From positions 62,001-126,000 of the forward strand of contig NC_009142.1 of NCBI RefSeq assembly GCF_000062885.1: a stretch of 64,000 bases of DNA, in the 5' to 3' direction. This stretch comes from Saccharopolyspora erythraea NRRL 2338. Its GTDB lineage: Bacteria > Actinomycetota > Actinomycetes > Mycobacteriales > Pseudonocardiaceae. The translations under genes were made by a program, and so were the position numbers. Shown piece after piece: positions 1 to 64,000 of this stretch. Under the pieces are notes generated by a model, which was not told the DNA's origin, did not search any database, and was given only the letters and a program-made list of their open reading frames with translations. Every line of letters starts with the position of its first letter. Position 1 is the stretch's first letter.

Positions 1-728
1 GGCACGTCCGGCGGCAGCGGCGGCGCGACCTCGCGGATGTGCATCATCGCCACGGTCACCGCGTTGTCCGACAGGAACGGGCGGTGGCCCTTGAGACATT
101 CATAACCCACGACCGCCAGCGAGTAGACGTCGCTGGCCGGGGTGGCCTCGCTGCCCAGCGCCTGCTCGGGCGCTATGTAGTGGGCGGTGCCCATGACCAT
201 GCCCGAGCGGGTCACCGGTGCCGCGTCGGCCGCCTTGGCGATGCCGAAGTCGGTGAGCTTCACCTTGCCGTTCGGGGTGATCAGGATGTTGCCGGGCTTG
301 ACGTCGCGGTGCACCAGGCCGCGTTCGTGCGCGGCCTGCAGCGCGTGGCCCGCCTGCTCCAGCATGTCCAGCGCGTGCTCGGCCTTGATGCGGCCCTCGC
401 GCGCCAGGGTCGCGGCCAGCGGCTCGCCCTCGACCAGTTCCATCACCAGGTAGGCGGTGTCCTCCGGACCGTCCGGGATCGCCGCGGTCTCGCCGTAGTC
501 GTGCACGGCGGCGATGCCCGGGTGGTTCAGCGACGCCGTGGTGCGGGCCTCGGTGCGGAAGCGGTGCAGGAACTCGGCGTTGCCGCACAGCTCCGCCTTG
601 AGCACCTTGATCGCGACCGTCCGGTCCAGCCGGACGTCGGTGGCCTTCCAGACCTCGCCCATCCCGCCGACGGCGATGCGCTGGCCGAGCCGGTAGCGCT
701 CGGCCAGCAACTGGCCGGTGGTCAGCAC
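1..728 (-). CDS. pknA: Ser/Thr protein kinase PknA, N-terminal part (cut by window start)
   Basis: This is a Hanks-type protein kinase that phosphorylates proteins controlling cell shape, division and peptidoglycan synthesis. The 242 visible residues carry the glycine-rich loop VGGMGEV (20-26), the ATP lysine K41, the catalytic loop HRDVKPGN with D142, the DFG motif and an APE motif. The GTG start lies 3 bases after the pbpA stop codon, so the gene belongs to the same operon. The order pstP-rodA-pbpA-pknA is the mycobacterial one, where pknB follows; here that would lie outside the window. The activation loop and everything after it is only partly visible, so a transmembrane segment cannot be judged. 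Confidence 0.93.
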
Positions 729-731
729 GGA

Positions 732-2183
732 TCAGCCACCCCCCTGCAGCCCGGCTCGGATGACCGCGCGGCCGATCGGCGCCGCGATCGACCCACCGGT
801 GGCCTCGGCGCCCTCGTCACCGCCGTTCTCCACGATCACCGCGACCGCGATGCTGGGGGCTTCGGCGGGCGCGAACGCCACGTACCAGCCGTGCGGCTTG
901 TCGTCCGGGTCGCCGTGCTGGGCCGTACCGGTCTTGGACGCGATCTCGACGCCGGAGATCTTGCCGTCGCCCTTGGTGTTCTGCTCCGACTGCAGCATCA
1001 TGTCCCGGATCGTGCGGGCCACGTCGGGCGAGACCGCCTGGTTCAGCTCCTCCGGCTGCATCTCGTTGATCACCGACTTGTCCGGGGCGGTGGTCCTGCG
1101 CACCAGCTCCGGCTTCATCAGCTTGCCGCCGTTGGCGATCGCGGAGACCATCATCGCGTTCTGCAGCGGGGTGACGCGGACGTCGCGCTGACCGATGCCG
1201 CTCTGGTACAGCGAAGGCGCGTCCGACATCGGACCCAGGTCCGACTTGGCGGCGCGCATCGGCACCTGCAGGTCCTGGCCGAAGCCGAAGGCCGCGGCGG
1301 TCTCGCGCATCTTGTCCGCGCCGAGCTTGCCCGCGATCTCGGCGAACGCCGTGTTGCACGAGTGGGCCAGCGCCTTGGTCAGCGTGTTGCCCTTGCACGT
1401 GTTGCCGCCGTAGTTCGGCAGCGGAGTCCTGGTGCCGGGCAGGGTGATCGACGGCGCGTCGGTGACCTGGCTGTTGGCGTTGTAGCCGTTCTGCAGGGCC
1501 GCCGCGGTGGTGATCAGCTTGAACGTCGACCCGGGCGGGTAGATCTCGGAGACCGCGCGGTTGAGCATCGGGTCGCCCTCGGCCTGCGACGCCTCGTTCC
1601 ATCCCGCCAGCGCCTCGGACTTCAGGTGCGAGGCCAGCTTGTTCGGGTCGTAGGACGGGGCGTTGGCCATCGCCAGGATCGCCCCCGTCTTCGGGTCGAG
1701 CGCGACCACCGAGCCCTGGAAGCCCTTGCTGGTCAGCTGTTCGTAGGCGACCCGCTGCATCGCCGGGTTGATCGTCAGCTCGACGTCGCCGCCGCGCGGC
1801 GGCTCACCGGTGATCATGTCCGACAGCCGGTCGAAAGCCAGGCTGTCGTCGGTGCCGTTGAGCAGGTTCATCTGCGCCCGCTCGACGCCGTTGGCGCCGT
1901 AGACGAACGAGTAGTACCCGGTCACCGGGGCGAACGCGGGCCCCTCCGGGTACGTGCGCAGGTACTTCAGCTTGTCGTCGGTCTCCACCGAGTTGGCCAG
2001 CGACTGGCCGCCCGCGATGATCTGGCCGCGCTGGCGGGAGTACTCGTCGTAGAGCGTCCGCGTGTTGCCCGGACCGTCCCGCAGTTCGTCGGCCTTGATC
2101 ACCTGGACGTAGGTGGCGTTGCCCATCAGCAACACCACCATCACCATCATGGCCAGCGCCACCCGGCGCAGCGGCTTGTTCAT
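732..2183 (-). CDS. pbpA: Penicillin-binding protein A (class B transpeptidase)
   Basis: This D,D-transpeptidase cross-links peptidoglycan and works with the RodA glycosyltransferase. The 483-residue protein starts with a short basic cytoplasmic tail and one membrane anchor (about residues 9-24). The three penicillin-binding motifs are intact: STFK with nucleophile S219, SCN, and KTGTA near the C-terminus. The length matches mycobacterial PbpA. The ATG start overlaps the rodA stop by four bases (ATGA), which indicates translational coupling, and the stop precedes pknA by 3 bases. The longer upstream frame reads into rodA and is not used. Confidence 0.95.
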   Translation of the reverse strand: MNKPLRRVALAMMVMVVLLMGNATYVQVIKADELRDGPGNTRTLYDEYSRQRGQIIAGGQSLANSVETDDKLKYLRTYPEGPAFAPVTGYYSFVYGANGVERAQMNLLNGTDDSLAFDRLSDMITGEPPRGGDVELTINPAMQRVAYEQLTSKGFQGSVVALDPKTGAILAMANAPSYDPNKLASHLKSEALAGWNEASQAEGDPMLNRAVSEIYPPGSTFKLITTAAALQNGYNANSQVTDAPSITLPGTRTPLPNYGGNTCKGNTLTKALAHSCNTAFAEIAGKLGADKMRETAAAFGFGQDLQVPMRAAKSDLGPMSDAPSLYQSGIGQRDVRVTPLQNAMMVSAIANGGKLMKPELVRRTTAPDKSVINEMQPEELNQAVSPDVARTIRDMMLQSEQNTKGDGKISGVEIASKTGTAQHGDPDDKPHGWYVAFAPAEAPSIAVAVIVENGGDEGAEATGGSIAAPIGRAVIRAGLQGGG

Positions 2184-3616
2184 CGGGGACGCTCCACCAG
2201 TTCGGTATGTGCTTCGGCGATCGGAGCCTGCTTGGGCTTCGGCTTCGACGGGGCCTGCGGCCGGCGCGCGGCGTCGGAGATCCGCAACAGCAGAGCGACC
2301 AGGATGTAGTTCGCCAGCAGTGACGAACCACCGTATGCGAGGAAGGGAGCGGTGAGACCCGTCATCGGGATCAGCCCGGTGACGCCGCCCGCGACGACGA
2401 ACAGCTGCAGGCAGACGGTGAACGCCAGGCCGCCGCCGAAGAGCTTGCCGAACGAGTCGCGGACCGCCAGCGCGGTGCGCAGGCCGCGCATCATCAGCAG
2501 CAGGTAGACCATCAGCAGCGCCATCAGCCCGACCAGGCCGAGCTCCTCGCCGATGGCGGCGATGATGAAGTCGCTGGCAGCCCAGATCGTCAGGTCGGGC
2601 CTGCCGCCTCCCAGACCCGAGCCGAAGATGCCGCCGCTGGCCATGCCGTAGAGCCCGCCCCGCAGCTGGAAGCCGGGGTCCGGGTCCTGGCCCGCGGTGG
2701 CCATCGGGTCCAGCCAGGTGTTCACCCGGCCCTGGACGTGGTCGAAGAGGTTGAACGCGATGAAGCAGCCGATCCCGAACAGCGACAGGCCGAGGCCGAC
2801 CCAAACCGCGCGCTCGGTGGCGATGTAGAGCATCACCAGCACGATGCCGAAGAACAGCAGCGAGGTGCCGAGGTCCTTCTCCAGCACGACGATGCCGATG
2901 GACAGCAGCCACGCCACGATCACCGGCATCAGGTCCCTGGCCCGCGGCCAGTCCACGCCCAGGAAGCGGCGGCCCGCCGTGGTGAACAGCTCGCGCTTGG
3001 ACACCAGGAAGGACGCGAAGAAGATCAGCAGCAGCAGCTTGGCGAACTCGCCCGGCTGGATCGACTGCCCGCCGATGTTGATCCACAGCTTCGCACCGTT
3101 GACCTCCGAGATGCTGCTAGGCAGCAGACCCGGCAGGGCCAGCAGCGCCAGGCCGACGAATCCGCAGGTGAAGCTGTAGCGGGCCAGCGTCCGGTGGTCC
3201 TTGACCAGCGCGAGCACCAGGATGAACAGCACCACGCCGACGGTGGCGAACATGATCTGCTTGCCCGTGAACGGCGAGCCGGTGACCTCCTCGAAGTCGA
3301 GGCGGTGCAGCACCACCAGTCCCAGGCCGTTGATCAGCGACACCAGCGGCAGGATCAGCGGGTCCGCGTAGGGCGCCCACCTGCGCACGGCGAAGTGCGC
3401 TGCTCCGAACAGCGCCAGGAACGCGGCACCGTAGTAGAACAGCTCGCGGCTGATCGTCTGCTCGCGGCTGATCTGCACCAGCATGATCGCGACGGTGATG
3501 ATCACCGCGGAGCAGATGAGCAGGAACAGCTCGGTCCCCCGACGGGTGGGAACCCCGGGTTCCGGGGTGTGGCCGCTGGGGGTCTGCGTTCCGGCTGCGG
3601 CGGCCGGCTGTGACAT
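2180..3616 (-). CDS. rodA: RodA/FtsW-family (SEDS) peptidoglycan glycosyltransferase
   Basis: SEDS proteins polymerise lipid II into glycan strands in the cytoplasmic membrane, paired with a class B PBP, here PbpA encoded next. The 478-residue protein is almost entirely hydrophobic helices. It carries family motifs such as INGLGLV in the second membrane segment, GAKLWINIGGQSIQPGEFAK in the centre, and ETDLG-like EKDLGTSLLFFG. The C-terminal half has the GGSSLLANY signature. The ATG overlaps the pstP stop by one base; a TTG one codon earlier would add a single residue. Both ends are short cytoplasmic tails rich in Pro and Lys. It is part of the six-gene operon. Confidence 0.94.
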   Translation of the reverse strand: MSQPAAAAGTQTPSGHTPEPGVPTRRGTELFLLICSAVIITVAIMLVQISREQTISRELFYYGAAFLALFGAAHFAVRRWAPYADPLILPLVSLINGLGLVVLHRLDFEEVTGSPFTGKQIMFATVGVVLFILVLALVKDHRTLARYSFTCGFVGLALLALPGLLPSSISEVNGAKLWINIGGQSIQPGEFAKLLLLIFFASFLVSKRELFTTAGRRFLGVDWPRARDLMPVIVAWLLSIGIVVLEKDLGTSLLFFGIVLVMLYIATERAVWVGLGLSLFGIGCFIAFNLFDHVQGRVNTWLDPMATAGQDPDPGFQLRGGLYGMASGGIFGSGLGGGRPDLTIWAASDFIIAAIGEELGLVGLMALLMVYLLLMMRGLRTALAVRDSFGKLFGGGLAFTVCLQLFVVAGGVTGLIPMTGLTAPFLAYGGSSLLANYILVALLLRISDAARRPQAPSKPKPKQAPIAEAHTELVERPR

Positions 3617-5034
3617 CAACTCACCGTCCGGCAGGTGACGCCCGGCTTCTGCTCCTGCTGCTGCAAGGGGGTGTCTTCAGGGCTGGGCGGTTGGTTCGGC
3701 TGGTTCGGGTCGGGCGGCGGCGGGGGCTGGACCGACGACGCCGGCGGCGGGTTCTGGCCGGACGGGGGAGGCACGTTCGGGTTCGGCTGCGGCTTGGGCT
3801 GCTCGCACTCGGGCAGCAGCGCCGTCATCCGCAGGCGGTGCATCGCCGCCTGCGCCGCTTCCAGCCCGTTGACCTCGGTGATCCCGTTGCGGACGTCCGC
3901 GCGCTGGGCTTCCTGCAGGTCCTTGATGTTGATCGGATCGCAGGTGGGGGGCGAGCCGGCGGGGCAAGAGTCCTCGACCTGAGTGCTCAGCGGCATGCCG
4001 AGGACGTTGCCCTGCAACCCCTGGAAGATCACCACATCGTCGGCCTGGTTGACCCCGATGTAGTACTGGTTGAGCATCCACCAGCGCCCGGCCAGCGCTG
4101 CCCCCGCGAGCACGACCAGCACGCCTGCGACGACCAGCACCGAACGCAGCCAGCGCCGGCGGCGCCGCGGCTCGGGTGGCGGTGACGTGGGTTCGTACCG
4201 CTGCGGCTGCGGCCTCGGCATGGTAGCCGCCGAGGCTCGTGCCGCTGAGGAATCCGGCTGTGGATGCTCATCGCCATTTCCCGCGGCCCCCCCGACGATG
4301 GGGGCGTCCTCACCGAACTCGACGTCGACGACGTCGGCGATGATGACGGTGACGTTGTCCGGACCGCCGCCCTTGAGGGCCAGCTCGATCATCCGGTCAG
4401 CGCACTGCTGCGGGTCGGCGATGCGCAACGCCTCCGCGAGCGTCTCCTCGCTGACCGGTCCGGTGAGACCGTCGGAGCACAGCAGGTAGCGGTCTCCGGC
4501 GCGGGCCTCCCGGACGGCGAGGCTCGGTTCCACCTCGTGGCCGGTCAACGCCCGCAGCAGCAGCGAGCGCTGCGGGTGGTTGGCGGCCTCCTCCTCGGTG
4601 ATCCGGCCTTCGTCGATCAGCGACTGCACGAAGGTGTCGTCGTGGGTTATCTGGGACAGCTCGCCGTCGCGCACCAGGTAGGCGCGTGAGTCGCCGATGT
4701 GGACCAGTCCCAGCTTGCTCCCCGCGAACAGCACGGCGGTGAGGGTGGTGCCCATCCCGTCGAGGTCCGGGTCGCCCGCGACGAGCTCGGAGATCGCGCT
4801 GTTGCCCGACAGCACCGCGTCGCGGAGCTGCCCGAGCAGGTCGTCGCCGGGCTCGTCGTCGTCGAGCGGCGCGAGCGCCGCGATGACGACCTTGCTGGCC
4901 ACCTCACCGGCGGCATGGCCTCCCATGCCGTCCGCGAGAGCGAGTAGTCGTGGGCCGGCATAGACCGAGTCCTGGTTGTTTGATCGCACCAGGCCGCGGT
5001 CGCTGCGGGCTGCGTAGTGAAGGACGAGGGTCAT
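3616..5034 (-). CDS. pstP: PP2C-family Ser/Thr phosphatase PstP
   Basis: PstP removes phosphate from PknA/PknB and their substrates. Residues 1-240 form the PP2C catalytic domain: RSNNQD near residue 20, DGMGGHAAGE (metal ligands, about 36-45), GDSRAYL, DGLTG, and GPDNVTVII. A single membrane helix follows at about 300-325, and the extracellular C-terminus of about 140 residues ends in a Pro/Gln/Asn-rich tail. The domain order matches mycobacterial PstP. The start overlaps the fhaB stop by four bases. The acidic, proline-rich linker between catalytic domain and membrane is probably disordered. Regulation is likely through the shared operon promoter upstream of fhaA or fhaB. Confidence 0.94.
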   Translation of the reverse strand: MTLVLHYAARSDRGLVRSNNQDSVYAGPRLLALADGMGGHAAGEVASKVVIAALAPLDDDEPGDDLLGQLRDAVLSGNSAISELVAGDPDLDGMGTTLTAVLFAGSKLGLVHIGDSRAYLVRDGELSQITHDDTFVQSLIDEGRITEEEAANHPQRSLLLRALTGHEVEPSLAVREARAGDRYLLCSDGLTGPVSEETLAEALRIADPQQCADRMIELALKGGGPDNVTVIIADVVDVEFGEDAPIVGGAAGNGDEHPQPDSSAARASAATMPRPQPQRYEPTSPPPEPRRRRRWLRSVLVVAGVLVVLAGAALAGRWWMLNQYYIGVNQADDVVIFQGLQGNVLGMPLSTQVEDSCPAGSPPTCDPINIKDLQEAQRADVRNGITEVNGLEAAQAAMHRLRMTALLPECEQPKPQPNPNVPPPSGQNPPPASSVQPPPPPDPNQPNQPPSPEDTPLQQQEQKPGVTCRTVS

Positions 5035-5495
5035 GAGCGCAGCTCGATCACCGTCTTGCCGATTCTGATCGGAACTCCGAGCGGGACCTTGGTCGGCCCC
5101 GTGACCTTCGCCCGATCGAGGTATGTGCCGTTAGTGGAGCCTAGATCCTCCACGTACCAGTCGGCGCCGCGGAGCGACAGCCTGGCGTGCCGGGTCGACG
5201 CGTAGTCGTCGTCGAGGACCAGCGTGGAGTCGTCGGCCCGGCCGATCATGATCGGCCGGCCTTCCAGCGAGATCCGGGTGCCCGCGAGAGCCCCGTGGGT
5301 CACCACCATCTGCCGGGGTGCCCTGCTCTTGCCGCGGGCCTGCTTGGCCTGGACCCTGCCCGACCCCGGCATCGGAACGCGCATGCCGGACGCCGAGTAG
5401 AGATCGGAGCGAACCACGCGCAGCGCGGCCAGCACGAACAACCAGAGCAGGGCGAGGAACCCTGCTCTGGTCAGCTGTATCACCAGCTCTGGCAC
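5031..5495 (-). CDS. fhaB: FHA-domain membrane protein FhaB (FipA-like)
   Basis: The protein of 154 residues has one N-terminal membrane helix (about 8-27) and a C-terminal forkhead-associated domain (about 75-150) that binds phosphothreonine. FHA hallmarks are visible: the IMIGRADDS turn, the STRHARLS serine/histidine strand and LGSTNGTYLD. In mycobacteria this protein links the kinase signal to the division and elongation machinery. It overlaps pstP by four bases and is separated from fhaA by about 50 bases, so all genes probably share transcription. Size and architecture match the family. Confidence 0.92.
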   Translation of the reverse strand: MPELVIQLTRAGFLALLWLFVLAALRVVRSDLYSASGMRVPMPGSGRVQAKQARGKSRAPRQMVVTHGALAGTRISLEGRPIMIGRADDSTLVLDDDYASTRHARLSLRGADWYVEDLGSTNGTYLDRAKVTGPTKVPLGVPIRIGKTVIELRS

Positions 5496-5548
5496 TTGTT
5501 GTGAACGCTCCTACTCGTTGTCTGGGGCGTTGTGACCCGGGGGGAGGC

Positions 5549-6862
5549 TCAGCCCTGGCTGCGGAAGACCAGGGAGGAGTGGCCGACCCGGATGACGTCG
5601 CCGTCCGCCAGCTGCCAAGTCTGCACCGGGGTGCCGTTCACCGTGGTGCCGTTGGTCGAACCGAGATCCGCCAGCATCGCGCTCTGCCCGTCCCAGGTGA
5701 TCTCGATGTGCTTGCGGGACACACCGGTGTCGGGCAGCCGGAACTGGCCCTCCTGGCCGCGCCCGATCACGTTCGAGCCGTGCTGGAGCGTGTAGGACCG
5801 GTTCGACCCGTCGTCGAGCTGCAGCGTCGCGGTGAGCTGGCGCGGAGCGGCCTCGGGGTAGCCACCGGGCGCGCTCGGCGGGTAGGCGCCGCCGGGCTGC
5901 TGGGGGTAGCCCTGCTCGGGGAAGCCACCGGGCTGGCTCGGCGGGTAGGCGCCGCCGGGCTGCTGGCCGTAGCCGCCCTGGTCGTAGCCGTACTGACCCG
6001 GCTGCTGCGGGTAGCCCTGGTCGTAGCCGGGGGGCTGCTGCCCGTAGCCCTGGTCGTATCCGGCGGGCTGGCCGTAGCCCTGGTCGTAACCGGGAGGCTG
6101 CTGCCCGTAGCCCTGGTCGTAGGCCGCGGGGGGCTGCTGGGGGTAGCCGCCCTGGTCGTAGCCGCCGGGCTGCTGCCCGTAGCCCTGGTCGTATCCGGCG
6201 GGCTGGCCGTAGCCCTGGTCGTAACCGGGAGGCTGCTGTCCGTAGCCCTGCTGGGGGTAGCCCTGGTCGTAGCCGGGGGGCTGCTGGGGGTAGCCGCCCT
6301 GGTCGTAGCCGGGGGGCTGCTGGCCGTAGCCGTAGTTGGGGTCTTGCCCGTACTGGCCTTGGCCGTATCCCTGGTCGTAGCCGTACTGCCCCTGCTGCTG
6401 GCCGTACGGGTCTCCCTGGGGGTAGTGGCCTGGTGGCTGGCTCATGGGTCGGTCTCCTGCGGTACGAGGTGTTGCCGGCCGTCGGGTTACGTCGGGGTCG
6501 ACGGACGATCTGATTCGAAACTGTCCCGTGTGCAGCGTTTCAGAGCGCTCCAGGGAGACTACGACGTCACCATATGTGTCCCACCCCTGCTCGGTGAGGT
6601 GCTCCTGAACGCAGTCGGCGAGGAGGTCGGTCACCCGGTCCTCCTCACCGGCGAGCCGTGCGTGGTCGGGGGTGCTCAGTTGCACAACGTAGTGATTGCA
6701 GGCGAGCAACCGTCCCCCGGCGAGCTCGCGGATCTGCAGCTCGGCTTCCCGCTGCAGAGCCTGCGCGACCTCCTGGGGAACGACCTTCCCACCGAAAACG
6801 CGCGCGAAGCCATTACCGACGATGCCTTCGAGCCGGCGCTCGAAGCGCTGCACGAGGCCCAC
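5549..6862 (-). CDS. fhaA: FHA-domain protein FhaA with DUF3662 N-terminus and Gln/Tyr/Gly-rich linker
   Basis: FhaA is a PknB substrate and scaffold of the peptidoglycan export/synthesis machinery. The N-terminus ([20 protein letters not shown] onwards, about 120 residues) matches the DUF3662 domain. A very long low-complexity linker follows, built from repeats of the type [11 protein letters not shown]. The C-terminal FHA domain carries GRGQEG, the VSRKHIEI strand and [12 protein letters not shown] chose the GTG at 6862 because a strong GGAGGGG ribosome site sits six bases upstream and the product then aligns with the mycobacterial start. A longer frame to 7087 exists but overlaps the tRNA promoter region. 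Length is 437 residues. Confidence 0.9.
5896..6432 (-). repeat. Coding tandem repeat in fhaA (Gly-Tyr-Asp-Gln/Pro units)
   Basis: The linker of FhaA is encoded by imperfect repeats of roughly 30-45 bases whose translation alternates [10 protein letters not shown] and PPG. Two blocks (around 6050-6110 and 6180-6240) are almost identical at DNA level. Such repeats can expand or shrink by replication slippage, so linker length may differ between strains. The boundaries given are approximate. Confidence 0.7.
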
Positions 6863-7092
6863 GACAATCCCCTCCACGCGAACGACTCCACCGACCATCG
6901 TATCTGGGTCAACGGGCCGGGACACCGCCCAGTTCCCAAGTGGGGCGCCCCCCTGCGGAAGACGCTTGTCAGGGCGTGTTAGGCTGCTCCAGCCAACAGG
7001 GCAGCGGGTCCGGTGCAAGACGGTCGAACCGACTACACCGACCCCGGTGCCAGGGGCCGAAATCAGGCAGTGTAGAGTTCGGCTCAAGCCAC

Positions 7093-7175
7093 GGGCGAGT
7101 GGCGGAATGGCAGACGCGCACGGTTCAGGTCCGTGTGTCCGTAAGGACGTGAGGGTTCAACTCCCTCCTCGCCCA
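7093..7175 (+). tRNA. tRNA-Leu (anticodon CAG)
   Basis: The 83-base gene folds into a class II tRNA. The acceptor stem is GGGCGAG (7093-7099) paired with CTCGCCC (7168-7174), and the discriminator is A7175. The anticodon stem CACGG/CCGTG encloses the loop TTCAGGT, which places CAG as the anticodon and reads CUG codons. A long variable arm (TGTCCGTAAGGACG) and a T-arm GAGGGTTCAACTCCCTC follow. CCA is not encoded. The gene is divergent from the fhaA operon. Confidence 0.95.
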
Positions 7176-7178
7176 CTC

Positions 7179-7219
7179 GAAGTGAGGCCCCCACCGCGAG
7201 GTGGGGGCCTCACTTCTTT
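7179..7219 (+). terminator. Strong hairpin terminator behind tRNA-Leu
   Basis: A perfect 17-base-pair stem (7179-7195 with 7200-7216) closes a GCGA tetraloop and is followed by a short T run. It starts four bases after the tRNA and should end its transcript. Confidence 0.9.
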
Positions 7220-7438
7220 CCAGGGTCGGCTTTCCGGGCACGCCCGCGACGGCGACCGGTGCCCCATCCCACTGAGGCGCATTTCATAGATCGACATCGG
7301 TGGCGCTGCCGTTGGTGAGGCGGGTCTCCCCGGAGTCGTTCGAGACGCCGGTGAAGGTCACGCCGCCCAAGATCGGCCCTTCGGTCTCGGTGGACGGCCG
7401 AGGTGTTCCGCGTGCGTTTCCGTTCCTCCGCCCGGGTT

Positions 7439-8440
7439 TCAGCGGTGGGCGACCACGAGGTCGGTGAGGACGGCGGCGTGGTCGGAGTAGAAGACGCCCG
7501 GACCGTGTTCGGGTATGCGCTGGTCGATGACCTCGCTGCGTTCCACGCGGACGTCTCCGCGGGCGAAGGTGAAGTCGATGCGCTGCGGGGTGATCATCCG
7601 TTCCGCCGGTTGCGGGCTCCACGTGCTGCCCGGTTCGGCGCACACGTCGGGGTGGGCGGTGCGGTAGGTGTCGGCGAAGCCGGCGGCGGTCACCGCCGCG
7701 GTGGCGCCGAGCGGGTAGCTCATGCCCAGGTGGCCCGAGCACGCGGCGTGCTCCGGCCGCCAGTCGTGCGCCGCGAGGGTGTTGAAGTCGCCGCCCATCA
7801 GTACGGGATCGGTGTTGCCGCCCAGCATCGCGGGCAGTTGCGTCCGCACGATGTCGTCGATGTGGCGCTGCTGCTCGGTCTCGGCCCGCTGGACGTCGGC
7901 CCCGCTGTGCCGCGGCGGGACACCGGTGCGGATCGCCGCGGCGTTGTCGTCGACCAGGTAGCCGTTCCACGGGTCGCTGTAGGGCAGCCAGACGGTGAAC
8001 AGGTTCAGCTCCGCGCCGTCGGGCAGCCGCACCCGCGCCCCGCCGAAGTTGAAGTCGTCGACGACGCCGCCGTGCGGAGCGGGGTACCGGTGGCTCACCG
8101 GGAAGCGGGTGAACAGCCACAGGTTGTCCTCGCCGGGCGGCCGGTCGGTGACCCGGACACCGGTGTAGGCGCCCTTGCCGGCCCGCTCGGTGAGGGCGCG
8201 CTCGATGTCGGGCCCGGATCCGTAGGTCTCCACGGTGAAGAACACGTCGGGGCGCACGGCCACCACCTGGTCGAGCAGGTTCGGCAGGTTCCGCGGCCCG
8301 TACTCGCGCCCGCCGTGCAGGATGTTCCAGGTCAGCACGCGCACCTGCGTGCCGGCCGGCTCCGCTTCCGGTGCGGCCGCGGCCGGAAACGCGCCGAGCC
8401 CGGCGATCGCCGCCGCGACCAGTGCGGTCAACCGTCGCAT
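7439..8440 (-). CDS. Secreted endonuclease/exonuclease/phosphatase-family hydrolase
   Basis: This 333-residue protein has the EEP (DNase I-like) fold that cleaves phosphodiester or phosphomonoester bonds with a divalent metal. An N-terminal signal peptide (MRRLTALVAAAIAGLGA, cleavage near AAAAP) indicates export. Family motifs are TWNILHGG near the mature start, GGDFNTL in the centre and SDHAAVL at the end, supplying metal-binding and catalytic Asp/His residues. GGAGGCG precedes the ATG at suitable distance. It lies 32 bases downstream of phoD on the same strand, so both secreted phosphoesterases may form a phosphate-scavenging pair. The exact substrate cannot be read from sequence. Confidence 0.86.
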   Translation of the reverse strand: MRRLTALVAAAIAGLGAFPAAAAPEAEPAGTQVRVLTWNILHGGREYGPRNLPNLLDQVVAVRPDVFFTVETYGSGPDIERALTERAGKGAYTGVRVTDRPPGEDNLWLFTRFPVSHRYPAPHGGVVDDFNFGGARVRLPDGAELNLFTVWLPYSDPWNGYLVDDNAAAIRTGVPPRHSGADVQRAETEQQRHIDDIVRTQLPAMLGGNTDPVLMGGDFNTLAAHDWRPEHAACSGHLGMSYPLGATAAVTAAGFADTYRTAHPDVCAEPGSTWSPQPAERMITPQRIDFTFARGDVRVERSEVIDQRIPEHGPGVFYSDHAAVLTDLVVAHR

Positions 8441-8472
8441 CAGCGCCTCCCCGCGTGTCCGGTGTGGACGGT

Positions 8473-10014
8473 TCAGGCCCGCCGGTACTGGGCGGGCGAG
8501 TGGATCGTGGCCGGGTCCTCGTACGAGCCGGGCCTGCCCCGGTCGACGTGGAAGGTGGTGAGGGTGGAGACCGGCGACCGCGGGTCGTCGCGGTCGGCGA
8601 CCACGCGCATGTGCGTGCTCCACCTGCGCGGCGTGACCTCGTGTACGTCGTAGCCGTAGCGGTCGCCCTCGAAGTACTTCAGGTGCGGGTTGGCACCGCC
8701 CATCACCGGTCCGTTGGTGCGGTTCCACTCGGCGTCGTAGGCGCTGGAGGAAACCGAGTGCGCGGTGAACTCGGTGCCGATCACCGGCGAGTCGGGGTCG
8801 TCGAAGTCCGGGCGGACGTCGTCGACGAAGGCCGAGTGCCAGTCGCCGGTGACCACCACGAGGTCGGGCATCCCGGAGTCGTGCACGTGGGTCAGCACCT
8901 CCCGGCGCTCGGCGAGGAACCCGTCCCACTGGTCGGTGAAGTAGTAGCCGCCGCCGGGCTGGGCGAGCTGGCTCAGCATGATGGAGTTGACCCAGCAGTG
9001 CCACGAGTCGGGCGCGGCGTCGACCCGCTGCTTGAGCCAGTCCTTCTGCTCCCGGCCCAGGATCGTGCCGTTCGGCAGGTTCTGCGCGGACCGGTACTGC
9101 CGCAGGTCGAGGATCGTCAGCTCCAGCAGGTCGCCCCAGTGGCGTTGCTGGTGGACGCGCGGCGCCTGGGCGTTCGCCGAGCGCACCGGCATGTGCTCGA
9201 ACCACGCCTGGTAGGCCGCCGCCCTCCGCTCGCGGAACGGCTTGGAGGGCTCGGTGCCGCTGTAGTCGTTGACCACCTCGTGGTCGTCCCAGGTCAGGAA
9301 CCACGGGTGGGCGGCGTGCGCGGCGCGCAGTGACGGGTCGCCCTTGTAGAGCGCGTGCCTGCGGCGGTAGTCGGTGAGCGTGAAGGCCTCGGGGCCCTCG
9401 TGGTCGCGGACGTGCTCGCCGCCGACCTGGCCGTGCTCGTAGATGTAGTCGCCGAGGTGGACGACGAAGTCGACGTCCTCCGCGGCGATCCCGCGGTGCG
9501 CGGCGTAGAACCCGTCGTGGAACGCCTGGCAGTTGGCGGCGGCGAAGCGCACCCGCTCCAGCGGCCCGACCGGTGCGGTCCGGGTGCGGCCCAGGCGGCT
9601 GGACCTGCCCCGCGCCGCGAACCGGTAGAAGTAGCGGCGTCCGGGTTCCAGGCCGCCGACGTCGACGTGGACGCTGTGCCCGAACTCGGCGCGGGCGGGC
9701 GCGGTCCCGCTTGCGACCCGGTTAGAGAGCTCTGGATCGGTGGCCACGACCCACTCGACCTCGACGGTGTCCGGCAGCGGTTGGGAGTCGGCGAGCGGTT
9801 GCGGAGCCAGCCGGGTCCACAGCGACACGCCGTCGGGCAGCGGGTCTCCGGACGCGACGCCGAGGGTGAACGGCGGTTCGTCCCAGGTCGCGCCCAGCTC
9901 GCGGGCCGCGGCGTGGGCCTGCGCCGGCGAGAGCCGGACGCTCAGCGGCCAGGCCGCTCCGAGGGCACCCGCGGCGACCGCGCCGCGCAGCAGGTCTCTC
10001 CGGTTGGCTCGCAT
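8473..10014 (-). CDS. phoD: Alkaline phosphatase D (PhoD), Tat-exported
   Basis: PhoD is a metal-dependent phosphodiesterase/monoesterase of the cell surface. The 513-residue protein begins with a twin-arginine signal (RANRRDLLRG, hydrophobic stretch, cleavage near AQAHA). A fibronectin-like N-terminal domain (about 45-150) precedes the catalytic domain with CQAFHDGFY, HLGDYIYEHG, TWDDHEVVNDY and VVTGDWHSAF, which contain the Fe/Ca ligands. A GAGGGG ribosome site supports the ATG at 10014; the frame extends further upstream without homology. It is followed closely by the exported EEP hydrolase. No Pho box was recognised upstream. Confidence 0.92.
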   Translation of the reverse strand: MRANRRDLLRGAVAAGALGAAWPLSVRLSPAQAHAAARELGATWDEPPFTLGVASGDPLPDGVSLWTRLAPQPLADSQPLPDTVEVEWVVATDPELSNRVASGTAPARAEFGHSVHVDVGGLEPGRRYFYRFAARGRSSRLGRTRTAPVGPLERVRFAAANCQAFHDGFYAAHRGIAAEDVDFVVHLGDYIYEHGQVGGEHVRDHEGPEAFTLTDYRRRHALYKGDPSLRAAHAAHPWFLTWDDHEVVNDYSGTEPSKPFRERRAAAYQAWFEHMPVRSANAQAPRVHQQRHWGDLLELTILDLRQYRSAQNLPNGTILGREQKDWLKQRVDAAPDSWHCWVNSIMLSQLAQPGGGYYFTDQWDGFLAERREVLTHVHDSGMPDLVVVTGDWHSAFVDDVRPDFDDPDSPVIGTEFTAHSVSSSAYDAEWNRTNGPVMGGANPHLKYFEGDRYGYDVHEVTPRRWSTHMRVVADRDDPRSPVSTLTTFHVDRGRPGSYEDPATIHSPAQYRRA

Positions 10015-10169
10015 GTCCGTCCCCTCGCGGTCGCCGGCCCGCGCGCCCCGGGCCTCCAGGCGCGCGCAAGCATTGCGTACCACTCGGGGAACGGTGAGAA
10101 CCCGCGATGGCGTCTTTGCGAACTCCGGGTGCCACGTCGGGGAGCCGGCCCGGGCGGGACTTCGGTCGG

Positions 10170-10970
10170 TCAGGTCGGCGGCAGCGGACAGGTCTGTCCT
10201 CTGTGGACGTACTGCGCGTGGACGCCGGGCCGCTGGTCGACCGCGACCTGGAAGTCCGACAGCGGTGACTTCATCACCCCGTAGTCGTCGTAGTGCACCG
10301 GGATGGTGTGCGCGGGCTTGAGGATGTCGAGCAACCGCGCGCCCTGCCCGCCGTCCATGGTCAGCAGCCGGCCGAACACCTTCGTCCCGCCCAGGTGCAG
10401 GACGGCGACGTCGATGTCGGGGAAGAGGTCGGTGATCTCGCGCAGGTCGGAATGCAGGACCGTGTCGCCGCTCAGGTAGACCCGCAGGGGGTCGCCCTCG
10501 CGCGGCAGGTACTCGACCAGCGTGCCCATCACCGGCGGGACGACCGCGGCCAGCGCGCCGCACGCGTGCTTGCCCGGCAGCGACGTGATCTCCAGCCGGT
10601 CACCGGACTTGCTCATCGACCGCTGGGTCCAGCGCGGCATGGGCACCGCCTCGGCGAAGCCGTAGCCGCGCAGCTTGCGCGCGGCGTGGGCGGTGGTGAA
10701 GACCGGCAGGTCGCGATGCAGGCCCCGGCGCGCGACCCGGTCGAAGTGGTCGCCGTGCAGGTGGGAGAGCACGACCGCGTCGAGGTCGGGCAGCTCGTGG
10801 ACGTTCATCGACGGCTGCGTCCGGCGCCTGGTGACGATCCCGTGGCCGATGTGCACCCACTGCCCGCGCCGGACGAAGTTCGGGTCGGTGAGCAGGGTGA
10901 AGTCACCGAACCGGAGCAGCGTCGTGGCGTTGCCGATGAACGAGATGGAGCACTGCGACTCGTCGATCAT
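10170..10970 (-). CDS. Metallo-beta-lactamase-fold hydrolase (UlaG/YtkL type)
   Basis: The 266-residue protein has the metallo-beta-lactamase fold with the HLHGDHFD zinc-binding motif near residue 72, a further His in GKHACG, and Asp in the SGDTVLH strand; a final His lies in PVHYDD. No signal peptide is present, so it is cytoplasmic. Relatives include the ascorbate-6-phosphate lactonase UlaG and NAPE-PLD-like hydrolases; the substrate is unknown. The ATG start gives the normal family length. It is separated from phoD by about 155 bases and is probably transcribed independently. Confidence 0.85.
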   Translation of the reverse strand: MIDESQCSISFIGNATTLLRFGDFTLLTDPNFVRRGQWVHIGHGIVTRRRTQPSMNVHELPDLDAVVLSHLHGDHFDRVARRGLHRDLPVFTTAHAARKLRGYGFAEAVPMPRWTQRSMSKSGDRLEITSLPGKHACGALAAVVPPVMGTLVEYLPREGDPLRVYLSGDTVLHSDLREITDLFPDIDVAVLHLGGTKVFGRLLTMDGGQGARLLDILKPAHTIPVHYDDYGVMKSPLSDFQVAVDQRPGVHAQYVHRGQTCPLPPT

Positions 10971-11709
10971 GGTGCTGGCCCTCCGGGCGCGGCGACGGGC
11001 GTCCCGCAGGGGCTACCCGGGCCGGAGTCCGACCGAACCGGCGACGGCGCCTCCGCGCGGTCGTCGGCCTCGCAGAAGGCGGTTCGAAGCGAGAGAACGC
11101 TGCGTTTCCAGCGTCATCCTGAACCAGACCGTCCCGCGCGATGATGGCCCGCCCGGACTGCCGCCGACGACGGCCAGGCTGCTCACCGGAGACAGCGGCG
11201 GTATGAGCGCAGCCGAGGGGGCGTCTTCGCCGCGCGACGACGCACCGGTCGCCGTGAACGGGTGCGTCCGGCTGCTGCCGGTTCTCACGGCGTTTCCGGT
11301 ACGGGCACGAAGAATTGCCTTGGTGCCGGTGAACTTTCTCGGCGACTGCCTTTCGGGGGTCGTGCCGGCGCCTCTATCGCTCGAATCCACGGCAACGTTT
11401 CTTTCGAATTCCTGTGCCGCTTCATCGTCGCGGTCGGTAGCGTTACCGAAAATTCCGATGTCCTCGTGCGGAGACTCTGCGTGACCGGTGCCGGGACTTC
11501 TGCCTCGGAGGAACGGTCGGCGTCTCTCGTGGTCCGTTGTCGCGGCCCGCCCGCGGTCGGCGGAGTGGTGACCCAGCGTCACCCGCTGGGATGGCCGGTT
11601 GCTTGCTGCCAGAACGTTTAGAAGAGTCCGCAGTCCGGTCGAAAATCGTGCTCCAAGGTGAGCCGGGAGGCAATGACTTGCCATCGGAATGGACGCCGAT
11701 GTGACGGTC
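10971..11709. other. 739-base stretch without a credible gene
   Basis: The stretch lies between the starts of the hydrolase and the end of the PLP decarboxylase. Open frames exist on both strands but their products are Ser/Arg-rich without domain character, and base composition is lower in GC than in the neighbouring genes. A small hairpin (ACGCTG at 11097-11102 with CAGCGT at 11109-11114) is the only structure noticed. It may hold the promoter of the hydrolase or a decayed gene. Confidence 0.6.
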
Positions 11710-13083
11710 TCACCGCCCCGCGGCGGTTCGGACGAGTTCCTCGATCCGGGTGTGCAGGTAGTCGAGCCAGTCGTCGTGCTCGGGTTTCATGAGCACGCTG
11801 CGCAGGATGCGGCCGACTGCCACGTCGGCCTCGACCTCGTGGCCCCGCGCCGCGAGGGCGGGCCTGTCCACGCCGTAGGTGGCCACGAAGACCGACTCGG
11901 CGGCGGGCGCGGTCATGCCGCCCTCCAGCACCGCGGCGGAAAGGGCGTCGATGTCCGAGAGGCGCCCGGCGCGGGGCAGGTAGGTGACGATGTCCAGCTC
12001 CGGGCGCTGGTAGGGGGCCAGCACCGGCGACTCGGAGAGCAGGTCCGCCCAGCGCAGTGCGGCGCGGCGGCCCGGTCGCAGCACCCGGCCCAGACCGTCG
12101 GGCGTCGGCGGCAGCAGCCGGAACGTCAGCCACAGCGCGGCCGCGGCCGCGCCGGCCCGCGAGCACTCCAGCGAGACCTCGCCCAGGTGGCGCTCCGCCG
12201 AGGTGAAGTAGGTGTAAGGCGAGTCGTGCCGGTAGAAGCGCTCGGCGGCCGGGTCGGCGAACAGCACCGCGCCGCAGCCGTAGGGCTGGAGCCCGTGCTT
12301 GTGCGGGTCGACGACCAGCGAGTCGCACGCGCCGAGCGCCTGGAACGGCGCAGAGGCCACGCCGTCGGGGGAGTCGTCGGCGATGAGCGTGAAGAACCCG
12401 CCGTAGGCGGCGTCGACGTGCAGCCGCACGCCGTAGCGCTCGCGGAGCGCGAGCGCCTCGTGGACGGGGTCGATCGCGCCGAGGCCGGTGGTGCCCGCGG
12501 TGAGGACCACGGTGCCGATGTCGTGCGTGCGCAGCAGCGAGTCGAGCGCGTCGAGGTCCATCCGGCCGGCGTTGTCGGTGGGCACCGGCACCGCCTCGAC
12601 GCCGAGCAGCCGGCACATGCGGGAGTGCGTGTAGTGCGCGTCGGCGCTGTGGGCCACGGCCCGCCCGGGATGCGTCTCGCGGGCCACGTACAGCGCCTCG
12701 AGGTTGGCGATGGTGCCGCTGGTCGTCAGGTGGCCGAGGTGGTCCGGCCCGTACCCGAACACGCCGGCCAGCCGGGCGACCACCTCCCGCTCCATGCGCG
12801 CGGTCGCCGGGCCGCCGTCGAGCGCGTGGTTGTTCGGGTTGACCAGCATCGCCGCCAGGTGCCCCGCGACGGCGGCGGGGTGCGCCGGTTTGATCATCTG
12901 CCCGGCGTAGCGGGGGTGGAAGAAGGGGTAGTTGTCGCGCAGCCGTTCGGCGAGCTCGGCGAACGCCGGGCCGAGCTCCTGGTCGGCGACCTCCGCCGCC
13001 GGGTGCGTGGTGAAGTCCCCGAACTCCTCCTGCCAGCGCTCGACCTCCGCTACCGCGGTCGTGAGCCATCGGCGCAGATCCAT
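11710..13083 (-). CDS. Pyridoxal-phosphate-dependent group II amino acid decarboxylase-like protein
   Basis: This cytoplasmic enzyme of 457 residues belongs to the group II PLP decarboxylases (glutamate, aromatic amino acid, 2,4-diaminobutyrate and related). The Schiff-base lysine is K262 in VVDPHKHGLQ. Other family features are FFHPRYAGQM near the N-terminus, TSGTIANLEAL, the HVDAAYGGF strand whose Asp contacts the PLP ring nitrogen, and AGTTGLGAID. The sequence is closer to the sphingosine-lyase/tyrosine-decarboxylase branch than to glutamate decarboxylase by eye, but the substrate is uncertain. The ATG is followed by family-like helix residues; AGGAGAG upstream is the ribosome site. Confidence 0.85.
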   Translation of the reverse strand: MDLRRWLTTAVAEVERWQEEFGDFTTHPAAEVADQELGPAFAELAERLRDNYPFFHPRYAGQMIKPAHPAAVAGHLAAMLVNPNNHALDGGPATARMEREVVARLAGVFGYGPDHLGHLTTSGTIANLEALYVARETHPGRAVAHSADAHYTHSRMCRLLGVEAVPVPTDNAGRMDLDALDSLLRTHDIGTVVLTAGTTGLGAIDPVHEALALRERYGVRLHVDAAYGGFFTLIADDSPDGVASAPFQALGACDSLVVDPHKHGLQPYGCGAVLFADPAAERFYRHDSPYTYFTSAERHLGEVSLECSRAGAAAAALWLTFRLLPPTPDGLGRVLRPGRRAALRWADLLSESPVLAPYQRPELDIVTYLPRAGRLSDIDALSAAVLEGGMTAPAAESVFVATYGVDRPALAARGHEVEADVAVGRILRSVLMKPEHDDWLDYLHTRIEELVRTAAGR

Positions 13084-13723
13084 GCTCTCTCCTGGTTACG
13101 TGGACTTATCATGAGAAAGGCGGGAAATGGTTAATCGCTCACCGGTGTTCCCGGTTGTTCTCCCTCCTCGGCTGCGTGCTGTAGCGGCTCCGGTCGAAAA
13201 TTGATTCGCCACTGGCCGGACGCCTCGGGAACCACTAGATCATATTTCGGTGGTTCCGTCCGCGGAAGTCGTCCAATCGTCCGTAGTCACTGGTGGACGC
13301 CAGGGTCCTAGTGCCCGTACGGGTGGCTGGAAGCCCGGAAAATCGACGACGGACGGTGATTCCGATCGGTGCCCGGCCCGTCCTCCGGGTAGGTTTCCGG
13401 TATCGCTTGTATGACTCCGAATGCGGGTTTAGGGTGGACGAGTCACCGGGGGATAACGGTGACTGCTCCGATCAACGGGAGTGACAACAGTGCGCGGATG
13501 AGTGGATCACCCGCATGTGCCCTCCGACCGCGGGGAATTGGGACTGGGGGACTCCCACGAGAGCCCTGCGGCACCAAATCGCGGCAGCGAGGGTGCGGAC
13601 GATCGGAAATGATCGGTACACCCGTCCAGGCCTGTGCGCCGACATGGGGGCGGGCCGGGCGCTGAGAAGCCTTCTAGGGAAACGGCCGCGAGGCCGACAG
13701 ACCCGGAAAGCGAGAGATCGGAA
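13084..13723. other. 640-base divergent intergenic region, no gene recognised
   Basis: This region separates the minus-strand decarboxylase from the plus-strand microprotein gene. Short frames are present but none has a ribosome site plus protein-like composition. The base composition is clearly lower in GC than the flanks (for example around 13190-13260), as expected for promoters. It must contain the promoters of both flanking genes; no specific boxes could be assigned with confidence. Confidence 0.55.
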
Positions 13724-13891
13724 ATGAGAATCAGCACTGTCTTCTTCTCCGGCAAGAACCGCAACAACCACCGCGGTGGCTGGGGCTGGGGCCACGGCTG
13801 GGGCTGGGGCTGGGGTCACGGCTGGGGCTGGGGCCACGGCTGGGGCTGGGGCCACTGGGGCGGCTGGTGGGGCCGTTGGTGGGACTGCTGA
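13724..13891 (+). CDS. 55-residue Trp/Gly/His-repeat microprotein
   Basis: A short gene with the start ATG preceded by GAGAG. The product has an ordinary N-terminus of about 19 residues (MRISTVFFSGKNRNNHRGG), then repeats of the hexapeptide GWGWGH (four units, one enlarged by GW), and ends WGGWWGRWWDC. It has 14 Trp and 5 His in 55 residues and one terminal Cys. The family is not recognised. The leader-plus-repeat layout resembles precursor peptides of ribosomal natural products, and His spacing could also bind metal ions. A hairpin and an ABC exporter gene follow directly on the same strand. Because the codons keep strict frame over an 18-base repeat, coding is likely, though a plain repeat cannot be excluded. 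Confidence 0.6.
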   Translation: MRISTVFFSGKNRNNHRGGWGWGHGWGWGWGHGWGWGHGWGWGHWGGWWGRWWDC

Positions 13892-13932
13892 GCGTCCTGC
13901 TCCCCATGAGCTATCAGCGATGAGATGAACGG

Positions 13933-13963
13933 CGTAGCTCCCACTCCCTGAGTGGGAGCTACG
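13933..13963 (+). terminator. Hairpin between microprotein gene and ABC exporter
   Basis: A perfect 13-base-pair stem (CGTAGCTCCCACT at 13933-13945 with its complement at 13951-13963) closes a five-base loop. No T run follows. Only 30 bases separate it from the exporter start, which leaves no ordinary room for a promoter, so it may act as a partial terminator or processing site within one transcript. Confidence 0.7.
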
Positions 13964-13993
13964 CGTGTCCGACGAAGGTTGCGGGGTGAGAGA

Positions 13994-15856
13994 GTGCTGG
14001 GGGCGATGAGATGGCTGCTGCAGCCGGCGGCGCCGGATTCCGAAGGTCTGGTCGAGGCCGCGCCGACGTTGCGCGTGCGGGAGGTGTTCCGCCGGTTCTG
14101 GCCGGACGCGCGCCCGTTCTGGGGCTGGATGGTGCTCAGCCTGGTGCTGGTGCTGCTGTCCCCGCTGTTGGACGGCGCGGCGATCTGGTTGTTCAAGATC
14201 GTCATCGACGACGTGCTCACCCCGCGGGACTTCGCGCTGTTCCCGGCGGTCGCCGCCGCCTACGCGGGCATCACGATCCTGGGCGGGGCGATCGACTTCG
14301 CCTCCTCCTACCTCACGGTCTGGATCGGCGAGAACTTCCTGCACCGGATGCGGACCCGGGTGTTCGCCCACCTGCACACCCTCTCGGTCGGCTTCTTCGA
14401 CCGCAGGCGGCTCGGCGACACCATCAGCAGGCTCACCGGTGACGTCGGGGCCATCGAGAGCCTGGTGCTCTCGGGGATCTCGCAGACCGTCTCCTCGCTG
14501 GTCAAGGTCGTCGTCTTCGCCGGGGTGATCTTCTACCTCGACTGGCGGCTGGCCCTGGTGGCGCTGGTGGCGGTGCCGCTGTTCCTCTGGGTGGCCCGGT
14601 TCTTCTCCCGGCGTATCAAGATCGCCTCCCGCGAGGTGCGGGGGCGCAGCGGCTCCATCACCACCGTCGCCGAGGAGAGCCTCGGCAACGCCCCGCTCAT
14701 CCAGGCCTACGGCCGCGAGCAGGCCGAGGTCGGCCGCTTCTACCGGCAGAGCATCGGCAACGTCCGGGCGGAGCTGGCGACCGCGCGCATCGGGGCGATG
14801 TTCTCGCCGCTGGTCGACCTGGTCGAGGTCCTGGGCGTGATGGCGATCCTCGGTGTCGGCATCTGGGAGCTGGCGTCGAACCGCATCAGCCTGGGCGGAC
14901 TGCTCGCCTTCCTGGTGTACCTGTCCCAGCTCTACACGCCGGTGCGCAGCCTCGGGCAGCTCGCCAACACCGTGTTCGAGGCATCGGCCGGTGCCGAGCG
15001 CATCGCCGAGCTGCTCGACCAGAAGCCGCACGTCCGGACGCCGGACAAACCGGTCCGCATCGGCCGGACCGAGGGAACGCTGAGCGTCGAGCAGGTCGGC
15101 TTCCGCTACCCGGACACCGGCGTCGACGTGCTATCCGGCATCAGCTTCCAGGCGCTGCCGGGCACGACGACGGCGGTGGTCGGCGCCAGCGGTGCGGGCA
15201 AGTCCACGCTCACCAAGCTGCTGCTGCGCTTCTACGACCCGACCGAGGGCCGCATCCGGCTCGACGGCCACGACCTGCGCGAGCTGGACCTGAGCGAGCT
15301 GCGGTCCAACATCGCCATCGTGCTGCAGGAGACGCTGCTGCTGGACGGGACCATCGCCGAGAACATCCGGGCGGGCAAGGCCGACGCCGACGACCGCGAG
15401 GTGGTCGAGGCGGCCAGGGCGGCCGACGCGCACGAGTTCATCCTCGACCTGCCCGACGGCTACGACACCCGCGTCGGCCAGCGGGGCAGGCTGCTCTCCG
15501 GCGGACAGCGCCAGCGCATCGCCATCGCGCGGGCGATGATCCGCGACGCACCGCTGCTGCTGCTGGACGAGCCGACGACGAGCCTCGACGCCGAGGCGAG
15601 CAAGCGCGTGCTCGGCCCGCTGCGGCGGTTGATGTCCGGGCGCACGACGATCGTCATCTCGCACAACCTGCTCACCGTCGCCGACGCCAACCACATCGTC
15701 TACCTCGACCACGGCAGGATCGTCGAGGCGGGCACGCACGCCGAGCTGCTGGCCAACGACAGCGGCTACGCCAACCTCTACCGGCTGCACCACCCGGCGG
15801 AGGTGCGGCCGAACGGGTCCTCGAGCGGGAAGGCCGAGCGCTGGGTCCGGCCCTGA
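13994..15856 (+). CDS. ABC exporter, fused membrane and ATPase domains
   Basis: This is a type IV (ABCB-like) half transporter of 620 residues that should work as a homodimer exporting a lipid, peptide or drug. Residues 1-340 hold six membrane helices; the nucleotide-binding domain has Walker A GASGAGKST (K403), Q-loop LQETLLLDG, signature LSGGQRQRIA, Walker B LLLLDEP and the switch His in VISHNLL. I chose GTG 13994 because GGGG lies seven bases upstream; an ATG four codons later is the alternative. There is no N-terminal C39 peptidase domain. The preceding microprotein gene makes peptide export possible but that is inference only. Confidence 0.9.
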   Translation: MLGAMRWLLQPAAPDSEGLVEAAPTLRVREVFRRFWPDARPFWGWMVLSLVLVLLSPLLDGAAIWLFKIVIDDVLTPRDFALFPAVAAAYAGITILGGAIDFASSYLTVWIGENFLHRMRTRVFAHLHTLSVGFFDRRRLGDTISRLTGDVGAIESLVLSGISQTVSSLVKVVVFAGVIFYLDWRLALVALVAVPLFLWVARFFSRRIKIASREVRGRSGSITTVAEESLGNAPLIQAYGREQAEVGRFYRQSIGNVRAELATARIGAMFSPLVDLVEVLGVMAILGVGIWELASNRISLGGLLAFLVYLSQLYTPVRSLGQLANTVFEASAGAERIAELLDQKPHVRTPDKPVRIGRTEGTLSVEQVGFRYPDTGVDVLSGISFQALPGTTTAVVGASGAGKSTLTKLLLRFYDPTEGRIRLDGHDLRELDLSELRSNIAIVLQETLLLDGTIAENIRAGKADADDREVVEAARAADAHEFILDLPDGYDTRVGQRGRLLSGGQRQRIAIARAMIRDAPLLLLDEPTTSLDAEASKRVLGPLRRLMSGRTTIVISHNLLTVADANHIVYLDHGRIVEAGTHAELLANDSGYANLYRLHHPAEVRPNGSSSGKAERWVRP

Positions 15857-15862
15857 CCGAGA

Positions 15863-15903
15863 ACGAGCCCGGCCCCGACCGAAGCGGTCGGGGCCGGGCT
15901 CGT
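15863..15903. terminator. Bidirectional hairpin between convergent genes
   Basis: A perfect 18-base-pair stem (15863-15880 with 15886-15903) with a GAAGC loop lies between the ends of the exporter and the monooxygenase genes and can end transcription from both sides. Confidence 0.85.
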
Positions 15904-15914
15904 CGCTGCCGGTG

Positions 15915-17144
15915 TCAGGACGTCAGCGGAACCCGCTGCTGCCGCACCGGCGGCAGCAGCGACTCGCCCCGCCGCAGCGCGAGCACCCGGCGCCGGGCCG
16001 AGTCGATGGCCCGCATCGTCCTGCGCACCGCGGGAACCTGCGTCGCCCGGTGCAGCTGGTAGCGCCACGGCGGTTGCAGACCGTGCCGCGAAGCCATCGC
16101 GTAGGCGAACGAGGTGGCGTCCCGGTCCAGGTAGTCGTCGGCGTGCTCGAACCACGCCATGCTGCTGCGCGCGGCCGCCTGCACCGGGCGCAGCGCCGCC
16201 CGGGCCAGCCGGTCGTACTCGTGCAGCGCGGCGGACACCGACTCGCTCTCGTAGAGGCACTGGGCGAGGCCGATGGCGTCCAGCATCGCCAGCCGGGTAC
16301 CGGACCCGATGGTGAAGTGCGTCGTGTGCGCGGCGTCGCCCATCAACGCGATGTTGCCGTGGACCCAGCTCTGGTTGCGCACCTGCGTGAACCGCATCCA
16401 CTGCGCGGGCCTGCCGCGCGACTGGCTGATCAGCCTGCGCCCGTCGAGCGGCCGTTCGAAGATCTTCTCCAGCAGCCGCACGCCGTCCTCGTCGGTGCGC
16501 GAGTCGAGCCCCAGCGCCTCCCAGGTCTGCGCCGTGCACTCGACGATGCAGGTGCTGATCCCGGCGCTGGACGGGTAGGCGTGGAACCAGACCCAGCCCG
16601 CCGGGGTCTCCTCGAACGCGAAGGTGAACCGGTCGAACACCTTGTCCGTGCCCAGCCAGATGTATGGGTTGTTGCCGACGTCGAGCTGGGTGCCGAACTC
16701 CTGCTCGTGGGTCTGCCGGACCCGGCTGTGCACGCCGTCCGCGCCGACGATCAGGTCGGCGTCGGCGAGCTCGGAGAGGTCCTCCACGCCGTGCCGGTAC
16801 TGGACGTCCACGCCCAGCGACCGCGCCCGGTGCGCCAGGACGTCCAGCAACGCCGCCCGACCGAGGCTGTAGCCGTAGCCGCCGAGGTAGGCCGAGTCCT
16901 CGCTCCGGAGGCAGATCTCCTGCTCCTGCCAGAGCGTCGACGCCGCGCGCAGCTGCTGCGCGCTCTCCCGGTCGTTGCCGTAGAGCACGTCGAGCAGGTC
17001 GTCCCAGTACACGACGCCCCAGCCGTAGGTCGCGCCCGGTGGGTCGCGTTCGATGACGCTGATGTCGTGGCCCGCGTCGCGCAGCTTCGCCGAGATGGCG
17101 AAGTACAACCCGGCCGGCCCGGCTCCGACGCACTTGATCTTCAT
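15915..17144 (-). CDS. FAD-dependent aromatic monooxygenase (salicylyl/anthraniloyl-CoA hydroxylase type)
   Basis: The 409-residue flavoprotein starts with the dinucleotide-binding GAGPAGLY (8-15) and continues with the ERDPP strand end. It has the DG motif GADGVHSRVR and the FAD phosphate motif GDAAHTTHFTIGSGTRLAM. That last motif is typical for the branch containing salicylyl-CoA 5-hydroxylase, the flavin half of anthraniloyl-CoA monooxygenase and VioD-like enzymes. The ATG has a good GGAGGTG site; the longer frame upstream overlaps the acetyltransferase gene. It lies 143 bases behind the arylamine acetyltransferase and shares its direction, and an IclR regulator is divergent from both, which suggests an aromatic-amine catabolic or biosynthetic module. 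Confidence 0.85.
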   Translation of the reverse strand: MKIKCVGAGPAGLYFAISAKLRDAGHDISVIERDPPGATYGWGVVYWDDLLDVLYGNDRESAQQLRAASTLWQEQEICLRSEDSAYLGGYGYSLGRAALLDVLAHRARSLGVDVQYRHGVEDLSELADADLIVGADGVHSRVRQTHEQEFGTQLDVGNNPYIWLGTDKVFDRFTFAFEETPAGWVWFHAYPSSAGISTCIVECTAQTWEALGLDSRTDEDGVRLLEKIFERPLDGRRLISQSRGRPAQWMRFTQVRNQSWVHGNIALMGDAAHTTHFTIGSGTRLAMLDAIGLAQCLYESESVSAALHEYDRLARAALRPVQAAARSSMAWFEHADDYLDRDATSFAYAMASRHGLQPPWRYQLHRATQVPAVRRTMRAIDSARRRVLALRRGESLLPPVRQQRVPLTS

Positions 17145-17287
17145 GCCCCCCGCACCTCCCATGTCGGCGGCGCCGGTACGGCCGGCACCGCGGAGTGGGT
17201 CGCCACGGGCCCCGAACACCTGACTTGGGGCCCGTCCCGCCCCATGCTGCACCGCACGGGCCGGGGCCGCACGGCGCGGACCGGGAG

Positions 17288-18145
17288 CTATGCGGTGTCG
17301 CGGCGCAGGTGCGCGAGCAGCGCCGCGTCGTCCTCGGCCTCGAGTTCGATGCCGAAGACCTCCGCGACCACCTCCGCCACCTCGCCCGCATCGAGCGTCC
17401 GCTTCTCGACCGAGCCGTCCGGCCGGTGGGCGGTCAGCACGGTCTCGTCGAGCACGTGCAGCACTCCCGGCTCCATCCGCTGCAACACCACCCGCCCGAC
17501 GAAAGGCGAGTTCGGGTGCGTGGACACGTAGTGGTTTCCCACCACGTAGTCGATGGCGTAGGCCGGGTTGAGCGGGAAGTGGTGCAGGTCCTCCCACCCG
17601 TCGCCCGCGGGCCGCTGGACCTCCCACTCGCCGGTCCCCCCGTCGAGCGCGAGCCGGTGGGTCCAGCCGCCGTGCGACGTCACGGTGCCGTCGGCGAACT
17701 CGATGGGCTGCAGCGGGCTGCTGCCGAAACCGACGTCGCAGAGCCACCTCTCACCGGTGTCGGCGGTGGTCACCAGCGGCACCGCGTGGGTGGCCGGCCG
17801 CAGCTTGCCGCTGCCCATGCTCACCCGGGAAAGCAGCCCGGTCACGCCGAAGCCGAGTCGCTCCGCGGCCGCGGAGAACAGCCGGGCGTGCTCGAAGCAG
17901 TACCCGCCACGCGACCGGCGAACCAGCTTGTCCTGCAGCGGTTCCAGGTCGAGCGGGAGGCCGCGGCCGAGCACGATCTCCAGGTTCTCGAAGGGAATCG
18001 ACGTCACGTGCGCGAAGTGCAGCGCGCGCAGCGTCGCGATGGTCGGCGACCGGTCGCCGCGGTAGCCGATCCTGGCGAGGTAGGCGTCCAGGTCGAGCCG
18101 TTCGCCGTCCCAGCCGCGGCCCTCGCGCTGCTTGCCCGTATCCAT
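17288..18145 (-). CDS. nat: Arylamine N-acetyltransferase
   Basis: NAT transfers an acyl group from acyl-CoA to arylamines or hydrazines. The catalytic triad is complete: C83 in RGGYCFEH, H120 in THAVP and D137 in CDVGFGS. Length (285 residues) and N-terminal helices (LDAYLARIGY, IPFENLEI) are normal. In some Actinobacteria NAT homologues act on sterol or polyketide intermediates, so acetylation need not be the physiological role. The upstream stretch to the divergent IclR gene is about 300 bases and contains an inverted repeat that may be the operator. Confidence 0.93.
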   Translation of the reverse strand: MDTGKQREGRGWDGERLDLDAYLARIGYRGDRSPTIATLRALHFAHVTSIPFENLEIVLGRGLPLDLEPLQDKLVRRSRGGYCFEHARLFSAAAERLGFGVTGLLSRVSMGSGKLRPATHAVPLVTTADTGERWLCDVGFGSSPLQPIEFADGTVTSHGGWTHRLALDGGTGEWEVQRPAGDGWEDLHHFPLNPAYAIDYVVGNHYVSTHPNSPFVGRVVLQRMEPGVLHVLDETVLTAHRPDGSVEKRTLDAGEVAEVVAEVFGIELEAEDDAALLAHLRRDTA

Positions 18146-18377
18146 AGCTTCCTCCCTATATCCGGAAGTGAAGGTAGGACTTCGAGCGCGGTGGAACTCA
18201 ACCGTTCGCGCCGCCCGGAACGCGGGCGGGCAGGAGATCTCGGTTACACCTGCGCCGCCCGGCGCCCGCGCGCACCCGCGTTCCGGCTCCGGTGGGAGGG
18301 GCCCGTACCCGAGCCGAGACGCCCTCGAACAGCGCGGACGTGCCGAAGCGCCACCCGACCGTGACCGCGAAATGACT

Positions 18378-18392
18378 CAAGACTGTGTCTTG
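18378..18392. promoter_or_regulatory. Possible IclR operator (CAAGAC-3-GTCTTG)
   Basis: A perfect 6-base inverted repeat with a TGT spacer lies in the divergent region about 50 bases before the IclR start. Its size suits an IclR dimer that could control both directions. No experimental support. Confidence 0.4.
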
Positions 18393-18444
18393 GCGTCGCG
18401 CGGTGACTGTGCTGGGCTGTTGCCGTCACGACAGGAGGTACGAA

Positions 18445-19233
18445 ATGGCGGGCAACAGCCGAGATGCCGGTCGTTCGGTCACGGCGCGTGCACTGAGCGT
18501 CCTGACGGCTTTCGACATCGACCACAGCCGGCTGACCCTGACCGCCATCGCCCGCCGCGCGGGCATCCCGCTGGCCACCGCGCACCGCCTGGTCCGCGAG
18601 CTGGAGCACTGGGGGGCGCTGCACCGCGACCCCGAAGGGCGGTACTCGATCGGCCTGCGGCTGTGGGAGATCGGCCTGCTCTCGCCGGTGAACTCGACGC
18701 TGCGCCAGGTCGCGCTGCCGTTCATGCAGGAGCTGTGCGCCGCAACCCGCGACAACGTGCACCTGGCCGTGCGCGACGGGACCGAGGCCGTCTACGTCGA
18801 GAAGCTCACCGCGCACACCTCCGTGCCGATCGTCTCCCGCAGCGGCGGCAGGCTGCCGCTGCACGCGACCAGCGTCGGCAAGGTACTGCTCGCCCACGCA
18901 CCCGCGTCGCTGCTGCAGGAGTGCTGCGAGCACGGGCTCTCCCGGCACACCCCCTACACGATCACCGAGCCCGGCAGGCTCGGACGCGAGCTGCACGGCG
19001 TGCGAGCCCGGGGCTTCGCGCAGGCGACCGAGGAGATGAGCCTGGGCAACTGCTCGGTCGCGGTCCCGGTGCGCGACGCGACCGGCTCCGTCGTCGCCGC
19101 GCTCGGCCTGGTCGCCCACAGCGTGCGGGCCGAGGTGGTCAAGCTGGTGAAGCCGCTGCTGCCCGCGGCGGAGTCGATCCGGCAGCGGCTGCTGGAGAAG
19201 GACCCGGCCGCCGACGGCGTACTTTCGCTCTAA
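18445..19233 (+). CDS. IclR-family transcriptional regulator
   Basis: The 262-residue protein has an N-terminal winged helix-turn-helix (about 10-75; LTAIARRAGIPLATAHRLVRE) and a C-terminal GAF-like effector domain (about 90-250), with the usual PLHATSVGKVLLAH and AVPVRDATGSVVAALGL segments. IclR proteins often control aromatic compound pathways, consistent with the divergent acetyltransferase and monooxygenase genes. The ATG start has a strong AGGAGGT site at 18433-18439; an upstream GTG in frame lacks one and would overlap the putative operator. Confidence 0.92.
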   Translation: MAGNSRDAGRSVTARALSVLTAFDIDHSRLTLTAIARRAGIPLATAHRLVRELEHWGALHRDPEGRYSIGLRLWEIGLLSPVNSTLRQVALPFMQELCAATRDNVHLAVRDGTEAVYVEKLTAHTSVPIVSRSGGRLPLHATSVGKVLLAHAPASLLQECCEHGLSRHTPYTITEPGRLGRELHGVRARGFAQATEEMSLGNCSVAVPVRDATGSVVAALGLVAHSVRAEVVKLVKPLLPAAESIRQRLLEKDPAADGVLSL

Positions 19234-19428
19234 TGCCCCCGAAGTCACCTGAATGGAGGATCGCCGGGCTGAAGTCGAGTTGTCGTTCATCGACCAGTCA
19301 CCGACCGCTGCCGTCCGCCGGTCGCAGAAGCCGTCGCCGCGCCGCCTGCGAACGCCGCTGAGCTGTTTTAGTCATCGGTACCACCACGCCCAGTGGCCTT
19401 CGCAGTGCTTCGAGGGAGGCGGAAGACC

Positions 19429-20067
19429 GTGACCGGAACGCCGGGACGTACCGCGATCGACAACGAGATTCGGGTCTGCTCGGCCCACGTGCGGTCACCG
19501 CTGGACTTACCGTCCTCCATAGGCAAGCTGGCCGAGCAGTCGGTGCGCGTGCTGGGCTGGTCCGGCAGCCTGCTGCCGCCGCTGAAGCTGCTGGGCAGGC
19601 ACGTGGTGCCGGTGGCCGACCTGGTGCCCGACGCGCACGCCGAACGGCTCTGCCTGGGCAGCGAACCGGTGCTGGACCGGGCCGAGATCGCCACCTGGGT
19701 CTGGCCGGAGATGGACGGCCGGGTGCCGCCGCCCGCCGCCAGGGTCACCGGCGTGCTCGCCCCCGCCCGGCACTGGCGCAGCGCGCTGACCGCCGCCGTG
19801 CCCTTCGCGCGGTTCACCAACACCGCGATCGTCGTGCCGCGCAGCGTCACCGTCGCGCCGGACTTCATGTCGACCTGCCTGATCCGCGCGCGGCAGTTCG
19901 GCATCGGCGTGCTCTCCGCCGACGGTGAGACTGTCCAGAGCGAGCTGGAAGGCCGTTGCTTCGACGACCAGCCGCCGGTGGAGCACACCGCGGTCTCGCG
20001 CTGGATCAACGAGGTCGTCTACCAGCAACTGCTGGCCGTGGAGGCGCCGGCCCCGACCCGCGGCTGA
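19429..20067 (+). CDS. Conserved-looking hypothetical protein, 212 residues
   Basis: I do not recognise a family. The frame has normal actinobacterial codon bias. The GTG start has GGGAGG about nine bases upstream. The product is soluble, with a hydrophobic central strand (TNTAIVVPRSVTVAPDF) and a C-terminal helix ending in QQLLAVEAPAP. The segment ARQFGIGVLSADGETV resembles a nuclease- or Rossmann-like strand-turn, but this is weak. It stands between the IclR gene and an NAD-binding oxidoreductase on the same strand with 56 bases to the next start, so they may be cotranscribed. Confidence 0.7.
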   Translation: MTGTPGRTAIDNEIRVCSAHVRSPLDLPSSIGKLAEQSVRVLGWSGSLLPPLKLLGRHVVPVADLVPDAHAERLCLGSEPVLDRAEIATWVWPEMDGRVPPPAARVTGVLAPARHWRSALTAAVPFARFTNTAIVVPRSVTVAPDFMSTCLIRARQFGIGVLSADGETVQSELEGRCFDDQPPVEHTAVSRWINEVVYQQLLAVEAPAPTRG

Positions 20068-20123
20068 GGCGCCGCGATCGCCGTCGAGCGCGACCGGGCG
20101 GGCACCGAACTAGGGTTGTGGGC

Positions 20124-20780
20124 ATGCGAGTCGCGATAGCTGGTGGACACGGTCAGATCGCCCGGCTGCTCGGTGCGGCGCTCGCCGCGCGCGGGGACTC
20201 CGCGCTCGGCCTGGTGCGCAACCCCGACCACGAGGCCGACCTGCGCGCCGACGGGATCGTGCCGATCGTCGCCGACCTCGAGCAGGTCGGCGCCGACGAA
20301 CTCGCGGGCCGCATCGAGGGGTTCGACGCCGCGGTGTTCGCCGCGGGGGCGGGTCCGGGCAGTGGCGTGGCGCGCAAGGACACAGTGGACCGCGCGGCGT
20401 CGGCGGTGCTGGCCGACGCGTGCGAACGCGCGGGTGTGCGGCGCTTCGTCCAGGTGAGCGCGATGGGCACCGAAGGCCCGTACCCACCGGACATCGGCGA
20501 GGTCTTCGCCGCTTACCTCGACGCCAAGCGCGCGGCCGAGCAGGACCTGCGCGAGCGCGACCTGGACTGGACGATCCTGCGGCCCGGCAGGCTGACCGAC
20601 GACGCCCCGACCGGACGGGTCCGCATCGGCGCGTCGGTCGCGAGGGCCGAGATCACCCGCGCCGACGTCGCGTCGGTCATCATCGCGCTGCTCGACGAAC
20701 CGGCATCGGCCGGCAAGATCCTCGAAGCGGTCAACGGCGACACCCCGATCCCCGATGGCGTGCGGGCGGCCGTCGCCTGA
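20124..20780 (+). CDS. NAD(P)-binding Rossmann protein (SDR atypical, NmrA/YhfK-like)
   Basis: This 218-residue protein starts with a nucleotide-binding motif (MRVAIAGGHGQIARLL) characteristic of atypical short-chain dehydrogenases. It continues with LGLVRNPDH, VFAAGAGPGSG, VQVSAMG, a YLDAKRAAEQ segment that retains the Tyr/Lys pair, and WTILRPGRLTDDAPTG. Relatives reduce flavins or act as redox sensors; the substrate is unknown. The ATG start matches the beta-alpha-beta fold directly. The gene ends 50 bases before an insertion sequence. Confidence 0.85.
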   Translation: MRVAIAGGHGQIARLLGAALAARGDSALGLVRNPDHEADLRADGIVPIVADLEQVGADELAGRIEGFDAAVFAAGAGPGSGVARKDTVDRAASAVLADACERAGVRRFVQVSAMGTEGPYPPDIGEVFAAYLDAKRAAEQDLRERDLDWTILRPGRLTDDAPTGRVRIGASVARAEITRADVASVIIALLDEPASAGKILEAVNGDTPIPDGVRAAVA

Positions 20781-20829
20781 GGCTTTCTTGGAACCCACCC
20801 TGCGTGGCGGTGCCGGTGGCGGAACCTCA

Positions 20830-21731
20830 GTGCCTGTTTTTGATCTTGGTTGGTGGGTGAGTTGGCGGGTCATGAGGGTGATGGCGGCCCAGTTGATGAC
20901 GGTTTCGGAGTGGGCGGGCAGGCGTTCGTAGTCGCGGACGGTGCGGCGGGCTTGGGTGATCCAGGACAGGGTGCGTTCGACGACCCAGCGTCGGGGTAGT
21001 GCCTGGGAACCGATCTGTCCGGTGATTTTGCGGACGATGTGCAGGGTGATGCCCAGGGCGGTGTCCGCCCAGGTGATCAGGCGGCCCGCGTAGCCCGCGT
21101 CGGCCCGCAGCAGGCTGAGCCGCTGCTGGGTTGTGCGGAGGTAGCGCAGGAGGAGTTCGGCGCCGCGTCGGTCGGTGACGTGGGCTCCGGTGACGCACAC
21201 GCCCAGCAGCAGGCCCAGTGTGTCGGTGGTGATGTGTCGTTTGCGTCCGTTGACTTTCTTGCCCGCGTCGTAGCCGCGGGTGTCGCGGCCTGCGGTTTCG
21301 GCGGCGCGCACGGATTGGGAGTCGATGACGCCCGCGCTGGGCTGGTGGTGGCGTCCGGCGCGGGTGCGGATCTGCTCGCGCGGGCTGTCACGCAGGGCGA
21401 GGACGACGTTGTCGCGGCTGCAGCGGTTGTAGAAGCCGGAGACGGTCTGCCACGGAGGGAAGTCCGCGGGCAGTCCGCGCCATTTGCAGCCGTTGTCGAT
21501 GACGTAGCGGATGGCATCGACCACGTCGCGACGCGGGTGCTGTTCCGGGTGACCGCCGCTGGAGGTCTCACACGCCGGAGTGGGCAGCAGCGGTTCGATC
21601 AATGCCCACTCGGCGTCGGTGGTGTCGGTCGGGTAGCGGCGTGGGCGGGCGGTAGAGCTGTCCTGGGCTGTTGTGGTGTACAAACGGATCGGGCCTTTGC
21701 TGTGTCGATCTTGATGTGGTGTCACGATCAC
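20830..21731 (-). CDS. IS5-family DDE transposase without its own stop codon
   Basis: The transposase has the IS5 N-terminal region (YPTDTTDAEWALIEPLLP, NGCKWRGLP) and a complete DDE triad: Asp in GVIDSQSV, Asp in LRADAGYAG and Glu in RWVVERTLSW. The GTG at 21731 has a GGAAGAGGG site about nine bases upstream; a GTG exactly at the IS tip is a less likely start. The frame reaches the end of the element in THQPRSKTGT without a stop codon. It continues outside, antisense to the oxidoreductase gene, to a stop at 20019-20021. In another frame the duplicated TCA/TGA supplies a stop. The enzyme core looks intact, but the tail depends on the insertion site. Confidence 0.85.
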
Positions 21732-21779
21732 TAGCAAAGGCCCTCTTCCACCCCACCCCCGGGGATCAAAAACAGGCAC
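20830..21779 (-). mobile_element. Complete IS5-family insertion sequence, 950 bases, 3-base TCA duplication
   Basis: The element is bounded by matching terminal inverted repeats (GTGCCTGTTTTTGATC at 20830-20845 and its complement at 21764-21779). A direct TCA flanks it at 20827-20829 and 21780-21782, which fits the TNA target duplications of IS5-family elements. It carries one transposase frame on the minus strand. Removing the element and one TCA restores a hairpin repeat between two convergent genes. Near-perfect ends suggest recent insertion. Confidence 0.92.
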
Positions 21780-21916
21780 TCAGGCGCCCTCTGGCTCCGG
21801 GATCTTTTCTCGCGTATCACGCCTCGCCAGAGGACGCCTGAGAACCCGCGGCGGTGCCGGTTGCGGGGGTGGGCCAAGCGGCTGCGCCGCTTCAAGGATC
21901 AAAACAGGCGCTGAGG
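21780..21916. repeat. Intergenic hairpin repeat interrupted by the IS
   Basis: After the IS, TCAGGCGCCCTCTGGC (21780-21795) can pair with GCCAGAGGACGCCTGA (21826-21841) with few mismatches. On the other IS side, GCGGTGCCGGTGGCGG (about 20808-20823) is repeated as GCGGTGCCGGTTGCGG at about 21851-21866. The downstream end (GATCAAAACAGGCGCTGAGG, 21897-21916) strongly resembles the IS terminus. The layout suggests a repeated intergenic element acting as terminator between convergent genes. Confidence 0.6.
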
Positions 21917-21917
21917 C

Positions 21918-23219
21918 TCAGGCGCCCAGCACGCGGTCCAGGTAGGAGTTTCCGAAGGCGCCGCCCGGGTCGACGGACTTGCGCACCCGCAGGAAGTCGT
22001 CGAACCGCGGGTAGCGCGAGCGCAGTGCCGCGGCGTCGAGCCGGTGCATCTTGCCCCAGTGCGGGCGACCGCCGACCGAGGCGACGATCGACTCGAACGT
22101 CTCGAAGTAGTGCCGGTAGGGCATCCCGACGAACTGGTGGATGGCGATGTAGGCCGAGGGACGCCGGTACGCGGTGGACATCCACACCTCGTCGCCGGCG
22201 GCGACCCGCACCTCGATCGGGAACATGACCGGGTGTTCGAGCGTGCCCACGGCCGAGCGCAGCTCGCCGATCACCGCACCCAGCTCTTCCACCGGCACCG
22301 CGTACTCGGACTCCACGAACCGCACGTCGCGCCGGGTCACGAACACCCGGTGCGAGCGGTCGCTGTAGGACCGGGCCGAGAGCACCGCGCCGGAGAGCCG
22401 GTTGAAAGGGCGCACGGTCGCCGGGATGCCGCGGCCGATCCGGCACAGCGCGCCGAACAGCCGGTTCTCCACGATCTCGTACTCGACGAAGTGCCGGAGC
22501 CTGCCCAACGGCTCCGGGCGGGTTCCGGTGGGCAGCCGGTTGTTGCGCTTGACCAGCGTGTTGGAGCTGTGCGGGAACCAGTAGAACTCGAAGTGGTCGT
22601 TGTCCCGCGCCAGCTCGTCGAACCGCTCCAGCACACTGTCGAGGCGTTCGGGATGCTCGTCGGCGCTGAGGTCGAAGGCGGGCACGCAGCGCAGCGTCAC
22701 GGTGTGGACCACGCCCAGCGCGCCGAGACCGACCCGTGCGGCGGCGAACAGCTCCGGGGCCTCGGTCGCCGAGCAGCGGCGCAGCGAGCCGTCGGCCAGC
22801 AGCAGCTCCACGGCCTCCACCTGGGTGGCCAGGCCGCCGAGCGCGGCGCCGGTGCCGTGGGTGCCGGTGGAGATCGCCCCGGCGACGGTCTGCCGGTCGA
22901 TGTCACCGAGGTTGGCCATGGCCAGGCCGAGCTCGTCGAGCTCGTGGTTGAGCCGGTGCAGGGGCGTGCCGGCGCGGACGGTCACCAGCTCGCCGTCGAC
23001 GCCCACCACGCCGGTCCAGTGCGACAGGTCGAGCGCCACGCCACCGTCCTCGGGCGCGCCGACTCCGGTGAAGGAGTGCCCGGTGCCGAGCGGGCGGACG
23101 CGCCGGCCGGCCTCGACGGCGGCACGGATCTCCGACGCGGCCTCCTCGGCGTCGCGCGGTGCCACGACCCGTGCCGGGTCGGCGGTCTCGGTGGCCGCCC
23201 AGTTCGTCCATCTGGTCAC
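21918..23219 (-). CDS. FAD-linked sugar-1,4-lactone oxidase (ALO/gulonolactone oxidase family)
   Basis: The 433-residue protein has the VAO-type FAD domain at the N-terminus, with PLGTGHSFTG, the VRAGTPLHRLN strand, and ISTGTHGTG in the FAD pocket. The C-terminal ALO domain follows, ending with MHRLDAAALRSRYPRFDDF. The conserved HWGKMH (in RPHWGKMH) is characteristic of aldonolactone/alditol oxidases. Such enzymes oxidise arabinono-, gulono- or xylitol-type substrates and release hydrogen peroxide. The GTG start has a GGAAAGGG site; the longer frame crosses the operator. The gene is divergent from the aldolase-like gene and probably shares its control by the TetR repressor downstream. Confidence 0.87.
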   Translation of the reverse strand: MTRWTNWAATETADPARVVAPRDAEEAASEIRAAVEAGRRVRPLGTGHSFTGVGAPEDGGVALDLSHWTGVVGVDGELVTVRAGTPLHRLNHELDELGLAMANLGDIDRQTVAGAISTGTHGTGAALGGLATQVEAVELLLADGSLRRCSATEAPELFAAARVGLGALGVVHTVTLRCVPAFDLSADEHPERLDSVLERFDELARDNDHFEFYWFPHSSNTLVKRNNRLPTGTRPEPLGRLRHFVEYEIVENRLFGALCRIGRGIPATVRPFNRLSGAVLSARSYSDRSHRVFVTRRDVRFVESEYAVPVEELGAVIGELRSAVGTLEHPVMFPIEVRVAAGDEVWMSTAYRRPSAYIAIHQFVGMPYRHYFETFESIVASVGGRPHWGKMHRLDAAALRSRYPRFDDFLRVRKSVDPGGAFGNSYLDRVLGA

Positions 23220-23256
23220 AGCGAGCCCTTTCCGGATGACACTCGGTGGGGAGAAA

Positions 23257-23279
23257 TTATGTGAATATGATTCACATAA
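23257..23279. promoter_or_regulatory. Perfect 23-base palindrome, probable TetR operator
   Basis: TTATGTGAAT (23257-23266) and ATTCACATAA (23270-23279) are exact complements around an ATG centre. The site is AT-rich in a GC-rich genome and sits midway between two divergent starts (23219 and 23308). The nearest regulator gene encodes a TetR-type protein at 24477-25124. The assignment to this regulator is inference; the palindrome is directly visible. Confidence 0.75.
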
Positions 23280-23307
23280 CAAGGGTTGTCGGCCTACCGT
23301 GTGAAAC

Positions 23308-24507
23308 GTGCTCAAGGCGCTCCCCGAGTCGCGACGACTCGACACGGCCACCATCGAACTCGACCCGCCGTTCGCGGTGGCCGACCTCGACGCGTTCCAC
23401 CGCAACGCCGCCGACCTGGTGCGACGTGCGGCGGGACGGCCGGTGCGGGTGGCCACCAAGTCGGTGCGGTGCCGGGAACTGCTGCGCAGGACCCTGACGA
23501 CGCCCGGCTTCGCCGGCCTCATGTGCTACAGCCTCGCCGAGGCGCTCTGGCTGCACGGCGACGGACTCAGCGAGGACGTCCTGGTCGCCTACCCGACGGC
23601 CGACCGGGGAGCGCTGCGCCAACTCGTGGCGCGTCCGACGGCCGCGGCCGCCATCACGATCATGGTCGACTCGGTCGAGCACCTGGACCTGGTCGACGCC
23701 GCCGTCGGTACGCGCCGCCCGGAAATCCGGGTGTGCCTGGACATCGACGCGTCCTGGCGGCCGCTGCCCGCCATGCACATCGGCACCCGGCGCTCGCCGG
23801 TGCACACCGCCGCGGACGCGCGGCGGCTCGCCGAGGCAGTGGTGCGCCGCGCTGGGTTCCGGCTCGCGGGCCTGATGGCCTACGAAGGCCAGATCGCCGG
23901 GCTCGGTGATGCCCCGCCCGGCAGCCCGCTGCGCGGGGCGGGGGTGCGGTGGATGCAGCGCCGGTCCGCCGCCGAGCTCGCCGGGCGCCGGGCCGAGATC
24001 GTCACCGCGATCCGGGAACTGGCCGAGCTGGAGTTCGTCAACGGCGGCGGCACCGGCAGCATCGAGACCACCACCGCCGAGTCCGCCGTCACCGAGGTCG
24101 CCGCCGGGTCCGGGCTGGTCGGGCCGACGTTGTTCGACGCGTACCGGTCTTTCCGGCCGGAGCCCGCCCTGCTGTTCGCGCTGCCCGTAGTGCACCGCCC
24201 CGGCGGCCGGGTGGCGACGGTGTTCGGCGGCGGCTACATCGCGTCCGGGCCGGTCGGCGCCGACCGCGCACCGACGCCTTACCTGCCCACGGGGCTGAAG
24301 CTGACCGCCGTCGAAGGCGCGGGCGAGGTGCAGACGCCGGTCGCCGGGCACGCCGCCCGGCGGCTGCGCCTGGGCGACCGGGTCTGGTTCCGCCACGCCA
24401 AGGCCGGCGAGCTCGCCGAGCGGTTCAACGAGTACCACCTGGTCGACGGCGACCGGGTGGCCGACTCGGTGCCCACCTACCGCGGGGAGGGCAGGTCCTT
24501 CGGTTGA
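23308..24507 (+). CDS. PLP-dependent D-amino-acid aldolase/deaminase-like protein
   Basis: The 399-residue protein resembles the D-threonine aldolase / D-serine dehydratase-like family (alanine racemase N-terminal barrel). The PLP lysine is in RVATKSVRC near residue 51, followed by FAGLMCYSLAEALWL, ICLDID-like RVCLDIDASWR and the glycine-rich phosphate site NGGGTGS. The C-terminal half ends in the DSD1-like HxxxxxC region in altered form (VWFRHAKAGELAERF). The GTG start follows the operator palindrome by 28 bases. The 3' end overlaps the convergent TetR gene by 31 bases. Together with the divergent lactone oxidase it may form a small catabolic set. Confidence 0.8.
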   Translation: MLKALPESRRLDTATIELDPPFAVADLDAFHRNAADLVRRAAGRPVRVATKSVRCRELLRRTLTTPGFAGLMCYSLAEALWLHGDGLSEDVLVAYPTADRGALRQLVARPTAAAAITIMVDSVEHLDLVDAAVGTRRPEIRVCLDIDASWRPLPAMHIGTRRSPVHTAADARRLAEAVVRRAGFRLAGLMAYEGQIAGLGDAPPGSPLRGAGVRWMQRRSAAELAGRRAEIVTAIRELAELEFVNGGGTGSIETTTAESAVTEVAAGSGLVGPTLFDAYRSFRPEPALLFALPVVHRPGGRVATVFGGGYIASGPVGADRAPTPYLPTGLKLTAVEGAGEVQTPVAGHAARRLRLGDRVWFRHAKAGELAERFNEYHLVDGDRVADSVPTYRGEGRSFG

Positions 24508-25124
24508 TCGTCGGGCAGCCGGTTGGCCAGGTAGCCCCGGACCAGCTCCCGCGCCTCGGTGACCAGCGTCGGGTCGCCCGCGGGGTCGCGGCGGAAAGCC
24601 AGGTGCAGCACCGCGTCGGCGGCCTCCACCGCCACCGACAGCGGCAGCATCAGGTCGGCGGCCTCCAGGTCGAACTCGGCGGCGATCAGGGAGGTCAGCT
24701 TCTCGGCGATGACCGTGTTGTTGTCCTTGCTCGCGTCGAGCAGCCGCAGGTCCACGACGTCGCCGAAGTGCAGGCGGCTGAACCCGGGAACCTCGCGGTG
24801 CATGGTCATGTAGACGTCGAAGACCGCGTCCACGGCGTCCCACCAGTGCGCCATCTCGACGCCCTCGAAGCGCGCCGACACCGTGCGGACGAACCGGTCC
24901 AGGTTGCGCAGGGTCAGCTCCTGCACCACGGCGCGTTTGTCGGGGAAGAACTGGTAGAGCGAGCCGACCGCCACGCCCGCCCGCTCGGCGATCAGCGTGG
25001 TCGACAGCCCGTCGTAACCGACCTCGTCGATGAGTTGGGCACAGGCTTCGAGCATCTTCTCGACCCGCTGGGCGCTGCGTTGCTGAACCGGCTTGCGGCG
25101 CAGGGGCGCTACTTCGGTGGGCAA
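24477..25124 (-). CDS. TetR-family transcriptional regulator
   Basis: The 215-residue protein carries a typical TetR helix-turn-helix: RSAQRVEKMLEACAQLIDE, then TTLIAERAGVAVGSLYQFF and PDKRAVVQEL (residues about 12-65). The C-terminal ligand domain is alpha-helical and unrelated to named subfamilies by eye. The start is a TTG with AAGGAG five bases upstream; no ATG or GTG fits. It converges with the aldolase-like gene and is divergent from the large fusion gene at 25704, so it may control either or both. The 23-base palindrome between the oxidase and aldolase genes is its most likely binding site. Confidence 0.88.
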   Translation of the reverse strand: MPTEVAPLRRKPVQQRSAQRVEKMLEACAQLIDEVGYDGLSTTLIAERAGVAVGSLYQFFPDKRAVVQELTLRNLDRFVRTVSARFEGVEMAHWWDAVDAVFDVYMTMHREVPGFSRLHFGDVVDLRLLDASKDNNTVIAEKLTSLIAAEFDLEAADLMLPLSVAVEAADAVLHLAFRRDPAGDPTLVTEARELVRGYLANRLPDDQPKDLPSPR

Positions 25125-25703
25125 GGCGACTCCTTGATCATGTTCTTGACCATCTTGCCGACCACGACCGTGACTCTCTTTCAGGGGAGCCCTTCCATCG
25201 TCGCCGAGGGGCGGAGCCCGGCGGTCTGGTGCACCGGGACCCGGCGGCCCCGATGCTTCAAGTCTCTCGTTCCGGCACTCTTCGTGCCCTTCGGACATGC
25301 CGAAACCTATATCAGCCGGTCGGGTGTTTCGCCCGGGAACGCCTTGACCGTGACCGCGGAGCCGTTCCGCCGGTGCACAGCCGCTTTCGCCGCCCGCGCG
25401 GGGCCGGTGGGGGCCAGGACGGCGTATGCATTCGGTCACGTTGCCAGTGCGAAGGGTCACTATCTAGCGTGTTCGAGTCTTCTCGGTCCGCGACAGAAGG
25501 GTCATCGTGGGTAACTGCGGCGCCGCCTCTCGTTCTTCCGGTCCCCCTCGTGCTGTGCTCATGCGGTGGACACCGGCCAGGGCCACCCGGCAAGCGCCGC
25601 CCGGTCCGCGGCTCGCGGCCGCCTGGGCCGGCTCGCGGCGCGCCCGGTGACCGCGTCGCAGGCCCTCGCCCGCTGCGGGGCACCGACAAGAGGAGAGCGC
25701 CCG

Positions 25704-28700
25704 TTGGACGGTTGGCGTCGACGGGACCTGTGGTCCCCGTTGGCGGTCGCGGAGGCCAACGCCATGCTCCGCGACGGCGCCTACGGGCTCCGGGTCGAGC
25801 CGGCACCGTGGCGGCTGACCGGACCCGGCGCCGGTGTCGGGCTGCCGCTGGGTGAAGCGCCGACCTGGGCCGACCTGTACCGCGCGCTGGTCAGGTTGCG
25901 GCGGACCCGCCGAACGCACGATCCGGCCTGGCTGCACCGGTTGACCCGGACGCTGTCCGGCGAGGTGCCCGCCGCGGGCGCGACCCGCTGGGTCGCGGTG
26001 CCGCCGGACCGGCTGGAGCGGCTGACGGCCGACTGCGGCACCGACCTCCGCCACTTCCTCGCCCCGCTGGTGGCGTCGGACGGTTCGATGCTGTTCCCCG
26101 CCAGCGGCGGCGGGCTGGAGCGACCGGACCTGGTCGTCGACGACAACGGCGGGGTGATCACCGTCCGGGGTGAGGCCGGCCCGCCGGTCCGGTTGCGCGC
26201 CACCGACCTCGGTGGCGCGCGCAGCCAGCTCAGCAACTGGTCCGCGCTGGCGGCCGCGGTGGAGTCCGACCCGGTGCTGCGGATGCACTGCGCGGCGCAG
26301 GCCGTACCGGCGGCGCTGGCCGACGCCGACTCCGTGCTGTTGCTGCAGGGCATCGAGCCTTCGCCGAGGCATCCCGGGCATCCCGGCGGCACAGTCGTCG
26401 CTGGTCTGCCCGCACTGCTGCGCCCGACCGCCGGCGGCCGGGCAGGGCTGCTGCGGCTGGTGATCGAGAACCGCTTCGAGCACCGGGAGGACGAGCTCGG
26501 CTACTTCCTCGACCACCTGGTCCGGCCGCTGCTGCGGACCTTCCGCCTGGCGCTGGACGACCACCGGCTCGCGTTGCTCTCGCTGAACCCCGACGGCGCG
26601 GGCTTCGAGCTGTCGACCGAGTTACAGCTCACCGGCCGCGCGGTGGTCACCGACCCCGGCGAGGTCCGGCCGGAGCCGACCGGGGCCGAGGTCACCGCTG
26701 CCGCCGACGGGCTCACCCGCACGCTCGACGAGCTGACCGCCGGTTTCGCCGCGATCGGCTTCGCGGGCGGAGGGCACCCGCACGCGGCGGTGCGAGCGGC
26801 GGTCGACCAGGTGACCGCCGAGGAGCTGCGGTTCCTGCGGCCGCGCACGGCCGAGCTGCTTGCCGGCGACCACGGGCTGCGCGGCTTCGCGCACAGCGTG
26901 CCGGAGGACCAGGACCGGGTGCTCAAGGAAGTGCTGCACGCCGTCGAGGAGCGCACCCGCAAACGGCGCTGGAAACGCGACCTGCCGCAGCCCGTGGTCG
27001 TCATCGACCTCGACCTGTGCGGGATCCTGCCGATGCGGAGGACGCTCGACGCGGCCCGCGCGGTCTCCGGTCCGCGCCCGGGTGCGCCCGAGGGCATCCT
27101 CGAGCTCGCCCGGCCGGGTTCACTGCCGGTGCTGCCCAACTTCTCCGAATCGGCCTGGGACAACTTCGTCGACCTCAGCGGCCTCGGCCGCAAGTACCCG
27201 ACGGTGGACTGGCGGCAAGTGCACGCCGAGTTCTTCCGCGCGTTCTCCCGGCCGTGGGAGCGGTTGCGGACCGACACCGTCAACCCCGGCCTCGCGCGGT
27301 TCGTGTGGGACGTCCACGACGGCGGCGGCCGCGTGGTGTTCTGCACCGGCCGCAGGGAACGCGTGCGGGCCCACACCGAGGCGGTGCTCGCGGCGGCGGG
27401 CGTGCCGGACGCGGCGCTGCTGTGCATGCCCGACGACCGCACCAGGCCGATCTCCGAGCTGAAGGTCGAGAAGCTGCGCGAGCTCGGCGACATCGACGTC
27501 GTCGCGGTCTTCGACGACCTGCAGCGCAACCGCGTCGCGCTCACCGAGGAGTTCACCGGGGCCAGAGCGGTGGCCGTGGAGATCCCCGGGATGGCCACCG
27601 AACGGCGGCCGGGGCAGCCGCTCGGCGACCAGGCGCCGGTGATCTCGACTTTCGAGACGGTCCCGCGCCGTGCCGCACCGAGCCTGTCCAACACGCATTC
27701 GCTGGAGGAGCTGCAGATCGGTGCCATGCGGCGCAACCGGATCTCGCGCGACTGGGCGGTGCACCTCAGCGAGCGGGAGACGCTGTCGCTGGTCGGTTCG
27801 GTGCTCGCCGACGCCGACCGCTCGGCGGCCAGGACCGCGCGCGGCGCGCGCGTGAAGTTCGGGCTCGACCAGGGTGAACCCGGGTTCGAGCAGGTCATCC
27901 GGGCGCTGCACCACGTGTTCACGCGCAAGCAGTTCCTCAAGGGCTCGCGCTCGAACTACCGGTGGGAGGACATGCTTCGCGACGCCGGCCCGTTCGTCTC
28001 CCGCGACGAGCCGCTGGAGATCGTGCTGCTGGGCTTCCCGGTCAAGCAGTGCCTCAACCGGCTCAAGGCGTTCGGTCCGCTGCCCGACCTCGCCGAGCTG
28101 GGCGGGCTGGCGCGGCTGCGGGAGCTCCGGCAGGCGGTGAGCGCGGTTTACCCGCCCGGCGTGCACTTCAACATCCTCACCGACGGCAGGCACTTCCGGC
28201 CCCGCCCCGCCGCCATCACCGGCGCCTACAGCCGAAAGCTCCGCGAGTACGTGCGGCTGGTCGGCATCGACGACTGCACGACGGTCGAGGAGATCGACAC
28301 CGTCGCCCGGCAGCGGCTCGGTCCCGACCTGCCCGCGCGGCGCGCGGCGCGGCTGGCGCGGTACCGCGCCGAGATTTACCAGGCCCTCCAGGGCCTGGAC
28401 ATCACCGCGAACCCGCTGCGCACGCTCGACGGAGTCGACCACCGGGTGTCCATGATGGACGGAGCGCTGGGCGAGTCCATGCGCCTCTTCCGGGAGATGC
28501 TGATGTCGGTGGTGTACTCGGTCCCGGTGACCGTACCGGCCGGCGTCGACCGGCTCACCTGGTCGACGCTGGTCTACGCCGACATCTACAACACGGCCGA
28601 CCCGGCGGTGCCGGACGAGGTCCGGCGGGGCCGGGCCGCGGTGCTGAGCCGGGCCTGGCACACCGTCGTCCGATACCTGGCGACGCTGCGGGTGGACGAG

Positions 28701-29024
28701 GAACTCGGCTACGAGGAGCTGTTCCCGCACCGGGTGCGGCTCACCGTCAGCGCGGCCCGGCCGGGTCGCTGCGGCTTCACCTACCTCGGCGGGTCGGGCC
28801 TGCTGCCGTGGCAGGGCACCGGGGTGCTCGACCCCCGCGGGCACGTGGCCGTCGACTTCGCGATCGCGGTGCTGGACCAGGGTTTCGTCCCGGTGTACTC
28901 GCCGCTGCTCGGACCCCGTCAGCCATTGATGATGGTCCCGGCGCAGCACACCAGGCCGTCGGCGTCCGGCGGGCTGCGCCTGGACGACGCCCTCGCCGAA
29001 CGCGTCCGCCTGCGGCGGAAGTAG
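25704..29024 (+). CDS. Three-part fusion: NIS-synthetase-like region, HAD domain, PvcA/DIT1 isocyanide synthase-like domain
   Basis: The 1106-residue protein has at least two recognisable domains. Residues about 430-640 form a HAD phosphohydrolase core with all four motifs: D435-L-D437, T548 in FCTGRR, K587, and D604-D605 in VFDDLQ. Residues about 735-1095 match the PvcA/DIT1 family, which makes isocyanides from amino acids: LEIVLLGFPVKQCLNRLK, LPDLAELGGLARLRELR, YPPGVHFNILTDGRHF and LLPWQGTG. Residues 1-400 are less clear; HPGHP (223-227) followed by YFLDHLVRPLLRTFRLAL recalls IucA/IucC-type siderophore synthetases. The TTG start has AGGAGAG upstream; a GTG at 25566 lacks a ribosome site. 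No 2-oxoglutarate oxygenase or NRPS is adjacent. The product may be an unusual metallophore or isocyanide. Confidence 0.75.
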   Translation: MDGWRRRDLWSPLAVAEANAMLRDGAYGLRVEPAPWRLTGPGAGVGLPLGEAPTWADLYRALVRLRRTRRTHDPAWLHRLTRTLSGEVPAAGATRWVAVPPDRLERLTADCGTDLRHFLAPLVASDGSMLFPASGGGLERPDLVVDDNGGVITVRGEAGPPVRLRATDLGGARSQLSNWSALAAAVESDPVLRMHCAAQAVPAALADADSVLLLQGIEPSPRHPGHPGGTVVAGLPALLRPTAGGRAGLLRLVIENRFEHREDELGYFLDHLVRPLLRTFRLALDDHRLALLSLNPDGAGFELSTELQLTGRAVVTDPGEVRPEPTGAEVTAAADGLTRTLDELTAGFAAIGFAGGGHPHAAVRAAVDQVTAEELRFLRPRTAELLAGDHGLRGFAHSVPEDQDRVLKEVLHAVEERTRKRRWKRDLPQPVVVIDLDLCGILPMRRTLDAARAVSGPRPGAPEGILELARPGSLPVLPNFSESAWDNFVDLSGLGRKYPTVDWRQVHAEFFRAFSRPWERLRTDTVNPGLARFVWDVHDGGGRVVFCTGRRERVRAHTEAVLAAAGVPDAALLCMPDDRTRPISELKVEKLRELGDIDVVAVFDDLQRNRVALTEEFTGARAVAVEIPGMATERRPGQPLGDQAPVISTFETVPRRAAPSLSNTHSLEELQIGAMRRNRISRDWAVHLSERETLSLVGSVLADADRSAARTARGARVKFGLDQGEPGFEQVIRALHHVFTRKQFLKGSRSNYRWEDMLRDAGPFVSRDEPLEIVLLGFPVKQCLNRLKAFGPLPDLAELGGLARLRELRQAVSAVYPPGVHFNILTDGRHFRPRPAAITGAYSRKLREYVRLVGIDDCTTVEEIDTVARQRLGPDLPARRAARLARYRAEIYQALQGLDITANPLRTLDGVDHRVSMMDGALGESMRLFREMLMSVVYSVPVTVPAGVDRLTWSTLVYADIYNTADPAVPDEVRRGRAAVLSRAWHTVVRYLATLRVDEELGYEELFPHRVRLTVSAARPGRCGFTYLGGSGLLPWQGTGVLDPRGHVAVDFAIAVLDQGFVPVYSPLLGPRQPLMMVPAQHTRPSASGGLRLDDALAERVRLRRK

Positions 29025-29091
29025 CCCGCCGAGCGAAAGGCCCCGGTCCTGCCGAAAGCCCCGCTCCGACCGAAAAGCACCGGGACAAGCG

Positions 29092-29136
29092 AAAGGCCCC
29101 GGTACTCGTCCGGGGAAACGAGTGCCGGGGCCTTTT
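29092..29136 (+). terminator. Hairpin terminator behind the fusion gene
   Basis: AAAGGCCCCGG...ACTCGT pairs with ACGAGT...CCGGGGCCTTTT around a short loop, giving a stem of more than 15 pairs ending in T residues. It lies 68 bases after the stop codon. Degenerate copies of GAAAGGCCCCGG occur just before it. Confidence 0.88.
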
Positions 29137-29436
29137 CACACTCCGCGTCCGGGTCGGGGAGGACGGATGCGGAGAGGCTTGGAAATCCGCGAACCGGTAC
29201 CGGTCGGGGGAGGGGAGTGCTTCGGCACCGGTCCGCGGATGTCTGCGGTCCGCCCGGCCTGTCGGCCGCGGGCGGAGGTCCACTGTGGAGTTGGAGGTCG
29301 ATGTGGTGGCCGACGACCGCGATGTCGAGGTCGGGGGTTCACGACGTCCACGTCCGTCGGCCACCACGAGGCGGTTTCTCGGTCTGGTTCCGGGTCGGGG
29401 AGGAGGATGTTGCTTCCGGGACCGAGACCGCCGGCT
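29137..29436. other. 300-base stretch with direct and inverted repeats, no gene
   Basis: No credible gene is seen. TCCGGGTCGGGGAGGA occurs twice (29148-29163 and 29389-29404), and GTGGTGGCCGACG (29303-29315) is inverted at 29355-29367. These could mark a small structured RNA, a former element or the remains of recombination. Confidence 0.5.
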
Positions 29437-29775
29437 TTACGGCACCGGCGCCACCTCGCGCAGAGCGTGCGCGGGGCGCAGGTGCCGTGCGGGACGAGGC
29501 GCCAGGGCGCCGCTCACCAGGTGCTCGTAGGCCGAGCGCCACACCGTGCAGGGTGCCTTGCACGGGCGCCAGCGGCTCGAGCACTCCGGGCAGTTGCCCT
29601 TCTCGTCGGCGTCGTGAGCGGAGAGCAGCGTGCGCCACCCCTCGGTCAAACGAGGGAGCTCGGAGCGCGCCACGGCGAGCAGGGAAGGGGCGTCCGCGCG
29701 GTTCGCCAGCTCGGTGAGCACGTCGAGCCGCTCCCACACCGCGTTGCGCAGCACCTGTCCCAGTATCTCGTCCAC
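29437..29775 (-). CDS. Small Cys-rich protein, unknown function
   Basis: The 112-residue product has a helical N-terminal half (DEILGQVLRNAVWERLDVL) and a cysteine cluster in the middle, CPECSSRWRPCKAPC, followed by TVWRSAYEHL. The four Cys residues (CxxC, then CxxxC) could hold a zinc ion or iron-sulfur cluster. The GTG start has GAGG five bases upstream. It is followed on the same strand by no gene for several hundred bases and preceded by another small gene, with 13 bases between them. Both are divergent from the XRE-TPR regulator. I do not know the function. Confidence 0.7.
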   Translation of the reverse strand: MDEILGQVLRNAVWERLDVLTELANRADAPSLLAVARSELPRLTEGWRTLLSAHDADEKGNCPECSSRWRPCKAPCTVWRSAYEHLVSGALAPRPARHLRPAHALREVAPVP

Positions 29776-29788
29776 CGCAACCTCACCG

Positions 29789-30040
29789 TCACTTTCTCGC
29801 CTGCTCAGCGGCAGCCCGCAGCGCGGTGCTCAGCTCACCGGCTCCGCCGGTGGAAAGCACTGCGGTCTCGCCCGGCGGTCCGACGAGAACCACCTTGTCC
29901 CGGTTCACCAGCACGGTGAGGTCCCGCGGCGCGTTGGTCGCGTCCCGACAGTGGAACCGCCACCACCTGGTGCGGTCGCCGGCACCGCCGGAGGACTCGG
30001 CCGGACCGGCCGGGTCTCCCTGCTGCTCGGTGCTGTCCAC
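29789..30040 (-). CDS. Small hypothetical protein, 83 residues
   Basis: The product begins with a Gly/Ser/Glu-rich disordered stretch and continues with a compact segment RWWRFHCRDATNAPRDLT, then strands VLVNRDKVVLVGP and a C-terminal helix rich in Ala. No family was recognised. It ends 13 bases before the Cys-rich gene, and the two are probably cotranscribed from the region divergent to the XRE-TPR regulator. The GTG start has only a weak ribosome site. Comparable small genes sit beside XRE regulators in other actinomycetes, which is general knowledge and not proof. Confidence 0.65.
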   Translation of the reverse strand: MDSTEQQGDPAGPAESSGGAGDRTRWWRFHCRDATNAPRDLTVLVNRDKVVLVGPPGETAVLSTGGAGELSTALRAAAEQARK

Positions 30041-30262
30041 GGTCGTCGGGGTTCCTCTCCGTACTCGGTTGCTTACCCACGACTAGATTGATGCGTGTCG
30101 GGCCACTTCGCCTAGTCGGTAGGCGACGACCGGGCCGACGGCGACGACGAGCGGTCGGCGGACTTCACCCCCGCCGATCACCTCCGACGAAGAGCACTTC
30201 ACCGACTTGCTGGAGTGCCCTTACTCTGCGACCAACGCCCGTCAGTGCGTGAGGGGGTCCAA

Positions 30263-31633
30263 ATGAACATCATCGGTTCCAGCGGCTCGCCCGTTACACC
30301 CGACGTGTGGAACGAGCGACCGATGCGGGACGCCCTGGCGAACCGGAACATCAGCGAGGTCTACAAGCAGCTTCGCAGGCACGGTGTTTCGCAACGCCAG
30401 ATAGCGGCCTCCACCGGGCAGTCGCAGTCCGAGGTGTCCGAGATCCTCAAGGGTCGGCAGGTCATGGCATATGACGTGCTGGCACGCATCGCTGACGGGC
30501 TGGGAATACCGAGGGGGTACATGGGCCTCGCCTACGACGGGGCGACGGCAGTGAGGGTCGCTAACTCGACCAGCGACTCCCAGGCTGAGGAGGACGAGTC
30601 GGTGAAGCGTCGGAAGTTCTTGTCCCATGCCGCGGCTGTCACCATGGGTGCGGCCGTCTTCGGCGCCGAGGAGAGCAGCTGGGTGCCCGCGAGCGCCCAG
30701 ACGCCGGCCCCGGGCCGCATCGGCATGACCGACGTGCAACAGATCCAGGCCGCGACGAAGGCGTTGCGAGACCTCGACTACCGCTACGGCGGAGGTACCT
30801 GTCGCGACGCGGTGGTCGCCCAGCTCTCCTGGGCGCAGCAACTGCTCGAAGCCACGGCGACCGACCAGGTGCGCAGGAAGCTGTTCGTGTCGCTGGCCGA
30901 CATGCACAGCCTGGCCGGTTGGACCTCGTTCGACACCGGTCTGCTGGATCCGGCCCGCGGGCACTTCGGCAAGGCGCTGGAGTTCGCCAAGCAGGCCGAG
31001 GACGACAGCCTCGTGGCCAGCGTGCTCTACCGGATGGGCCGGGTCTACCTGCACTACCAGGAGCCCAACGAGGCCCTGAAGCTGTTCCAGCTGGGCCAGA
31101 TCGCGGCCCAGGAGTCCGGCTCGGCGCTCACCGTCGCCGTGCTGTGCGCCAACGAGGCGTGGGCCTACGGCATGCTCAACAAGCCAGACCAGGTGCAGAA
31201 GATGGTCGGGCGCACGAAGGACGAGTTCGCCAGGGCCGACGTCAACGACGCCCCGGACTGGGTCCGGTTCTTCACCGAGAACGATCTGCACGGCATGATC
31301 GGCTCCGCCAACGACGCGCTCGCCGTGTTCGACCCGGACCGCTACGCCCCGATCGCGGTGGCCGAGACCATCAAGTGCAACGAGGCCTACGGCACGGACA
31401 TGCAACGCACCCACGTGTTCGGGCTGAGCCTGCAGGCCACCAACCACATCCGGGCCGGTGACCTGCAGCAGGGCATCAAGGTCGGCAGGACCGCGCTGGC
31501 GATCGGCGAGAAGGTCAAGTCCGCCAGGGTCGCCGACCGGCTGCGGCCGCTGGAGCTGGAGGCGGGCAGGCACCGGATGAACTCCGACGCCCGCGACCTC
31601 TCCGAGGAGATCCGGCGGTTCCGCGAAGTGTGA
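30263..31633 (+). CDS. XRE-family regulator with TPR domain and internal twin-arginine-like segment
   Basis: The 456-residue protein begins with a helix-turn-helix (about 20-80; GVSQRQIAASTGQSQSEVSE, ILKGRQ) of the XRE type. A segment at about 113-145 reads KRRKFLSHAAAVTMGAAVFG and then ASAQTP, resembling a twin-arginine signal peptide in the middle of the protein. The remaining 300 residues are tetratricopeptide-like helices (GHFGKALEFAKQAEDDSLVA, YRMGRVYLHYQEPNEALK). The family includes NsdA-like regulators of differentiation and antibiotic production. The ATG has a GAGGGGG site nine bases upstream. A phosphotransferase gene follows. Confidence 0.85.
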   Translation: MNIIGSSGSPVTPDVWNERPMRDALANRNISEVYKQLRRHGVSQRQIAASTGQSQSEVSEILKGRQVMAYDVLARIADGLGIPRGYMGLAYDGATAVRVANSTSDSQAEEDESVKRRKFLSHAAAVTMGAAVFGAEESSWVPASAQTPAPGRIGMTDVQQIQAATKALRDLDYRYGGGTCRDAVVAQLSWAQQLLEATATDQVRRKLFVSLADMHSLAGWTSFDTGLLDPARGHFGKALEFAKQAEDDSLVASVLYRMGRVYLHYQEPNEALKLFQLGQIAAQESGSALTVAVLCANEAWAYGMLNKPDQVQKMVGRTKDEFARADVNDAPDWVRFFTENDLHGMIGSANDALAVFDPDRYAPIAVAETIKCNEAYGTDMQRTHVFGLSLQATNHIRAGDLQQGIKVGRTALAIGEKVKSARVADRLRPLELEAGRHRMNSDARDLSEEIRRFREV

Positions 31634-31659
31634 AGGCCGGAGCTCGCCGGGCGGACGCC

Positions 31660-31695
31660 CCGGTGGCGGCGCGGGCGGTCCCGCGCCGCCACCGG
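31660..31695 (+). terminator. Hairpin terminator behind the XRE-TPR gene
   Basis: A perfect 16-base-pair stem (31660-31675 with 31680-31695) closes a CGGT loop, 27 bases after the stop codon. No clear T run follows. Confidence 0.8.
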
Positions 31696-31739
31696 AGGCA
31701 GGCGGCCGGGGCTCCGCCCGGGCAGGCATCGGTTGGCTG

Positions 31740-32654
31740 ATGATGAGTTTCCAGACACGCCCCATGGAGGACGGCCGGTACACCCGGCCCAAGCTGGCGC
31801 TGGCGCTGGCCGAGATATGCGCCGCGGTCGGGCTCGACTCGCGTGACGCGCGGCTGCTCCGGTTCGTCAACAACGGGGTCTTCCTGCTCGAACGGGAGCA
31901 GGTGATCGTGCGCATCGTCCTCGCGCCGTCTTTTTCATATCGTGCTGTCAACGTTGTCGAGGCCGCGAGGTGGCTCGCCGAGCACGACGTGCCCGCGGTG
32001 CGGCTGCTGCCGGGCATCCGGCAGCCGGTGCGCGTGGGCGGGCATCTGGCGACGCTGTGGCGTTCGGTGCCCGACACCGGTGCACGGCCGACCGGCGCGC
32101 ACCTGGGCAGGCTGCTGCGCAGGGTGCATTCGTTGCCGCGGCCCACGACGCTGCCGGAATGGCGGCCGATGGAGGACGTCCGGCGCAGGCTCTTCGACGC
32201 CGAGGAGCTCGACTCCGACGACCGGTACTTCCTGGAGCAGCGCTGCGACGACGTCGAGCAGCGGCTCGACGCCCTGCGCTTCCCGCTTCCGCGCGGTGTG
32301 GTCCACGGCGACGCCCACCTCGGGAATCTGATCGTCACACCTGGCGGTCCGGTGCTGTGCGACCTGGACTCGCTGTGCGTCGGCCCGCCGGAGTGGGACC
32401 TGACCCCGATGGCCGTGGGACGCCTGCGGCTGGGGCATCCGCCGGAGCGCTACGAAGAGCTGGCCCGCGCCTACGGCTTCGATCTGCTGGCGTGGGAGGG
32501 CTTCCAGGTTCTGCGCGACCTGCGCGAACTGAAGATCACCGTCAGCGTGCTGCCGATCCTGCGCAGCAATCCCGGCATCCGCGGTGAGCTGCGCCGCAGG
32601 CTCCGCACGATGCGAGCCGGTGATGTCACTGCGCAGTGGGCGCCCTACAACTAG
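31740..32654 (+). CDS. Aminoglycoside-phosphotransferase-fold kinase
   Basis: The 304-residue protein has the APH fold: N-terminal nucleotide lobe with NNGVFLLEREQVIVRIV, the catalytic loop VVHGDAHLGNLIV (D is the base) and the metal-binding DLDSLCVGPPEWDL, where the usual DFD/DWE is DLD. Such kinases phosphorylate aminoglycosides, macrolides, choline or small metabolites; the substrate cannot be told. Two ATG codons are possible at the start (31740 or 31743). The gene follows the XRE-TPR regulator, and a similar pair occurs in other actinomycetes as far as I know. Confidence 0.85.
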   Translation: MMSFQTRPMEDGRYTRPKLALALAEICAAVGLDSRDARLLRFVNNGVFLLEREQVIVRIVLAPSFSYRAVNVVEAARWLAEHDVPAVRLLPGIRQPVRVGGHLATLWRSVPDTGARPTGAHLGRLLRRVHSLPRPTTLPEWRPMEDVRRRLFDAEELDSDDRYFLEQRCDDVEQRLDALRFPLPRGVVHGDAHLGNLIVTPGGPVLCDLDSLCVGPPEWDLTPMAVGRLRLGHPPERYEELARAYGFDLLAWEGFQVLRDLRELKITVSVLPILRSNPGIRGELRRRLRTMRAGDVTAQWAPYN

Positions 32655-32799
32655 TGGATGACAGCGCCTCACACTTTCGTACGTTCGGGCGAACTTGTTC
32701 GACACGCTCGTATCGTTTAGTGATTCTGGGAGACAGATTCACCATTCTGCATGTAAACCAGAAGTGGCCAGAGCTGTCAGGCGACCGGACGGGCTGTCG

Positions 32800-33108
32800 A
32801 TGGAGATCGCGAACATGAGGCGGGCGAAGCTGGTCCCGAGGTGGCGTGGCAAGCGGGCGCTGCGCTCGGCGCAGGTGCTGGACGACGTGGTGAACGCTCA
32901 GGTCGCGCTGCTCCCGCAGCTCTCGCCGGAGGCCAGGCAGCGCAGCGCCGACCACCTGGCGGAGATGGTCATGCTCGGCCAGGCGTACCGGCACTACGCG
33001 GCGGGCTGGATCAGCCGGCGCGAACTCGAGCGCCGCGGCAAGGCCGCGTTGCGCCGTATGGAGTCAACCAAGCGGCCACCTTTGGAGCAACTCACCGAAC
33101 GTGAGTGA
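32800..33108 (+). CDS. Small hypothetical protein, helical
   Basis: The 102-residue product is basic at both ends and mainly helical: LDDVVNAQVALLPQLSPEAR, then AEMVMLGQAYRHYAAGWISR and a terminal helix RRELERRGKAALRRMES. No known domain was recognised. The start is uncertain: ATG 32800 or ATG 32815, which has GGAG at a slightly long distance. A longer frame from 32695 is unlikely. The gene converges with the macrolide-phosphotransferase-like gene with four bases between them. Confidence 0.65.
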   Translation: MEIANMRRAKLVPRWRGKRALRSAQVLDDVVNAQVALLPQLSPEARQRSADHLAEMVMLGQAYRHYAAGWISRRELERRGKAALRRMESTKRPPLEQLTERE

Positions 33109-33112
33109 CCGT

Positions 33113-34060
33113 TCAGCGACAGTCGCGATTTTTCGCATCGCGGAATAATTCCTGGTGGACCGCACACGACTTCGTCCGCGCCGAACGTTTGCGATCTTGG
33201 TCGGCCAGCCGGGCCCGGGCGATCGCGACGTACCCGGGGTTGCCGAGGCGCAGTCCGTGCAGGCCGAGCAGCGCGCTGGAGCGGAACGCGGTGTGCTCGG
33301 CGATGTGCTCGCCGAACAGCTCGGGAACGGTGCCACCCGCCTCCGCGTAGTGGCCGAGCAGCCGGTCCAGCCCGTCGGGGCCGAACGCCAGCCGCGGCGC
33401 GGCGAAGTCCAGCGCCGGGTCGGCGACCGCGGCGTCGGTCCAGTCCAGCAGCCCGACCAGCGCTCCTGACCCGTCGACCAGCGTGTGACCAAAGTGCAGG
33501 TCGCCGTGCACGAGCCGGGTTTCGGCGGTCCAGAACCGGTCGTCGGCCAGCCACCTCTCCCAGCGCCGGACCTCGTGCGCCGGCACCGGCAGCCGCGCGC
33601 GGGCCTCGCGCAGCTGCCGGGCGACCTCGGCGCGCTGCTGGTCGGCGCTGCTCACGGGGACGCCGAGCCGGGCGGCCTCGGCCACCGGCGTGCGGTGCAG
33701 TTCGGCGATGACCTCGCCCAACGCCCGGAAGAAGGCGTCGGTGGGTTCGGCCCGCCAGTCGAACGCGAGGGTCAGCGGGTCCTCGTCGGCCATCGGCCTG
33801 CCGGGCAGCCGCCGGTAGGCCACCAGGTCGGCGGCGCGGATCTCCCAGTCCGGCAACGCGACCGCCAGCCGGGGCCGAAGATGCTCCAGCACCCGGGCCT
33901 CCACGTCGATGAGCCGGGCGACCTCGGGCCGGCGCGGGGCGCGCAGCACCCAGCGGACGCCGTCGTCGTCGACGGCGTGGACGACCCGGAAGTCCCAGCC
34001 GGTCTCGTCGACCGACACCGGCCGGACCCGCAGGCCGTGCGCGCGGGCGCGCTCGATCAT
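33113..34060 (-). CDS. Macrolide 2'-phosphotransferase-like kinase
   Basis: The 315-residue protein resembles the Mph family that inactivates macrolides by phosphorylating the desosamine 2'-hydroxyl. Visible features are ETGWDFRVVHAVDDDGVRWV near the N-terminus, RRPEVARLIDVEARVLEHLR, VAYRRLPGRPM, the catalytic loop RLVHGDLHFGHTL and GLLDWTDAAVADPALDFA. The last motif, with DWTD, is typical of Mph proteins. No strong ribosome site precedes the ATG. In a macrolide-producing genus such a gene could serve self-resistance or reactivation, but biochemical specificity cannot be inferred. A repeat-rich stretch lies upstream. Confidence 0.8.
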   Translation of the reverse strand: MIERARAHGLRVRPVSVDETGWDFRVVHAVDDDGVRWVLRAPRRPEVARLIDVEARVLEHLRPRLAVALPDWEIRAADLVAYRRLPGRPMADEDPLTLAFDWRAEPTDAFFRALGEVIAELHRTPVAEAARLGVPVSSADQQRAEVARQLREARARLPVPAHEVRRWERWLADDRFWTAETRLVHGDLHFGHTLVDGSGALVGLLDWTDAAVADPALDFAAPRLAFGPDGLDRLLGHYAEAGGTVPELFGEHIAEHTAFRSSALLGLHGLRLGNPGYVAIARARLADQDRKRSARTKSCAVHQELFRDAKNRDCR

Positions 34061-34100
34061 GATCAACAGTGTATTCCGCCGGTCCACCGGTTTCCGGCCA

Positions 34101-34276
34101 CGACCGCAGCGCGGTGAGTAGTGGGCTACGACCGCAGCGCGGTGAGTAGTTGGGCCGAGACCCGCTGAGCGGGGAGTAGGTGGGGCCGAGACCCGCTGAA
34201 CGGGGAGTAGGTGGGCCACGACCGCAGCGCGGGGAGTACCGAGCCACGACCAACCGCGCGGCGAGTAGCTGGGGCA
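34101..34276. repeat. Tandem array of six 28-31-base units
   Basis: Units start at 34101, 34129, 34159, 34190, 34219 and 34247 and follow the pattern CGACCGCAGCGCGGTGAGTA plus GTGGGCCA. Units 1, 2 and 5 are most similar to each other, units 3 and 4 form a second type (GACCCGCTGA). The array lies upstream of the Mph-like gene. A second, less regular set of GCGG/GTGAG-type repeats continues to about 34440, so the whole 34061-34440 stretch holds no gene. Confidence 0.8.
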
Positions 34277-34440
34277 ATGGCGCCTGCGGCTTGTGGTGAG
34301 CCCCGCGGCTTGTGGGCCTGCGAAGGTTGCGGGCCACGTCCCGCGGTGGTTGGCGAGCCCCCGCGGCGAGTGGCGACGACGTTCTTCCCGCAGCGGTTTG
34401 GCAGGCCACGGTCTTCCCGCGGTGAGTTGGCGAGACCTGC

Positions 34441-34478
34441 CGCGGGGTGGTGGGGCGCCGGCGCCCCACCACCCCGCG
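34441..34478 (-). terminator. 38-base perfect palindrome, terminator of the copper operon
   Basis: CGCGGGGTGGTGGGGCGCC and its exact complement meet at 34459/34460 with no unpaired loop. It lies five bases after the copC stop codon and can end that transcript; it also limits transcription from the repeat side. Confidence 0.8.
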
Positions 34479-34482
34479 CGGC

Positions 34483-35013
34483 TCAGTTCTTGCCGGTGGG
34501 CCTGCCCATCCGCAGTGCGAGCGTCAGGCCGACGCCGACCAGCACGACCGCGCCGAGGACCCACGGCCAGACCGGCATGCCGCCGGACTCGGCCGACTGT
34601 TGCTCCTGCTGGGCCTGGGGCGGCTGGGCCGGCGTGCCGCCGCCCGGCTTGGTCAGGGTGAAGGTGACCTTGCCCGGCACCGGATGCCCGTCGGCGGACA
34701 GGATCCGGTAGCCGACGGTGTAGGTGCCCGCGGGTCCGAGCTGCCGCACCGGTGCGGTGACCGACGTGCCGTCGACCTGCACCGCGCCGTCGGTCCAGTA
34801 CGTCCCGTCCGGTCCGACGACGTTGACCGTGTTGTAGCCCTCCCCGGCCCGGACCGGCTGGTCGAAGGTCAGCCGCACCTGCTGCGGGCCGACCTCCAGC
34901 TGCGCGCCCTCGGTGGGGTCGCTGCCGATCAGCACGTTGTGCGCGAGGGCGGTGCCCGCCCCGCCGAGCAGCGCGGTGAGCGACAGCGCCGCGACCGCGA
35001 CGAACCGCCTCAT
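34483..35013 (-). CDS. copC: CopC-domain copper-binding protein with C-terminal membrane anchor
   Basis: The 176-residue precursor has a signal peptide (RRFVAVAALSLTALLGG) whose cleavage after LA leaves the mature N-terminus HNVLIGSDP, the copper-binding histidine brace of CopC proteins. The CopC domain continues to RILSADGHPVPGKVTFTL, which holds the second conserved histidine. A Pro/Gln linker and one membrane helix (about 150-170) anchor the protein. CopD is not fused and not adjacent. The ATG overlaps the stop of the YcnI-like gene by four bases, so translation is coupled. Confidence 0.9.
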   Translation of the reverse strand: MRRFVAVAALSLTALLGGAGTALAHNVLIGSDPTEGAQLEVGPQQVRLTFDQPVRAGEGYNTVNVVGPDGTYWTDGAVQVDGTSVTAPVRQLGPAGTYTVGYRILSADGHPVPGKVTFTLTKPGGGTPAQPPQAQQEQQSAESGGMPVWPWVLGAVVLVGVGLTLALRMGRPTGKN

Positions 35014-35768
35014 GACCTGGCCTTCCTGCTCCGCGCTAGCGCGCCGATGCCGATGCCCAGCGCGAGGGCTCCGACGCCCAGGCCCGCGCCGCCCAGGTAG
35101 CGGGCGGTGTCGTCGGCGGACTGGGCGGCGTGCGCGGGCTCTGCCTGCTCGGCCGTGCCGTGCTGCCCCTGCTGACCGGGCTGGCCGTGCTGACCGTGAC
35201 CGCCTTCGGAGTCTTCGACGAGCTCCAGCGTCGGCGCCGGGTGTTCGGGCTCCTCGCCGCCGGGCGGCGTCGGGGCGTCCCACCGGACGACCTCGCCGTT
35301 GTCGTAGGTCTGCTCCGTGGGCAGCAGCAACTGGTCGGTGTCGGTGGGCAGCGTGCCGAGCGTCGCCTCGAACTCGTCGAACTGGTCGGGGGCGATGCGA
35401 TTGCCGGGCTGCGCGGTCCAGGTGATGGCCGACACCGCCTCGGTCACCTGCGCGCCGGCCACGACGACCGGCTGCGGGAGTGCGACCTTCTCCACCTGGG
35501 CGGTCCAGCCCGGCATCGGCTTGGTCCGGACCGAGCCGAGCGGGTGGTCCAGCGGCAGCGACACCCGGATCTTCACCGTGCCGGAGCCGTCCCGCTCGTT
35601 GGGCACCCGGAAGGCGACCTTGGCGTGGCCGCCCTTGGCGGCCTCGCCGTCCGGGTTCACCGAGACGTGGGCGGAGGCGGTGCCCGCCGAGGCGAGCGCG
35701 ACGATCCCGACAACCGCGGCCGAGGCGGTCGAACGGGACAGAATTCTTCTTGCGGATTTAGGGGACAT
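35010..35768 (-). CDS. ycnI: YcnI-like DUF1775 copper-associated membrane protein
   Basis: The 252-residue protein has a signal peptide ending at TASA, leaving HVSVNPDGEA as mature N-terminus; the N-terminal histidine with a nearby Trp is the copper site of the YcnI/DUF1775 family. The domain spans about 35-170, then an acidic His/Gln/Gly-rich linker (GGHGQHGQPGQQGQHG) precedes a C-terminal membrane helix. Longer frames upstream are not supported. The ATG lies next to CATATG; no strong ribosome site is present. It is coupled to copC by an ATGA overlap. Function is probably copper binding or delivery at the cell surface. Confidence 0.9.
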   Translation of the reverse strand: MSPKSARRILSRSTASAAVVGIVALASAGTASAHVSVNPDGEAAKGGHAKVAFRVPNERDGSGTVKIRVSLPLDHPLGSVRTKPMPGWTAQVEKVALPQPVVVAGAQVTEAVSAITWTAQPGNRIAPDQFDEFEATLGTLPTDTDQLLLPTEQTYDNGEVVRWDAPTPPGGEEPEHPAPTLELVEDSEGGHGQHGQPGQQGQHGTAEQAEPAHAAQSADDTARYLGGAGLGVGALALGIGIGALARSRKARS

Positions 35769-35868
35769 ATGGGGACAGAACTCCTGGTCATGCGAATGAC
35801 CGCACGCTTCGACGCGTGCGGGTGAAGTGACGAATCGACAACGATCGGGTGGCGCGAACGCCACGTGA

Positions 35869-36423
35869 TCACCAGGAGTGCGCGGGCGGCCCGCGCAGCG
35901 GATGCCGCCGCAGGTGCGCCTGGTGTGACGGAATGCGAACCGGGCGTGCGGGTGCGCGAATGACCCCAGGTTTGGTGACCGTGAGTAGTCGTGGCTGGCT
36001 CGGGGGGAGGAACAGGCCGAGCAACCGGGCGATTACGAAGAGTGCACGCTCCGCGCGGGCCAGCAGCACCGCCGTCAGCAGCGCCGCCAGGGCGTGCCCG
36101 GCCGACATCCCAACCGGGTCGAACGGTGCGACGAGGTGTCCCGGAGTGCCCTGGTGAGAGCCCGCTAGCTGGAGAAATACGTGAAGTGCCAGCTGGGCGA
36201 CGGCCAGGGCCCCTACAATGCTCGGCAACCCACGCCTGCGACCGGCGAGTGCCACACCGGCTCCGGACAGCAACGCGGTGATCAAAGCGGTCGTGCCCGG
36301 ATCGGGCAACGAGCCGCCAGATGTCATGTGCGCTGCTACGGAAAGTGACGCCGAGGTGATGGCCAGACCGGCACCGCGGAGGACGCGCAGCGCGCCCTTC
36401 GCCGGTGTCAGCTGGATCGTCAC
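35869..36423 (-). CDS. Membrane protein of the copper gene set, unknown role
   Basis: The 184-residue product has about four membrane helices (LRGAGLAITSASLSVAAHM, TALITALLSGAGVALAG, VGALAVAQLALHVFLQLAG, SAGHALAALLTAVLLARAE) and a basic C-terminus. Histidines occur at helix ends (AAHMTSGG, MSAGHALA), which would suit metal handling. A GTG at 36423 was chosen because it precedes the first helix; upstream codons are not protein-like. Similar small membrane proteins are found beside YcnI and CopC in actinomycetes. Direction and spacing (100 bases to the YcnI-like start) suggest one operon. Confidence 0.75.
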   Translation of the reverse strand: MTIQLTPAKGALRVLRGAGLAITSASLSVAAHMTSGGSLPDPGTTALITALLSGAGVALAGRRRGLPSIVGALAVAQLALHVFLQLAGSHQGTPGHLVAPFDPVGMSAGHALAALLTAVLLARAERALFVIARLLGLFLPPSQPRLLTVTKPGVIRAPARPVRIPSHQAHLRRHPLRGPPAHSW

Positions 36424-36621
36424 AGCGGTCAAGTCTAGGTGTCGGTTCGGCCACGCCGACCGCAGGTGAGCTTGCCTTGGTCCCCCGTTTGGGTCACGGT
36501 CTATGGGTTGCAGACGGTCAGGATCGATCCTGTACGAGCAGTGGGAGACGGGTGCGAGGTTCCTGGCCGTCGTAACTGACGACGGAGAGGAGGGGGCGTC
36601 GAGCAGTCGGCGCCGAAACCT

Positions 36622-38385
36622 GTGTCGACCGATACGCAGCAAGGAAGCGGTGGCCCGTCCCCGGGCCCGCACTCGACGGAACTACCTGGTTCGCCGCAGT
36701 TGACCGACCACCCGCGCACCGACTGGGTGGTCTTCGGCGTTACCGCCGCGATCATGTTCGGCCTGGTCTCGTGGGGCGTGCTGGCCACCGACTCGCTCAG
36801 CACCAGCTCGCAGGCGGCCTTCAGCTGGATGATGTCCAACCTCGGTTGGGGCTTCGTGCTGGCCGCGACCGGTTTCGTCGTGTTCGCCCTGTTCCTGGCG
36901 TTCAGCCGGTATGGACGGATCCCGCTGGGGCAGGACGGCGAGAAGCCGGAGTTCAGGACGATCTCCTGGATCGCGATGATGTTCAGCGCCGGTATGGGCA
37001 TCGGTCTGATGTTCTACGGCGTCAGCGAGCCGCTGTCGCACTTCGTCGATCCGCCGCCGGGCAGCGTCCCGGGCGAGACCGACGAGGCGATCAAGACCGC
37101 GATGGCCACGTCGCTGTTCCACTGGACCCTGCACCCGTGGGCGATCTACGCCGTCGCGGGTCTGGCGATCGCCTACAGCAGCTTCCGCCGCGGCCGCAAG
37201 CAGCTGATCAGCGCGGTGTTCCTGCCGCTGATCGGCAAGCGCAACGCCGAGGGGCCGATCGGCAGGCTGATCGACATCCTGGCGCTGTTCGCCACGCTGT
37301 TCGGCTCGGCGGCCTCGCTGGGCATCGGCACGCTGCAGATCAAGAGCGGCATGCAGGCCGCGAACTGGATCGGCGAGACCGGCACCACCATCCTGGTGCT
37401 GATCATCGTCGTCCTGACGATCTGCTTCATCGCCTCGGCGGTCTCGGGCGTGGCCAAGGGCATCCAGTGGCTGTCCAACATCAACATGGTGCTCGCCGCG
37501 CTGCTGGCGGTCTTCGTGTTCGTGGTCGGCCCGACCGTGTTCATCCTGAACCTGCTGCCCACCACGCTGGGCTCCTACCTCAGCGACTTCGGTGAGATGG
37601 CCTCCCGCGCCGGTGCGACCGGCGGTCCGGACATGCTCGACTGGCTTTCGAGCTGGACCGTCTTCTACTGGGCGTGGTGGATCTCCTGGACGCCCTTCGT
37701 CGGCATGTTCATCGCCCGCATCAGCCGGGGCCGCACCATCCGCCAGTTCATCGGTGGCGTGCTGCTGGTCCCCAGCGTGGTCAGCCTGGTGTGGTTCGCC
37801 ATCTTCGGTGGCGCGGCCATCAACACCCAGCAGGGCGGTCAGCCGGTCTACGGCGACGGCTCGGCGGAGGCGCAGACCTTCGACGTGCTGGCGCACATGC
37901 CGCTGACGCTGGTCACCTCGGTGCTGGTCATGGTCCTGGTGGCGATCTTCTTCGTCTCCGGTGCCGACGCCGCCTCGGTGGTCATGGGCACGCTGTCCCA
38001 GCGCGGTTCGATCGAGCCGAGCAAGTGGGTCGTGATCTTCTGGGGTGCCGCCACCGGTGCCGTCGCCGCGATCATGCTGGTGATCGGAGGCGGTCAGGAG
38101 ACCGCGCTGCAGGGCATCCAGAACCTGACCTTCATCGGTGCGTTGCCGTTCGCGATCATCATGGTGCTGATGTGCGTCGCGCTGATGCGGGACCTGCGCA
38201 GCGACCGGATCACCCTCCGCGAGGAGAAGGGTGCCGAGGTTCTGGAGCAGGCCGTCATCATCGGTACCGAGGAGCACGACGGCGACTTCCAGCTGGAGGT
38301 CTCCCCGGCCGAGCCGTCGGAAAACGGCGACGAGTCGGAGGACGACGCGGACTCCAAGGCGAAGTCCGCGAGCGGGAGCGAATAG
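36622..38385 (+). CDS. BCCT-family glycine betaine/choline/carnitine transporter
   Basis: This secondary transporter of 587 residues takes up betaine-type osmolytes with Na+ or H+. It has twelve membrane helices with the family signatures GMGIGLMFYGVSEPLSHF, SLFHWTLHPWAIYAVAGLAI and WTVFYWAWWISWTPFVGMF, in which the Trp-rich box binds the quaternary ammonium group. The acidic C-terminal tail is probably the osmosensing cytoplasmic segment. GTG is the only in-frame start codon near; an AGGAGGGGG tract lies further upstream, so the ribosome site is uncertain. It is followed after four bases by an ABC-type osmoprotectant uptake operon. Confidence 0.93.
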   Translation: MSTDTQQGSGGPSPGPHSTELPGSPQLTDHPRTDWVVFGVTAAIMFGLVSWGVLATDSLSTSSQAAFSWMMSNLGWGFVLAATGFVVFALFLAFSRYGRIPLGQDGEKPEFRTISWIAMMFSAGMGIGLMFYGVSEPLSHFVDPPPGSVPGETDEAIKTAMATSLFHWTLHPWAIYAVAGLAIAYSSFRRGRKQLISAVFLPLIGKRNAEGPIGRLIDILALFATLFGSAASLGIGTLQIKSGMQAANWIGETGTTILVLIIVVLTICFIASAVSGVAKGIQWLSNINMVLAALLAVFVFVVGPTVFILNLLPTTLGSYLSDFGEMASRAGATGGPDMLDWLSSWTVFYWAWWISWTPFVGMFIARISRGRTIRQFIGGVLLVPSVVSLVWFAIFGGAAINTQQGGQPVYGDGSAEAQTFDVLAHMPLTLVTSVLVMVLVAIFFVSGADAASVVMGTLSQRGSIEPSKWVVIFWGAATGAVAAIMLVIGGGQETALQGIQNLTFIGALPFAIIMVLMCVALMRDLRSDRITLREEKGAEVLEQAVIIGTEEHDGDFQLEVSPAEPSENGDESEDDADSKAKSASGSE

Positions 38386-38389
38386 TCCA

Positions 38390-39037
38390 GTGGGTTTCCT
38401 GGACTACGTCGCCTCCAGGTGGCAGCTGCTGCTGGTGGACTCCTACCAGCACGCCAGCATGGTGGTGCAGTGCATCGTGCTGGCGACGATCGTCGGCGTC
38501 CTGGTCGGGGTTGCGGTCTACCGCAGCCCCGCCGGGGCGGCGATCGCCACCGCGCTGTCCAGCGCGGTCCTGACGATCCCGTCGTTCGCCCTGTTCGGCC
38601 TGCTGCTGCCGTTCCTCGGGCTCGGCGTGGCGCCGTCGGTGGTGACGCTGGTGCTGTACGCGCTGCTGCCGATCGTGCGCAACACCATCGTCGGGCTGTC
38701 TACAGTCGACCAGCCGATCCTGGACGCCGCCCGCGGCATCGGCATGAGCCGGTTCGGGGTGCTCACCAGGGTCGAGCTGCGGCTGGCCTGGCCGGCGATC
38801 CTCGCGGGCATGCGGGTCAGCACCCAGATGCTGATGGGCATCGCGGCCATCGCCGCCTACGCCAAGGGCCCCGGGCTCGGGAACCTGGTCTTCAGCGGTC
38901 TCTCCCAGCTCGGCGGCGCCAACGCGGTGAACATGGCGCTGGCGGGGACCCTCGGCGTGATCGTCCTCGCGCTGCTGCTGGACGCGATCTTCGTGCTCAT
39001 CGGGCGCCTGACCACATCGAGAGGTATTCGTGGCTGA
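38390..39037 (+). CDS. Osmoprotectant ABC transporter permease (OpuCB-type)
   Basis: The 215-residue permease has the binding-protein-dependent transport domain with the EAA-like loop DAARGIGMSRFGVLTRVELR and about six helices. The family imports glycine betaine, carnitine or choline. The GTG start lies four bases after the transporter upstream; the 3' end overlaps the ATPase gene by eight bases. The order permease-ATPase-permease-binding protein is complete in this operon. Confidence 0.9.
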   Translation: MGFLDYVASRWQLLLVDSYQHASMVVQCIVLATIVGVLVGVAVYRSPAGAAIATALSSAVLTIPSFALFGLLLPFLGLGVAPSVVTLVLYALLPIVRNTIVGLSTVDQPILDAARGIGMSRFGVLTRVELRLAWPAILAGMRVSTQMLMGIAAIAAYAKGPGLGNLVFSGLSQLGGANAVNMALAGTLGVIVLALLLDAIFVLIGRLTTSRGIRG

Positions 39038-40205
39038 CAACGACATCGAGATGCCCGGGCACGGGGTGGAGATCTGCCTGGAGGAGGTTTCCAAGCGCTA
39101 CCACGGGCAGAAGCAGCCCGCTGTCGAATCGGTCACCATGACGATCCCCGCGGGGGAGACGGTGGTGCTGGTCGGGCCGTCGGGCAGCGGCAAGACGACC
39201 ACCATGCGCATGATCAACCGGCTCATCGAGCCGACCTCCGGGCGGATCACCATCGGCGGGCAGGACGTGCTCGGTCTCGACCCGGACAAGCTGCGCCGCG
39301 AGATCGGCTACTCCATCCAGCACGCCGGGCTGTTCCCGCACATGACCGTCGGCGAGAACGTCGGCATGGTGCCGAGCCTGGTCGGCTGGGACAAGTCGCG
39401 CATCGTCGAACGCGTCGAGGAGATGCTCGACCTCGTCGGCCTGGACCCCTCCGAGTACCGCACCCGCTACCCGCGCCAGCTCTCCGGCGGGCAGCAGCAG
39501 CGGGTCGGCGTGGCGAGGGCGCTGGCGGCCAACCCGCCGGTGCTGCTGATGGACGAGCCGTTCGGCGCGGTGGACCCGATCACCCGCGGTGTGCTGCAGG
39601 ACGAGCTGATGCGCCTGCAGGCAGACCTGGGCAAAACGATCGTGTTCGTCACGCACGACTTCGACGAGGCGGTCAAGCTCGGCGACCGCATCGCGGTGCT
39701 CGGCGACCGCTCCAAGATCCTCCAGTACGACACGCCCGAGGCGATCCTGGCCAACCCGGCCGACGACACGGTGGCCGGGTTCGTCGGCGCGGGCGCCGCG
39801 CTCAAGCAGCTCACGCTGCGCCGGGTGCGCGAGATCGAGCTCGGCCAGGTGCCGACCGCGCAGGCCGACGAGCCGCCGTGGGCGCTGCGCGAGCGCCTGG
39901 GCACCCGCCGCGGCGCGATCGGCCTCGTGCTCGACAAGCGCAAGCGCCCGCTGCGCTGGGCGACCGCGCGCGAAGCGGGCGCCGTCTCGTCGCTGGACCG
40001 CGCCGGGCGCCCGGTCGAGGACAGCGTCTCGCCGGCCTCGACCCTCCAGGACGCGCTGGAGGCGATCCTCACCGACGACGACGGCGTCGCCGTGGTGACC
40101 GGTTCGCGCGGCGAGTACGTCGGCGTCGTCGACATCGACACCGTCATGAACACCATCAAGGCGTTGCGCGAGGAGTACGCCGACGACCAGGAAACCGAGT
40201 CATGA
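39030..40205 (+). CDS. Osmoprotectant ABC transporter ATPase (OpuCA/ProV-type) with CBS-like C-terminus
   Basis: The 391-residue ATPase has Walker A GPSGSGKTT, Q-loop SIQHAGLFPHM, signature LSGGQQQRVGVARAL, Walker B LLMDEPFGAVD and the switch His in FVTHD. The C-terminal part (about 300-385) resembles CBS-type regulatory repeats (DALEAILTDDDGVAVVTG, YVGVVDIDTVM) known to sense ionic strength in this family. The GTG start overlaps the preceding permease; the end overlaps the second permease by four bases (ATGA). Confidence 0.92.
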   Translation: MADNDIEMPGHGVEICLEEVSKRYHGQKQPAVESVTMTIPAGETVVLVGPSGSGKTTTMRMINRLIEPTSGRITIGGQDVLGLDPDKLRREIGYSIQHAGLFPHMTVGENVGMVPSLVGWDKSRIVERVEEMLDLVGLDPSEYRTRYPRQLSGGQQQRVGVARALAANPPVLLMDEPFGAVDPITRGVLQDELMRLQADLGKTIVFVTHDFDEAVKLGDRIAVLGDRSKILQYDTPEAILANPADDTVAGFVGAGAALKQLTLRRVREIELGQVPTAQADEPPWALRERLGTRRGAIGLVLDKRKRPLRWATAREAGAVSSLDRAGRPVEDSVSPASTLQDALEAILTDDDGVAVVTGSRGEYVGVVDIDTVMNTIKALREEYADDQETES

Positions 40206-40969
40206 GCAGCCAGTACGCCTCCGACTCGGGGTCCAGGCGGGCCGAGCGGCTGCGGCTGCTGCTCCAGCCGGTCGCGGTGCTGGCCATCGTCGGCTCGGTG
40301 CTGGGCTGGGCGTTCAGCCAGGACCTCGACGAGGTCACCGCGCGCAGCATCAACGCCACCAACATCGTCAGCCTGACCTGGCAGCACTTCCTGCTGAGCC
40401 TCGCGGTGGCGGTGATCGTCGTCGTGGTGGCGGTACCGATGGGCGTGCTGCTCAGCAGGCCGTGGGCGCGGCGGGTTTCGCCGGTGGTCATCGGCATCGC
40501 CAACGTCGGCCAGGCCGCCCCGTCGGTCGGTCTGCTGGTGCTGTTCTTCCTGGCCACCAAGGGCTCCACCGGGTTCTGGATCGCGGTGCTGCCGATCGCG
40601 GTCTACGCCTTGCTCCCGGTGCTGCGCAACACGATGGTCGGGTTGCAGCAGGTCGACCGCTCGCTGGTCGACGCCGGCCGCGGCATCGGCATGTCGGCGG
40701 TGAAGGTGCTGCTGCGCATCGAGCTGCCGCTGTCGGTGCCCTACATCCTGGCCGGGCTGCGCACCGCGCTGGTGCTGGCCGTCGGCACCGCGACGCTGGC
40801 GCTGTTCGTCGGCGCGGGCGGTCTCGGCGAGCTGATCGACACCGGGTACAAGCTGAACAACTGGACCGTGATGTGCGTCGGCTCGGTGCTGGCGATGGCG
40901 CTCGCGCTGCTGGTCGACTGGCTCGCCGCGCTCGCCGAGGAGTACCTGTCGCCGAGGGGGCTGCGTTGA
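40202..40969 (+). CDS. Osmoprotectant ABC transporter permease (second subunit)
   Basis: A 255-residue permease with the same EAA-type loop as the first (DAGRGIGMSAVKVLLRIELP) and about six helices plus an N-terminal extra helix (LRLLLQPVAVLAIVGSVLG). It forms the membrane channel together with the other permease. The end overlaps the binding-protein gene by four bases, so the whole operon is translationally coupled. Confidence 0.9.
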   Translation: MSSQYASDSGSRRAERLRLLLQPVAVLAIVGSVLGWAFSQDLDEVTARSINATNIVSLTWQHFLLSLAVAVIVVVVAVPMGVLLSRPWARRVSPVVIGIANVGQAAPSVGLLVLFFLATKGSTGFWIAVLPIAVYALLPVLRNTMVGLQQVDRSLVDAGRGIGMSAVKVLLRIELPLSVPYILAGLRTALVLAVGTATLALFVGAGGLGELIDTGYKLNNWTVMCVGSVLAMALALLVDWLAALAEEYLSPRGLR

Positions 40970-41961
40970 ACCGTCGAACCGCGCTCAAGCTGATGTCGGC
41001 AGGCATGGCCGGGATGCTGGTCGGCGGCTGCGGGCTCAGCTCCGGTTCCGCCGTGCCGCTGCCGGTCGCGCCCGGCTCGATCCGCCCGGTCCCCGAGCTG
41101 GAGGGCGTGCGGATCACGGTGGGGTCCAAGGACTTCACCGAGCAGATCGTGCTGAGCTACATCGCCCAGTTCGCGCTGGACGCCGCCGGAGCCAACGTCC
41201 GCGACCTGAGCAACATCACCGGCTCGGCCAGCGCGCGCAACGCGCTGGCCAGCGGCCAGATCGACGTGCTGTGGGAGTACACCGGCTCGTCGTGGATCAG
41301 CTACAACGGCAACACCGACCCGATCCCCGACGCCCGCCGGCAGTACGAGGCGGTGCGCAAGCTCGACCTTGAGCGCAACGGGATCGACTGGACCGCCGTT
41401 ACCTTCGACGTGGACAACACCTACGCCTTCGCGATGACGCAGGAAGCGGCGAAGCGGCTGGGTGTGAGCAAGCTGTCGGACGTCCGGCGCGTCGTGGCCG
41501 AGAACCCGCAGGACGCCACCTTCTGCGTGGACACCGAGTTCGCCAGCCGCAACGACGGCATGCCCGGGGTGGAGCAGACCTACGGGTTCAGGGCCGATCC
41601 GGCCAAGATCAAGACCCTGACCTCGGGCAGCATCTACCAGGCGACGGCCAGCGGCACCTGCACCTTCGGCGAGGTGTTCACCACCGACGGCCGCATCCGC
41701 TCGCTGAACCTGAAGGTGCTCGACGACGACCGGCTGTTCTTCCCCCGCTACAACCTCGGGGTCACCCTGCGCGCCGACATGCTGCGGCAGTACCCGCAGA
41801 TCACCGACGTGTTGGCGCCGGTGTCGGCGCAGCTGAACAACGTCGAGCTGATGAAGCTCAACGCGCAGGTCGACGTCGAGGGCCGCGACCCGGCTGACGT
41901 CGCCCGCGACTGGATGGTGGAGAAGGGCTTCGTGACCCTGCCCGGGCGGGCCGCGCCGTAG
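40966..41961 (+). CDS. Osmoprotectant-binding lipoprotein (OpuCC/OsmX-type)
   Basis: The 331-residue solute-binding protein begins with a lipoprotein signal peptide whose lipobox is LVGGC, followed by the OpuAC-type domain: ITVGSKDFTEQIVLSYI, NITGSASARNALASGQIDVL, WEYTGSSW, and DTEFASRNDG. The tyrosine/Trp cage for quaternary amines is plausible but not verified. The start is TTG, overlapping the permease stop (TTGA), with GAGGGG upstream. The protein completes the ABC system; with the BCCT carrier the locus offers two modes of compatible-solute uptake. Confidence 0.92.
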   Translation: MNRRTALKLMSAGMAGMLVGGCGLSSGSAVPLPVAPGSIRPVPELEGVRITVGSKDFTEQIVLSYIAQFALDAAGANVRDLSNITGSASARNALASGQIDVLWEYTGSSWISYNGNTDPIPDARRQYEAVRKLDLERNGIDWTAVTFDVDNTYAFAMTQEAAKRLGVSKLSDVRRVVAENPQDATFCVDTEFASRNDGMPGVEQTYGFRADPAKIKTLTSGSIYQATASGTCTFGEVFTTDGRIRSLNLKVLDDDRLFFPRYNLGVTLRADMLRQYPQITDVLAPVSAQLNNVELMKLNAQVDVEGRDPADVARDWMVEKGFVTLPGRAAP

Positions 41962-42010
41962 CCGCGACGGCGAGGGGTGTCCGCGCGGACGTTCCTCGCC
42001 GCTTCGCCGG

Positions 42011-42379
42011 TCAGGGGTTCGCGCCGTGCGGCACCCAAAGGCCGTCCGGCCGGGCGTGGGCGAGCTTCGGAGCCTTCGGCGTGCCGTGCTCGGGGAGTTC
42101 CAACAGCGCGGTCACCACCTCGGCGACCGTGCCGTGCCGGTGCCACAGCGCCGCCGGACTCGGCCCTTGGAGGTCTTCGAGCCGGTAGCGGGCGCCGAGC
42201 GCGTCGTCGGCGGCACGGGCGAGGTAGACGTCCATCGCGCCGGACAGGACCCGGAAACCCTGCAGGGCGTGGACGTCGTCGGCGTCGGGCAGGTGGCGGA
42301 AGCGGAAGCCCGCCCGCACACTCGCCCGCACCGCCTCAAGATGCGGATCGAGTTCCGCGTTCCCTGCCGCCACGTCCAT
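42011..42379 (-). CDS. Hypothetical protein, 122 residues
   Basis: A soluble protein with normal codon bias for the genome but no family recognised. It is rich in short helices (EAVRASVRAGFRFRHLPDAD) and has the segment VHALQGFRVLSGAMDVYLAR, ending with a Pro/His-rich tail. GTG and ATG start codons are adjacent (42382 and 42379). It is convergent with the binding-protein gene, 49 bases away. Confidence 0.6.
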   Translation of the reverse strand: MDVAAGNAELDPHLEAVRASVRAGFRFRHLPDADDVHALQGFRVLSGAMDVYLARAADDALGARYRLEDLQGPSPAALWHRHGTVAEVVTALLELPEHGTPKAPKLAHARPDGLWVPHGANP

Positions 42380-42559
42380 CACCTGATCCCAGTCCGCCGC
42401 GGTCCAACGGTGCTGGACCAGGTTCGTCCACCACGTTTACCTGCGGCAATTGCACGATTGAGCGATCTTCGACCGAATTCGCGCCACTCGGTGCGACGAA
42501 CATCCGGCACCCGCCGCGCCGAAAGCTCCGTTGCGGAATCCCGGAGCGCCAGGTGCGTG

Positions 42560-43060
42560 CTACCGGTCGGCCTGCTCCGCCGATTTCCCGGTCACCTGGG
42601 GGGATTTCCACCAGCGCCGGGTGAGCAGGGCGCCGAAGACCGCGCAGGCGGTGTTGACCAGCACGTCGTCCACCGAGGTGACCCGGCCGAGGTGCAGAGC
42701 GTATTGGGCGAGCTCGATCGAGGCCGCGGCGCACGCGGCGGCGACGGCGACCCGTGCGGGCCCGGCCATCGCGGCGAACCGCACCGGCAGGGCGGCGCCG
42801 AACGCGGCGAGCACGAGCAGGTTTAAGGTGAGCTGCACGGCGATGGCCACCGGCCGTGCGCCGAGCAGTTCGAGCAGATCCCGCAGTGGCACCGGGGAAA
42901 CCGCCCGGTCGCCGGCTTTCGGCGTCAGCACCATCCAGAGCCAGGGCGCGGTACCGGCGACCGCCAGGACCTCCGACAGCGACCGCCGCCACGCGGCGGG
43001 CCGGTCCGCGGCGTTCGGCCCGCGCAGGCGCACAAGGGCCACGACGACCAACGCCGCCAC
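42560..43060 (-). CDS. VanZ-family membrane protein
   Basis: The protein has about four to five membrane helices and the typical VanZ segment GRVTSVDDVLVNTACAVFGAL at the end, preceded by ASIELAQYALHLG. VanZ proteins confer low-level teicoplanin resistance in enterococci; most actinobacterial homologues have no assigned role. The GTG at 43060 is the first normal start codon, but the in-frame sequence upstream back to a stop at about 43123 encodes a hydrophobic continuation of the first helix without ATG, GTG or TTG. The real start could thus be a CTG or be moved by a frameshift. Confidence 0.8.
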   Translation of the reverse strand: MAALVVVALVRLRGPNAADRPAAWRRSLSEVLAVAGTAPWLWMVLTPKAGDRAVSPVPLRDLLELLGARPVAIAVQLTLNLLVLAAFGAALPVRFAAMAGPARVAVAAACAAASIELAQYALHLGRVTSVDDVLVNTACAVFGALLTRRWWKSPQVTGKSAEQADR

Positions 43061-43153
43061 CGGAACGGCGAGCAGCGCCGTGACGACGACGTGTCCCAGC
43101 TCTGCCAGACCCCTGCCACGTCAATGCGACGCGCGATCGCGCCGACTGGTTCA

Positions 43154-43191
43154 CCGGATGCGGATGGCCGTCGCGGGCCACCCGCATCCGG
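43154..43191 (-). terminator. Hairpin behind the lipase gene
   Basis: CCGGATGCGG (43154-43163) pairs exactly with CCGCATCCGG (43182-43191); an inner GGCC/GGCC pair continues the stem around a GTCGCG loop. It lies seven bases after the lipase stop codon. Confidence 0.8.
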
Positions 43192-43197
43192 CGGAGG

Positions 43198-44013
43198 TCA
43201 GTTCGCGTTCCTTTCCAGCAGTTCGACGTACTTCGCCATGGAGTGGTCGCGCAGTCCGTCCGTTCCCGGCGCGAACATGTCGGCGGTCAGTCCCTTGGCC
43301 TTGTCGTCGAGGCCGCCGAGCAGGCTGTTCTTCTCGCGCAGCCTGCCGTTCGAGTCGAAGTACCGGAGCGTGCTGACGTGGTGGTAGACCGGTTCCGGCG
43401 GCACCTGCGGCACGATGTCGTTGTTGTTGACGTAGCGGAAGGTCCGCGACTTCAGCGCACCGTCGTAGGCGTTGGCCAGCAGCCGGTCGCAGGTGCGAGG
43501 CTGGCCGAAGGTGTAGACGCCGTCGGGCAGCAGCCTCGGGTCCTCGAAGTGCAGCTGGGCGGCGGCCAGCATGGCCAGCGCCCCTCCGAGGCTGTGCCCG
43601 GTTATCCACAGCGTCTGGCCGTTGCTGCTGAACTCGGCGATCTTGTCCTCGATCTCCGGGAACACCGACATCAGCGCCTGGTGGAAGCCCAGGTGCACGA
43701 AACCCTTGGCGCCCGGACCGGGCGAGGCCGGGCCGCTGGCGTCGGTCAGCCAGTCCTTGATGTTGGTGGGCTCGGTGCCCCGGAAGGCCACGAAGATCAT
43801 TTTGTCGCTGGCCGCGACGAAGCCCTGGGTGTCCTCGATCGGCAGCTCGTGGTGCTGCGTGTAGAAGTAGTGGAAGCGGTCGAAGCCCCATTTCTGCGTT
43901 TCCGACCGCATTGCCGCTTCGTCCTGGTAGGTCAGCTCCGCCGCGCGGGCCAGCCAGTAAGCCTGCCGCGTGCTGTACCCGGTGGCCTTGTGGTCGAGCT
44001 CGGAAACGGTCAT
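43198..44013 (-). CDS. Class 3 lipase (alpha/beta hydrolase)
   Basis: The 271-residue protein belongs to the class 3 lipases. The nucleophile is S141 in WITGHSLGGALAM; VAFRGTEPTNIKDWLTD gives the oxyanion strand and lid region, and NNNDIVPQVPP with a later His (VYHHVSTL) supplies the Asp and His of the triad. No signal peptide is visible, so it may be cytoplasmic or exported by other means. The ATG at 44013 has GGCGGGAGA upstream; a longer frame to 44070 is less likely. The substrate (glycerolipid or other ester) is unknown. Confidence 0.88.
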   Translation of the reverse strand: MTVSELDHKATGYSTRQAYWLARAAELTYQDEAAMRSETQKWGFDRFHYFYTQHHELPIEDTQGFVAASDKMIFVAFRGTEPTNIKDWLTDASGPASPGPGAKGFVHLGFHQALMSVFPEIEDKIAEFSSNGQTLWITGHSLGGALAMLAAAQLHFEDPRLLPDGVYTFGQPRTCDRLLANAYDGALKSRTFRYVNNNDIVPQVPPEPVYHHVSTLRYFDSNGRLREKNSLLGGLDDKAKGLTADMFAPGTDGLRDHSMAKYVELLERNAN

Positions 44014-44144
44014 TCTCCCGCCTTTCCGAAGGTTTCCCCGTCGAGTCGCGATCGGCGACCTTTCCGCCATTGCAGTCGAGGACCAGCGGCACCGCCGGGA
44101 GAACCGCCTGATCGACGGTCATGCGTATCGGCTAGGGCAGGCCG

Positions 44145-45527
44145 CTACCAGGCCTTCTCCGCGGGAATCGCGAACCAGGTGAGGGCGAGCGCCGAAATCC
44201 ATAGCGCGCACGACAGCAGACCGAGCAGGTGCAGCCCTCCGGTGAACCGCACGGCGTCGGCGGGGCCGCCGGTGATGCCGCCGAAGACGGCGACGGCCAA
44301 CGCGCCCGCGGTCTGGCGCGCGGTGTTGTTGACCCCGCCGGCCAGCCCGGCGCGGTCGGCTGGCACCGCCCGGACCGCCGCGGCGACCACGGCCGCGGTG
44401 AGCAGGCCCATCCCGGTTCCGAGGCCGAGCAGCGCGGGCAGCAGCCGGGCGTAGCCGCTGTCGGGGGTGATGCCGACGAGGGACGCGGCGCCGGCGGCGC
44501 CGATGACGAGCCCGGCGGTCATCGGCGGACGCGGGCCGAACCGGCCCGTGAGGCGTCCGGTGACCGGCGCGAGCGCTGCCATCGGCACGAACAGCGGCAG
44601 CAGCATCGCTCCGGCGGTGGCGGCGTTTCGGTGCTGCACGCCCTGCAGGTAGAGCGTCGTGACGAACACGGTGCCGATGCCCACCAGGTTCATCGCGGCG
44701 GCCACCAGGTTGGCGCCGCTGAATCGCCGGGAACGCAGCAGTCGCAGTGGCAGCAGAGGTTGCGGGGCGCGGCTTTCCCGCAGCAGGAAGCCGGTCACCG
44801 CGAGCGCGCTGATCGCCAGCGCACCCCACGCGGAGGTGGTCATCCCGGCCGCGCCTGCCTCGATCACCGCGTAGACCGGAGCGGCCAGGCCGGCTGTGGC
44901 CAGCGCGGCTCCCGGCAGGTCGAGCGAGCGCACACCGCGGTCGGCGGACTCCGCGACGACCCCGTACGCCAGCGGCAGGGCCACCGCGATGACGGGGAGG
45001 TTGACCAGGAAGGCGGACCGCCAGCCCAGGGTGGAGACCAGCGCACCGCCGATCAGCGGCCCGGCGGGCAGGGCCAGGGCGGAGGTGCCCGCCCACACGC
45101 CGACCGCGCGGGCCTGCTCGGCGCGGTCCGGGAAGGCCCTGGTGATCACGGCCAGCGTGCTGGGAAGCAGCATCGCCGCTCCCAGCCCCTGCGCGGCCCG
45201 GCCGCCGACCAGCACCGCGATGTCCGGGGCCAGACCGCAGGCCAGTGAGGCGGCGGCGAAGACCCCGAGCCCGGCGAGCACCACCCGCCGGTGGCCGTAG
45301 CGGTCGCCGACCGCACCGCCTGCCAGCAGCAGGCCGGCCAGCACCACCGCGTACGCGTCGACGACCCACTGCTGGGCGGACAGGTCCGGCGCGAGCTCGG
45401 CACCGATGCGCGGCAGCGCCACGTTGACCACGGTGACGTCCAGCTGCACCAGGAACATGCCCACGCACATCACCCAGAGCAGCAGCCTGCGACGTGGCGG
45501 TGCGGTGATCTCGACGGTCGGCGTCAT
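44145..45527 (-). CDS. MFS drug exporter, DHA2 (EmrB/QacA) type
   Basis: A 460-residue proton-driven exporter with about 14 predicted membrane helices. The signatures QLDVTVVNVALPRIG, the cytoplasmic loop GDRYGHRRV and WVVDAYAVVLAGLLL are typical of the 14-helix drug-exporter branch. The C-terminal half has a further PPMTAGLVIG segment. It lies 105 bases behind an ArsR-type regulator on the same strand, so the pair is probably a regulated efflux unit. Confidence 0.9.
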   Translation of the reverse strand: MTPTVEITAPPRRRLLLWVMCVGMFLVQLDVTVVNVALPRIGAELAPDLSAQQWVVDAYAVVLAGLLLAGGAVGDRYGHRRVVLAGLGVFAAASLACGLAPDIAVLVGGRAAQGLGAAMLLPSTLAVITRAFPDRAEQARAVGVWAGTSALALPAGPLIGGALVSTLGWRSAFLVNLPVIAVALPLAYGVVAESADRGVRSLDLPGAALATAGLAAPVYAVIEAGAAGMTTSAWGALAISALAVTGFLLRESRAPQPLLPLRLLRSRRFSGANLVAAAMNLVGIGTVFVTTLYLQGVQHRNAATAGAMLLPLFVPMAALAPVTGRLTGRFGPRPPMTAGLVIGAAGAASLVGITPDSGYARLLPALLGLGTGMGLLTAAVVAAAVRAVPADRAGLAGGVNNTARQTAGALAVAVFGGITGGPADAVRFTGGLHLLGLLSCALWISALALTWFAIPAEKAW

Positions 45528-45632
45528 GCTCCGGTCCGGTCCTCCCGACGTGCTTGCTGGTACCTCCGCACGCTATGGACCAGGGCTTTCGCCTGCGGAC
45601 GAAACGTCGGGGGTCGGGCCGCGCACCGGCGG

Positions 45633-46427
45633 TCAGGCGGCGAGCGCCTCGGTGTCGATGGCGAAGTGCTCGGCGAACCCGAGGCGGCCGGCATCGGTGA
45701 CGCCGAGCGCGCGCGGCGCGCCCTTGGCGCCGCGCCTGACCCAGTCGAGCTCCTCGAACCTGGTCAGCAGCGCGCTGCCCGCCGCGCCGGCCAGGTGGTG
45801 GCGCTGCTCGGTCCAGTCCACGCAGTAGGCCGTCAGCCTGCGCCGTCCGCTCGGCACGACCACGCCCAGCCGGGAGAACAGCTCCCACCCGGCGTCGGTC
45901 AGGCGGTAGTCGAGGTCGCGCCCCGGAGCCGACAGCCGGTCCAGGCGCGCGACCCGGGGATCGTGCCTGCCGTCCCCGCCGACGACCGCGCCCGCTTCCA
46001 GCAGCGCCTGCATCAGCGCGACGCCCAGGTGACCCGCGACGTGGTCGTAGCAGGTCCGCGCCAGCCGCAGCGCGTGCGCCCGGGTGCCCGCGCGCAGCGA
46101 CCGCACCGGCCTCGGCGGTGCCAGCCGGGCCAGCGCCTCCAGCGCCGCGACCACCTCGGCCGAGGCCAGCTCGTAGTAGCGGTGGCGGCCCTGACCTCGC
46201 ACCCGCAGCAGCCCGCCCGACACCAGCCGGGACAGGTGGGCGCTGGCCGTGGAAGGCGCCACCCCGGCCTCGGAGGCCAGCATCGACATCGGCAGGGCGC
46301 GGCCGTCCAGCAGCGCCAGCAGCATCGCCGAGCGCGCCGGGTTGCCGATCAGCTCCGCCGGGGTGGTGAAGTCGGCGTCACCACCCGCGCCCAGTCCTGG
46401 GCCGCCTCTGCGCTCACCCACGCCCAC
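45633..46427 (-). CDS. ArsR-family winged-helix regulator (long form)
   Basis: The 264-residue protein has an ArsR-type winged helix at about 15-85 (NPARSAMLLALLDGRALPMS, ASEAGVAPSTASAHLSRL, HRYYELASAEV). The C-terminal part (about 120-240) includes LTDAGWELFSRLGV and DWTEQRHHLAGAAG; this long form is common in actinomycetes and lacks the metal-binding Cys box. It probably represses itself and the exporter downstream. Two GTG codons are possible at the start (46427 or 46421); no strong ribosome site distinguishes them. Confidence 0.85.
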   Translation of the reverse strand: MGVGERRGGPGLGAGGDADFTTPAELIGNPARSAMLLALLDGRALPMSMLASEAGVAPSTASAHLSRLVSGGLLRVRGQGRHRYYELASAEVVAALEALARLAPPRPVRSLRAGTRAHALRLARTCYDHVAGHLGVALMQALLEAGAVVGGDGRHDPRVARLDRLSAPGRDLDYRLTDAGWELFSRLGVVVPSGRRRLTAYCVDWTEQRHHLAGAAGSALLTRFEELDWVRRGAKGAPRALGVTDAGRLGFAEHFAIDTEALAA

Positions 46428-46470
46428 CAGCGTAGGAACGGCACGCTTCGGCTGGCGGCGAAACGTCGCG

Positions 46471-47115
46471 TCACACCCCGAGCCGCCGCAGGAGGTGGCC
46501 CTCCAGCCGCTTGAGCTCGCCGTCGATCGCCCGGTGCGCGGCCCGGCGGCGCTGCGCGGGCATCCGCTCCGCGGCCCGGACGGCGCTCGCGAGCTGCCCG
46601 AGCCTGCCGTCGGTCTCCTCCGCGTACTGGTCGACGGCGAAGACCTCCTCCTCGCTGCGCCCGACCGTCTGGGTGCGTATGTCGCGCAGCGCGTCGCGGT
46701 CGCCCGCGATCCGCGCGTGCAGGGCGGCGCCCTTGCCGGTGAAGCGGCCAAGGTCGTCGACCGGCACGCCCAGGCGCCGGGCACGCATCCGGTCGTAGTA
46801 GGCGCGCACGGCCACCGACGCCCGCAGGGCGAACGGCGCGAGCACCGGCACGACGACCCTGGCCACCGCGATGACCTTCTTCGCGTTGCCCGCGGTGACC
46901 CGGCCGCCCTCGCCGCGCTCCTGGAGCTCCAGCCGCTTCTCCTCCGCCTTGATCTGCCGCTTCAGCGCCTTGGTCCGCTGCTTCTGCGACCTCGTGGCGC
47001 GCTTGTCCGCCCGGTCTGCCGGCTCGGCCATCCACAGCGCCTTGTGCGAGCGCCCGGCGGTGCGGGTGCAGCCGAGCCTCGGCGACCTCGCGCGCTTCTT
47101 CGCGGACCTGCGCAT
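46471..47115 (-). CDS. DUF6474-like conserved actinobacterial protein
   Basis: The 214-residue protein has a highly basic N-terminus (RSAKKRARSPRLG, then a Lys/Arg/Glu-rich helix probably coiled coil), one membrane-like hydrophobic stretch (VIAVARVVVPVLAPFALRAS) and a helical C-terminal domain (DDLGRFTGKGAALHARIAGD). I assign it tentatively to the DUF6474 family, whose function is not known. GGAAGGA lies eight bases before the ATG. It is divergent from the RecB-like nuclease gene, with about 165 bases in between. Confidence 0.7.
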   Translation of the reverse strand: MRRSAKKRARSPRLGCTRTAGRSHKALWMAEPADRADKRATRSQKQRTKALKRQIKAEEKRLELQERGEGGRVTAGNAKKVIAVARVVVPVLAPFALRASVAVRAYYDRMRARRLGVPVDDLGRFTGKGAALHARIAGDRDALRDIRTQTVGRSEEEVFAVDQYAEETDGRLGQLASAVRAAERMPAQRRRAAHRAIDGELKRLEGHLLRRLGV

Positions 47116-47280
47116 CGGTGGTGTCCTTCCTGGTCCCGGCGGCGGTGCGGTCACTCTAAGTCCGCCCGCCGCCGGGCACGACAGCAACGCGCCGGAGCGG
47201 CCACGCTGCGTAGCGGGTCGCCTCGCCGTGTCACCGGGGTGATGGGCGCGGCTGTCAGTAGGACGGCATACGCTTCAACC

Positions 47281-48915
47281 GTGGATGACAGGGTGCTGCT
47301 CGACGCGGGCGTGGTGACGCGGTGTCGTCGACGCGTGCACCTCGAATCCGATCCGGCGATGCGCGAGGTCGAGAAGGCGCCACCGGATCCGGGGATCGAG
47401 CAGCGCATCGCCGACGCCACCGAGCACCGCCGGTTCGTGGCCGAGCGGCTCGGCAGGCTGCTCGGTGACGCCTGGACCGAGGTCCCCCGCGAGCTCGACG
47501 CCGCCGAACGAGAGCGGCTGACGGTGGCGGCCATGAACGAGGGCGTCCGCTACATCTCAGGCGCGCAGCTGCCGCTGGACCGCGCCAACGGCAGGCGCGG
47601 CGCGGTCGACCTGCTGGTGCGCGGCCGCGACGGCTACCTGCCGGTGCTGGTGGTGCGCCACAAGATCACCGACCCCGGCAGCGGCGCCCGCACCTCCCCG
47701 TTGACCGACCCGAACCCCGCGTCGGCGCGGACCGACGAGCGCTTCAAGGTGCGTTCGCACTCCCGGGACCAGCTCCGGCTGGCGCACGCGGTGCGCATGC
47801 TGGAGGCCACCGGCATGGGTTCGGCGGGCGCGACCGGCGGCGTGATCGGCGTCGACGCCGACCTCGTCGTGTGGCACGACCTGCGGGTCCCGAACTGGCC
47901 GGGCGGGCGCACCGCGCTGGCCGAGTACGACGCGCGCTTCGCCGACCGGCTCGCGGTCGCCTCCGCGGCGGCCAGCGGCGCCGAACCGCTGGCGCGGCCG
48001 TCGCGGATCACCGAGTGCAAGGGCTGCCCGTGGTGGCCGACCTGCGAGCGGCAGCTGCGCACCGACCGCGACGTGAGCCTGGTGGTCCGCGGCGAGGACG
48101 CGGTCAGCCTGCGCGCGATCGGTGTCTCCACCGTGGACGAGCTGGCGCGGTTGTCGCCCGAGGCGCTGGAGACGCTGCCGCTGACCGTCGCCCGCACCGG
48201 CGACGTGGTGCTGCTGGCCAAGGCGTGGCTGCGCGAGCTGCCGCTGGTGCGCCGGGTCCGCCGGCTCAGCGTGCCGCGCGCCGACGTCGAGGTCGACGTG
48301 GACATGGAGAGCTACGCCGACTCCGGCGCCTACATGTGGGGCAGCTGGCTCTCCGGCGCCGACGTCGGCGAGGAGCCGGGCTACCGCGCCTTCGCCACCT
48401 GGGACCCGCTGCCCTCCGACGACGAGGCCCGCTCGTTCGCCGAGTTCTGGTCGTGGTTCTCGTCGGTGCGCGAACGCGCGCTGGAGCGGGGGCTGACCTT
48501 CCGCGCCTACTGCTACAACGAGCTGGCGGAGAACCGCTGGATGCTGGCGTCGGCCGAGCGGTTCGCGGGCAAGCCGGGCGTGCCGCCGGTGGCCGAGGTC
48601 CGGGCGTTCATCGAGTCCGACGAGTGGGTGGACCTGTTCGCCTCGGTCCGCGACCAGTTCCTGTGCCCCAACGGCAAGGGTCTGAAGGTCATCGCGCCCA
48701 GCGCCGGGTTCGCCTGGCGCGACCCCGAGGCCAGCGGCGAGAACTCGATGCGCTGGTATCGCGACGCGGTCGGCCTCGACGGCGCCCCGCCGGTGGCGGC
48801 GCAACGCGACCGGATCCTGCGCTACAACGAGGACGACGTGCGCGCGACCTGGACCATCCGCCGCTGGATGAACTCCGAGGCCGCGCTCGCCGTGCCGTTC
48901 GCCGAAGACCTGTGA
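47281..48915 (+). CDS. TM0106-family RecB-like nuclease
   Basis: The 544-residue protein fits the TM0106 family: an N-terminal RecB-type nuclease domain (RRGAVDLLVRGRDGYLPVLV has the Asp; RHKITD the downstream basic residue) with a cysteine cluster ECKGCPWWPTC that may bind iron-sulfur or zinc. A C-terminal RNase H-like exonuclease domain begins at VDVDMESY (DxE) and ends with YNEDDVRATW. Such proteins are thought to act in DNA or RNA repair. The GTG start lies after a TACGCT box that may be a leaderless promoter; a slightly upstream ATG in frame is possible. Confidence 0.85.
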   Translation: MDDRVLLDAGVVTRCRRRVHLESDPAMREVEKAPPDPGIEQRIADATEHRRFVAERLGRLLGDAWTEVPRELDAAERERLTVAAMNEGVRYISGAQLPLDRANGRRGAVDLLVRGRDGYLPVLVVRHKITDPGSGARTSPLTDPNPASARTDERFKVRSHSRDQLRLAHAVRMLEATGMGSAGATGGVIGVDADLVVWHDLRVPNWPGGRTALAEYDARFADRLAVASAAASGAEPLARPSRITECKGCPWWPTCERQLRTDRDVSLVVRGEDAVSLRAIGVSTVDELARLSPEALETLPLTVARTGDVVLLAKAWLRELPLVRRVRRLSVPRADVEVDVDMESYADSGAYMWGSWLSGADVGEEPGYRAFATWDPLPSDDEARSFAEFWSWFSSVRERALERGLTFRAYCYNELAENRWMLASAERFAGKPGVPPVAEVRAFIESDEWVDLFASVRDQFLCPNGKGLKVIAPSAGFAWRDPEASGENSMRWYRDAVGLDGAPPVAAQRDRILRYNEDDVRATWTIRRWMNSEAALAVPFAEDL

Positions 48916-48922
48916 ACGGCAC

Positions 48923-48939
48923 GGCGGGCGCGACCCGCC
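48923..48939. terminator. Short hairpin between convergent genes
   Basis: GGCGGG and CCCGCC (48923-48928, 48934-48939) pair around a five-base loop between the nuclease gene and the WXG-like gene. The stem is short, so the assignment is weak. Confidence 0.45.
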
Positions 48940-48942
48940 CGC

Positions 48943-49611
48943 CTACGCCTCGATCGGCTTGACGTTCCAGGCGTCCGGGTTGCCCGCGGCGCCGGGCATG
49001 ACCAGCGGTCCGCCGGTGTCGGTGCCAAGCCCCGAGAAGTCGTTGGCGAAGGTGGTCAGCTTGCCCTTCTTCACCATCAGCGTCCCCATCTTCTCGATGG
49101 CGGCGGCCACCAGGTCGGAGACGTTTTTCACGAAGTCGTTGAGCACCTGGATGATCTTCACGATGGTGCCCGCGCCCGGGATCAGGTCGGCCAGGCTGAA
49201 CGACACCAGGTCGTGCGCGCAGGACGAGATGAACCGCAGCGCGTCGGCGTAGGTGCCGTAGATCAGCTCGACGCAGTCCAGCATCACGTCGGAGATGCCG
49301 TTCATCTGCGTCTCGTTGTTGGTGAACAGCCCGCGCACCGCGAACTCGTGCTTGGTGTAGGCGTCGTAGCCGCCGCCCTGCCAGTAGCCCGCCAGCTCGT
49401 TGGACGCCCGCTGGATCTCCAGGCCGGAGTCGGTCATCGTGTTGTCCGAGCCCCACTGCCTGGCCAGCGCCTCCATCGCCTCGGAGTCACCGAACAGCTC
49501 GTCGCGGATCATGTCGAGCGTTTCGAGCGCACCCTCGTGGTCGAACCGGTTCGCGTACTTGCGCACGGTGCCGGCGTTCTCCTCCGGCCACTCGGGCTTC
49601 TTGCGCGCCAT
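48943..49611 (-). CDS. WXG100-like (ESX/type VII substrate-like) protein, 222 residues
   Basis: The N-terminal half is a helical hairpin with a YWQGGGYDAY turn that fits the WXG motif of ESX proteins. A hydrophobic helix-rich C-terminal half follows (ISSCAHDLVSFSLADLIPG and VKNVSDLVAAAIEKMG). The size exceeds the usual 100 residues, as in LXG-like or PPE-accessory proteins. The ATG has AAAGGCGG upstream. It is the last gene of a four-gene minus-strand set with two YbaB-like proteins. No secretion machinery genes (EccC and others) lie in the window. Confidence 0.72.
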   Translation of the reverse strand: MARKKPEWPEENAGTVRKYANRFDHEGALETLDMIRDELFGDSEAMEALARQWGSDNTMTDSGLEIQRASNELAGYWQGGGYDAYTKHEFAVRGLFTNNETQMNGISDVMLDCVELIYGTYADALRFISSCAHDLVSFSLADLIPGAGTIVKIIQVLNDFVKNVSDLVAAAIEKMGTLMVKKGKLTTFANDFSGLGTDTGGPLVMPGAAGNPDAWNVKPIEA

Positions 49612-49622
49612 GGGACCGCCTT

Positions 49623-49985
49623 TCAGAACGAACCGCTGACGCGATCGTCCATCTCGTCGTTGAGGTAGCCGAACTTCTTGTAGTACTCGTAGTCGCGGTC
49701 CTCGTACTCGTCGGCCACGCGGTCGAGGTCGGTGCTGGTGCCGCCGAGGACGTCGGCGCCCTCGGCCAGCTTCCGCCCGATCGTCGCCCGCGCCTCGTTG
49801 TAGGTCCGCGGGAAGTTCTGCTCCCGCCCGAGCAGCCCCATGGCGTTGTCGGGCATGTAGAACTCGGTCTCCATCCTGGACGCCAGGAGCAGCCACCGGT
49901 CCCGCGACTCCTCCCACGCGGTCGTGGTCCCGCGCAGCGACTCCGGGACTACCGAGTAGCCCGTTCCTTCCACCTGACCAGGCAA
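49623..49985 (-). CDS. Small ESX-like protein, 120 residues
   Basis: The product has a helix-turn-helix outline with RGTTTAWEESRDRWLLLASR in the first helix and EARATIGRKLAEGADVLGG in the second; the acidic C-terminal end is Tyr-rich (DRDYEYYKKFGYLN). It resembles the DUF-type partners of WXG proteins in Pseudonocardiales. The start is TTG with AGGGGAAGG just before it. It ends 11 bases before the WXG-like gene, suggesting partnership. No clear WXG motif is present. Confidence 0.65.
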   Translation of the reverse strand: MPGQVEGTGYSVVPESLRGTTTAWEESRDRWLLLASRMETEFYMPDNAMGLLGREQNFPRTYNEARATIGRKLAEGADVLGGTSTDLDRVADEYEDRDYEYYKKFGYLNDEMDDRVSGSF

Positions 49986-50000
49986 TGCCTTCCCCTCTCG

Positions 50001-50315
50001 TCAGTTCGGCCGGGTCGTCCGGCCCGCGGATTCAAGGATCTGCCTGCTCGCCCGCTCCGCGCCCCGCTCGGCGGCCAGCACGGCCTCCAGCAGGCGGGGG
50101 CCCAGCGCCTCGGCGTTGGTGTAGCGGAGGTTCTCCTGGTCGAGCTCGATGCTCACCAGGCGTCCGGACGAGTCGACGACGACGGTGCCGAGGTCGTCGG
50201 CGATCTCCATGGAGTAGCTGTGCTCGGCGGCGGTCTCGGCGGCCTGCCGGGCGCGCACGATGCTCTCCTCCATCTCGTCGACGAGCATGACCAGCCTGCG
50301 CATCCGCTCGCTCAT
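50001..50315 (-). CDS. YbaB/EbfC-like protein (first of two)
   Basis: The 104-residue protein matches the YbaB/EbfC DNA-binding family by its central segment SYSMEIADDLGTVVVDSSGR and the flanking coiled-coil-like helices (RLVMLVDEMEESIVRARQ; AVLAAERGAERASRQILE). In actinomycetes, such copies are often placed next to ESX genes. The ATG overlaps the stop of the second YbaB-like gene by four bases, with GGGGGAGGT upstream. Confidence 0.8.
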   Translation of the reverse strand: MSERMRRLVMLVDEMEESIVRARQAAETAAEHSYSMEIADDLGTVVVDSSGRLVSIELDQENLRYTNAEALGPRLLEAVLAAERGAERASRQILESAGRTTRPN

Positions 50316-50632
50316 GCCGAGACCTCCCCCACGACCGACTCCGTCCACGACATCGCGGTCACCGCCGCCGTCGCCCGCGCCTGCGCGATGGCCTCGACGG
50401 CGTCCGGGCCGATGTTCTGGGGGTGCGCCTGCTCCAGCGCCTCGTCGGAGACCGAGATGTCCAGCAGCCGCCCGTTGCCGTCGACCTCGGCGGTGACCAG
50501 ACCGCTGTCGGAGGTACCGGTGAAGCGCTCCTCGGCGAGGCGCTCGGCGTAGTACTCCAGCTCGGCCGCCTTGCGCTGCCACCGCTGGAGTTGCTCCCGA
50601 CGCAGGTCGGGGTCGTATCGGCTGTTGTCCAT
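50312..50632 (-). CDS. YbaB/EbfC-like protein (second)
   Basis: A 106-residue YbaB-like protein with the pattern FTGTSDSGLVTAEVDGNGR and LLDISVSDEAL, starting with helix YDPDLRREQLQRWQRKAAEL. The ATG at 50632 has AGGGAG upstream; a longer frame to 50734 is not supported. It is the first gene of the four-gene set, which is probably one operon: YbaB2-YbaB1-ESX-like-WXG-like. Confidence 0.8.
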   Translation of the reverse strand: MDNSRYDPDLRREQLQRWQRKAAELEYYAERLAEERFTGTSDSGLVTAEVDGNGRLLDISVSDEALEQAHPQNIGPDAVEAIAQARATAAVTAMSWTESVVGEVSA

Positions 50633-50867
50633 CCCTGGCTCCCTCTGGCGAAAGTCGCGGCCGCTTTCCGCGCAGGAGGTACCGCGGTCGAAAAGCGGAA
50701 TGGCTGGTGCGACCGCGGTCGGGCGGTCGGTCACGAGGTGCGTCTGCCGCGTCCACCGTTGCCGGGAGCGGCGCGCACGTGCTGATGCGTCCTCGAAGCG
50801 GTACCTCCTTCACCCGGTAGGACGCTCGCCGGGCGAAGGAGGTTCCCCGCTTCCACTACGGGTGTTG

Positions 50868-51626
50868 TCAGCGCGGCGGCATGCGCAGCGCGCCGTCCAT
50901 CCGGATGACCTCGCCGTTGAGGTAGTCGTGCTCGACGATGCCGACGACGAGCTGCGCGTAGTCCTCCGGCGTTCCCAGCCGCTTCGGGAACGGCACGCTG
51001 TCGGCGAGCCCCTTGCGGAACTCCTCGCTGATGGTGGCCAGCATCGGGGTGTCCACGATACCCGGCGCGATGGTCATGACCCGGATGCCGGAGGAGGACA
51101 GGTCGCGCGCGGCGGGCAGCGTCAGGCTCGCGACGCCGCCCTTGGACGCGGCGTAGGCGGCCTGGCCGATCTGGCCGTCGTAGGCGGCGACGGAGGCGGT
51201 GTTGACGACAACGCCGCGCTGGCCCTGCTCGTCGGCATCGGTCTGCCCGATCGCCGCCGCGGCCAGCCGCAGCACGTTGAAGGTACCGATCAGGTTGACC
51301 TCGATGACCTGCCGGAACAGGTCGAAGTCGTGCGGCCCCTTGCGGCCCACCACCCGGGCCGACGGGCCGATCCCGGCGCAGTTCACCACGATCCGCAGCG
51401 GCACGCCGCCGCCGGCGGCCTGGTCGACCGCGGTCTGCACCTGCTCGGCGTCGGTGACGTCGGCGCCGACGTAGTTGACCCCGTCGACGACCGGCGCCTT
51501 GGTGATCACCTGCGGCAGGTCGACGGCGAACACGCGGGCCCCCCGAGATGCCAGCGATCTGGCCGTGGCCGCGCCGAGGCCGGAAGCCCCGCCGGTGACG
51601 ATGGCCGCGGTGTCGGTGATCAGCAT
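50868..51626 (-). CDS. Short-chain dehydrogenase (3-hydroxyacyl-CoA dehydrogenase type 2-like)
   Basis: The 252-residue classical SDR has the cofactor motif TGGASGLG, the NAG motif NCAGIG, catalytic Tyr and Lys in AAYAASKGG and Ser upstream, plus the loop PGIVDTPMLATI typical of HSD17B10-type enzymes acting on 3-hydroxyacyl-CoAs. GAGGAGA supports the ATG at 51626. No beta-oxidation genes are adjacent, so the assignment to acyl-CoA is tentative. Confidence 0.88.
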   Translation of the reverse strand: MLITDTAAIVTGGASGLGAATARSLASRGARVFAVDLPQVITKAPVVDGVNYVGADVTDAEQVQTAVDQAAGGGVPLRIVVNCAGIGPSARVVGRKGPHDFDLFRQVIEVNLIGTFNVLRLAAAAIGQTDADEQGQRGVVVNTASVAAYDGQIGQAAYAASKGGVASLTLPAARDLSSSGIRVMTIAPGIVDTPMLATISEEFRKGLADSVPFPKRLGTPEDYAQLVVGIVEHDYLNGEVIRMDGALRMPPR

Positions 51627-51834
51627 CAGGTCTCCTCGCATGTCGCAGCTTCGGCAGTCGGTCGCAGCCTAACCGGGTGATCTCGGACTGTGGAACAGCC
51701 GGCGACACCCGCGGCCGCTGCCGGGATCGCGGCGCGCGACGCGGGAACGACCCCGTGCGGAGCCGTTCGGAGTGAGGAGGAATGCGGCGGGCCTGGGCTG
51801 GGAGGGCGGAGGGAGTCGTGATCCGGGCGGCGGG

Positions 51835-51954
51835 TCAGCGGTCGTGGTCGGGGTGCCGCGAAGGCGTGTCGGCGAGCAGCAGCAGCGCCATCAGGGGCAG
51901 CGCCGCGAGCAGCGCGAGGCCGACGAACACGGCGGCGAACGCGATGAGCTCCAT
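51835..51954 (-). CDS. Possible 39-residue single-helix membrane peptide
   Basis: A short frame starts at an ATG beside AGGT and encodes one hydrophobic helix (LIAFAAVFVGLALLAALPLM) with a polar C-terminus rich in His, Pro and Arg. Membrane microproteins are often missed, but a chance hydrophobic frame cannot be excluded. It is isolated between the dehydrogenase and the aldo/keto reductase genes. Confidence 0.4.
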   Translation of the reverse strand: MELIAFAAVFVGLALLAALPLMALLLLADTPSRHPDHDR

Positions 51955-52113
51955 ACCTGCCAGGGTGACGACCGACCAGGAATTCCGCGTCCGCCGCAGG
52001 GGGAATGCTGAGGTCGATCCCTGGGACGATTCAGGCACCGTCCGTGGTGATCGGCGGCCCGCGGCGCCCGAACCGCGAGGGGATCCGCACGCGTTCGGGT
52101 GACGTCTCTGCCC

Positions 52114-52151
52114 TGAGTCCTTCCGGTCGCCACCGCGACCCGAAGGACTCA
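52114..52151 (-). terminator. Hairpin terminator behind the aldo/keto reductase gene
   Basis: GAGTCCTTCCGGTCGC (52115-52130) pairs with the complement at 52135-52150 except for one C/C mismatch, closing a CACC loop. It lies about 20 bases after the stop codon. Confidence 0.85.
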
Positions 52152-52170
52152 CGGGTGCGTTCGGCGGCGT

Positions 52171-53133
52171 TCAGCGCCGCAACGGCGGGCAGAGCGCGTC
52201 GATCTCCTCCATCTCGGCGGGCGTCGGCCGCCACTGCCCGGCCGCGGCGTTGGCCCGCACCTGCTCCGCCGTGGTCGCGCCGCTGATCACCGAGCCGACC
52301 GCCTCCTGCGCGGCCAGCCATCCGACCGCGATCGCCGTCATCTGCACGCCGCGCTGGTCGGCGAAGGCGCGCAGCCGCTCGATGCGCTCCCACGGCGCGT
52401 CGGCCAGCAGCTGGTCGCGACCCGCGAGCCTGCTGCCCTCCGGCGGTTCCTGGTCCCGCCGGTACTTGCCCGTGAGCAGGCCGTTGGCCAGCGGGAAGTA
52501 CGGGATGACGCCGACGCCGAACTTCTGGCAGGCCGGGATCACCTCCCGCTCGGCCTCCCGGGCCAGCAGCGAGTAGTGGTTCTGCGCCGAGACCGGCGTC
52601 GCCAGGCCGGCCGCGGTGGCCGTCCACGACGCGTCGGCGATCTGCCAGCCCGCGAGGTTGCAGTGCCCGACGTAGCGGATCTTGCCCTCGCGGATGAGGT
52701 CGTCGAGCACCGAGAGGGTTTCCTCCAGCGGTGTCACCGGATCGGGTCGGTGCAGCTGGTAGAGGTCGATCCAGTCGGTGCCCAGCCGCCGCAGCGAGGA
52801 CTCCACGGCGCGCCGCACGTAGCTGCGGGAGCCGCGGGCGGCGAAGTCGGGGCCGTTGTAGCCCTGCATGTCCATGCCGAACTTCGTCGCGATGATGGCG
52901 CTCTCGCGCCGGCCGGACAGGGCCTGCCCGAGCAGCTCCTCGCTGCGCCCGCGCGGGGAGCCGTAGACGTCGGCCACGTCGAAGAACGTGATGCCGCAGT
53001 CCAGAGCGGTGTTCACGACCTCCCTCGCGCCCGAGAGTGACTCCGTCGCCGTACCGGGCCTGCCGAGGTTGTTGCACCCCAGGCCGACCGCGCTGACCAC
53101 CAGACCGGATTCGCCCAGACGTCGCTGTTCCAC
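52171..53133 (-). CDS. Aldo/keto reductase
   Basis: The 320-residue (alpha/beta)8-barrel protein has the conserved tetrad: Asp and Tyr in FFDVADVYG, Lys in ATKFG and His in LYQLHRP. It ends with GWLAAQEAVGSVISGA, the NADPH phosphate-binding segment. Members reduce aldehydes or ketones with NADPH; the substrate is unknown. GTG at 53133 was chosen because VEQRRLGESGL aligns with the family start; an upstream TTG is possible. No close ribosome site is seen, so the mRNA may be leaderless. It is divergent from the UDP-glucose dehydrogenase gene. Confidence 0.88.
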   Translation of the reverse strand: MEQRRLGESGLVVSAVGLGCNNLGRPGTATESLSGAREVVNTALDCGITFFDVADVYGSPRGRSEELLGQALSGRRESAIIATKFGMDMQGYNGPDFAARGSRSYVRRAVESSLRRLGTDWIDLYQLHRPDPVTPLEETLSVLDDLIREGKIRYVGHCNLAGWQIADASWTATAAGLATPVSAQNHYSLLAREAEREVIPACQKFGVGVIPYFPLANGLLTGKYRRDQEPPEGSRLAGRDQLLADAPWERIERLRAFADQRGVQMTAIAVGWLAAQEAVGSVISGATTAEQVRANAAAGQWRPTPAEMEEIDALCPPLRR

Positions 53134-53285
53134 GGGGCGTGAGCCTAAACGGCGCAACACCGCTGGGACACATGCGACATACGTCCGGTGAACAGTTGCC
53201 CAAGTCGGTTCCGCTTTCGCGTGACTGTGCCACGATTCGAACGGAGAGGGCCGGGGCCTGGGATTTCGCCGAGAGGTGGTGTGCG

Positions 53286-54599
53286 GTGTTCGCCCGTCGG
53301 ATCGTTGTGGTGGGGACCGGTTACGTCGGGTTGACCACGGGTGCGTGTCTGGCGTCGTTGGGGCATCGGGTGGTGTGCAGCGATGTGGACGCGGCCAAGG
53401 TGGCGGCGTTGGCGCGGGGTGAGGTGCGGATTCTGGAGCCGGGGCTGGCCGAGTTGGTGGGTGAGGGGCTGGCCGCGGGGCGGTTGGAGTTCGCGGTGGG
53501 GTCGGCGGCGGCGGTGGCCGAGGCCGAGGTGGTGTTCTTGTGCGTGCCGACGCCGATGGGTTCGGGTGGTGCGGCGGATCTGGCGGCGGTGGAGTCGGTG
53601 GTGGCCGAGGTGGGTGAGTTGCTGCCGGCGGGGTGTGTGCTGGTGTGCAAGTCGACGGTGCCGGTGGGTACCTCGGCGCGGGTGGCCGAGCTGGTGGGGC
53701 GTGCGGATGTGGCGGTGGTGAGCAATCCGGAGTTCTTGCGTGAGGGTTCGGCGGTGCATGACTTCCTGAATCCGGATCGGATCGTGGTGGGTTCGGATTC
53801 GCAGGACGCGGCGGAGCGGGTGGCGGCGTTGTATGCGCGGTTGGGGGCGCCGACGGTGCTGACCGACGCGGCGAGCGCGGAGATGGTCAAGTACGCGGCG
53901 AACTGTTTTCTGGCGACGAAGTTGTCGTATGTGAACGCGGTGGCGGAGTTGTGCGAGCGGTTGGGTGCCGATATCGCGGATGTGACCGAGGGGATGGGGT
54001 TCGATCGGCGGATCGGGCAGTCGTTCCTGCAGCCGGGTCCGGGTTGGGGTGGGTCGTGTCTGCCGAAGGACACCGCGGCGTTGATGCGGGTGGCGGAGTC
54101 GGTGGAGTTCGAGTTCGGGTTGTTGCGGGAGACGATCGCGGCCAACGCGCGGCAGCGGGAGCGGATGGTGGACAAGGTCGCCGAGGCCTGCGGGGTGGGC
54201 GCGGGTGCGTCGTTGCGGGGTGTGCGGTTGGGGTTGTTGGGGTTGACGTTCAAGGCGGGTACGGATGATCTGCGGGATTCGCCGGCGATGGCGGTGGCGG
54301 GGTTGCTGGCGGCGCGGGGTGCGGAGCTGGTGGCCTACGACCCGGGGTTGCGGGGCGATGAGCCGGGGGTGGCGGAGTTGGTGACGTTGGTGGATGACCC
54401 GTATCAGGCGGCCAAGGGCGCGGCGGGGTTGGTGGTGCTGACCGAGTGGCAGGAGTTCCGGACGGTGGACTGGACGCGGGTGGCGGGGCTGTTGGAGGGC
54501 CCGGTGGTGGTGGATACCCGCAACCATCTGGATCCGGACGTGTTGCGGCGGGCGGGGTTGTCCTGGCGGGGTGTGGGCCGCACCCCGGTGACCCCCTGA
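53286..54599 (+). CDS. ugd: UDP-glucose 6-dehydrogenase
   Basis: This enzyme converts UDP-glucose to UDP-glucuronate for polysaccharide or exopolymer synthesis. The 437-residue protein has the Rossmann motif VVVGTGYVGLTTGA, FLCVPTPMGSGG, KSTVPVGT, NPEFLREG and the catalytic cysteine C258 in GWGGSCLPKDT. The C-terminal nucleotide-binding domain has FKAGTDDLRDSPA. The GTG start has AGAGGTGGTG upstream. Codon use differs sharply from the neighbours: TTG, GTG, GGG and GGT are common, and C-ending codons are scarce, which suggests recent transfer or special selection. Other glycan genes are not adjacent. Confidence 0.93.
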   Translation: MFARRIVVVGTGYVGLTTGACLASLGHRVVCSDVDAAKVAALARGEVRILEPGLAELVGEGLAAGRLEFAVGSAAAVAEAEVVFLCVPTPMGSGGAADLAAVESVVAEVGELLPAGCVLVCKSTVPVGTSARVAELVGRADVAVVSNPEFLREGSAVHDFLNPDRIVVGSDSQDAAERVAALYARLGAPTVLTDAASAEMVKYAANCFLATKLSYVNAVAELCERLGADIADVTEGMGFDRRIGQSFLQPGPGWGGSCLPKDTAALMRVAESVEFEFGLLRETIAANARQRERMVDKVAEACGVGAGASLRGVRLGLLGLTFKAGTDDLRDSPAMAVAGLLAARGAELVAYDPGLRGDEPGVAELVTLVDDPYQAAKGAAGLVVLTEWQEFRTVDWTRVAGLLEGPVVVDTRNHLDPDVLRRAGLSWRGVGRTPVTP

Positions 54600-55070
54600 C
54601 CCGACACACCGACCCCACCGGCACACCGACACACCGACCCGACCGGCACGCGACCTGCCCGGCACGCGACCTGCCCGGCACGCGACCTGGCCGACACGCG
54701 ACCTGCCCGGCACACCGACCTGGCCGACACGCGACCCGACCGGCACACCGACACGGCGGCCTCGACCGTCTGGCCCGGACCGGTAGGCAGGGCCGGACCG
54801 CCAAGCCCGACCGGCAACCTCGCCGACAGGGCCGGGCCGCCGAGCCCTGGCCGGCAGTCCGGGCCGTCCAGTTCCGGTCCCCTCGGTCTTGTCGGCTGAA
54901 TCGGACCACCAACCGCGGATCAGCACGCCGACCCGACCGCAACCTCGATCAGCACCGCACGATGACCGGCCATCCACCACCAGGTCGCCCCGCTCGCTCC
55001 GGGGCTGCCTTCCACCCACCGGATCGGCGGGATACCGCCTGGTCGGGTGTGGCCGAATAAGGTGGTTCGG
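54600..55070. other. 470-base gap with tandem repeats, no gene
   Basis: The start of the gap is dominated by CCGACACACCGACC- and GGCACGCGACCTG-type repeats; the rest (about 54760-55070) is C-rich and has weak imperfect repeats. No start codon with ribosome site and protein-like frame was found. The promoter of the gamma-glutamyltransferase-like gene should be in the last 100 bases. Confidence 0.6.
54645..54756. repeat. Tandem array of 16-base units
   Basis: Seven units of the type GGCACGCGACCTGCCC follow each other from 54645; the second and the first are identical and the others vary by one to three bases (one unit is 17 bases). Probably expanded by slippage downstream of the ugd gene. Confidence 0.8.
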
Positions 55071-56876
55071 GTGTTCACCACCCGCCCGGAGCTAGCAGGC
55101 ACGCACGGCATGGTCGCGTCCACCCATTGGCTGGCTTCGGCGGTGGGGATGGCCGTCCTCGAGGACGACGGGAACGCCTTCGACGCCGCGGTGGCGGCCG
55201 GGTTCGTGCTCCAGGTCGTCGAGCCGCACCTCAACGGCCCGGGCGGCGAGGTCCCCGCGCTGTTCGCCACCGCCGAGGACCCGCGGCCGCGCGCCCTGTG
55301 CGGGCAGGGTCCCGCTCCGCGCGGTGCGACCATCCGGCACTACCGCGACGAGCTCGGCCTGGAGCTGGTCCCGGGCACCGGCTTCCTCGCCACGACCGTG
55401 CCCGGCGCCTGGGACGGCTGGCTGACGCTGCTGCGCGACCACGGCACGAAGTCGCTGCGCGATGTCCTCAAGTACGCCATCGGCTACGCGCGCAACGGCT
55501 ATCCGGCGGTGGAGCGGATCGCCACCACCATCGCCACGGTCCGCGAGATGTTCACCGAGCACTGGCCGACCTCCGCCGAGCTGTGGCTGCTGCCGGGCGG
55601 CGAGGTGCCGCGGCCCGGAGCGTTGCTGCGCAATCCGGCGCTCGCCGGCACCTGGGAGCGGCTGCTGGCCGAGTCCGAGGCCGCCGCGACCGGTCGGGAG
55701 GCGCGCATCGACGCCGCCCGCCGGGCCTGGTCGCAGGGGTTCGTGGCGGAGGCGGTCGAGGAGTTCGTCCGCACCCCGCACCGCGACAACTCCGGCCGCG
55801 ACAACGCGGGCGTGATCATCGGCCAGGACCTGGCCGACTTCGAGGCCACCTACGAGGACCCGCTCACCGCGGACCTGCCCGGCGGTTGGACGCTGGCGAA
55901 GTTCGGCATCTGGTCGCAGGGCCCCGCACTGGTCCAGCAGCTGCGGATGCTGGAGGACGCCGAGGTCGGCTACGCCGACGGCGTCGCCGACGCCGCCACC
56001 GTGCACGCCGCCGCGGAGGCGGCCAAGCTCGCCTTCGCCGACCGCGAGGCCTGGTACGGCGACTCCGCCGAGGAGGGCGTGCTGGAGGACCTGGTGTCCC
56101 GCGACTACGCCGCCTCGCGCCGCGCGCTCATCGGCGAGCGCGCGTCGATGGAGCTGCGCCCCGGCGCTCCCGGCGGTCGGCGGGTCCGCCTGCCCGGCTT
56201 CGTCGCGCAGGAGCGCGGCGCGGGCGGCCCGAAGGACCCCAGCGGCGTCGGGCTCGGCGAGCCGACGGTTTCGCCGACCGGGGAGAGCCGGGGCGACACG
56301 GTCCACATCGACGTGGTCGACCGCTGGGGGAACATGGTGTCGGCGACGCCGTCCGGCGGCTGGCTCCAGTCCTCCCCGGCGATCCCCGGACTCGGTTTCT
56401 GCCTAGGCAGCCGGGCGCAGATGTTCTGGCTGGACGAGGGCCTGCCGAACTCGCTCGCCCCGGGCAGGCGCCCGCGCATCACGCTCAGCCCGTCGCTGGC
56501 GCTGCGCGACGGCGTGCCGGTGCTGGCCTTCGGCACCCCGGGTGGGGACCAGCAGGACCAGTGGCAGCTGTGCTTCTGGCTCGCGCACGTGCGGGCCGGC
56601 CTGAACCTCCAGGAGGCGATCGACTCGCCCGCCTGGCACAGCGGTGCCTTCCCCAGCTCCTTCTACCCGCGCACGTGGGAGCCGGGGCGGCTGGTCGTGG
56701 AGTCCCGCCTGGGCGAGGACCGCATCGCCGAGCTGCGCCGCCGCGGCCACGACGTGCTCGACGGCGGTCCGTGGGCGCTCGGCCGCCTGTCGGCGGTCTC
56801 CCGCGACCCCGAGACCGGCACGCTGCGCGCCGCGGCGAACGCGCGCGGCGCGCAGGGCTACGCGGCAGGGCGGTGA
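55071..56876 (+). CDS. Gamma-glutamyltransferase-family Ntn hydrolase
   Basis: The 601-residue precursor has the GGT/acylase fold. The catalytic Thr, which becomes the small-subunit N-terminus after self-cleavage, is T410 in SRGDTVHIDVVDRWG. Conserved surroundings are MVSATPSGGWLQSSP and FGTPGGDQQDQW. The N-terminal half has GMVASTHWLASAVGM and NGPGGEVPALF. No signal peptide is visible, which makes a cytoplasmic or non-classical location likely. Relatives include glutathione hydrolases and oxamate amidohydrolase-like enzymes. The GTG at 55071 was chosen with GGTGG upstream. Confidence 0.85.
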   Translation: MFTTRPELAGTHGMVASTHWLASAVGMAVLEDDGNAFDAAVAAGFVLQVVEPHLNGPGGEVPALFATAEDPRPRALCGQGPAPRGATIRHYRDELGLELVPGTGFLATTVPGAWDGWLTLLRDHGTKSLRDVLKYAIGYARNGYPAVERIATTIATVREMFTEHWPTSAELWLLPGGEVPRPGALLRNPALAGTWERLLAESEAAATGREARIDAARRAWSQGFVAEAVEEFVRTPHRDNSGRDNAGVIIGQDLADFEATYEDPLTADLPGGWTLAKFGIWSQGPALVQQLRMLEDAEVGYADGVADAATVHAAAEAAKLAFADREAWYGDSAEEGVLEDLVSRDYAASRRALIGERASMELRPGAPGGRRVRLPGFVAQERGAGGPKDPSGVGLGEPTVSPTGESRGDTVHIDVVDRWGNMVSATPSGGWLQSSPAIPGLGFCLGSRAQMFWLDEGLPNSLAPGRRPRITLSPSLALRDGVPVLAFGTPGGDQQDQWQLCFWLAHVRAGLNLQEAIDSPAWHSGAFPSSFYPRTWEPGRLVVESRLGEDRIAELRRRGHDVLDGGPWALGRLSAVSRDPETGTLRAAANARGAQGYAAGR

Positions 56877-57076
56877 CCAGCATCTGAGACATGTGACACA
56901 AGCGCGCCACATAGACTGCTGCATCGTGTCGAAGTAGTGGAGACACTGGTAGCGGGCGGTGCGCCAACACCGCCCGGACGGAGGGCGCATCGCACGTTCG
57001 GATGACTTCGGCGGAGTATTGCGAACACCACCCGTTCCACGCGGACGGCGACGGCTCTCGGTTGTTGGAGGGACGC

Positions 57077-59176
57077 ATGTCCGACACAGGCCTGCACGCG
57101 GACACCGACCAACCGGTCGGACCGCTGGGGCGGGCGCTGCGCGACTACGCCGTCTTCACCCTCGACCCGGACGGGCTGGTGACCAGCTGGAACCTGGGCG
57201 CCGAGCTGATCATCGGAGCGACGGCCTCCGAGGTGATCGGGCGCAGCGCCGCGGTGTTCCACACCGCCGAGCAGCGCGCCGAGGGGCACCCGGAGTGGGT
57301 GCTGGAGCAGGCGAGGAAGCTGGGCAGCCACGTCGACGAGGGCTGGCGGGTCCGCAAGGACGGCAGCCTGTTCTGGGCGCACGTGGTGACGACCGCGCTG
57401 TGGTCTTCCAAGGGTGAGCTCCGCGGCTACGCGAAGGTCGCCAGGGACGACACCGTCGTACACAACAAGCTGGAGCAGTCCTCGCGCCGGCTGGAGCAGT
57501 CCTCCCGGCTGTTCCGGGACCTGTTCTCGCTGACGCCGGTCGCGCTCGGGCTCTTCGACCGCCACGGCACGGTGCTCGACTGCAACATGGCGATGTGCGA
57601 GCTGTTCGGCCACCTGCCCGAGCGCTTGCGCGGCAGTCACGCCACCGCGCTGATCCCGCAGGACGCCCCTGCCCGCGAGCAGCTCGTCGAAGCGTTCGCG
57701 CGCGGCGTCCCGCCGGACGGGGAGAGCGTCCAGGAGTGCCGGCTGGTCCGCTCCGACGGCGAGCCGGTCTTCTGCGAGCTGCACATCGCCCGCGCCGAGG
57801 AGGACTCCGGCGAGCCGTTCTGGGTGGTGGTCTTCGAGGACGTCACCGACCGGTACCGGGAGGCCGAGTCGCTGCGCTACTGGGCCTACCACGACGAGCT
57901 CACCGGGCTGTGGAACCGCGCGGCCATCCCCGACCTGCTCGCCGACGCCCACCCCGACCGCGCCGCGGTGCTCTACTGCGACATCCGCAACTTCAGCCGG
58001 GTCAACGAGTCGCTCGGCTACCCGGCGGGCGACGAGGTGCTCGTCGCGCTGGCGCGGCGGCTGGAGGAGCACCTGCCCGAGGGCTGGCCGGTGGCCCGGG
58101 CGGCCGGTGACGAGTTCGCGGTGATCTGCCCGGACGTCGAGGAGGCGGGCGGGATCGCCGCGGTGGCGACCACCGTCTCGCGCGTCATGCACGCGGCGAT
58201 CGAGGTGCGCGGCGAGCGCATCCAGGTGTCATCGATGATCGGTGCGGCTGTGGCCAGCGAGTCCGGCGGCCGGGGCGAGGACCTGGTGCGGCTGGCCATG
58301 TCGGCGCTGGTGCGGGCGAAGAAGACCGGCCGCGTCGGGATCTCGATGGCCGAACCCGCGCTGATCGACTCGCTGGAGGGCAGGCTGCGGCTGGAGGCCG
58401 AGCTGCGGCGCGCGCTCGACCGCGACGAGCTGACCCTGCACTACCAGCCGCAGGTCGGCGCCGACGGCACGATCCGCTCCGCCGAGGCGCTGATCCGCTG
58501 GCCGCACCCGCAGCGGGGACTGCTGCACCCCGACGTGTTCCTGCCGATCGCCGACCAGAACGGCATGATGCCCGACATCGACCGCTGGGTGGTGCGCCGG
58601 GCGCTGCGCGACGCCGCGAGGTGGCCGGCACCGCGCGACGGTGAGCCGGTCGCGGTCTCGCTGAACATCGGTGAGCTGATGCCCGGCTACCCGATCTTCA
58701 CCGACCTGCTCGAACGCGCGGTGACCGAGACCGGCATCGACTGGAGCCGGATCATCGTCGAGCTGGTCGAGACCGCGATCGTCGACCTGCCCAGCCGGGT
58801 GCGCGCCGGGATGGCCGAGCTGACCGGCCGCGGCGTGCGGTTCGCGGTGGACGACTTCGGCACCGGCTACTCGTCGCTGAGCCGGGTGCGCGACTTCCCG
58901 GCGCAGATCATCAAGGTCGACCGCACCTTCGTCAGCGAGATCACCACCAGCCCGTACGACTTCGTCGTGGTGAAGGCGGTGACCGACCTGGCTGGCGCGC
59001 TGGGCTGCTCCTGCGTCGCCGAGGGCGTCGAGACGGTGGGGCAGTTCGACCGGCTGCGCAGCATCCCGATCGAGCGCTACCAGGGCTGGCTGTTCTCCAA
59101 GGCGGTTCCCTCGGCCGAGCTGGCCGACCTGATCGAGGCGGGCCCGATCCGGCCGGCCCTGGCCGTGGCCGAGTAG
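57077..59176 (+). CDS. PAS-PAS-GGDEF-EAL cyclic-di-GMP signalling protein
   Basis: The 699-residue protein can make and/or break cyclic di-GMP. Two PAS domains occupy about 15-140 (YAVFTLDPDGLVTSWNLGAE) and 150-265 (LDCNMAMCELFGHLPERL). The GGDEF domain follows, with the active-site signature AGDEF (G344-D345-E346-F347), and the EAL domain with E470-A471-L472 in AEALIRW, VELVETAIV, DDFGTGYSSL and EGVET. Both catalytic sites look competent although the first Gly of GGDEF is Ala. No membrane segment is present, so PAS ligands are cytoplasmic. The ATG has GGAGG upstream. Such proteins control development in actinomycetes. Confidence 0.93.
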   Translation: MSDTGLHADTDQPVGPLGRALRDYAVFTLDPDGLVTSWNLGAELIIGATASEVIGRSAAVFHTAEQRAEGHPEWVLEQARKLGSHVDEGWRVRKDGSLFWAHVVTTALWSSKGELRGYAKVARDDTVVHNKLEQSSRRLEQSSRLFRDLFSLTPVALGLFDRHGTVLDCNMAMCELFGHLPERLRGSHATALIPQDAPAREQLVEAFARGVPPDGESVQECRLVRSDGEPVFCELHIARAEEDSGEPFWVVVFEDVTDRYREAESLRYWAYHDELTGLWNRAAIPDLLADAHPDRAAVLYCDIRNFSRVNESLGYPAGDEVLVALARRLEEHLPEGWPVARAAGDEFAVICPDVEEAGGIAAVATTVSRVMHAAIEVRGERIQVSSMIGAAVASESGGRGEDLVRLAMSALVRAKKTGRVGISMAEPALIDSLEGRLRLEAELRRALDRDELTLHYQPQVGADGTIRSAEALIRWPHPQRGLLHPDVFLPIADQNGMMPDIDRWVVRRALRDAARWPAPRDGEPVAVSLNIGELMPGYPIFTDLLERAVTETGIDWSRIIVELVETAIVDLPSRVRAGMAELTGRGVRFAVDDFGTGYSSLSRVRDFPAQIIKVDRTFVSEITTSPYDFVVVKAVTDLAGALGCSCVAEGVETVGQFDRLRSIPIERYQGWLFSKAVPSAELADLIEAGPIRPALAVAE

Positions 59177-59203
59177 CAGAGTCCGAACTCACCCTGCGGA
59201 CCC

Positions 59204-60355
59204 TCAGGCCGCGAGCGACCGCCCGAGCAGCAGCATCCGCAGGGTGCGGGCGGTGGCGTCGGAGATCAGCTCGGGTGCGCGGCTGATGGCGTCGGCGAGG
59301 TCCACCGGACCGGTCAGTATCCCGGCGATGGCGTCGATGCCGATGTCGTAGCTGCTCTCCGCCCCGGGGCCGATGGTGCCGGTGATGGCCAGCACCGGCT
59401 TCCCGCGGCGCTTGGCCAGCCGGGCGACCTCGGCGGGGACCTTCCCGCGCGCGGTGGAGGCGTCGATGGCGCCCTCACCGGTGATCACCAGGTCGGCGAC
59501 GGCCAGGCGGCGGTCCAGGTCGGCCTGGTCGAACAGCACGTCGAACCGGGACCGCAGGGTGCCGCCGAGCCCGGCCGCGAGCCCGGCTCCGAGACCTCCG
59601 GAGGCGCCGCTGCCGGGCAGGTCGGCGATCCGCGCGCCGCCGTGCCCGCGCAGCAGGTCCGCCCAGATGCTCATGGCGGCCGCCATTTCCTCGACCTGCG
59701 CCGGAGTCGCGCCCTTCTGCGGTCCGAACACGCGGGCCACGCCGTGCGGCCCGGTCAGCACGTTGCTCGGGTTCGCGGCGATCACCAGCTTCACGCCGCG
59801 CAGCCGGGGGTCCAGGCCGCTGGTGTCGATGCGGCGTGCGCGGGCGAGTGCGTAGCCGCCGCTGCCGACGGGCCTGCCGGTGCTGTCGAGCACTCCCGCC
59901 CCCAGCGCCTGCAACGCCCCGGCACCGCCGTCGCAGATCCCGGAGTCGCCGCAGCCGACGACGACGCGGGTGGTGCCCGCGTCCAGCGCGGCCGCGATCA
60001 GCTCCCCGACGCCCCGGCTCGTGGTCAGCCCCGGGTCGCGGCGGCCGGGCGGCACCAGCGAGAGACCGGCGGCCGCGGCGACCTCGACGAACGCGGTGCG
60101 CGGCCCGTCGCCGCCGAGCAGCGCGAAGTGCGAGCGCACCGGCTCGCCGACCGGTCCGGTGACCACGACCGGCACCAGCTCGCCGCCGGTCGTGCCCGCG
60201 AGCTGCCGGGCCGACCCCTCCCCGCCGTCGATCAGCGGCATGGCGTCGACGACGGCCCGCGGCACCACGCGGCGGATGCCCGCGCCGATGGCATCGGCGA
60301 CCTCCCGCGCGTCGAGGCACTCCTTGAACCCGGTGGGAGCGACCAGGAATCGCAT
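59204..60355 (-). CDS. Glycerate 2-kinase (GlxK/GarK type)
   Basis: The 383-residue enzyme phosphorylates glycerate to 2-phosphoglycerate. Family signatures are MRFLVAPTGFKECLDA, DGGEGSARQL, GCGDSGICDGGAGALQALG, VIAANPSNVL, GPQKGATPAQVEEM and VITGEGAIDASTARGK. The ATG has GGAGG upstream. It is 14 bases downstream of an SLC13-type transporter, which may import glycerate or dicarboxylates, so the two likely form an operon. The adjacent region upstream of the transporter holds multiple TTGTGCACA sites that may control it. Confidence 0.92.
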   Translation of the reverse strand: MRFLVAPTGFKECLDAREVADAIGAGIRRVVPRAVVDAMPLIDGGEGSARQLAGTTGGELVPVVVTGPVGEPVRSHFALLGGDGPRTAFVEVAAAAGLSLVPPGRRDPGLTTSRGVGELIAAALDAGTTRVVVGCGDSGICDGGAGALQALGAGVLDSTGRPVGSGGYALARARRIDTSGLDPRLRGVKLVIAANPSNVLTGPHGVARVFGPQKGATPAQVEEMAAAMSIWADLLRGHGGARIADLPGSGASGGLGAGLAAGLGGTLRSRFDVLFDQADLDRRLAVADLVITGEGAIDASTARGKVPAEVARLAKRRGKPVLAITGTIGPGAESSYDIGIDAIAGILTGPVDLADAISRAPELISDATARTLRMLLLGRSLAA

Positions 60356-60369
60356 GATCTTTTCCTCCA

Positions 60370-61881
60370 TCAGCGCAGCGGCAGGCCGAGGACCGGCCAG
60401 ACCTGGGTGGCGAACAAGAGCACCAGCGCGGCGAGCACCGGAGCCAGCAGCGCGGACAGCTTCAGCAGGTCGCGCGCGGTGTAGGTGGGGACGTCGGGCA
60501 CGGCGGCGAACATCGCCACCGGCTTGGCCGACGAGGGCAGCGTGTGGCAGAAGCCCGCGGCGGCGGTCGAGGCGAAGGCCAGCGCGGCCGGGTTCATCCC
60601 CGCCGCCGCGGCGGCCGGGACGACCAGCGGGATCAGCACCGACGACCGCGCGGACCTGGACTGCACGAGCAGGTGCGCCAGGGTGCTCAGCACCACGACC
60701 GAGACCAGCAGCGTCGAGCCGGAGCCCGAGAGCAGCAGCTCGGCGGCCCACGACGCCGCGCCGGACTCGGTCAGGGCGAGGCCGAGCGCGGTCGTGGCCG
60801 CCATGAACAGCAGCGTCGACCAGGGGATCTCGGACACGGCGGCGCCGATCCGGACGGTGCCCACCTTCGGCGCGGTGATCAGCAGCGCCCCGGCGAGCGC
60901 GACCAGCGCGGGCGGGAACGGGTGCAGCGACTCGGTGCTCCACAGCACCACGACCGCGCCCAGCAGAGCGGCGGCGCGCAGCTCGTGGCGCTGGACGCGC
61001 TCGGGGATCCCCATCCGCTCGCGGAGCCCGGCACCGTCGACGCGCAGGCGCGCGGTCCGGTCGGCTCGCCGGGTGAACAGCAGCAGCACAAGCTCCGCGG
61101 CGACGTGCGAGCTCACGACGGCCAGCGGCAGACCCCACAGCAGCCACTGCGCGAAGCCGATGCCCGCGCCGGTGGCCTCGTCGAGGATCTGGCTGGTGAT
61201 CAGGTGTGCGCCGGCACCGACGAGGGTGGCGACCGCCGAGAGCAGCACGACCGTCGGGAAGAGCAGCGAGAGCGCGCGCACCAGCCGCGGGCGGCCGGCG
61301 AAGGCCGACGCGAGCGCGGTGAAGACGGGCAGCACGAGCGCGGCCCGACCGCTGGTGCTGGGGATCAGCAGCGCGGTCACGACCAGCCCGGCGGAGACCA
61401 GGTGGACCAGCGCGCGGGCCGAGCGGGCGCGGCAGATCAGCGAGACCGCCAGCCGGGCGGGCAGCCCGGTGCGGCTGATGCCCGCCGCCAGCACGAACGC
61501 CGCGACCAGCAGCCAGATCTGCTCCGAGCCGAGCGTCTCGAACATCTCGTCGGGTTCGAGGGCGCCGATGGCGACCACCGCCGCGGCCGCCGCCAGCGCG
61601 ACGTGGGTGTCGTCGAAGCGCTTGCTGATCCAGCCGGCCACCGCGGCGGCGAACACCAGCACGGTGCCTGCCGCCCGCGCTTGCTCGGCGGGCAGGAGCA
61701 GGAGCGAGACGCCGCCGAGCAGCGCCAGGGCGGCGGCGGTGAGCCCCACGGCCCAGCCGGTTTCGCGCCGCGGTGGTTCGGCCGCCCGCGGGCGGGCCGG
61801 AGTCCGGTAGTCGACTCCCCGCTCGTCGCCGTGCACGCGGCCGGCGATGCGGTGGTCGCCCCCTTGCTGCCCGACGTTCAT
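60370..61881 (-). CDS. SLC13/DASS-family transporter
   Basis: The 503-residue protein has about 12 helices with the paired segments typical of the divalent anion:Na+ symporter family: IPSTSGRAALVLPVFTALA and a second GMNPAALAFASTAAAGFCHT, related to the SNT motifs. Substrates in the family are dicarboxylates, citrate or sulfate; coupling with glycerate kinase makes glycerate or tartronate-type acids plausible. The basic N-terminus of about 40 residues is cytoplasmic. ATG 61881 precedes it. Confidence 0.87.
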   Translation of the reverse strand: MNVGQQGGDHRIAGRVHGDERGVDYRTPARPRAAEPPRRETGWAVGLTAAALALLGGVSLLLLPAEQARAAGTVLVFAAAVAGWISKRFDDTHVALAAAAAVVAIGALEPDEMFETLGSEQIWLLVAAFVLAAGISRTGLPARLAVSLICRARSARALVHLVSAGLVVTALLIPSTSGRAALVLPVFTALASAFAGRPRLVRALSLLFPTVVLLSAVATLVGAGAHLITSQILDEATGAGIGFAQWLLWGLPLAVVSSHVAAELVLLLFTRRADRTARLRVDGAGLRERMGIPERVQRHELRAAALLGAVVVLWSTESLHPFPPALVALAGALLITAPKVGTVRIGAAVSEIPWSTLLFMAATTALGLALTESGAASWAAELLLSGSGSTLLVSVVVLSTLAHLLVQSRSARSSVLIPLVVPAAAAAGMNPAALAFASTAAAGFCHTLPSSAKPVAMFAAVPDVPTYTARDLLKLSALLAPVLAALVLLFATQVWPVLGLPLR

Positions 61882-61963
61882 GCGCTCAACGATGTGGCCG
61901 GGCGCTGAGCTGATCGTGAACGCCGGATTAGGCCAAGTTCATCCGCTGATCACTTCACAGCCG

Positions 61964-62040
61964 TTGTGCACAGCCTGTGGATAACTCTGTGCACAACTTG
62001 CGACCAGGGGAAACTCGACATCATTCCGGTGTTGTGCACA
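61964..62040. promoter_or_regulatory. Cluster of TTGTGCACA motifs and one DnaA box
   Basis: TTGTGCACA occurs at 61964-61972 and 62032-62040, and inverted (TGTGCACAA) at 61988-61996. Between the first and inverted copies lies TGTGGATAA (61976-61984), which is the perfect DnaA box TTATCCACA on the minus strand. The first and inverted copies form a 10-base inverted repeat. The cluster lies 80-160 bases upstream of the SLC13 start, so it is either a repressor operator or a DnaA-binding cluster. Confidence 0.65.
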
Positions 62041-62046
62041 GGTCCC

Positions 62047-62961
62047 TCAGCGCCGGGTGAGGACCAGGACGAGCCCGATGCCGATGCCCGCCATGCCCAG
62101 CCAGGCCATCGCTCCCAGCCGCTCGCCGACCACGAACACGCCCAGCAGCGCCGCCACCACCGGCTCCAGCAGGCTCAGCGTCGTCGCGACCCGGACCGGT
62201 GTGTGGCGCAGGCCCGCGCCGAACAGCACGTAGGCCAGCCCCATCGGCACCACCGCGAGGTAGGCGGTGACGGCCACGCCAACCCCGGTGCTGAGCAGCG
62301 GCCCGCCGGTCCAGGCGAAGACCGGCAGCAGCACCAGCGCGGCGCTGCCGAACATCGCACCCATCACGGCCCGGGAGCCGTGGCGGCCCCCGCGCAGGAT
62401 CCGGGCGGCGACCCACGAGTACATCGCGTACGACAGGCCCGCGAGCAGCCCGAGCAGGGTGCCTGCGACCGCTCCCCCGGCGTCGCCGAGCTGGACTCCG
62501 TCGGTGATGAGCAGGACGCCGCCGCCGACCGTCACGGCCGCCGCCAGCGCCCAGCGGCCGTCGAGCCGGACCCCGTCGAGGACGCGCTCGACCACGGCGG
62601 CGAACACCGGCGCCGACCCGAGCGTCACGACGGTGCCGACCGCGACCCCGGCCAAGGCCATCGAGGAGTAGAACGCCAGCGGGTACACGGCGATGGACAG
62701 CGCACCGGTCAGCAGCAGGCCGACCGGCGCCGAGCGCAGCACGCGCAGCGCGGAGCGACCGGCGACCAGGCAGAGCAGGATCCCGCCGAAGCCCATGGTC
62801 GCCGCCCCGATCGAAAGGGCGCCGGCGGACGCGGGCGCGTAGGTGGCGGCGGTGCCGGTCGTGCCCCACAGGGCGGAGGCGAGCAGGACCGGCAGGGGGC
62901 CGGTGGTGAACCGGGTCCTTCCGGGCGCGGGGCGGGAAGGCGTGAAGACGTCGTTGGACAC
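62047..62961 (-). CDS. EamA-family (DMT) transporter
   Basis: The 304-residue protein has ten hydrophobic helices in two EamA repeats, with ASALWGTTGTAATYAP at the first helix and SLLEPVVAALLGVFVVGERL near the end, typical for drug/metabolite exporters such as RhtA/YdcZ-like permeases. The GTG at 62961 has GGAAAAGAG upstream. The frame further up lacks homology. The substrate is not predictable. The gene ends about six bases from the TTGTGCACA cluster. Confidence 0.88.
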   Translation of the reverse strand: MSNDVFTPSRPAPGRTRFTTGPLPVLLASALWGTTGTAATYAPASAGALSIGAATMGFGGILLCLVAGRSALRVLRSAPVGLLLTGALSIAVYPLAFYSSMALAGVAVGTVVTLGSAPVFAAVVERVLDGVRLDGRWALAAAVTVGGGVLLITDGVQLGDAGGAVAGTLLGLLAGLSYAMYSWVAARILRGGRHGSRAVMGAMFGSAALVLLPVFAWTGGPLLSTGVGVAVTAYLAVVPMGLAYVLFGAGLRHTPVRVATTLSLLEPVVAALLGVFVVGERLGAMAWLGMAGIGIGLVLVLTRR

Positions 62962-63144
62962 GTGAACTCTTTTCCGTTCGCGGAGGAGATACGGCTGTCG
63001 GCGAACGGGCGCGTGCGAGGGCCCCAGGCGCACTACCTGGGGAAGTGAAACCGCGCTCCCGCGCCCGTCAGGCGGCGGGAGGCGGAGTGACGCGGTGCCA
63101 GTAAGAGCTCACGGCCTCACTCTAAAGAGTTGCGGTGACGATCT

Positions 63145-63176
63145 GCGTAGCGGGCTGCCCGGCGGTACCGCCACGC
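63145..63176 (-). terminator. Possible terminator behind the response regulator gene
   Basis: GCGTAGCGG (63145-63153) can pair with CCGCCACGC (63168-63176) with one mismatch, and GGCGGTACCGCC (63161-63172) is a small palindrome within it. It lies 25 bases after the stop codon. Confidence 0.5.
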
Positions 63177-63200
63177 AAGGCGACTTCAAAGGACAGGCAC

Positions 63201-63863
63201 TCAGACGCCGAGGCGGTAGCCCATGCCGCGGACGGTGTGGATGCGTGTGCTGCCAATCTTGCGCCGCAGCGCCCGCACGTAGACGTCCACGACATTCGAG
63301 CCGGGGTCGAAGTCGTAGCCCCAGACGTGGGAGAGGATCTGCTCGCGCGAGAGCACCTGACCGGAGTGGCGCAGGAACAGCTCCAGCATCGAGAACTCCC
63401 GTGCCGTCAGGTCGACGGTTCCCTCGGGCACCTGGGCGCGCCGGGTGCGCAGGTCCAGCGACAGCTCGCCGTCGCGCAGCACCGTCACCTCCGGAGCCCG
63501 GTCGGTGGGCCGCAACCGCAGCCGCACCCGCGCCAGCAGCTCCTCGAAGCGGAACGGCTTGGTCATGTAGTCGTCCGCGCCGCCTTCGAGGCCGGCGACC
63601 GTGTCGTGAACGGAGTCCCGCGCGGTCAGGATGATCACCGGCACCGTCACGCGCTGGGCGCGCAACGCCCGCAGCACCGCGAAGCCGTCCTTGCCCGGCA
63701 GGCCGAGGTCGAGCACGACCAGGTCGAAGTCCCCGGTCAGCACGTAGTCGAGCGCGGTGTCGCCGTCGCCGACGACGGTCGTGGTGAAGCCGTTCGCGCG
63801 CAGGCCCTTCTCGATGAAGGCGGCGATCCGGGCCTCGTCCTCGGCGATCAGGATCTTGCTCAA
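63201..63863 (-). CDS. OmpR-family response regulator
   Basis: The 220-residue protein has the receiver domain with the acidic pair E8-D9, phosphoacceptor D52 in VVLDLGLPG, Thr in IILTARD and Lys in TKPFRFEELL, and a winged-helix DNA-binding domain (LTAREFSMLELFLRHSGQVL). The start is TTG with GAGGAGAG upstream and overlaps the stop of the preceding kinase gene. Regulon unknown. Confidence 0.93.
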   Translation of the reverse strand: MSKILIAEDEARIAAFIEKGLRANGFTTTVVGDGDTALDYVLTGDFDLVVLDLGLPGKDGFAVLRALRAQRVTVPVIILTARDSVHDTVAGLEGGADDYMTKPFRFEELLARVRLRLRPTDRAPEVTVLRDGELSLDLRTRRAQVPEGTVDLTAREFSMLELFLRHSGQVLSREQILSHVWGYDFDPGSNVVDVYVRALRRKIGSTRIHTVRGMGYRLGV

Positions 63864-64000
63864 GAGTCGCTCTCCTCAGCGGTTCTGGTGCCGGGGGTGG
63901 CCGGCAGCTCCAACCCGAAAGTGGCGCCCTCGCCCGGCGCGGAAAGCACCCGCACCCGTCCGTGGTGGGCCTCGGCGATGGCCCTGACGATCGCCAGTCC
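63860..64000 (-). CDS. Sensor histidine kinase, C-terminal end (cut by window end)
   Basis: The visible 46 residues are the end of an HATPase_c domain: GLAIVRAIAEAHHGRVRVLS, then GEGATFGLELP and an acidic tail. The stop codon overlaps the TTG start of the response regulator by three bases, so the two form a two-component pair with the kinase first. The sensor portion is outside the window. Confidence 0.85.
   Translation of the reverse strand, partial: GLAIVRAIAEAHHGRVRVLSAPGEGATFGLELPATPGTRTAEESDS

Follow-up and report, generated by a model that had tools for sequence, protein, structure and literature searches.

As catalysts, isocyanide synthases are rare and draw on an unusual carbon donor, and to our knowledge the fate of the phosphate on that donor is unsettled. 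One gene of Saccharopolyspora erythraea NRRL 2338, a soil actinobacterium and well-studied industrial organism, brings this question into a single protein. In the 64,000-nucleotide stretch of the genome analysed here (the window), a preliminary description had joined an NIS-synthetase-like region, a HAD domain and an isocyanide-synthase (ICS)-like domain in one polypeptide. Is this fusion real, what is each of its parts, and what chemistry might it perform?

One polypeptide with three domains

The gene is read in a single frame, with no internal stop, from a TTG start to the stop codon at 29022–29024 (Table 1). An alternative in-frame GTG at 25566 would give a longer open reading frame; the N-terminal residues LW.PL....AN, which are conserved in relatives, favour the TTG at 25704. 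The gene is present as a single copy in a one-contig genome of 8,212,805 bases.

Table 1 Features of the fusion gene and its neighbours, in window coordinates
Feature	Position	Strand	Basis or remark
TetR regulator (F3), divergent	24477..25124	-	Near-universal in the family, not fusion-specific
Ribosome-binding-site-like gaggag	25690..25695	+	Sequence; 8 nt 5' of the TTG start
NIS-like–HAD–ICS-like fusion protein, 1106 aa	25704..29024	+	TTG start, frame stays open
N-terminal domain, aa 1–427, NIS-synthetase/kinase-like fold	25704..26984	+	AF2, Foldseek, hhalign; ATP residues not conserved
HAD domain, aa 428–640, with D435, D437, T548, K587, D604/D605	26985..27623	+	Motifs, alignment, fold search
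Helical linker, aa 641–760	27624..27983	+	Model and dN/dS
ICS-like (DIT1_PvcA, PF05141) domain, aa 761–1106	27984..29021	+	Pfam, Foldseek, alignment, tree
HTH + TPR regulator (F1)	30263..31633	+	Conserved neighbour, present with or without the fusion
APH-type phosphotransferase (F2)	31764..32654	+	Conserved neighbour, in 139 of 151 family genomes

Fusions in one frame are present in dozens of genomes from several genera of the family, with 94% identity within the genus (the intact orthologue of genome G012), 57–64% in genera g25, g36 and g47, and 40–58% in others. PvcA-type matches were found in 96 of 299 family genomes, a count that includes canonical ICS. When two species of the genus were compared, differences at the three codon positions numbered 34, 34 and 96, an excess at the third, and dN/dS was 0.29 overall (NIS-like domain, 0.23; HAD, 0.44; linker, 0.065; ICS, 0.32). 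As judged from this comparison, the fusion gene is under purifying selection. AlphaFold2 returned a single confident model of the full-length protein (pLDDT 88.6, pTM 0.86). Because of the one-frame orthologues, the purifying selection and the confident single model, the artefact that the preliminary description had raised as a check, a frameshift joining two genes, can be excluded, and we give a frameshift or a chance joining of adjacent genes a negligible probability. Relatives in G023 and G669 change frame where the N-domain meets the ICS, but there is no such sign for the window gene. The three-domain fusion is real and, across the sequences compared, many genera of the family have kept it as a single polypeptide.

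Two further relatives were found outside the family, at the level of the order. The one in G662 carries HAD and ICS in one open reading frame without the N-domain, and is interrupted by a contig end; the one in G669 (L131) has an N-domain, a HAD remnant and an ICS, with a frameshift splitting the N-domain from the ICS. A class-wide search of 346 genomes returned canonical-type ICS matches only and no other member of the clade, the plasmid collection contained no relatives of the fusion protein, and a scan of genome contigs matched only Actinopolyspora mortivallis.

The isocyanide-synthase-like domain and its clade

The assignment of the C terminus to the PvcA/DIT1 type held, as did the motifs on which it was based (GFPVKQ at 777, PPGVHFNILTDGRHF at 817 and PWQG at 1035). 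PF05141 matched residues 764–867 with 57.3 bits against a cut-off of 26.4 (E = 2.3e-15; profile positions 4–109 of 273 aligned), and was matched in all 32 aligned rows. NCBIfam and PDB sequence searches led to PvcA and to Tyr/Trp isonitrile synthases. Foldseek with the full model matched PvcA (3e59, E = 1.2e-8) and PIsnA (9dh4, 1.8e-8; 9dhm, within 2e-8 to 7e-8). The domain has in common with PvcA, IsnA and PIsnA the fold (Foldseek E = 1e-8 to 7e-8) and the motifs FP.K, N..K, PD..E, PG, DG.F and PW.G, whereas it falls in a separate clade and departs from them at most of their conserved columns.

To describe this departure we used 24 canonical ICS drawn from this family and its class, counting a column as kept at 80% of rows or more. 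The fused ICS-like domains kept 26 of the 74 canonical-conserved columns and differed at the other 48. The shared core comprises FP.K....(N)..K..G.LPD..E, PG, D.(G).(H)F, RL, PW(H/Q)G and P1074; K781, K788, P794, D795, D827, P1035 and W1036 occur in every row, whereas E798 and G819 have rare exceptions. Among the canonical residues lost, an invariant Cys corresponds to L825 in this protein and the RLSIHP His to S1016; G935 is replaced by Ser, R955, F956 and Y978 are lost too, and H1037 is Gln in most fused rows. In the maximum-likelihood tree, the fusion-type clade and the canonical set each received 100/100, and the stem connecting them is about 5 changes per column long. Four proteins with no detectable NIS-like or HAD part (L044, L045, L046 and L049) grouped inside the fusion clade. 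By alignment and tree, the ICS-like domains form a clade of their own, new and deep, within the DIT1_PvcA (isocyanide-synthase) superfamily.

The reaction of the PF05141 family is described as joining the nitrogen of Tyr or Trp with a carbon of ribulose 5-phosphate (PMC7949033). The fusion is most likely a divergent C1-transfer enzyme, predicted to form an isocyanide or a formyl group on an amino-acid substrate. Its ICS-like domain would take one carbon from ribulose 5-phosphate or a related sugar phosphate and pass it to the amino group of an amino acid, and the product of this step would be an isonitrile or its N-formyl equivalent. Because 48 of 74 canonical columns are changed, the chemistry or the substrate may differ, and with these canonical residues lost the product could be a formyl compound or a sugar adduct.

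This divergence could also mean that the ICS-like domain performs other C1 or carbonyl chemistry, such as Dit1-like N-formylation or the conjugation of an amine with a sugar phosphate without isonitrile formation, and that the HAD dephosphorylates a retained sugar–amino-acid adduct. Several canonical invariant residues are indeed replaced and the clade is very distant, given the long stem (about 5 changes per column) in the tree. In addition, Dit1 of the yeast dityrosine pathway, which belongs to the same Pfam family, has been argued to yield formyl tyrosine, and PvcA does not complement it (PMC7345447); a later paper describes a Dit1-type isonitrile (PMC13005658). Dit1 is a single-domain fungal protein. 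A fused phosphatase would fit a product that retains the sugar, but the HAD is dispensable in some lineages and the catalytic core of PvcA is kept in the ICS-like domain. We consider such other chemistry unlikely, although it deserves to be weighed.

The HAD and NIS-like domains

A complete HAD catalytic set had been noted in the middle of the protein, and all six residues are in place (motifs DLDLCG at 435, TGRR at 548, K587 and DD at 604–605); the set is likewise complete in 19 of 32 rows. Foldseek with the full model found HAD phosphatases, with the MtlD phosphatase as the best match (E = 1e-5), and the structural neighbours are HADs of the sugar-phosphate type (MtlD, beta-phosphoglucomutase and CbbY). 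An insert of about 110 residues separates motifs I and II and, in our own reading, sits where a C1-type cap would lie. The domain thus has the fold and the D.D/T/K/DD set in common with C1-cap HAD phosphatases (the MtlD phosphatase domain, beta-PGM and CbbY), but its motif I reads DLDLCG instead of DxDGT and its sequence match stays under family cut-offs (PF03767, E = 0.0065, 16.4 bits against a cut-off of 27); a HAD profile run against PDB sequences gave weak acid-phosphatase matches only. It further differs from those enzymes in being degraded or lost in several relatives: the catalytic set is badly degraded or deleted in seven of the 32 rows (L017, L031, L040, L042, L047, L048 and L050), and the HAD is missing altogether in some relatives.

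An intact HAD would strip phosphate from the sugar-phosphate donor or from a by-product. The proposal that the HAD hydrolyses the phosphate of the donor derived from ribulose 5-phosphate is therefore to be divided: such a role is possible, but not as a universal step, given the rows in which the catalytic set has decayed and the relatives without the domain. As the HAD was lost in some lineages, phosphate removal would be optional there or done by other enzymes. A natural ICS–HAD fusion in a separate clade provides a direct test bed for the question of the donor phosphate.

The N-terminal domain resembles NIS synthetases in its fold. When it was modelled alone (AF2 pLDDT 87), its best 14 PDB matches in Foldseek were all NIS synthetases (E = 6e-6 to 8e-5, with moderate TM scores of 0.35–0.47), including AcsD (6e-6), SbnC (1e-5) and IucC (6e-5), with kinases and pseudokinases at the next ranks; the full model matched AcsD at E = 8e-4. 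Against 19 NIS synthetases of this family, hhalign gave a weak match, in register over residues 172–280 (E = 0.0015, probability 17%). The likeness to IucA/IucC suggested by the preliminary description survives at the level of fold, but the HPGHP at 223, which it had taken as a sign of these enzymes, is not an NIS motif: the profile alignment sets it apart from the NIS GHP/HPWQ, and it is absent in paralogue b and in L041. Nor did Pfam lend the support that had been sought from PF04183/PF06276 (IucA/IucC), which matched neither this protein nor its 31 relatives, and NCBIfam likewise made no IucA/IucC call. PF04183 had no match anywhere in the whole genome, and a profile of the N-domain found nothing among PDB sequences; among 201 family genomes it found only these fusion-type proteins.

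Among the NIS ATP/metal residues K290, H439, N442, R454 and D459 (alignment A6), the Lys, His, Asn and Asp are without a conserved counterpart in the N-domain. The R..D spacing is present as R312 and D317 but D317 varies, the register having been judged by eye. Residues R274, P275, T310, G311, R312 and E374 are invariant in 32 of 32 rows. Compared with AcsD, SbnC and IucC, with which it has the overall fold and the weak profile match in common, the N-domain is shorter, has no Pfam match and no conserved ATP/metal residues, and carries an invariant RP and TGR instead. Because the ATP-site Lys, His, Asn and Asp are not conserved, an active NIS synthetase is unlikely. The domain is most likely a dead synthetase serving binding or assembly: a former synthetase/kinase fold that would hold the substrate or keep the assembly together.

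The same residues bear on the suggestion that the protein makes a new isocyanide metallophore, with an active NIS synthetase, the HAD and an isocyanide synthase building it together. The NIS fold of the N-domain would suit this, isonitriles bind copper in other systems (PMC5974471), and a CopC/YcnI copper pair lies 5.5 kb from the fusion gene. However, the ATP-site residues are not conserved, the N-terminal region is partly missing in several genera and some relatives have no N-domain at all. CopC occurs at this locus even where a genome does not carry the fusion gene, and no transporter or other uptake system, receptor or partner enzyme is specifically linked to the fusion in this genome. Metallophore synthesis by the fusion is unsupported, and we regard it as very improbable.

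Genomic setting and predicted function

The fusion gene stands alone between the divergent TetR regulator and the HTH-TPR regulator, with the APH kinase next, and these neighbours recur beside the fusion in relatives. Reading its function from them was considered and rejected, as they are near-universal in the family with or without the fusion (TetR in 132 and APH in 139 of 151 genomes). Where the fusion is missing, the interval between TetR and HTH-TPR is occupied by a GH1 beta-glucosidase and an MFS gene (with or without an SDR) or by little else, these names having been assigned by eye. We found no gene for biosynthesis, transport or uptake that goes specifically with the fusion gene, the neighbours being family-wide syntenic genes. 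Since the neighbours are present irrespective of the fusion, the locus is a conserved chromosomal slot and not a cluster; in the window genome the fusion gene stands by itself and belongs to no biosynthetic cluster. The earlier remark that neither an NRPS nor a 2-oxoglutarate oxygenase is adjacent applies to all window genes within about 10 kb. More widely, none of 324 neighbour proteins of fusion-type loci is a PvcB-type (TauD-type Fe/2OG) dioxygenase, whereas in the control such an enzyme lies within 1.5 kb at 8 of 24 canonical ICS loci. Genome mining that looks for clusters would probably overlook fusion genes placed in this way.

A different setting was seen in G669. There the ICS gene of L131 overlaps an MFS gene, and downstream of the ICS gene come AMP-binding, PP-binding, thioesterase and ATP-grasp (LAL_C2-like, L-amino-acid-ligase-like) genes. 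This context comes from one incomplete genome, with the frameshift between N-domain and ICS, and no other operon-type relatives were found in three genomes of the G669 family or two of the G662 family. The operon is the best pointer to small-molecule (natural product) biosynthesis that these gene neighbourhoods offer.

A lone single-copy gene in a conserved slot, rather than in a cluster, might instead encode a catalytically weak or regulatory multidomain protein, a pseudo-NIS joined to a decaying HAD, that acts for example as a sugar-phosphate sensor and has no biosynthetic role. The unconserved ATP residues of the N-domain and the decay of the HAD in several lineages are compatible with such a protein, but the core residues of the ICS are invariant over very divergent sequences and one relative sits in a biosynthetic operon. 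We consider a protein of this kind improbable.

The explanation that we prefer combines a new-clade ICS-like C1-transfer enzyme, phosphate removal by the HAD and a dead NIS-like holder; taken as a whole it is tentative, and we put it somewhat short of an even chance. The product would then leave or go to enzymes encoded elsewhere, and in the distant relative L131 it would pass to the adjacent NRPS/ATP-grasp operon. As the gene lies in Saccharopolyspora erythraea, a knockout would be simple to test.

A survey of PF05141 architectures reported single-domain proteins, ICS–dioxygenase fusions and fungal ICS–NRPS fusions only (PMC5974471). The present architecture, which the preliminary description had thought undescribed, is absent from that survey, and no earlier mention of it or of any ICS–HAD fusion was found in the literature covered, which mostly leaves out subscription papers. 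The fusions of the IsnAB, XanB and CrmA types (PMC5974471) likewise join an ICS to other catalytic domains, but here the partners are a HAD and an NIS-like domain rather than TauD or NRPS, and the ICS domain is C-terminal. It is conceivable, though we hold it with considerable doubt, that these proteins represent a self-contained class of ICS-like C1-transfer enzymes with their own sugar-phosphate phosphatase and a repurposed NIS-type holder, making an isonitrile, formyl or sugar–amino-acid product unlike known isonitriles, outside recognisable clusters, in many actinobacteria. Set against PvcA, IsnA and PIsnA, the protein has two extra fused domains, no adjacent PvcB dioxygenase and a helical linker added before the ICS-like domain. 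This linker is the most conserved segment between the sister species (dN/dS 0.065).

The slot between the TetR and HTH-TPR genes and its surroundings

Between genomes of the family (loci L119–L130), the cargo of the TetR/HTH-TPR slot differs, consisting of the fusion gene, of GH1, MFS and SDR genes, or of little. Neither of the two conserved small proteins at the locus had a match in Pfam. CopC and its DUF1775/YcnI-type neighbour lie approximately 5.5 kb from the fusion gene. Because genomes that lack the fusion gene carry CopC here as well, this proximity is probably mere synteny. Separately, a transposase reading frame has inserted between neighbours that are otherwise conserved.

Features at the locus (window coordinates) and in genomes outside the family (prefixed by locus)
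Feature	Position	Strand	Remark
DDE-type transposase reading frame, IS5-like (by eye)	about 20830–21780	-	between conserved genes
Conserved small protein, about 100 aa	29437–29775	-	kept at locus across family
Conserved small protein, about 100 aa	32800–33108	+	kept at locus across family
CopC (PF04234) and DUF1775/YcnI-type genes, adjoining	34483–35660	-	copper-handling pair
Fusion relative in MFS/adenylation/carrier/thioesterase/ATP-grasp operon	L131:7516–14930		other family of the order
HAD–ICS fusion without NIS-like domain	L132:3–1439 and L133:1–681		contig break cuts gene

A paralogue in one genus

Genomes of genus g25 (L032–L036) carry a second copy, a paralogue about 40% identical to the first, which sits about 7 kb from it, past the HTH-TPR and APH genes and, in most of these loci, a small gene encoding about 100 aa. 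This paralogue is composed of an NIS-like remnant, HAD and ICS; it retains the complete HAD set and, in most cases, the ICS-like motif PWHG.

Relatives outside the family

In the operon-borne relative, the N-domain and ICS are separated by a frameshift. Downstream of the HAD–ICS gene, L133 carries one acetyltransferase-like and one glycosyltransferase-like gene, both named by eye.
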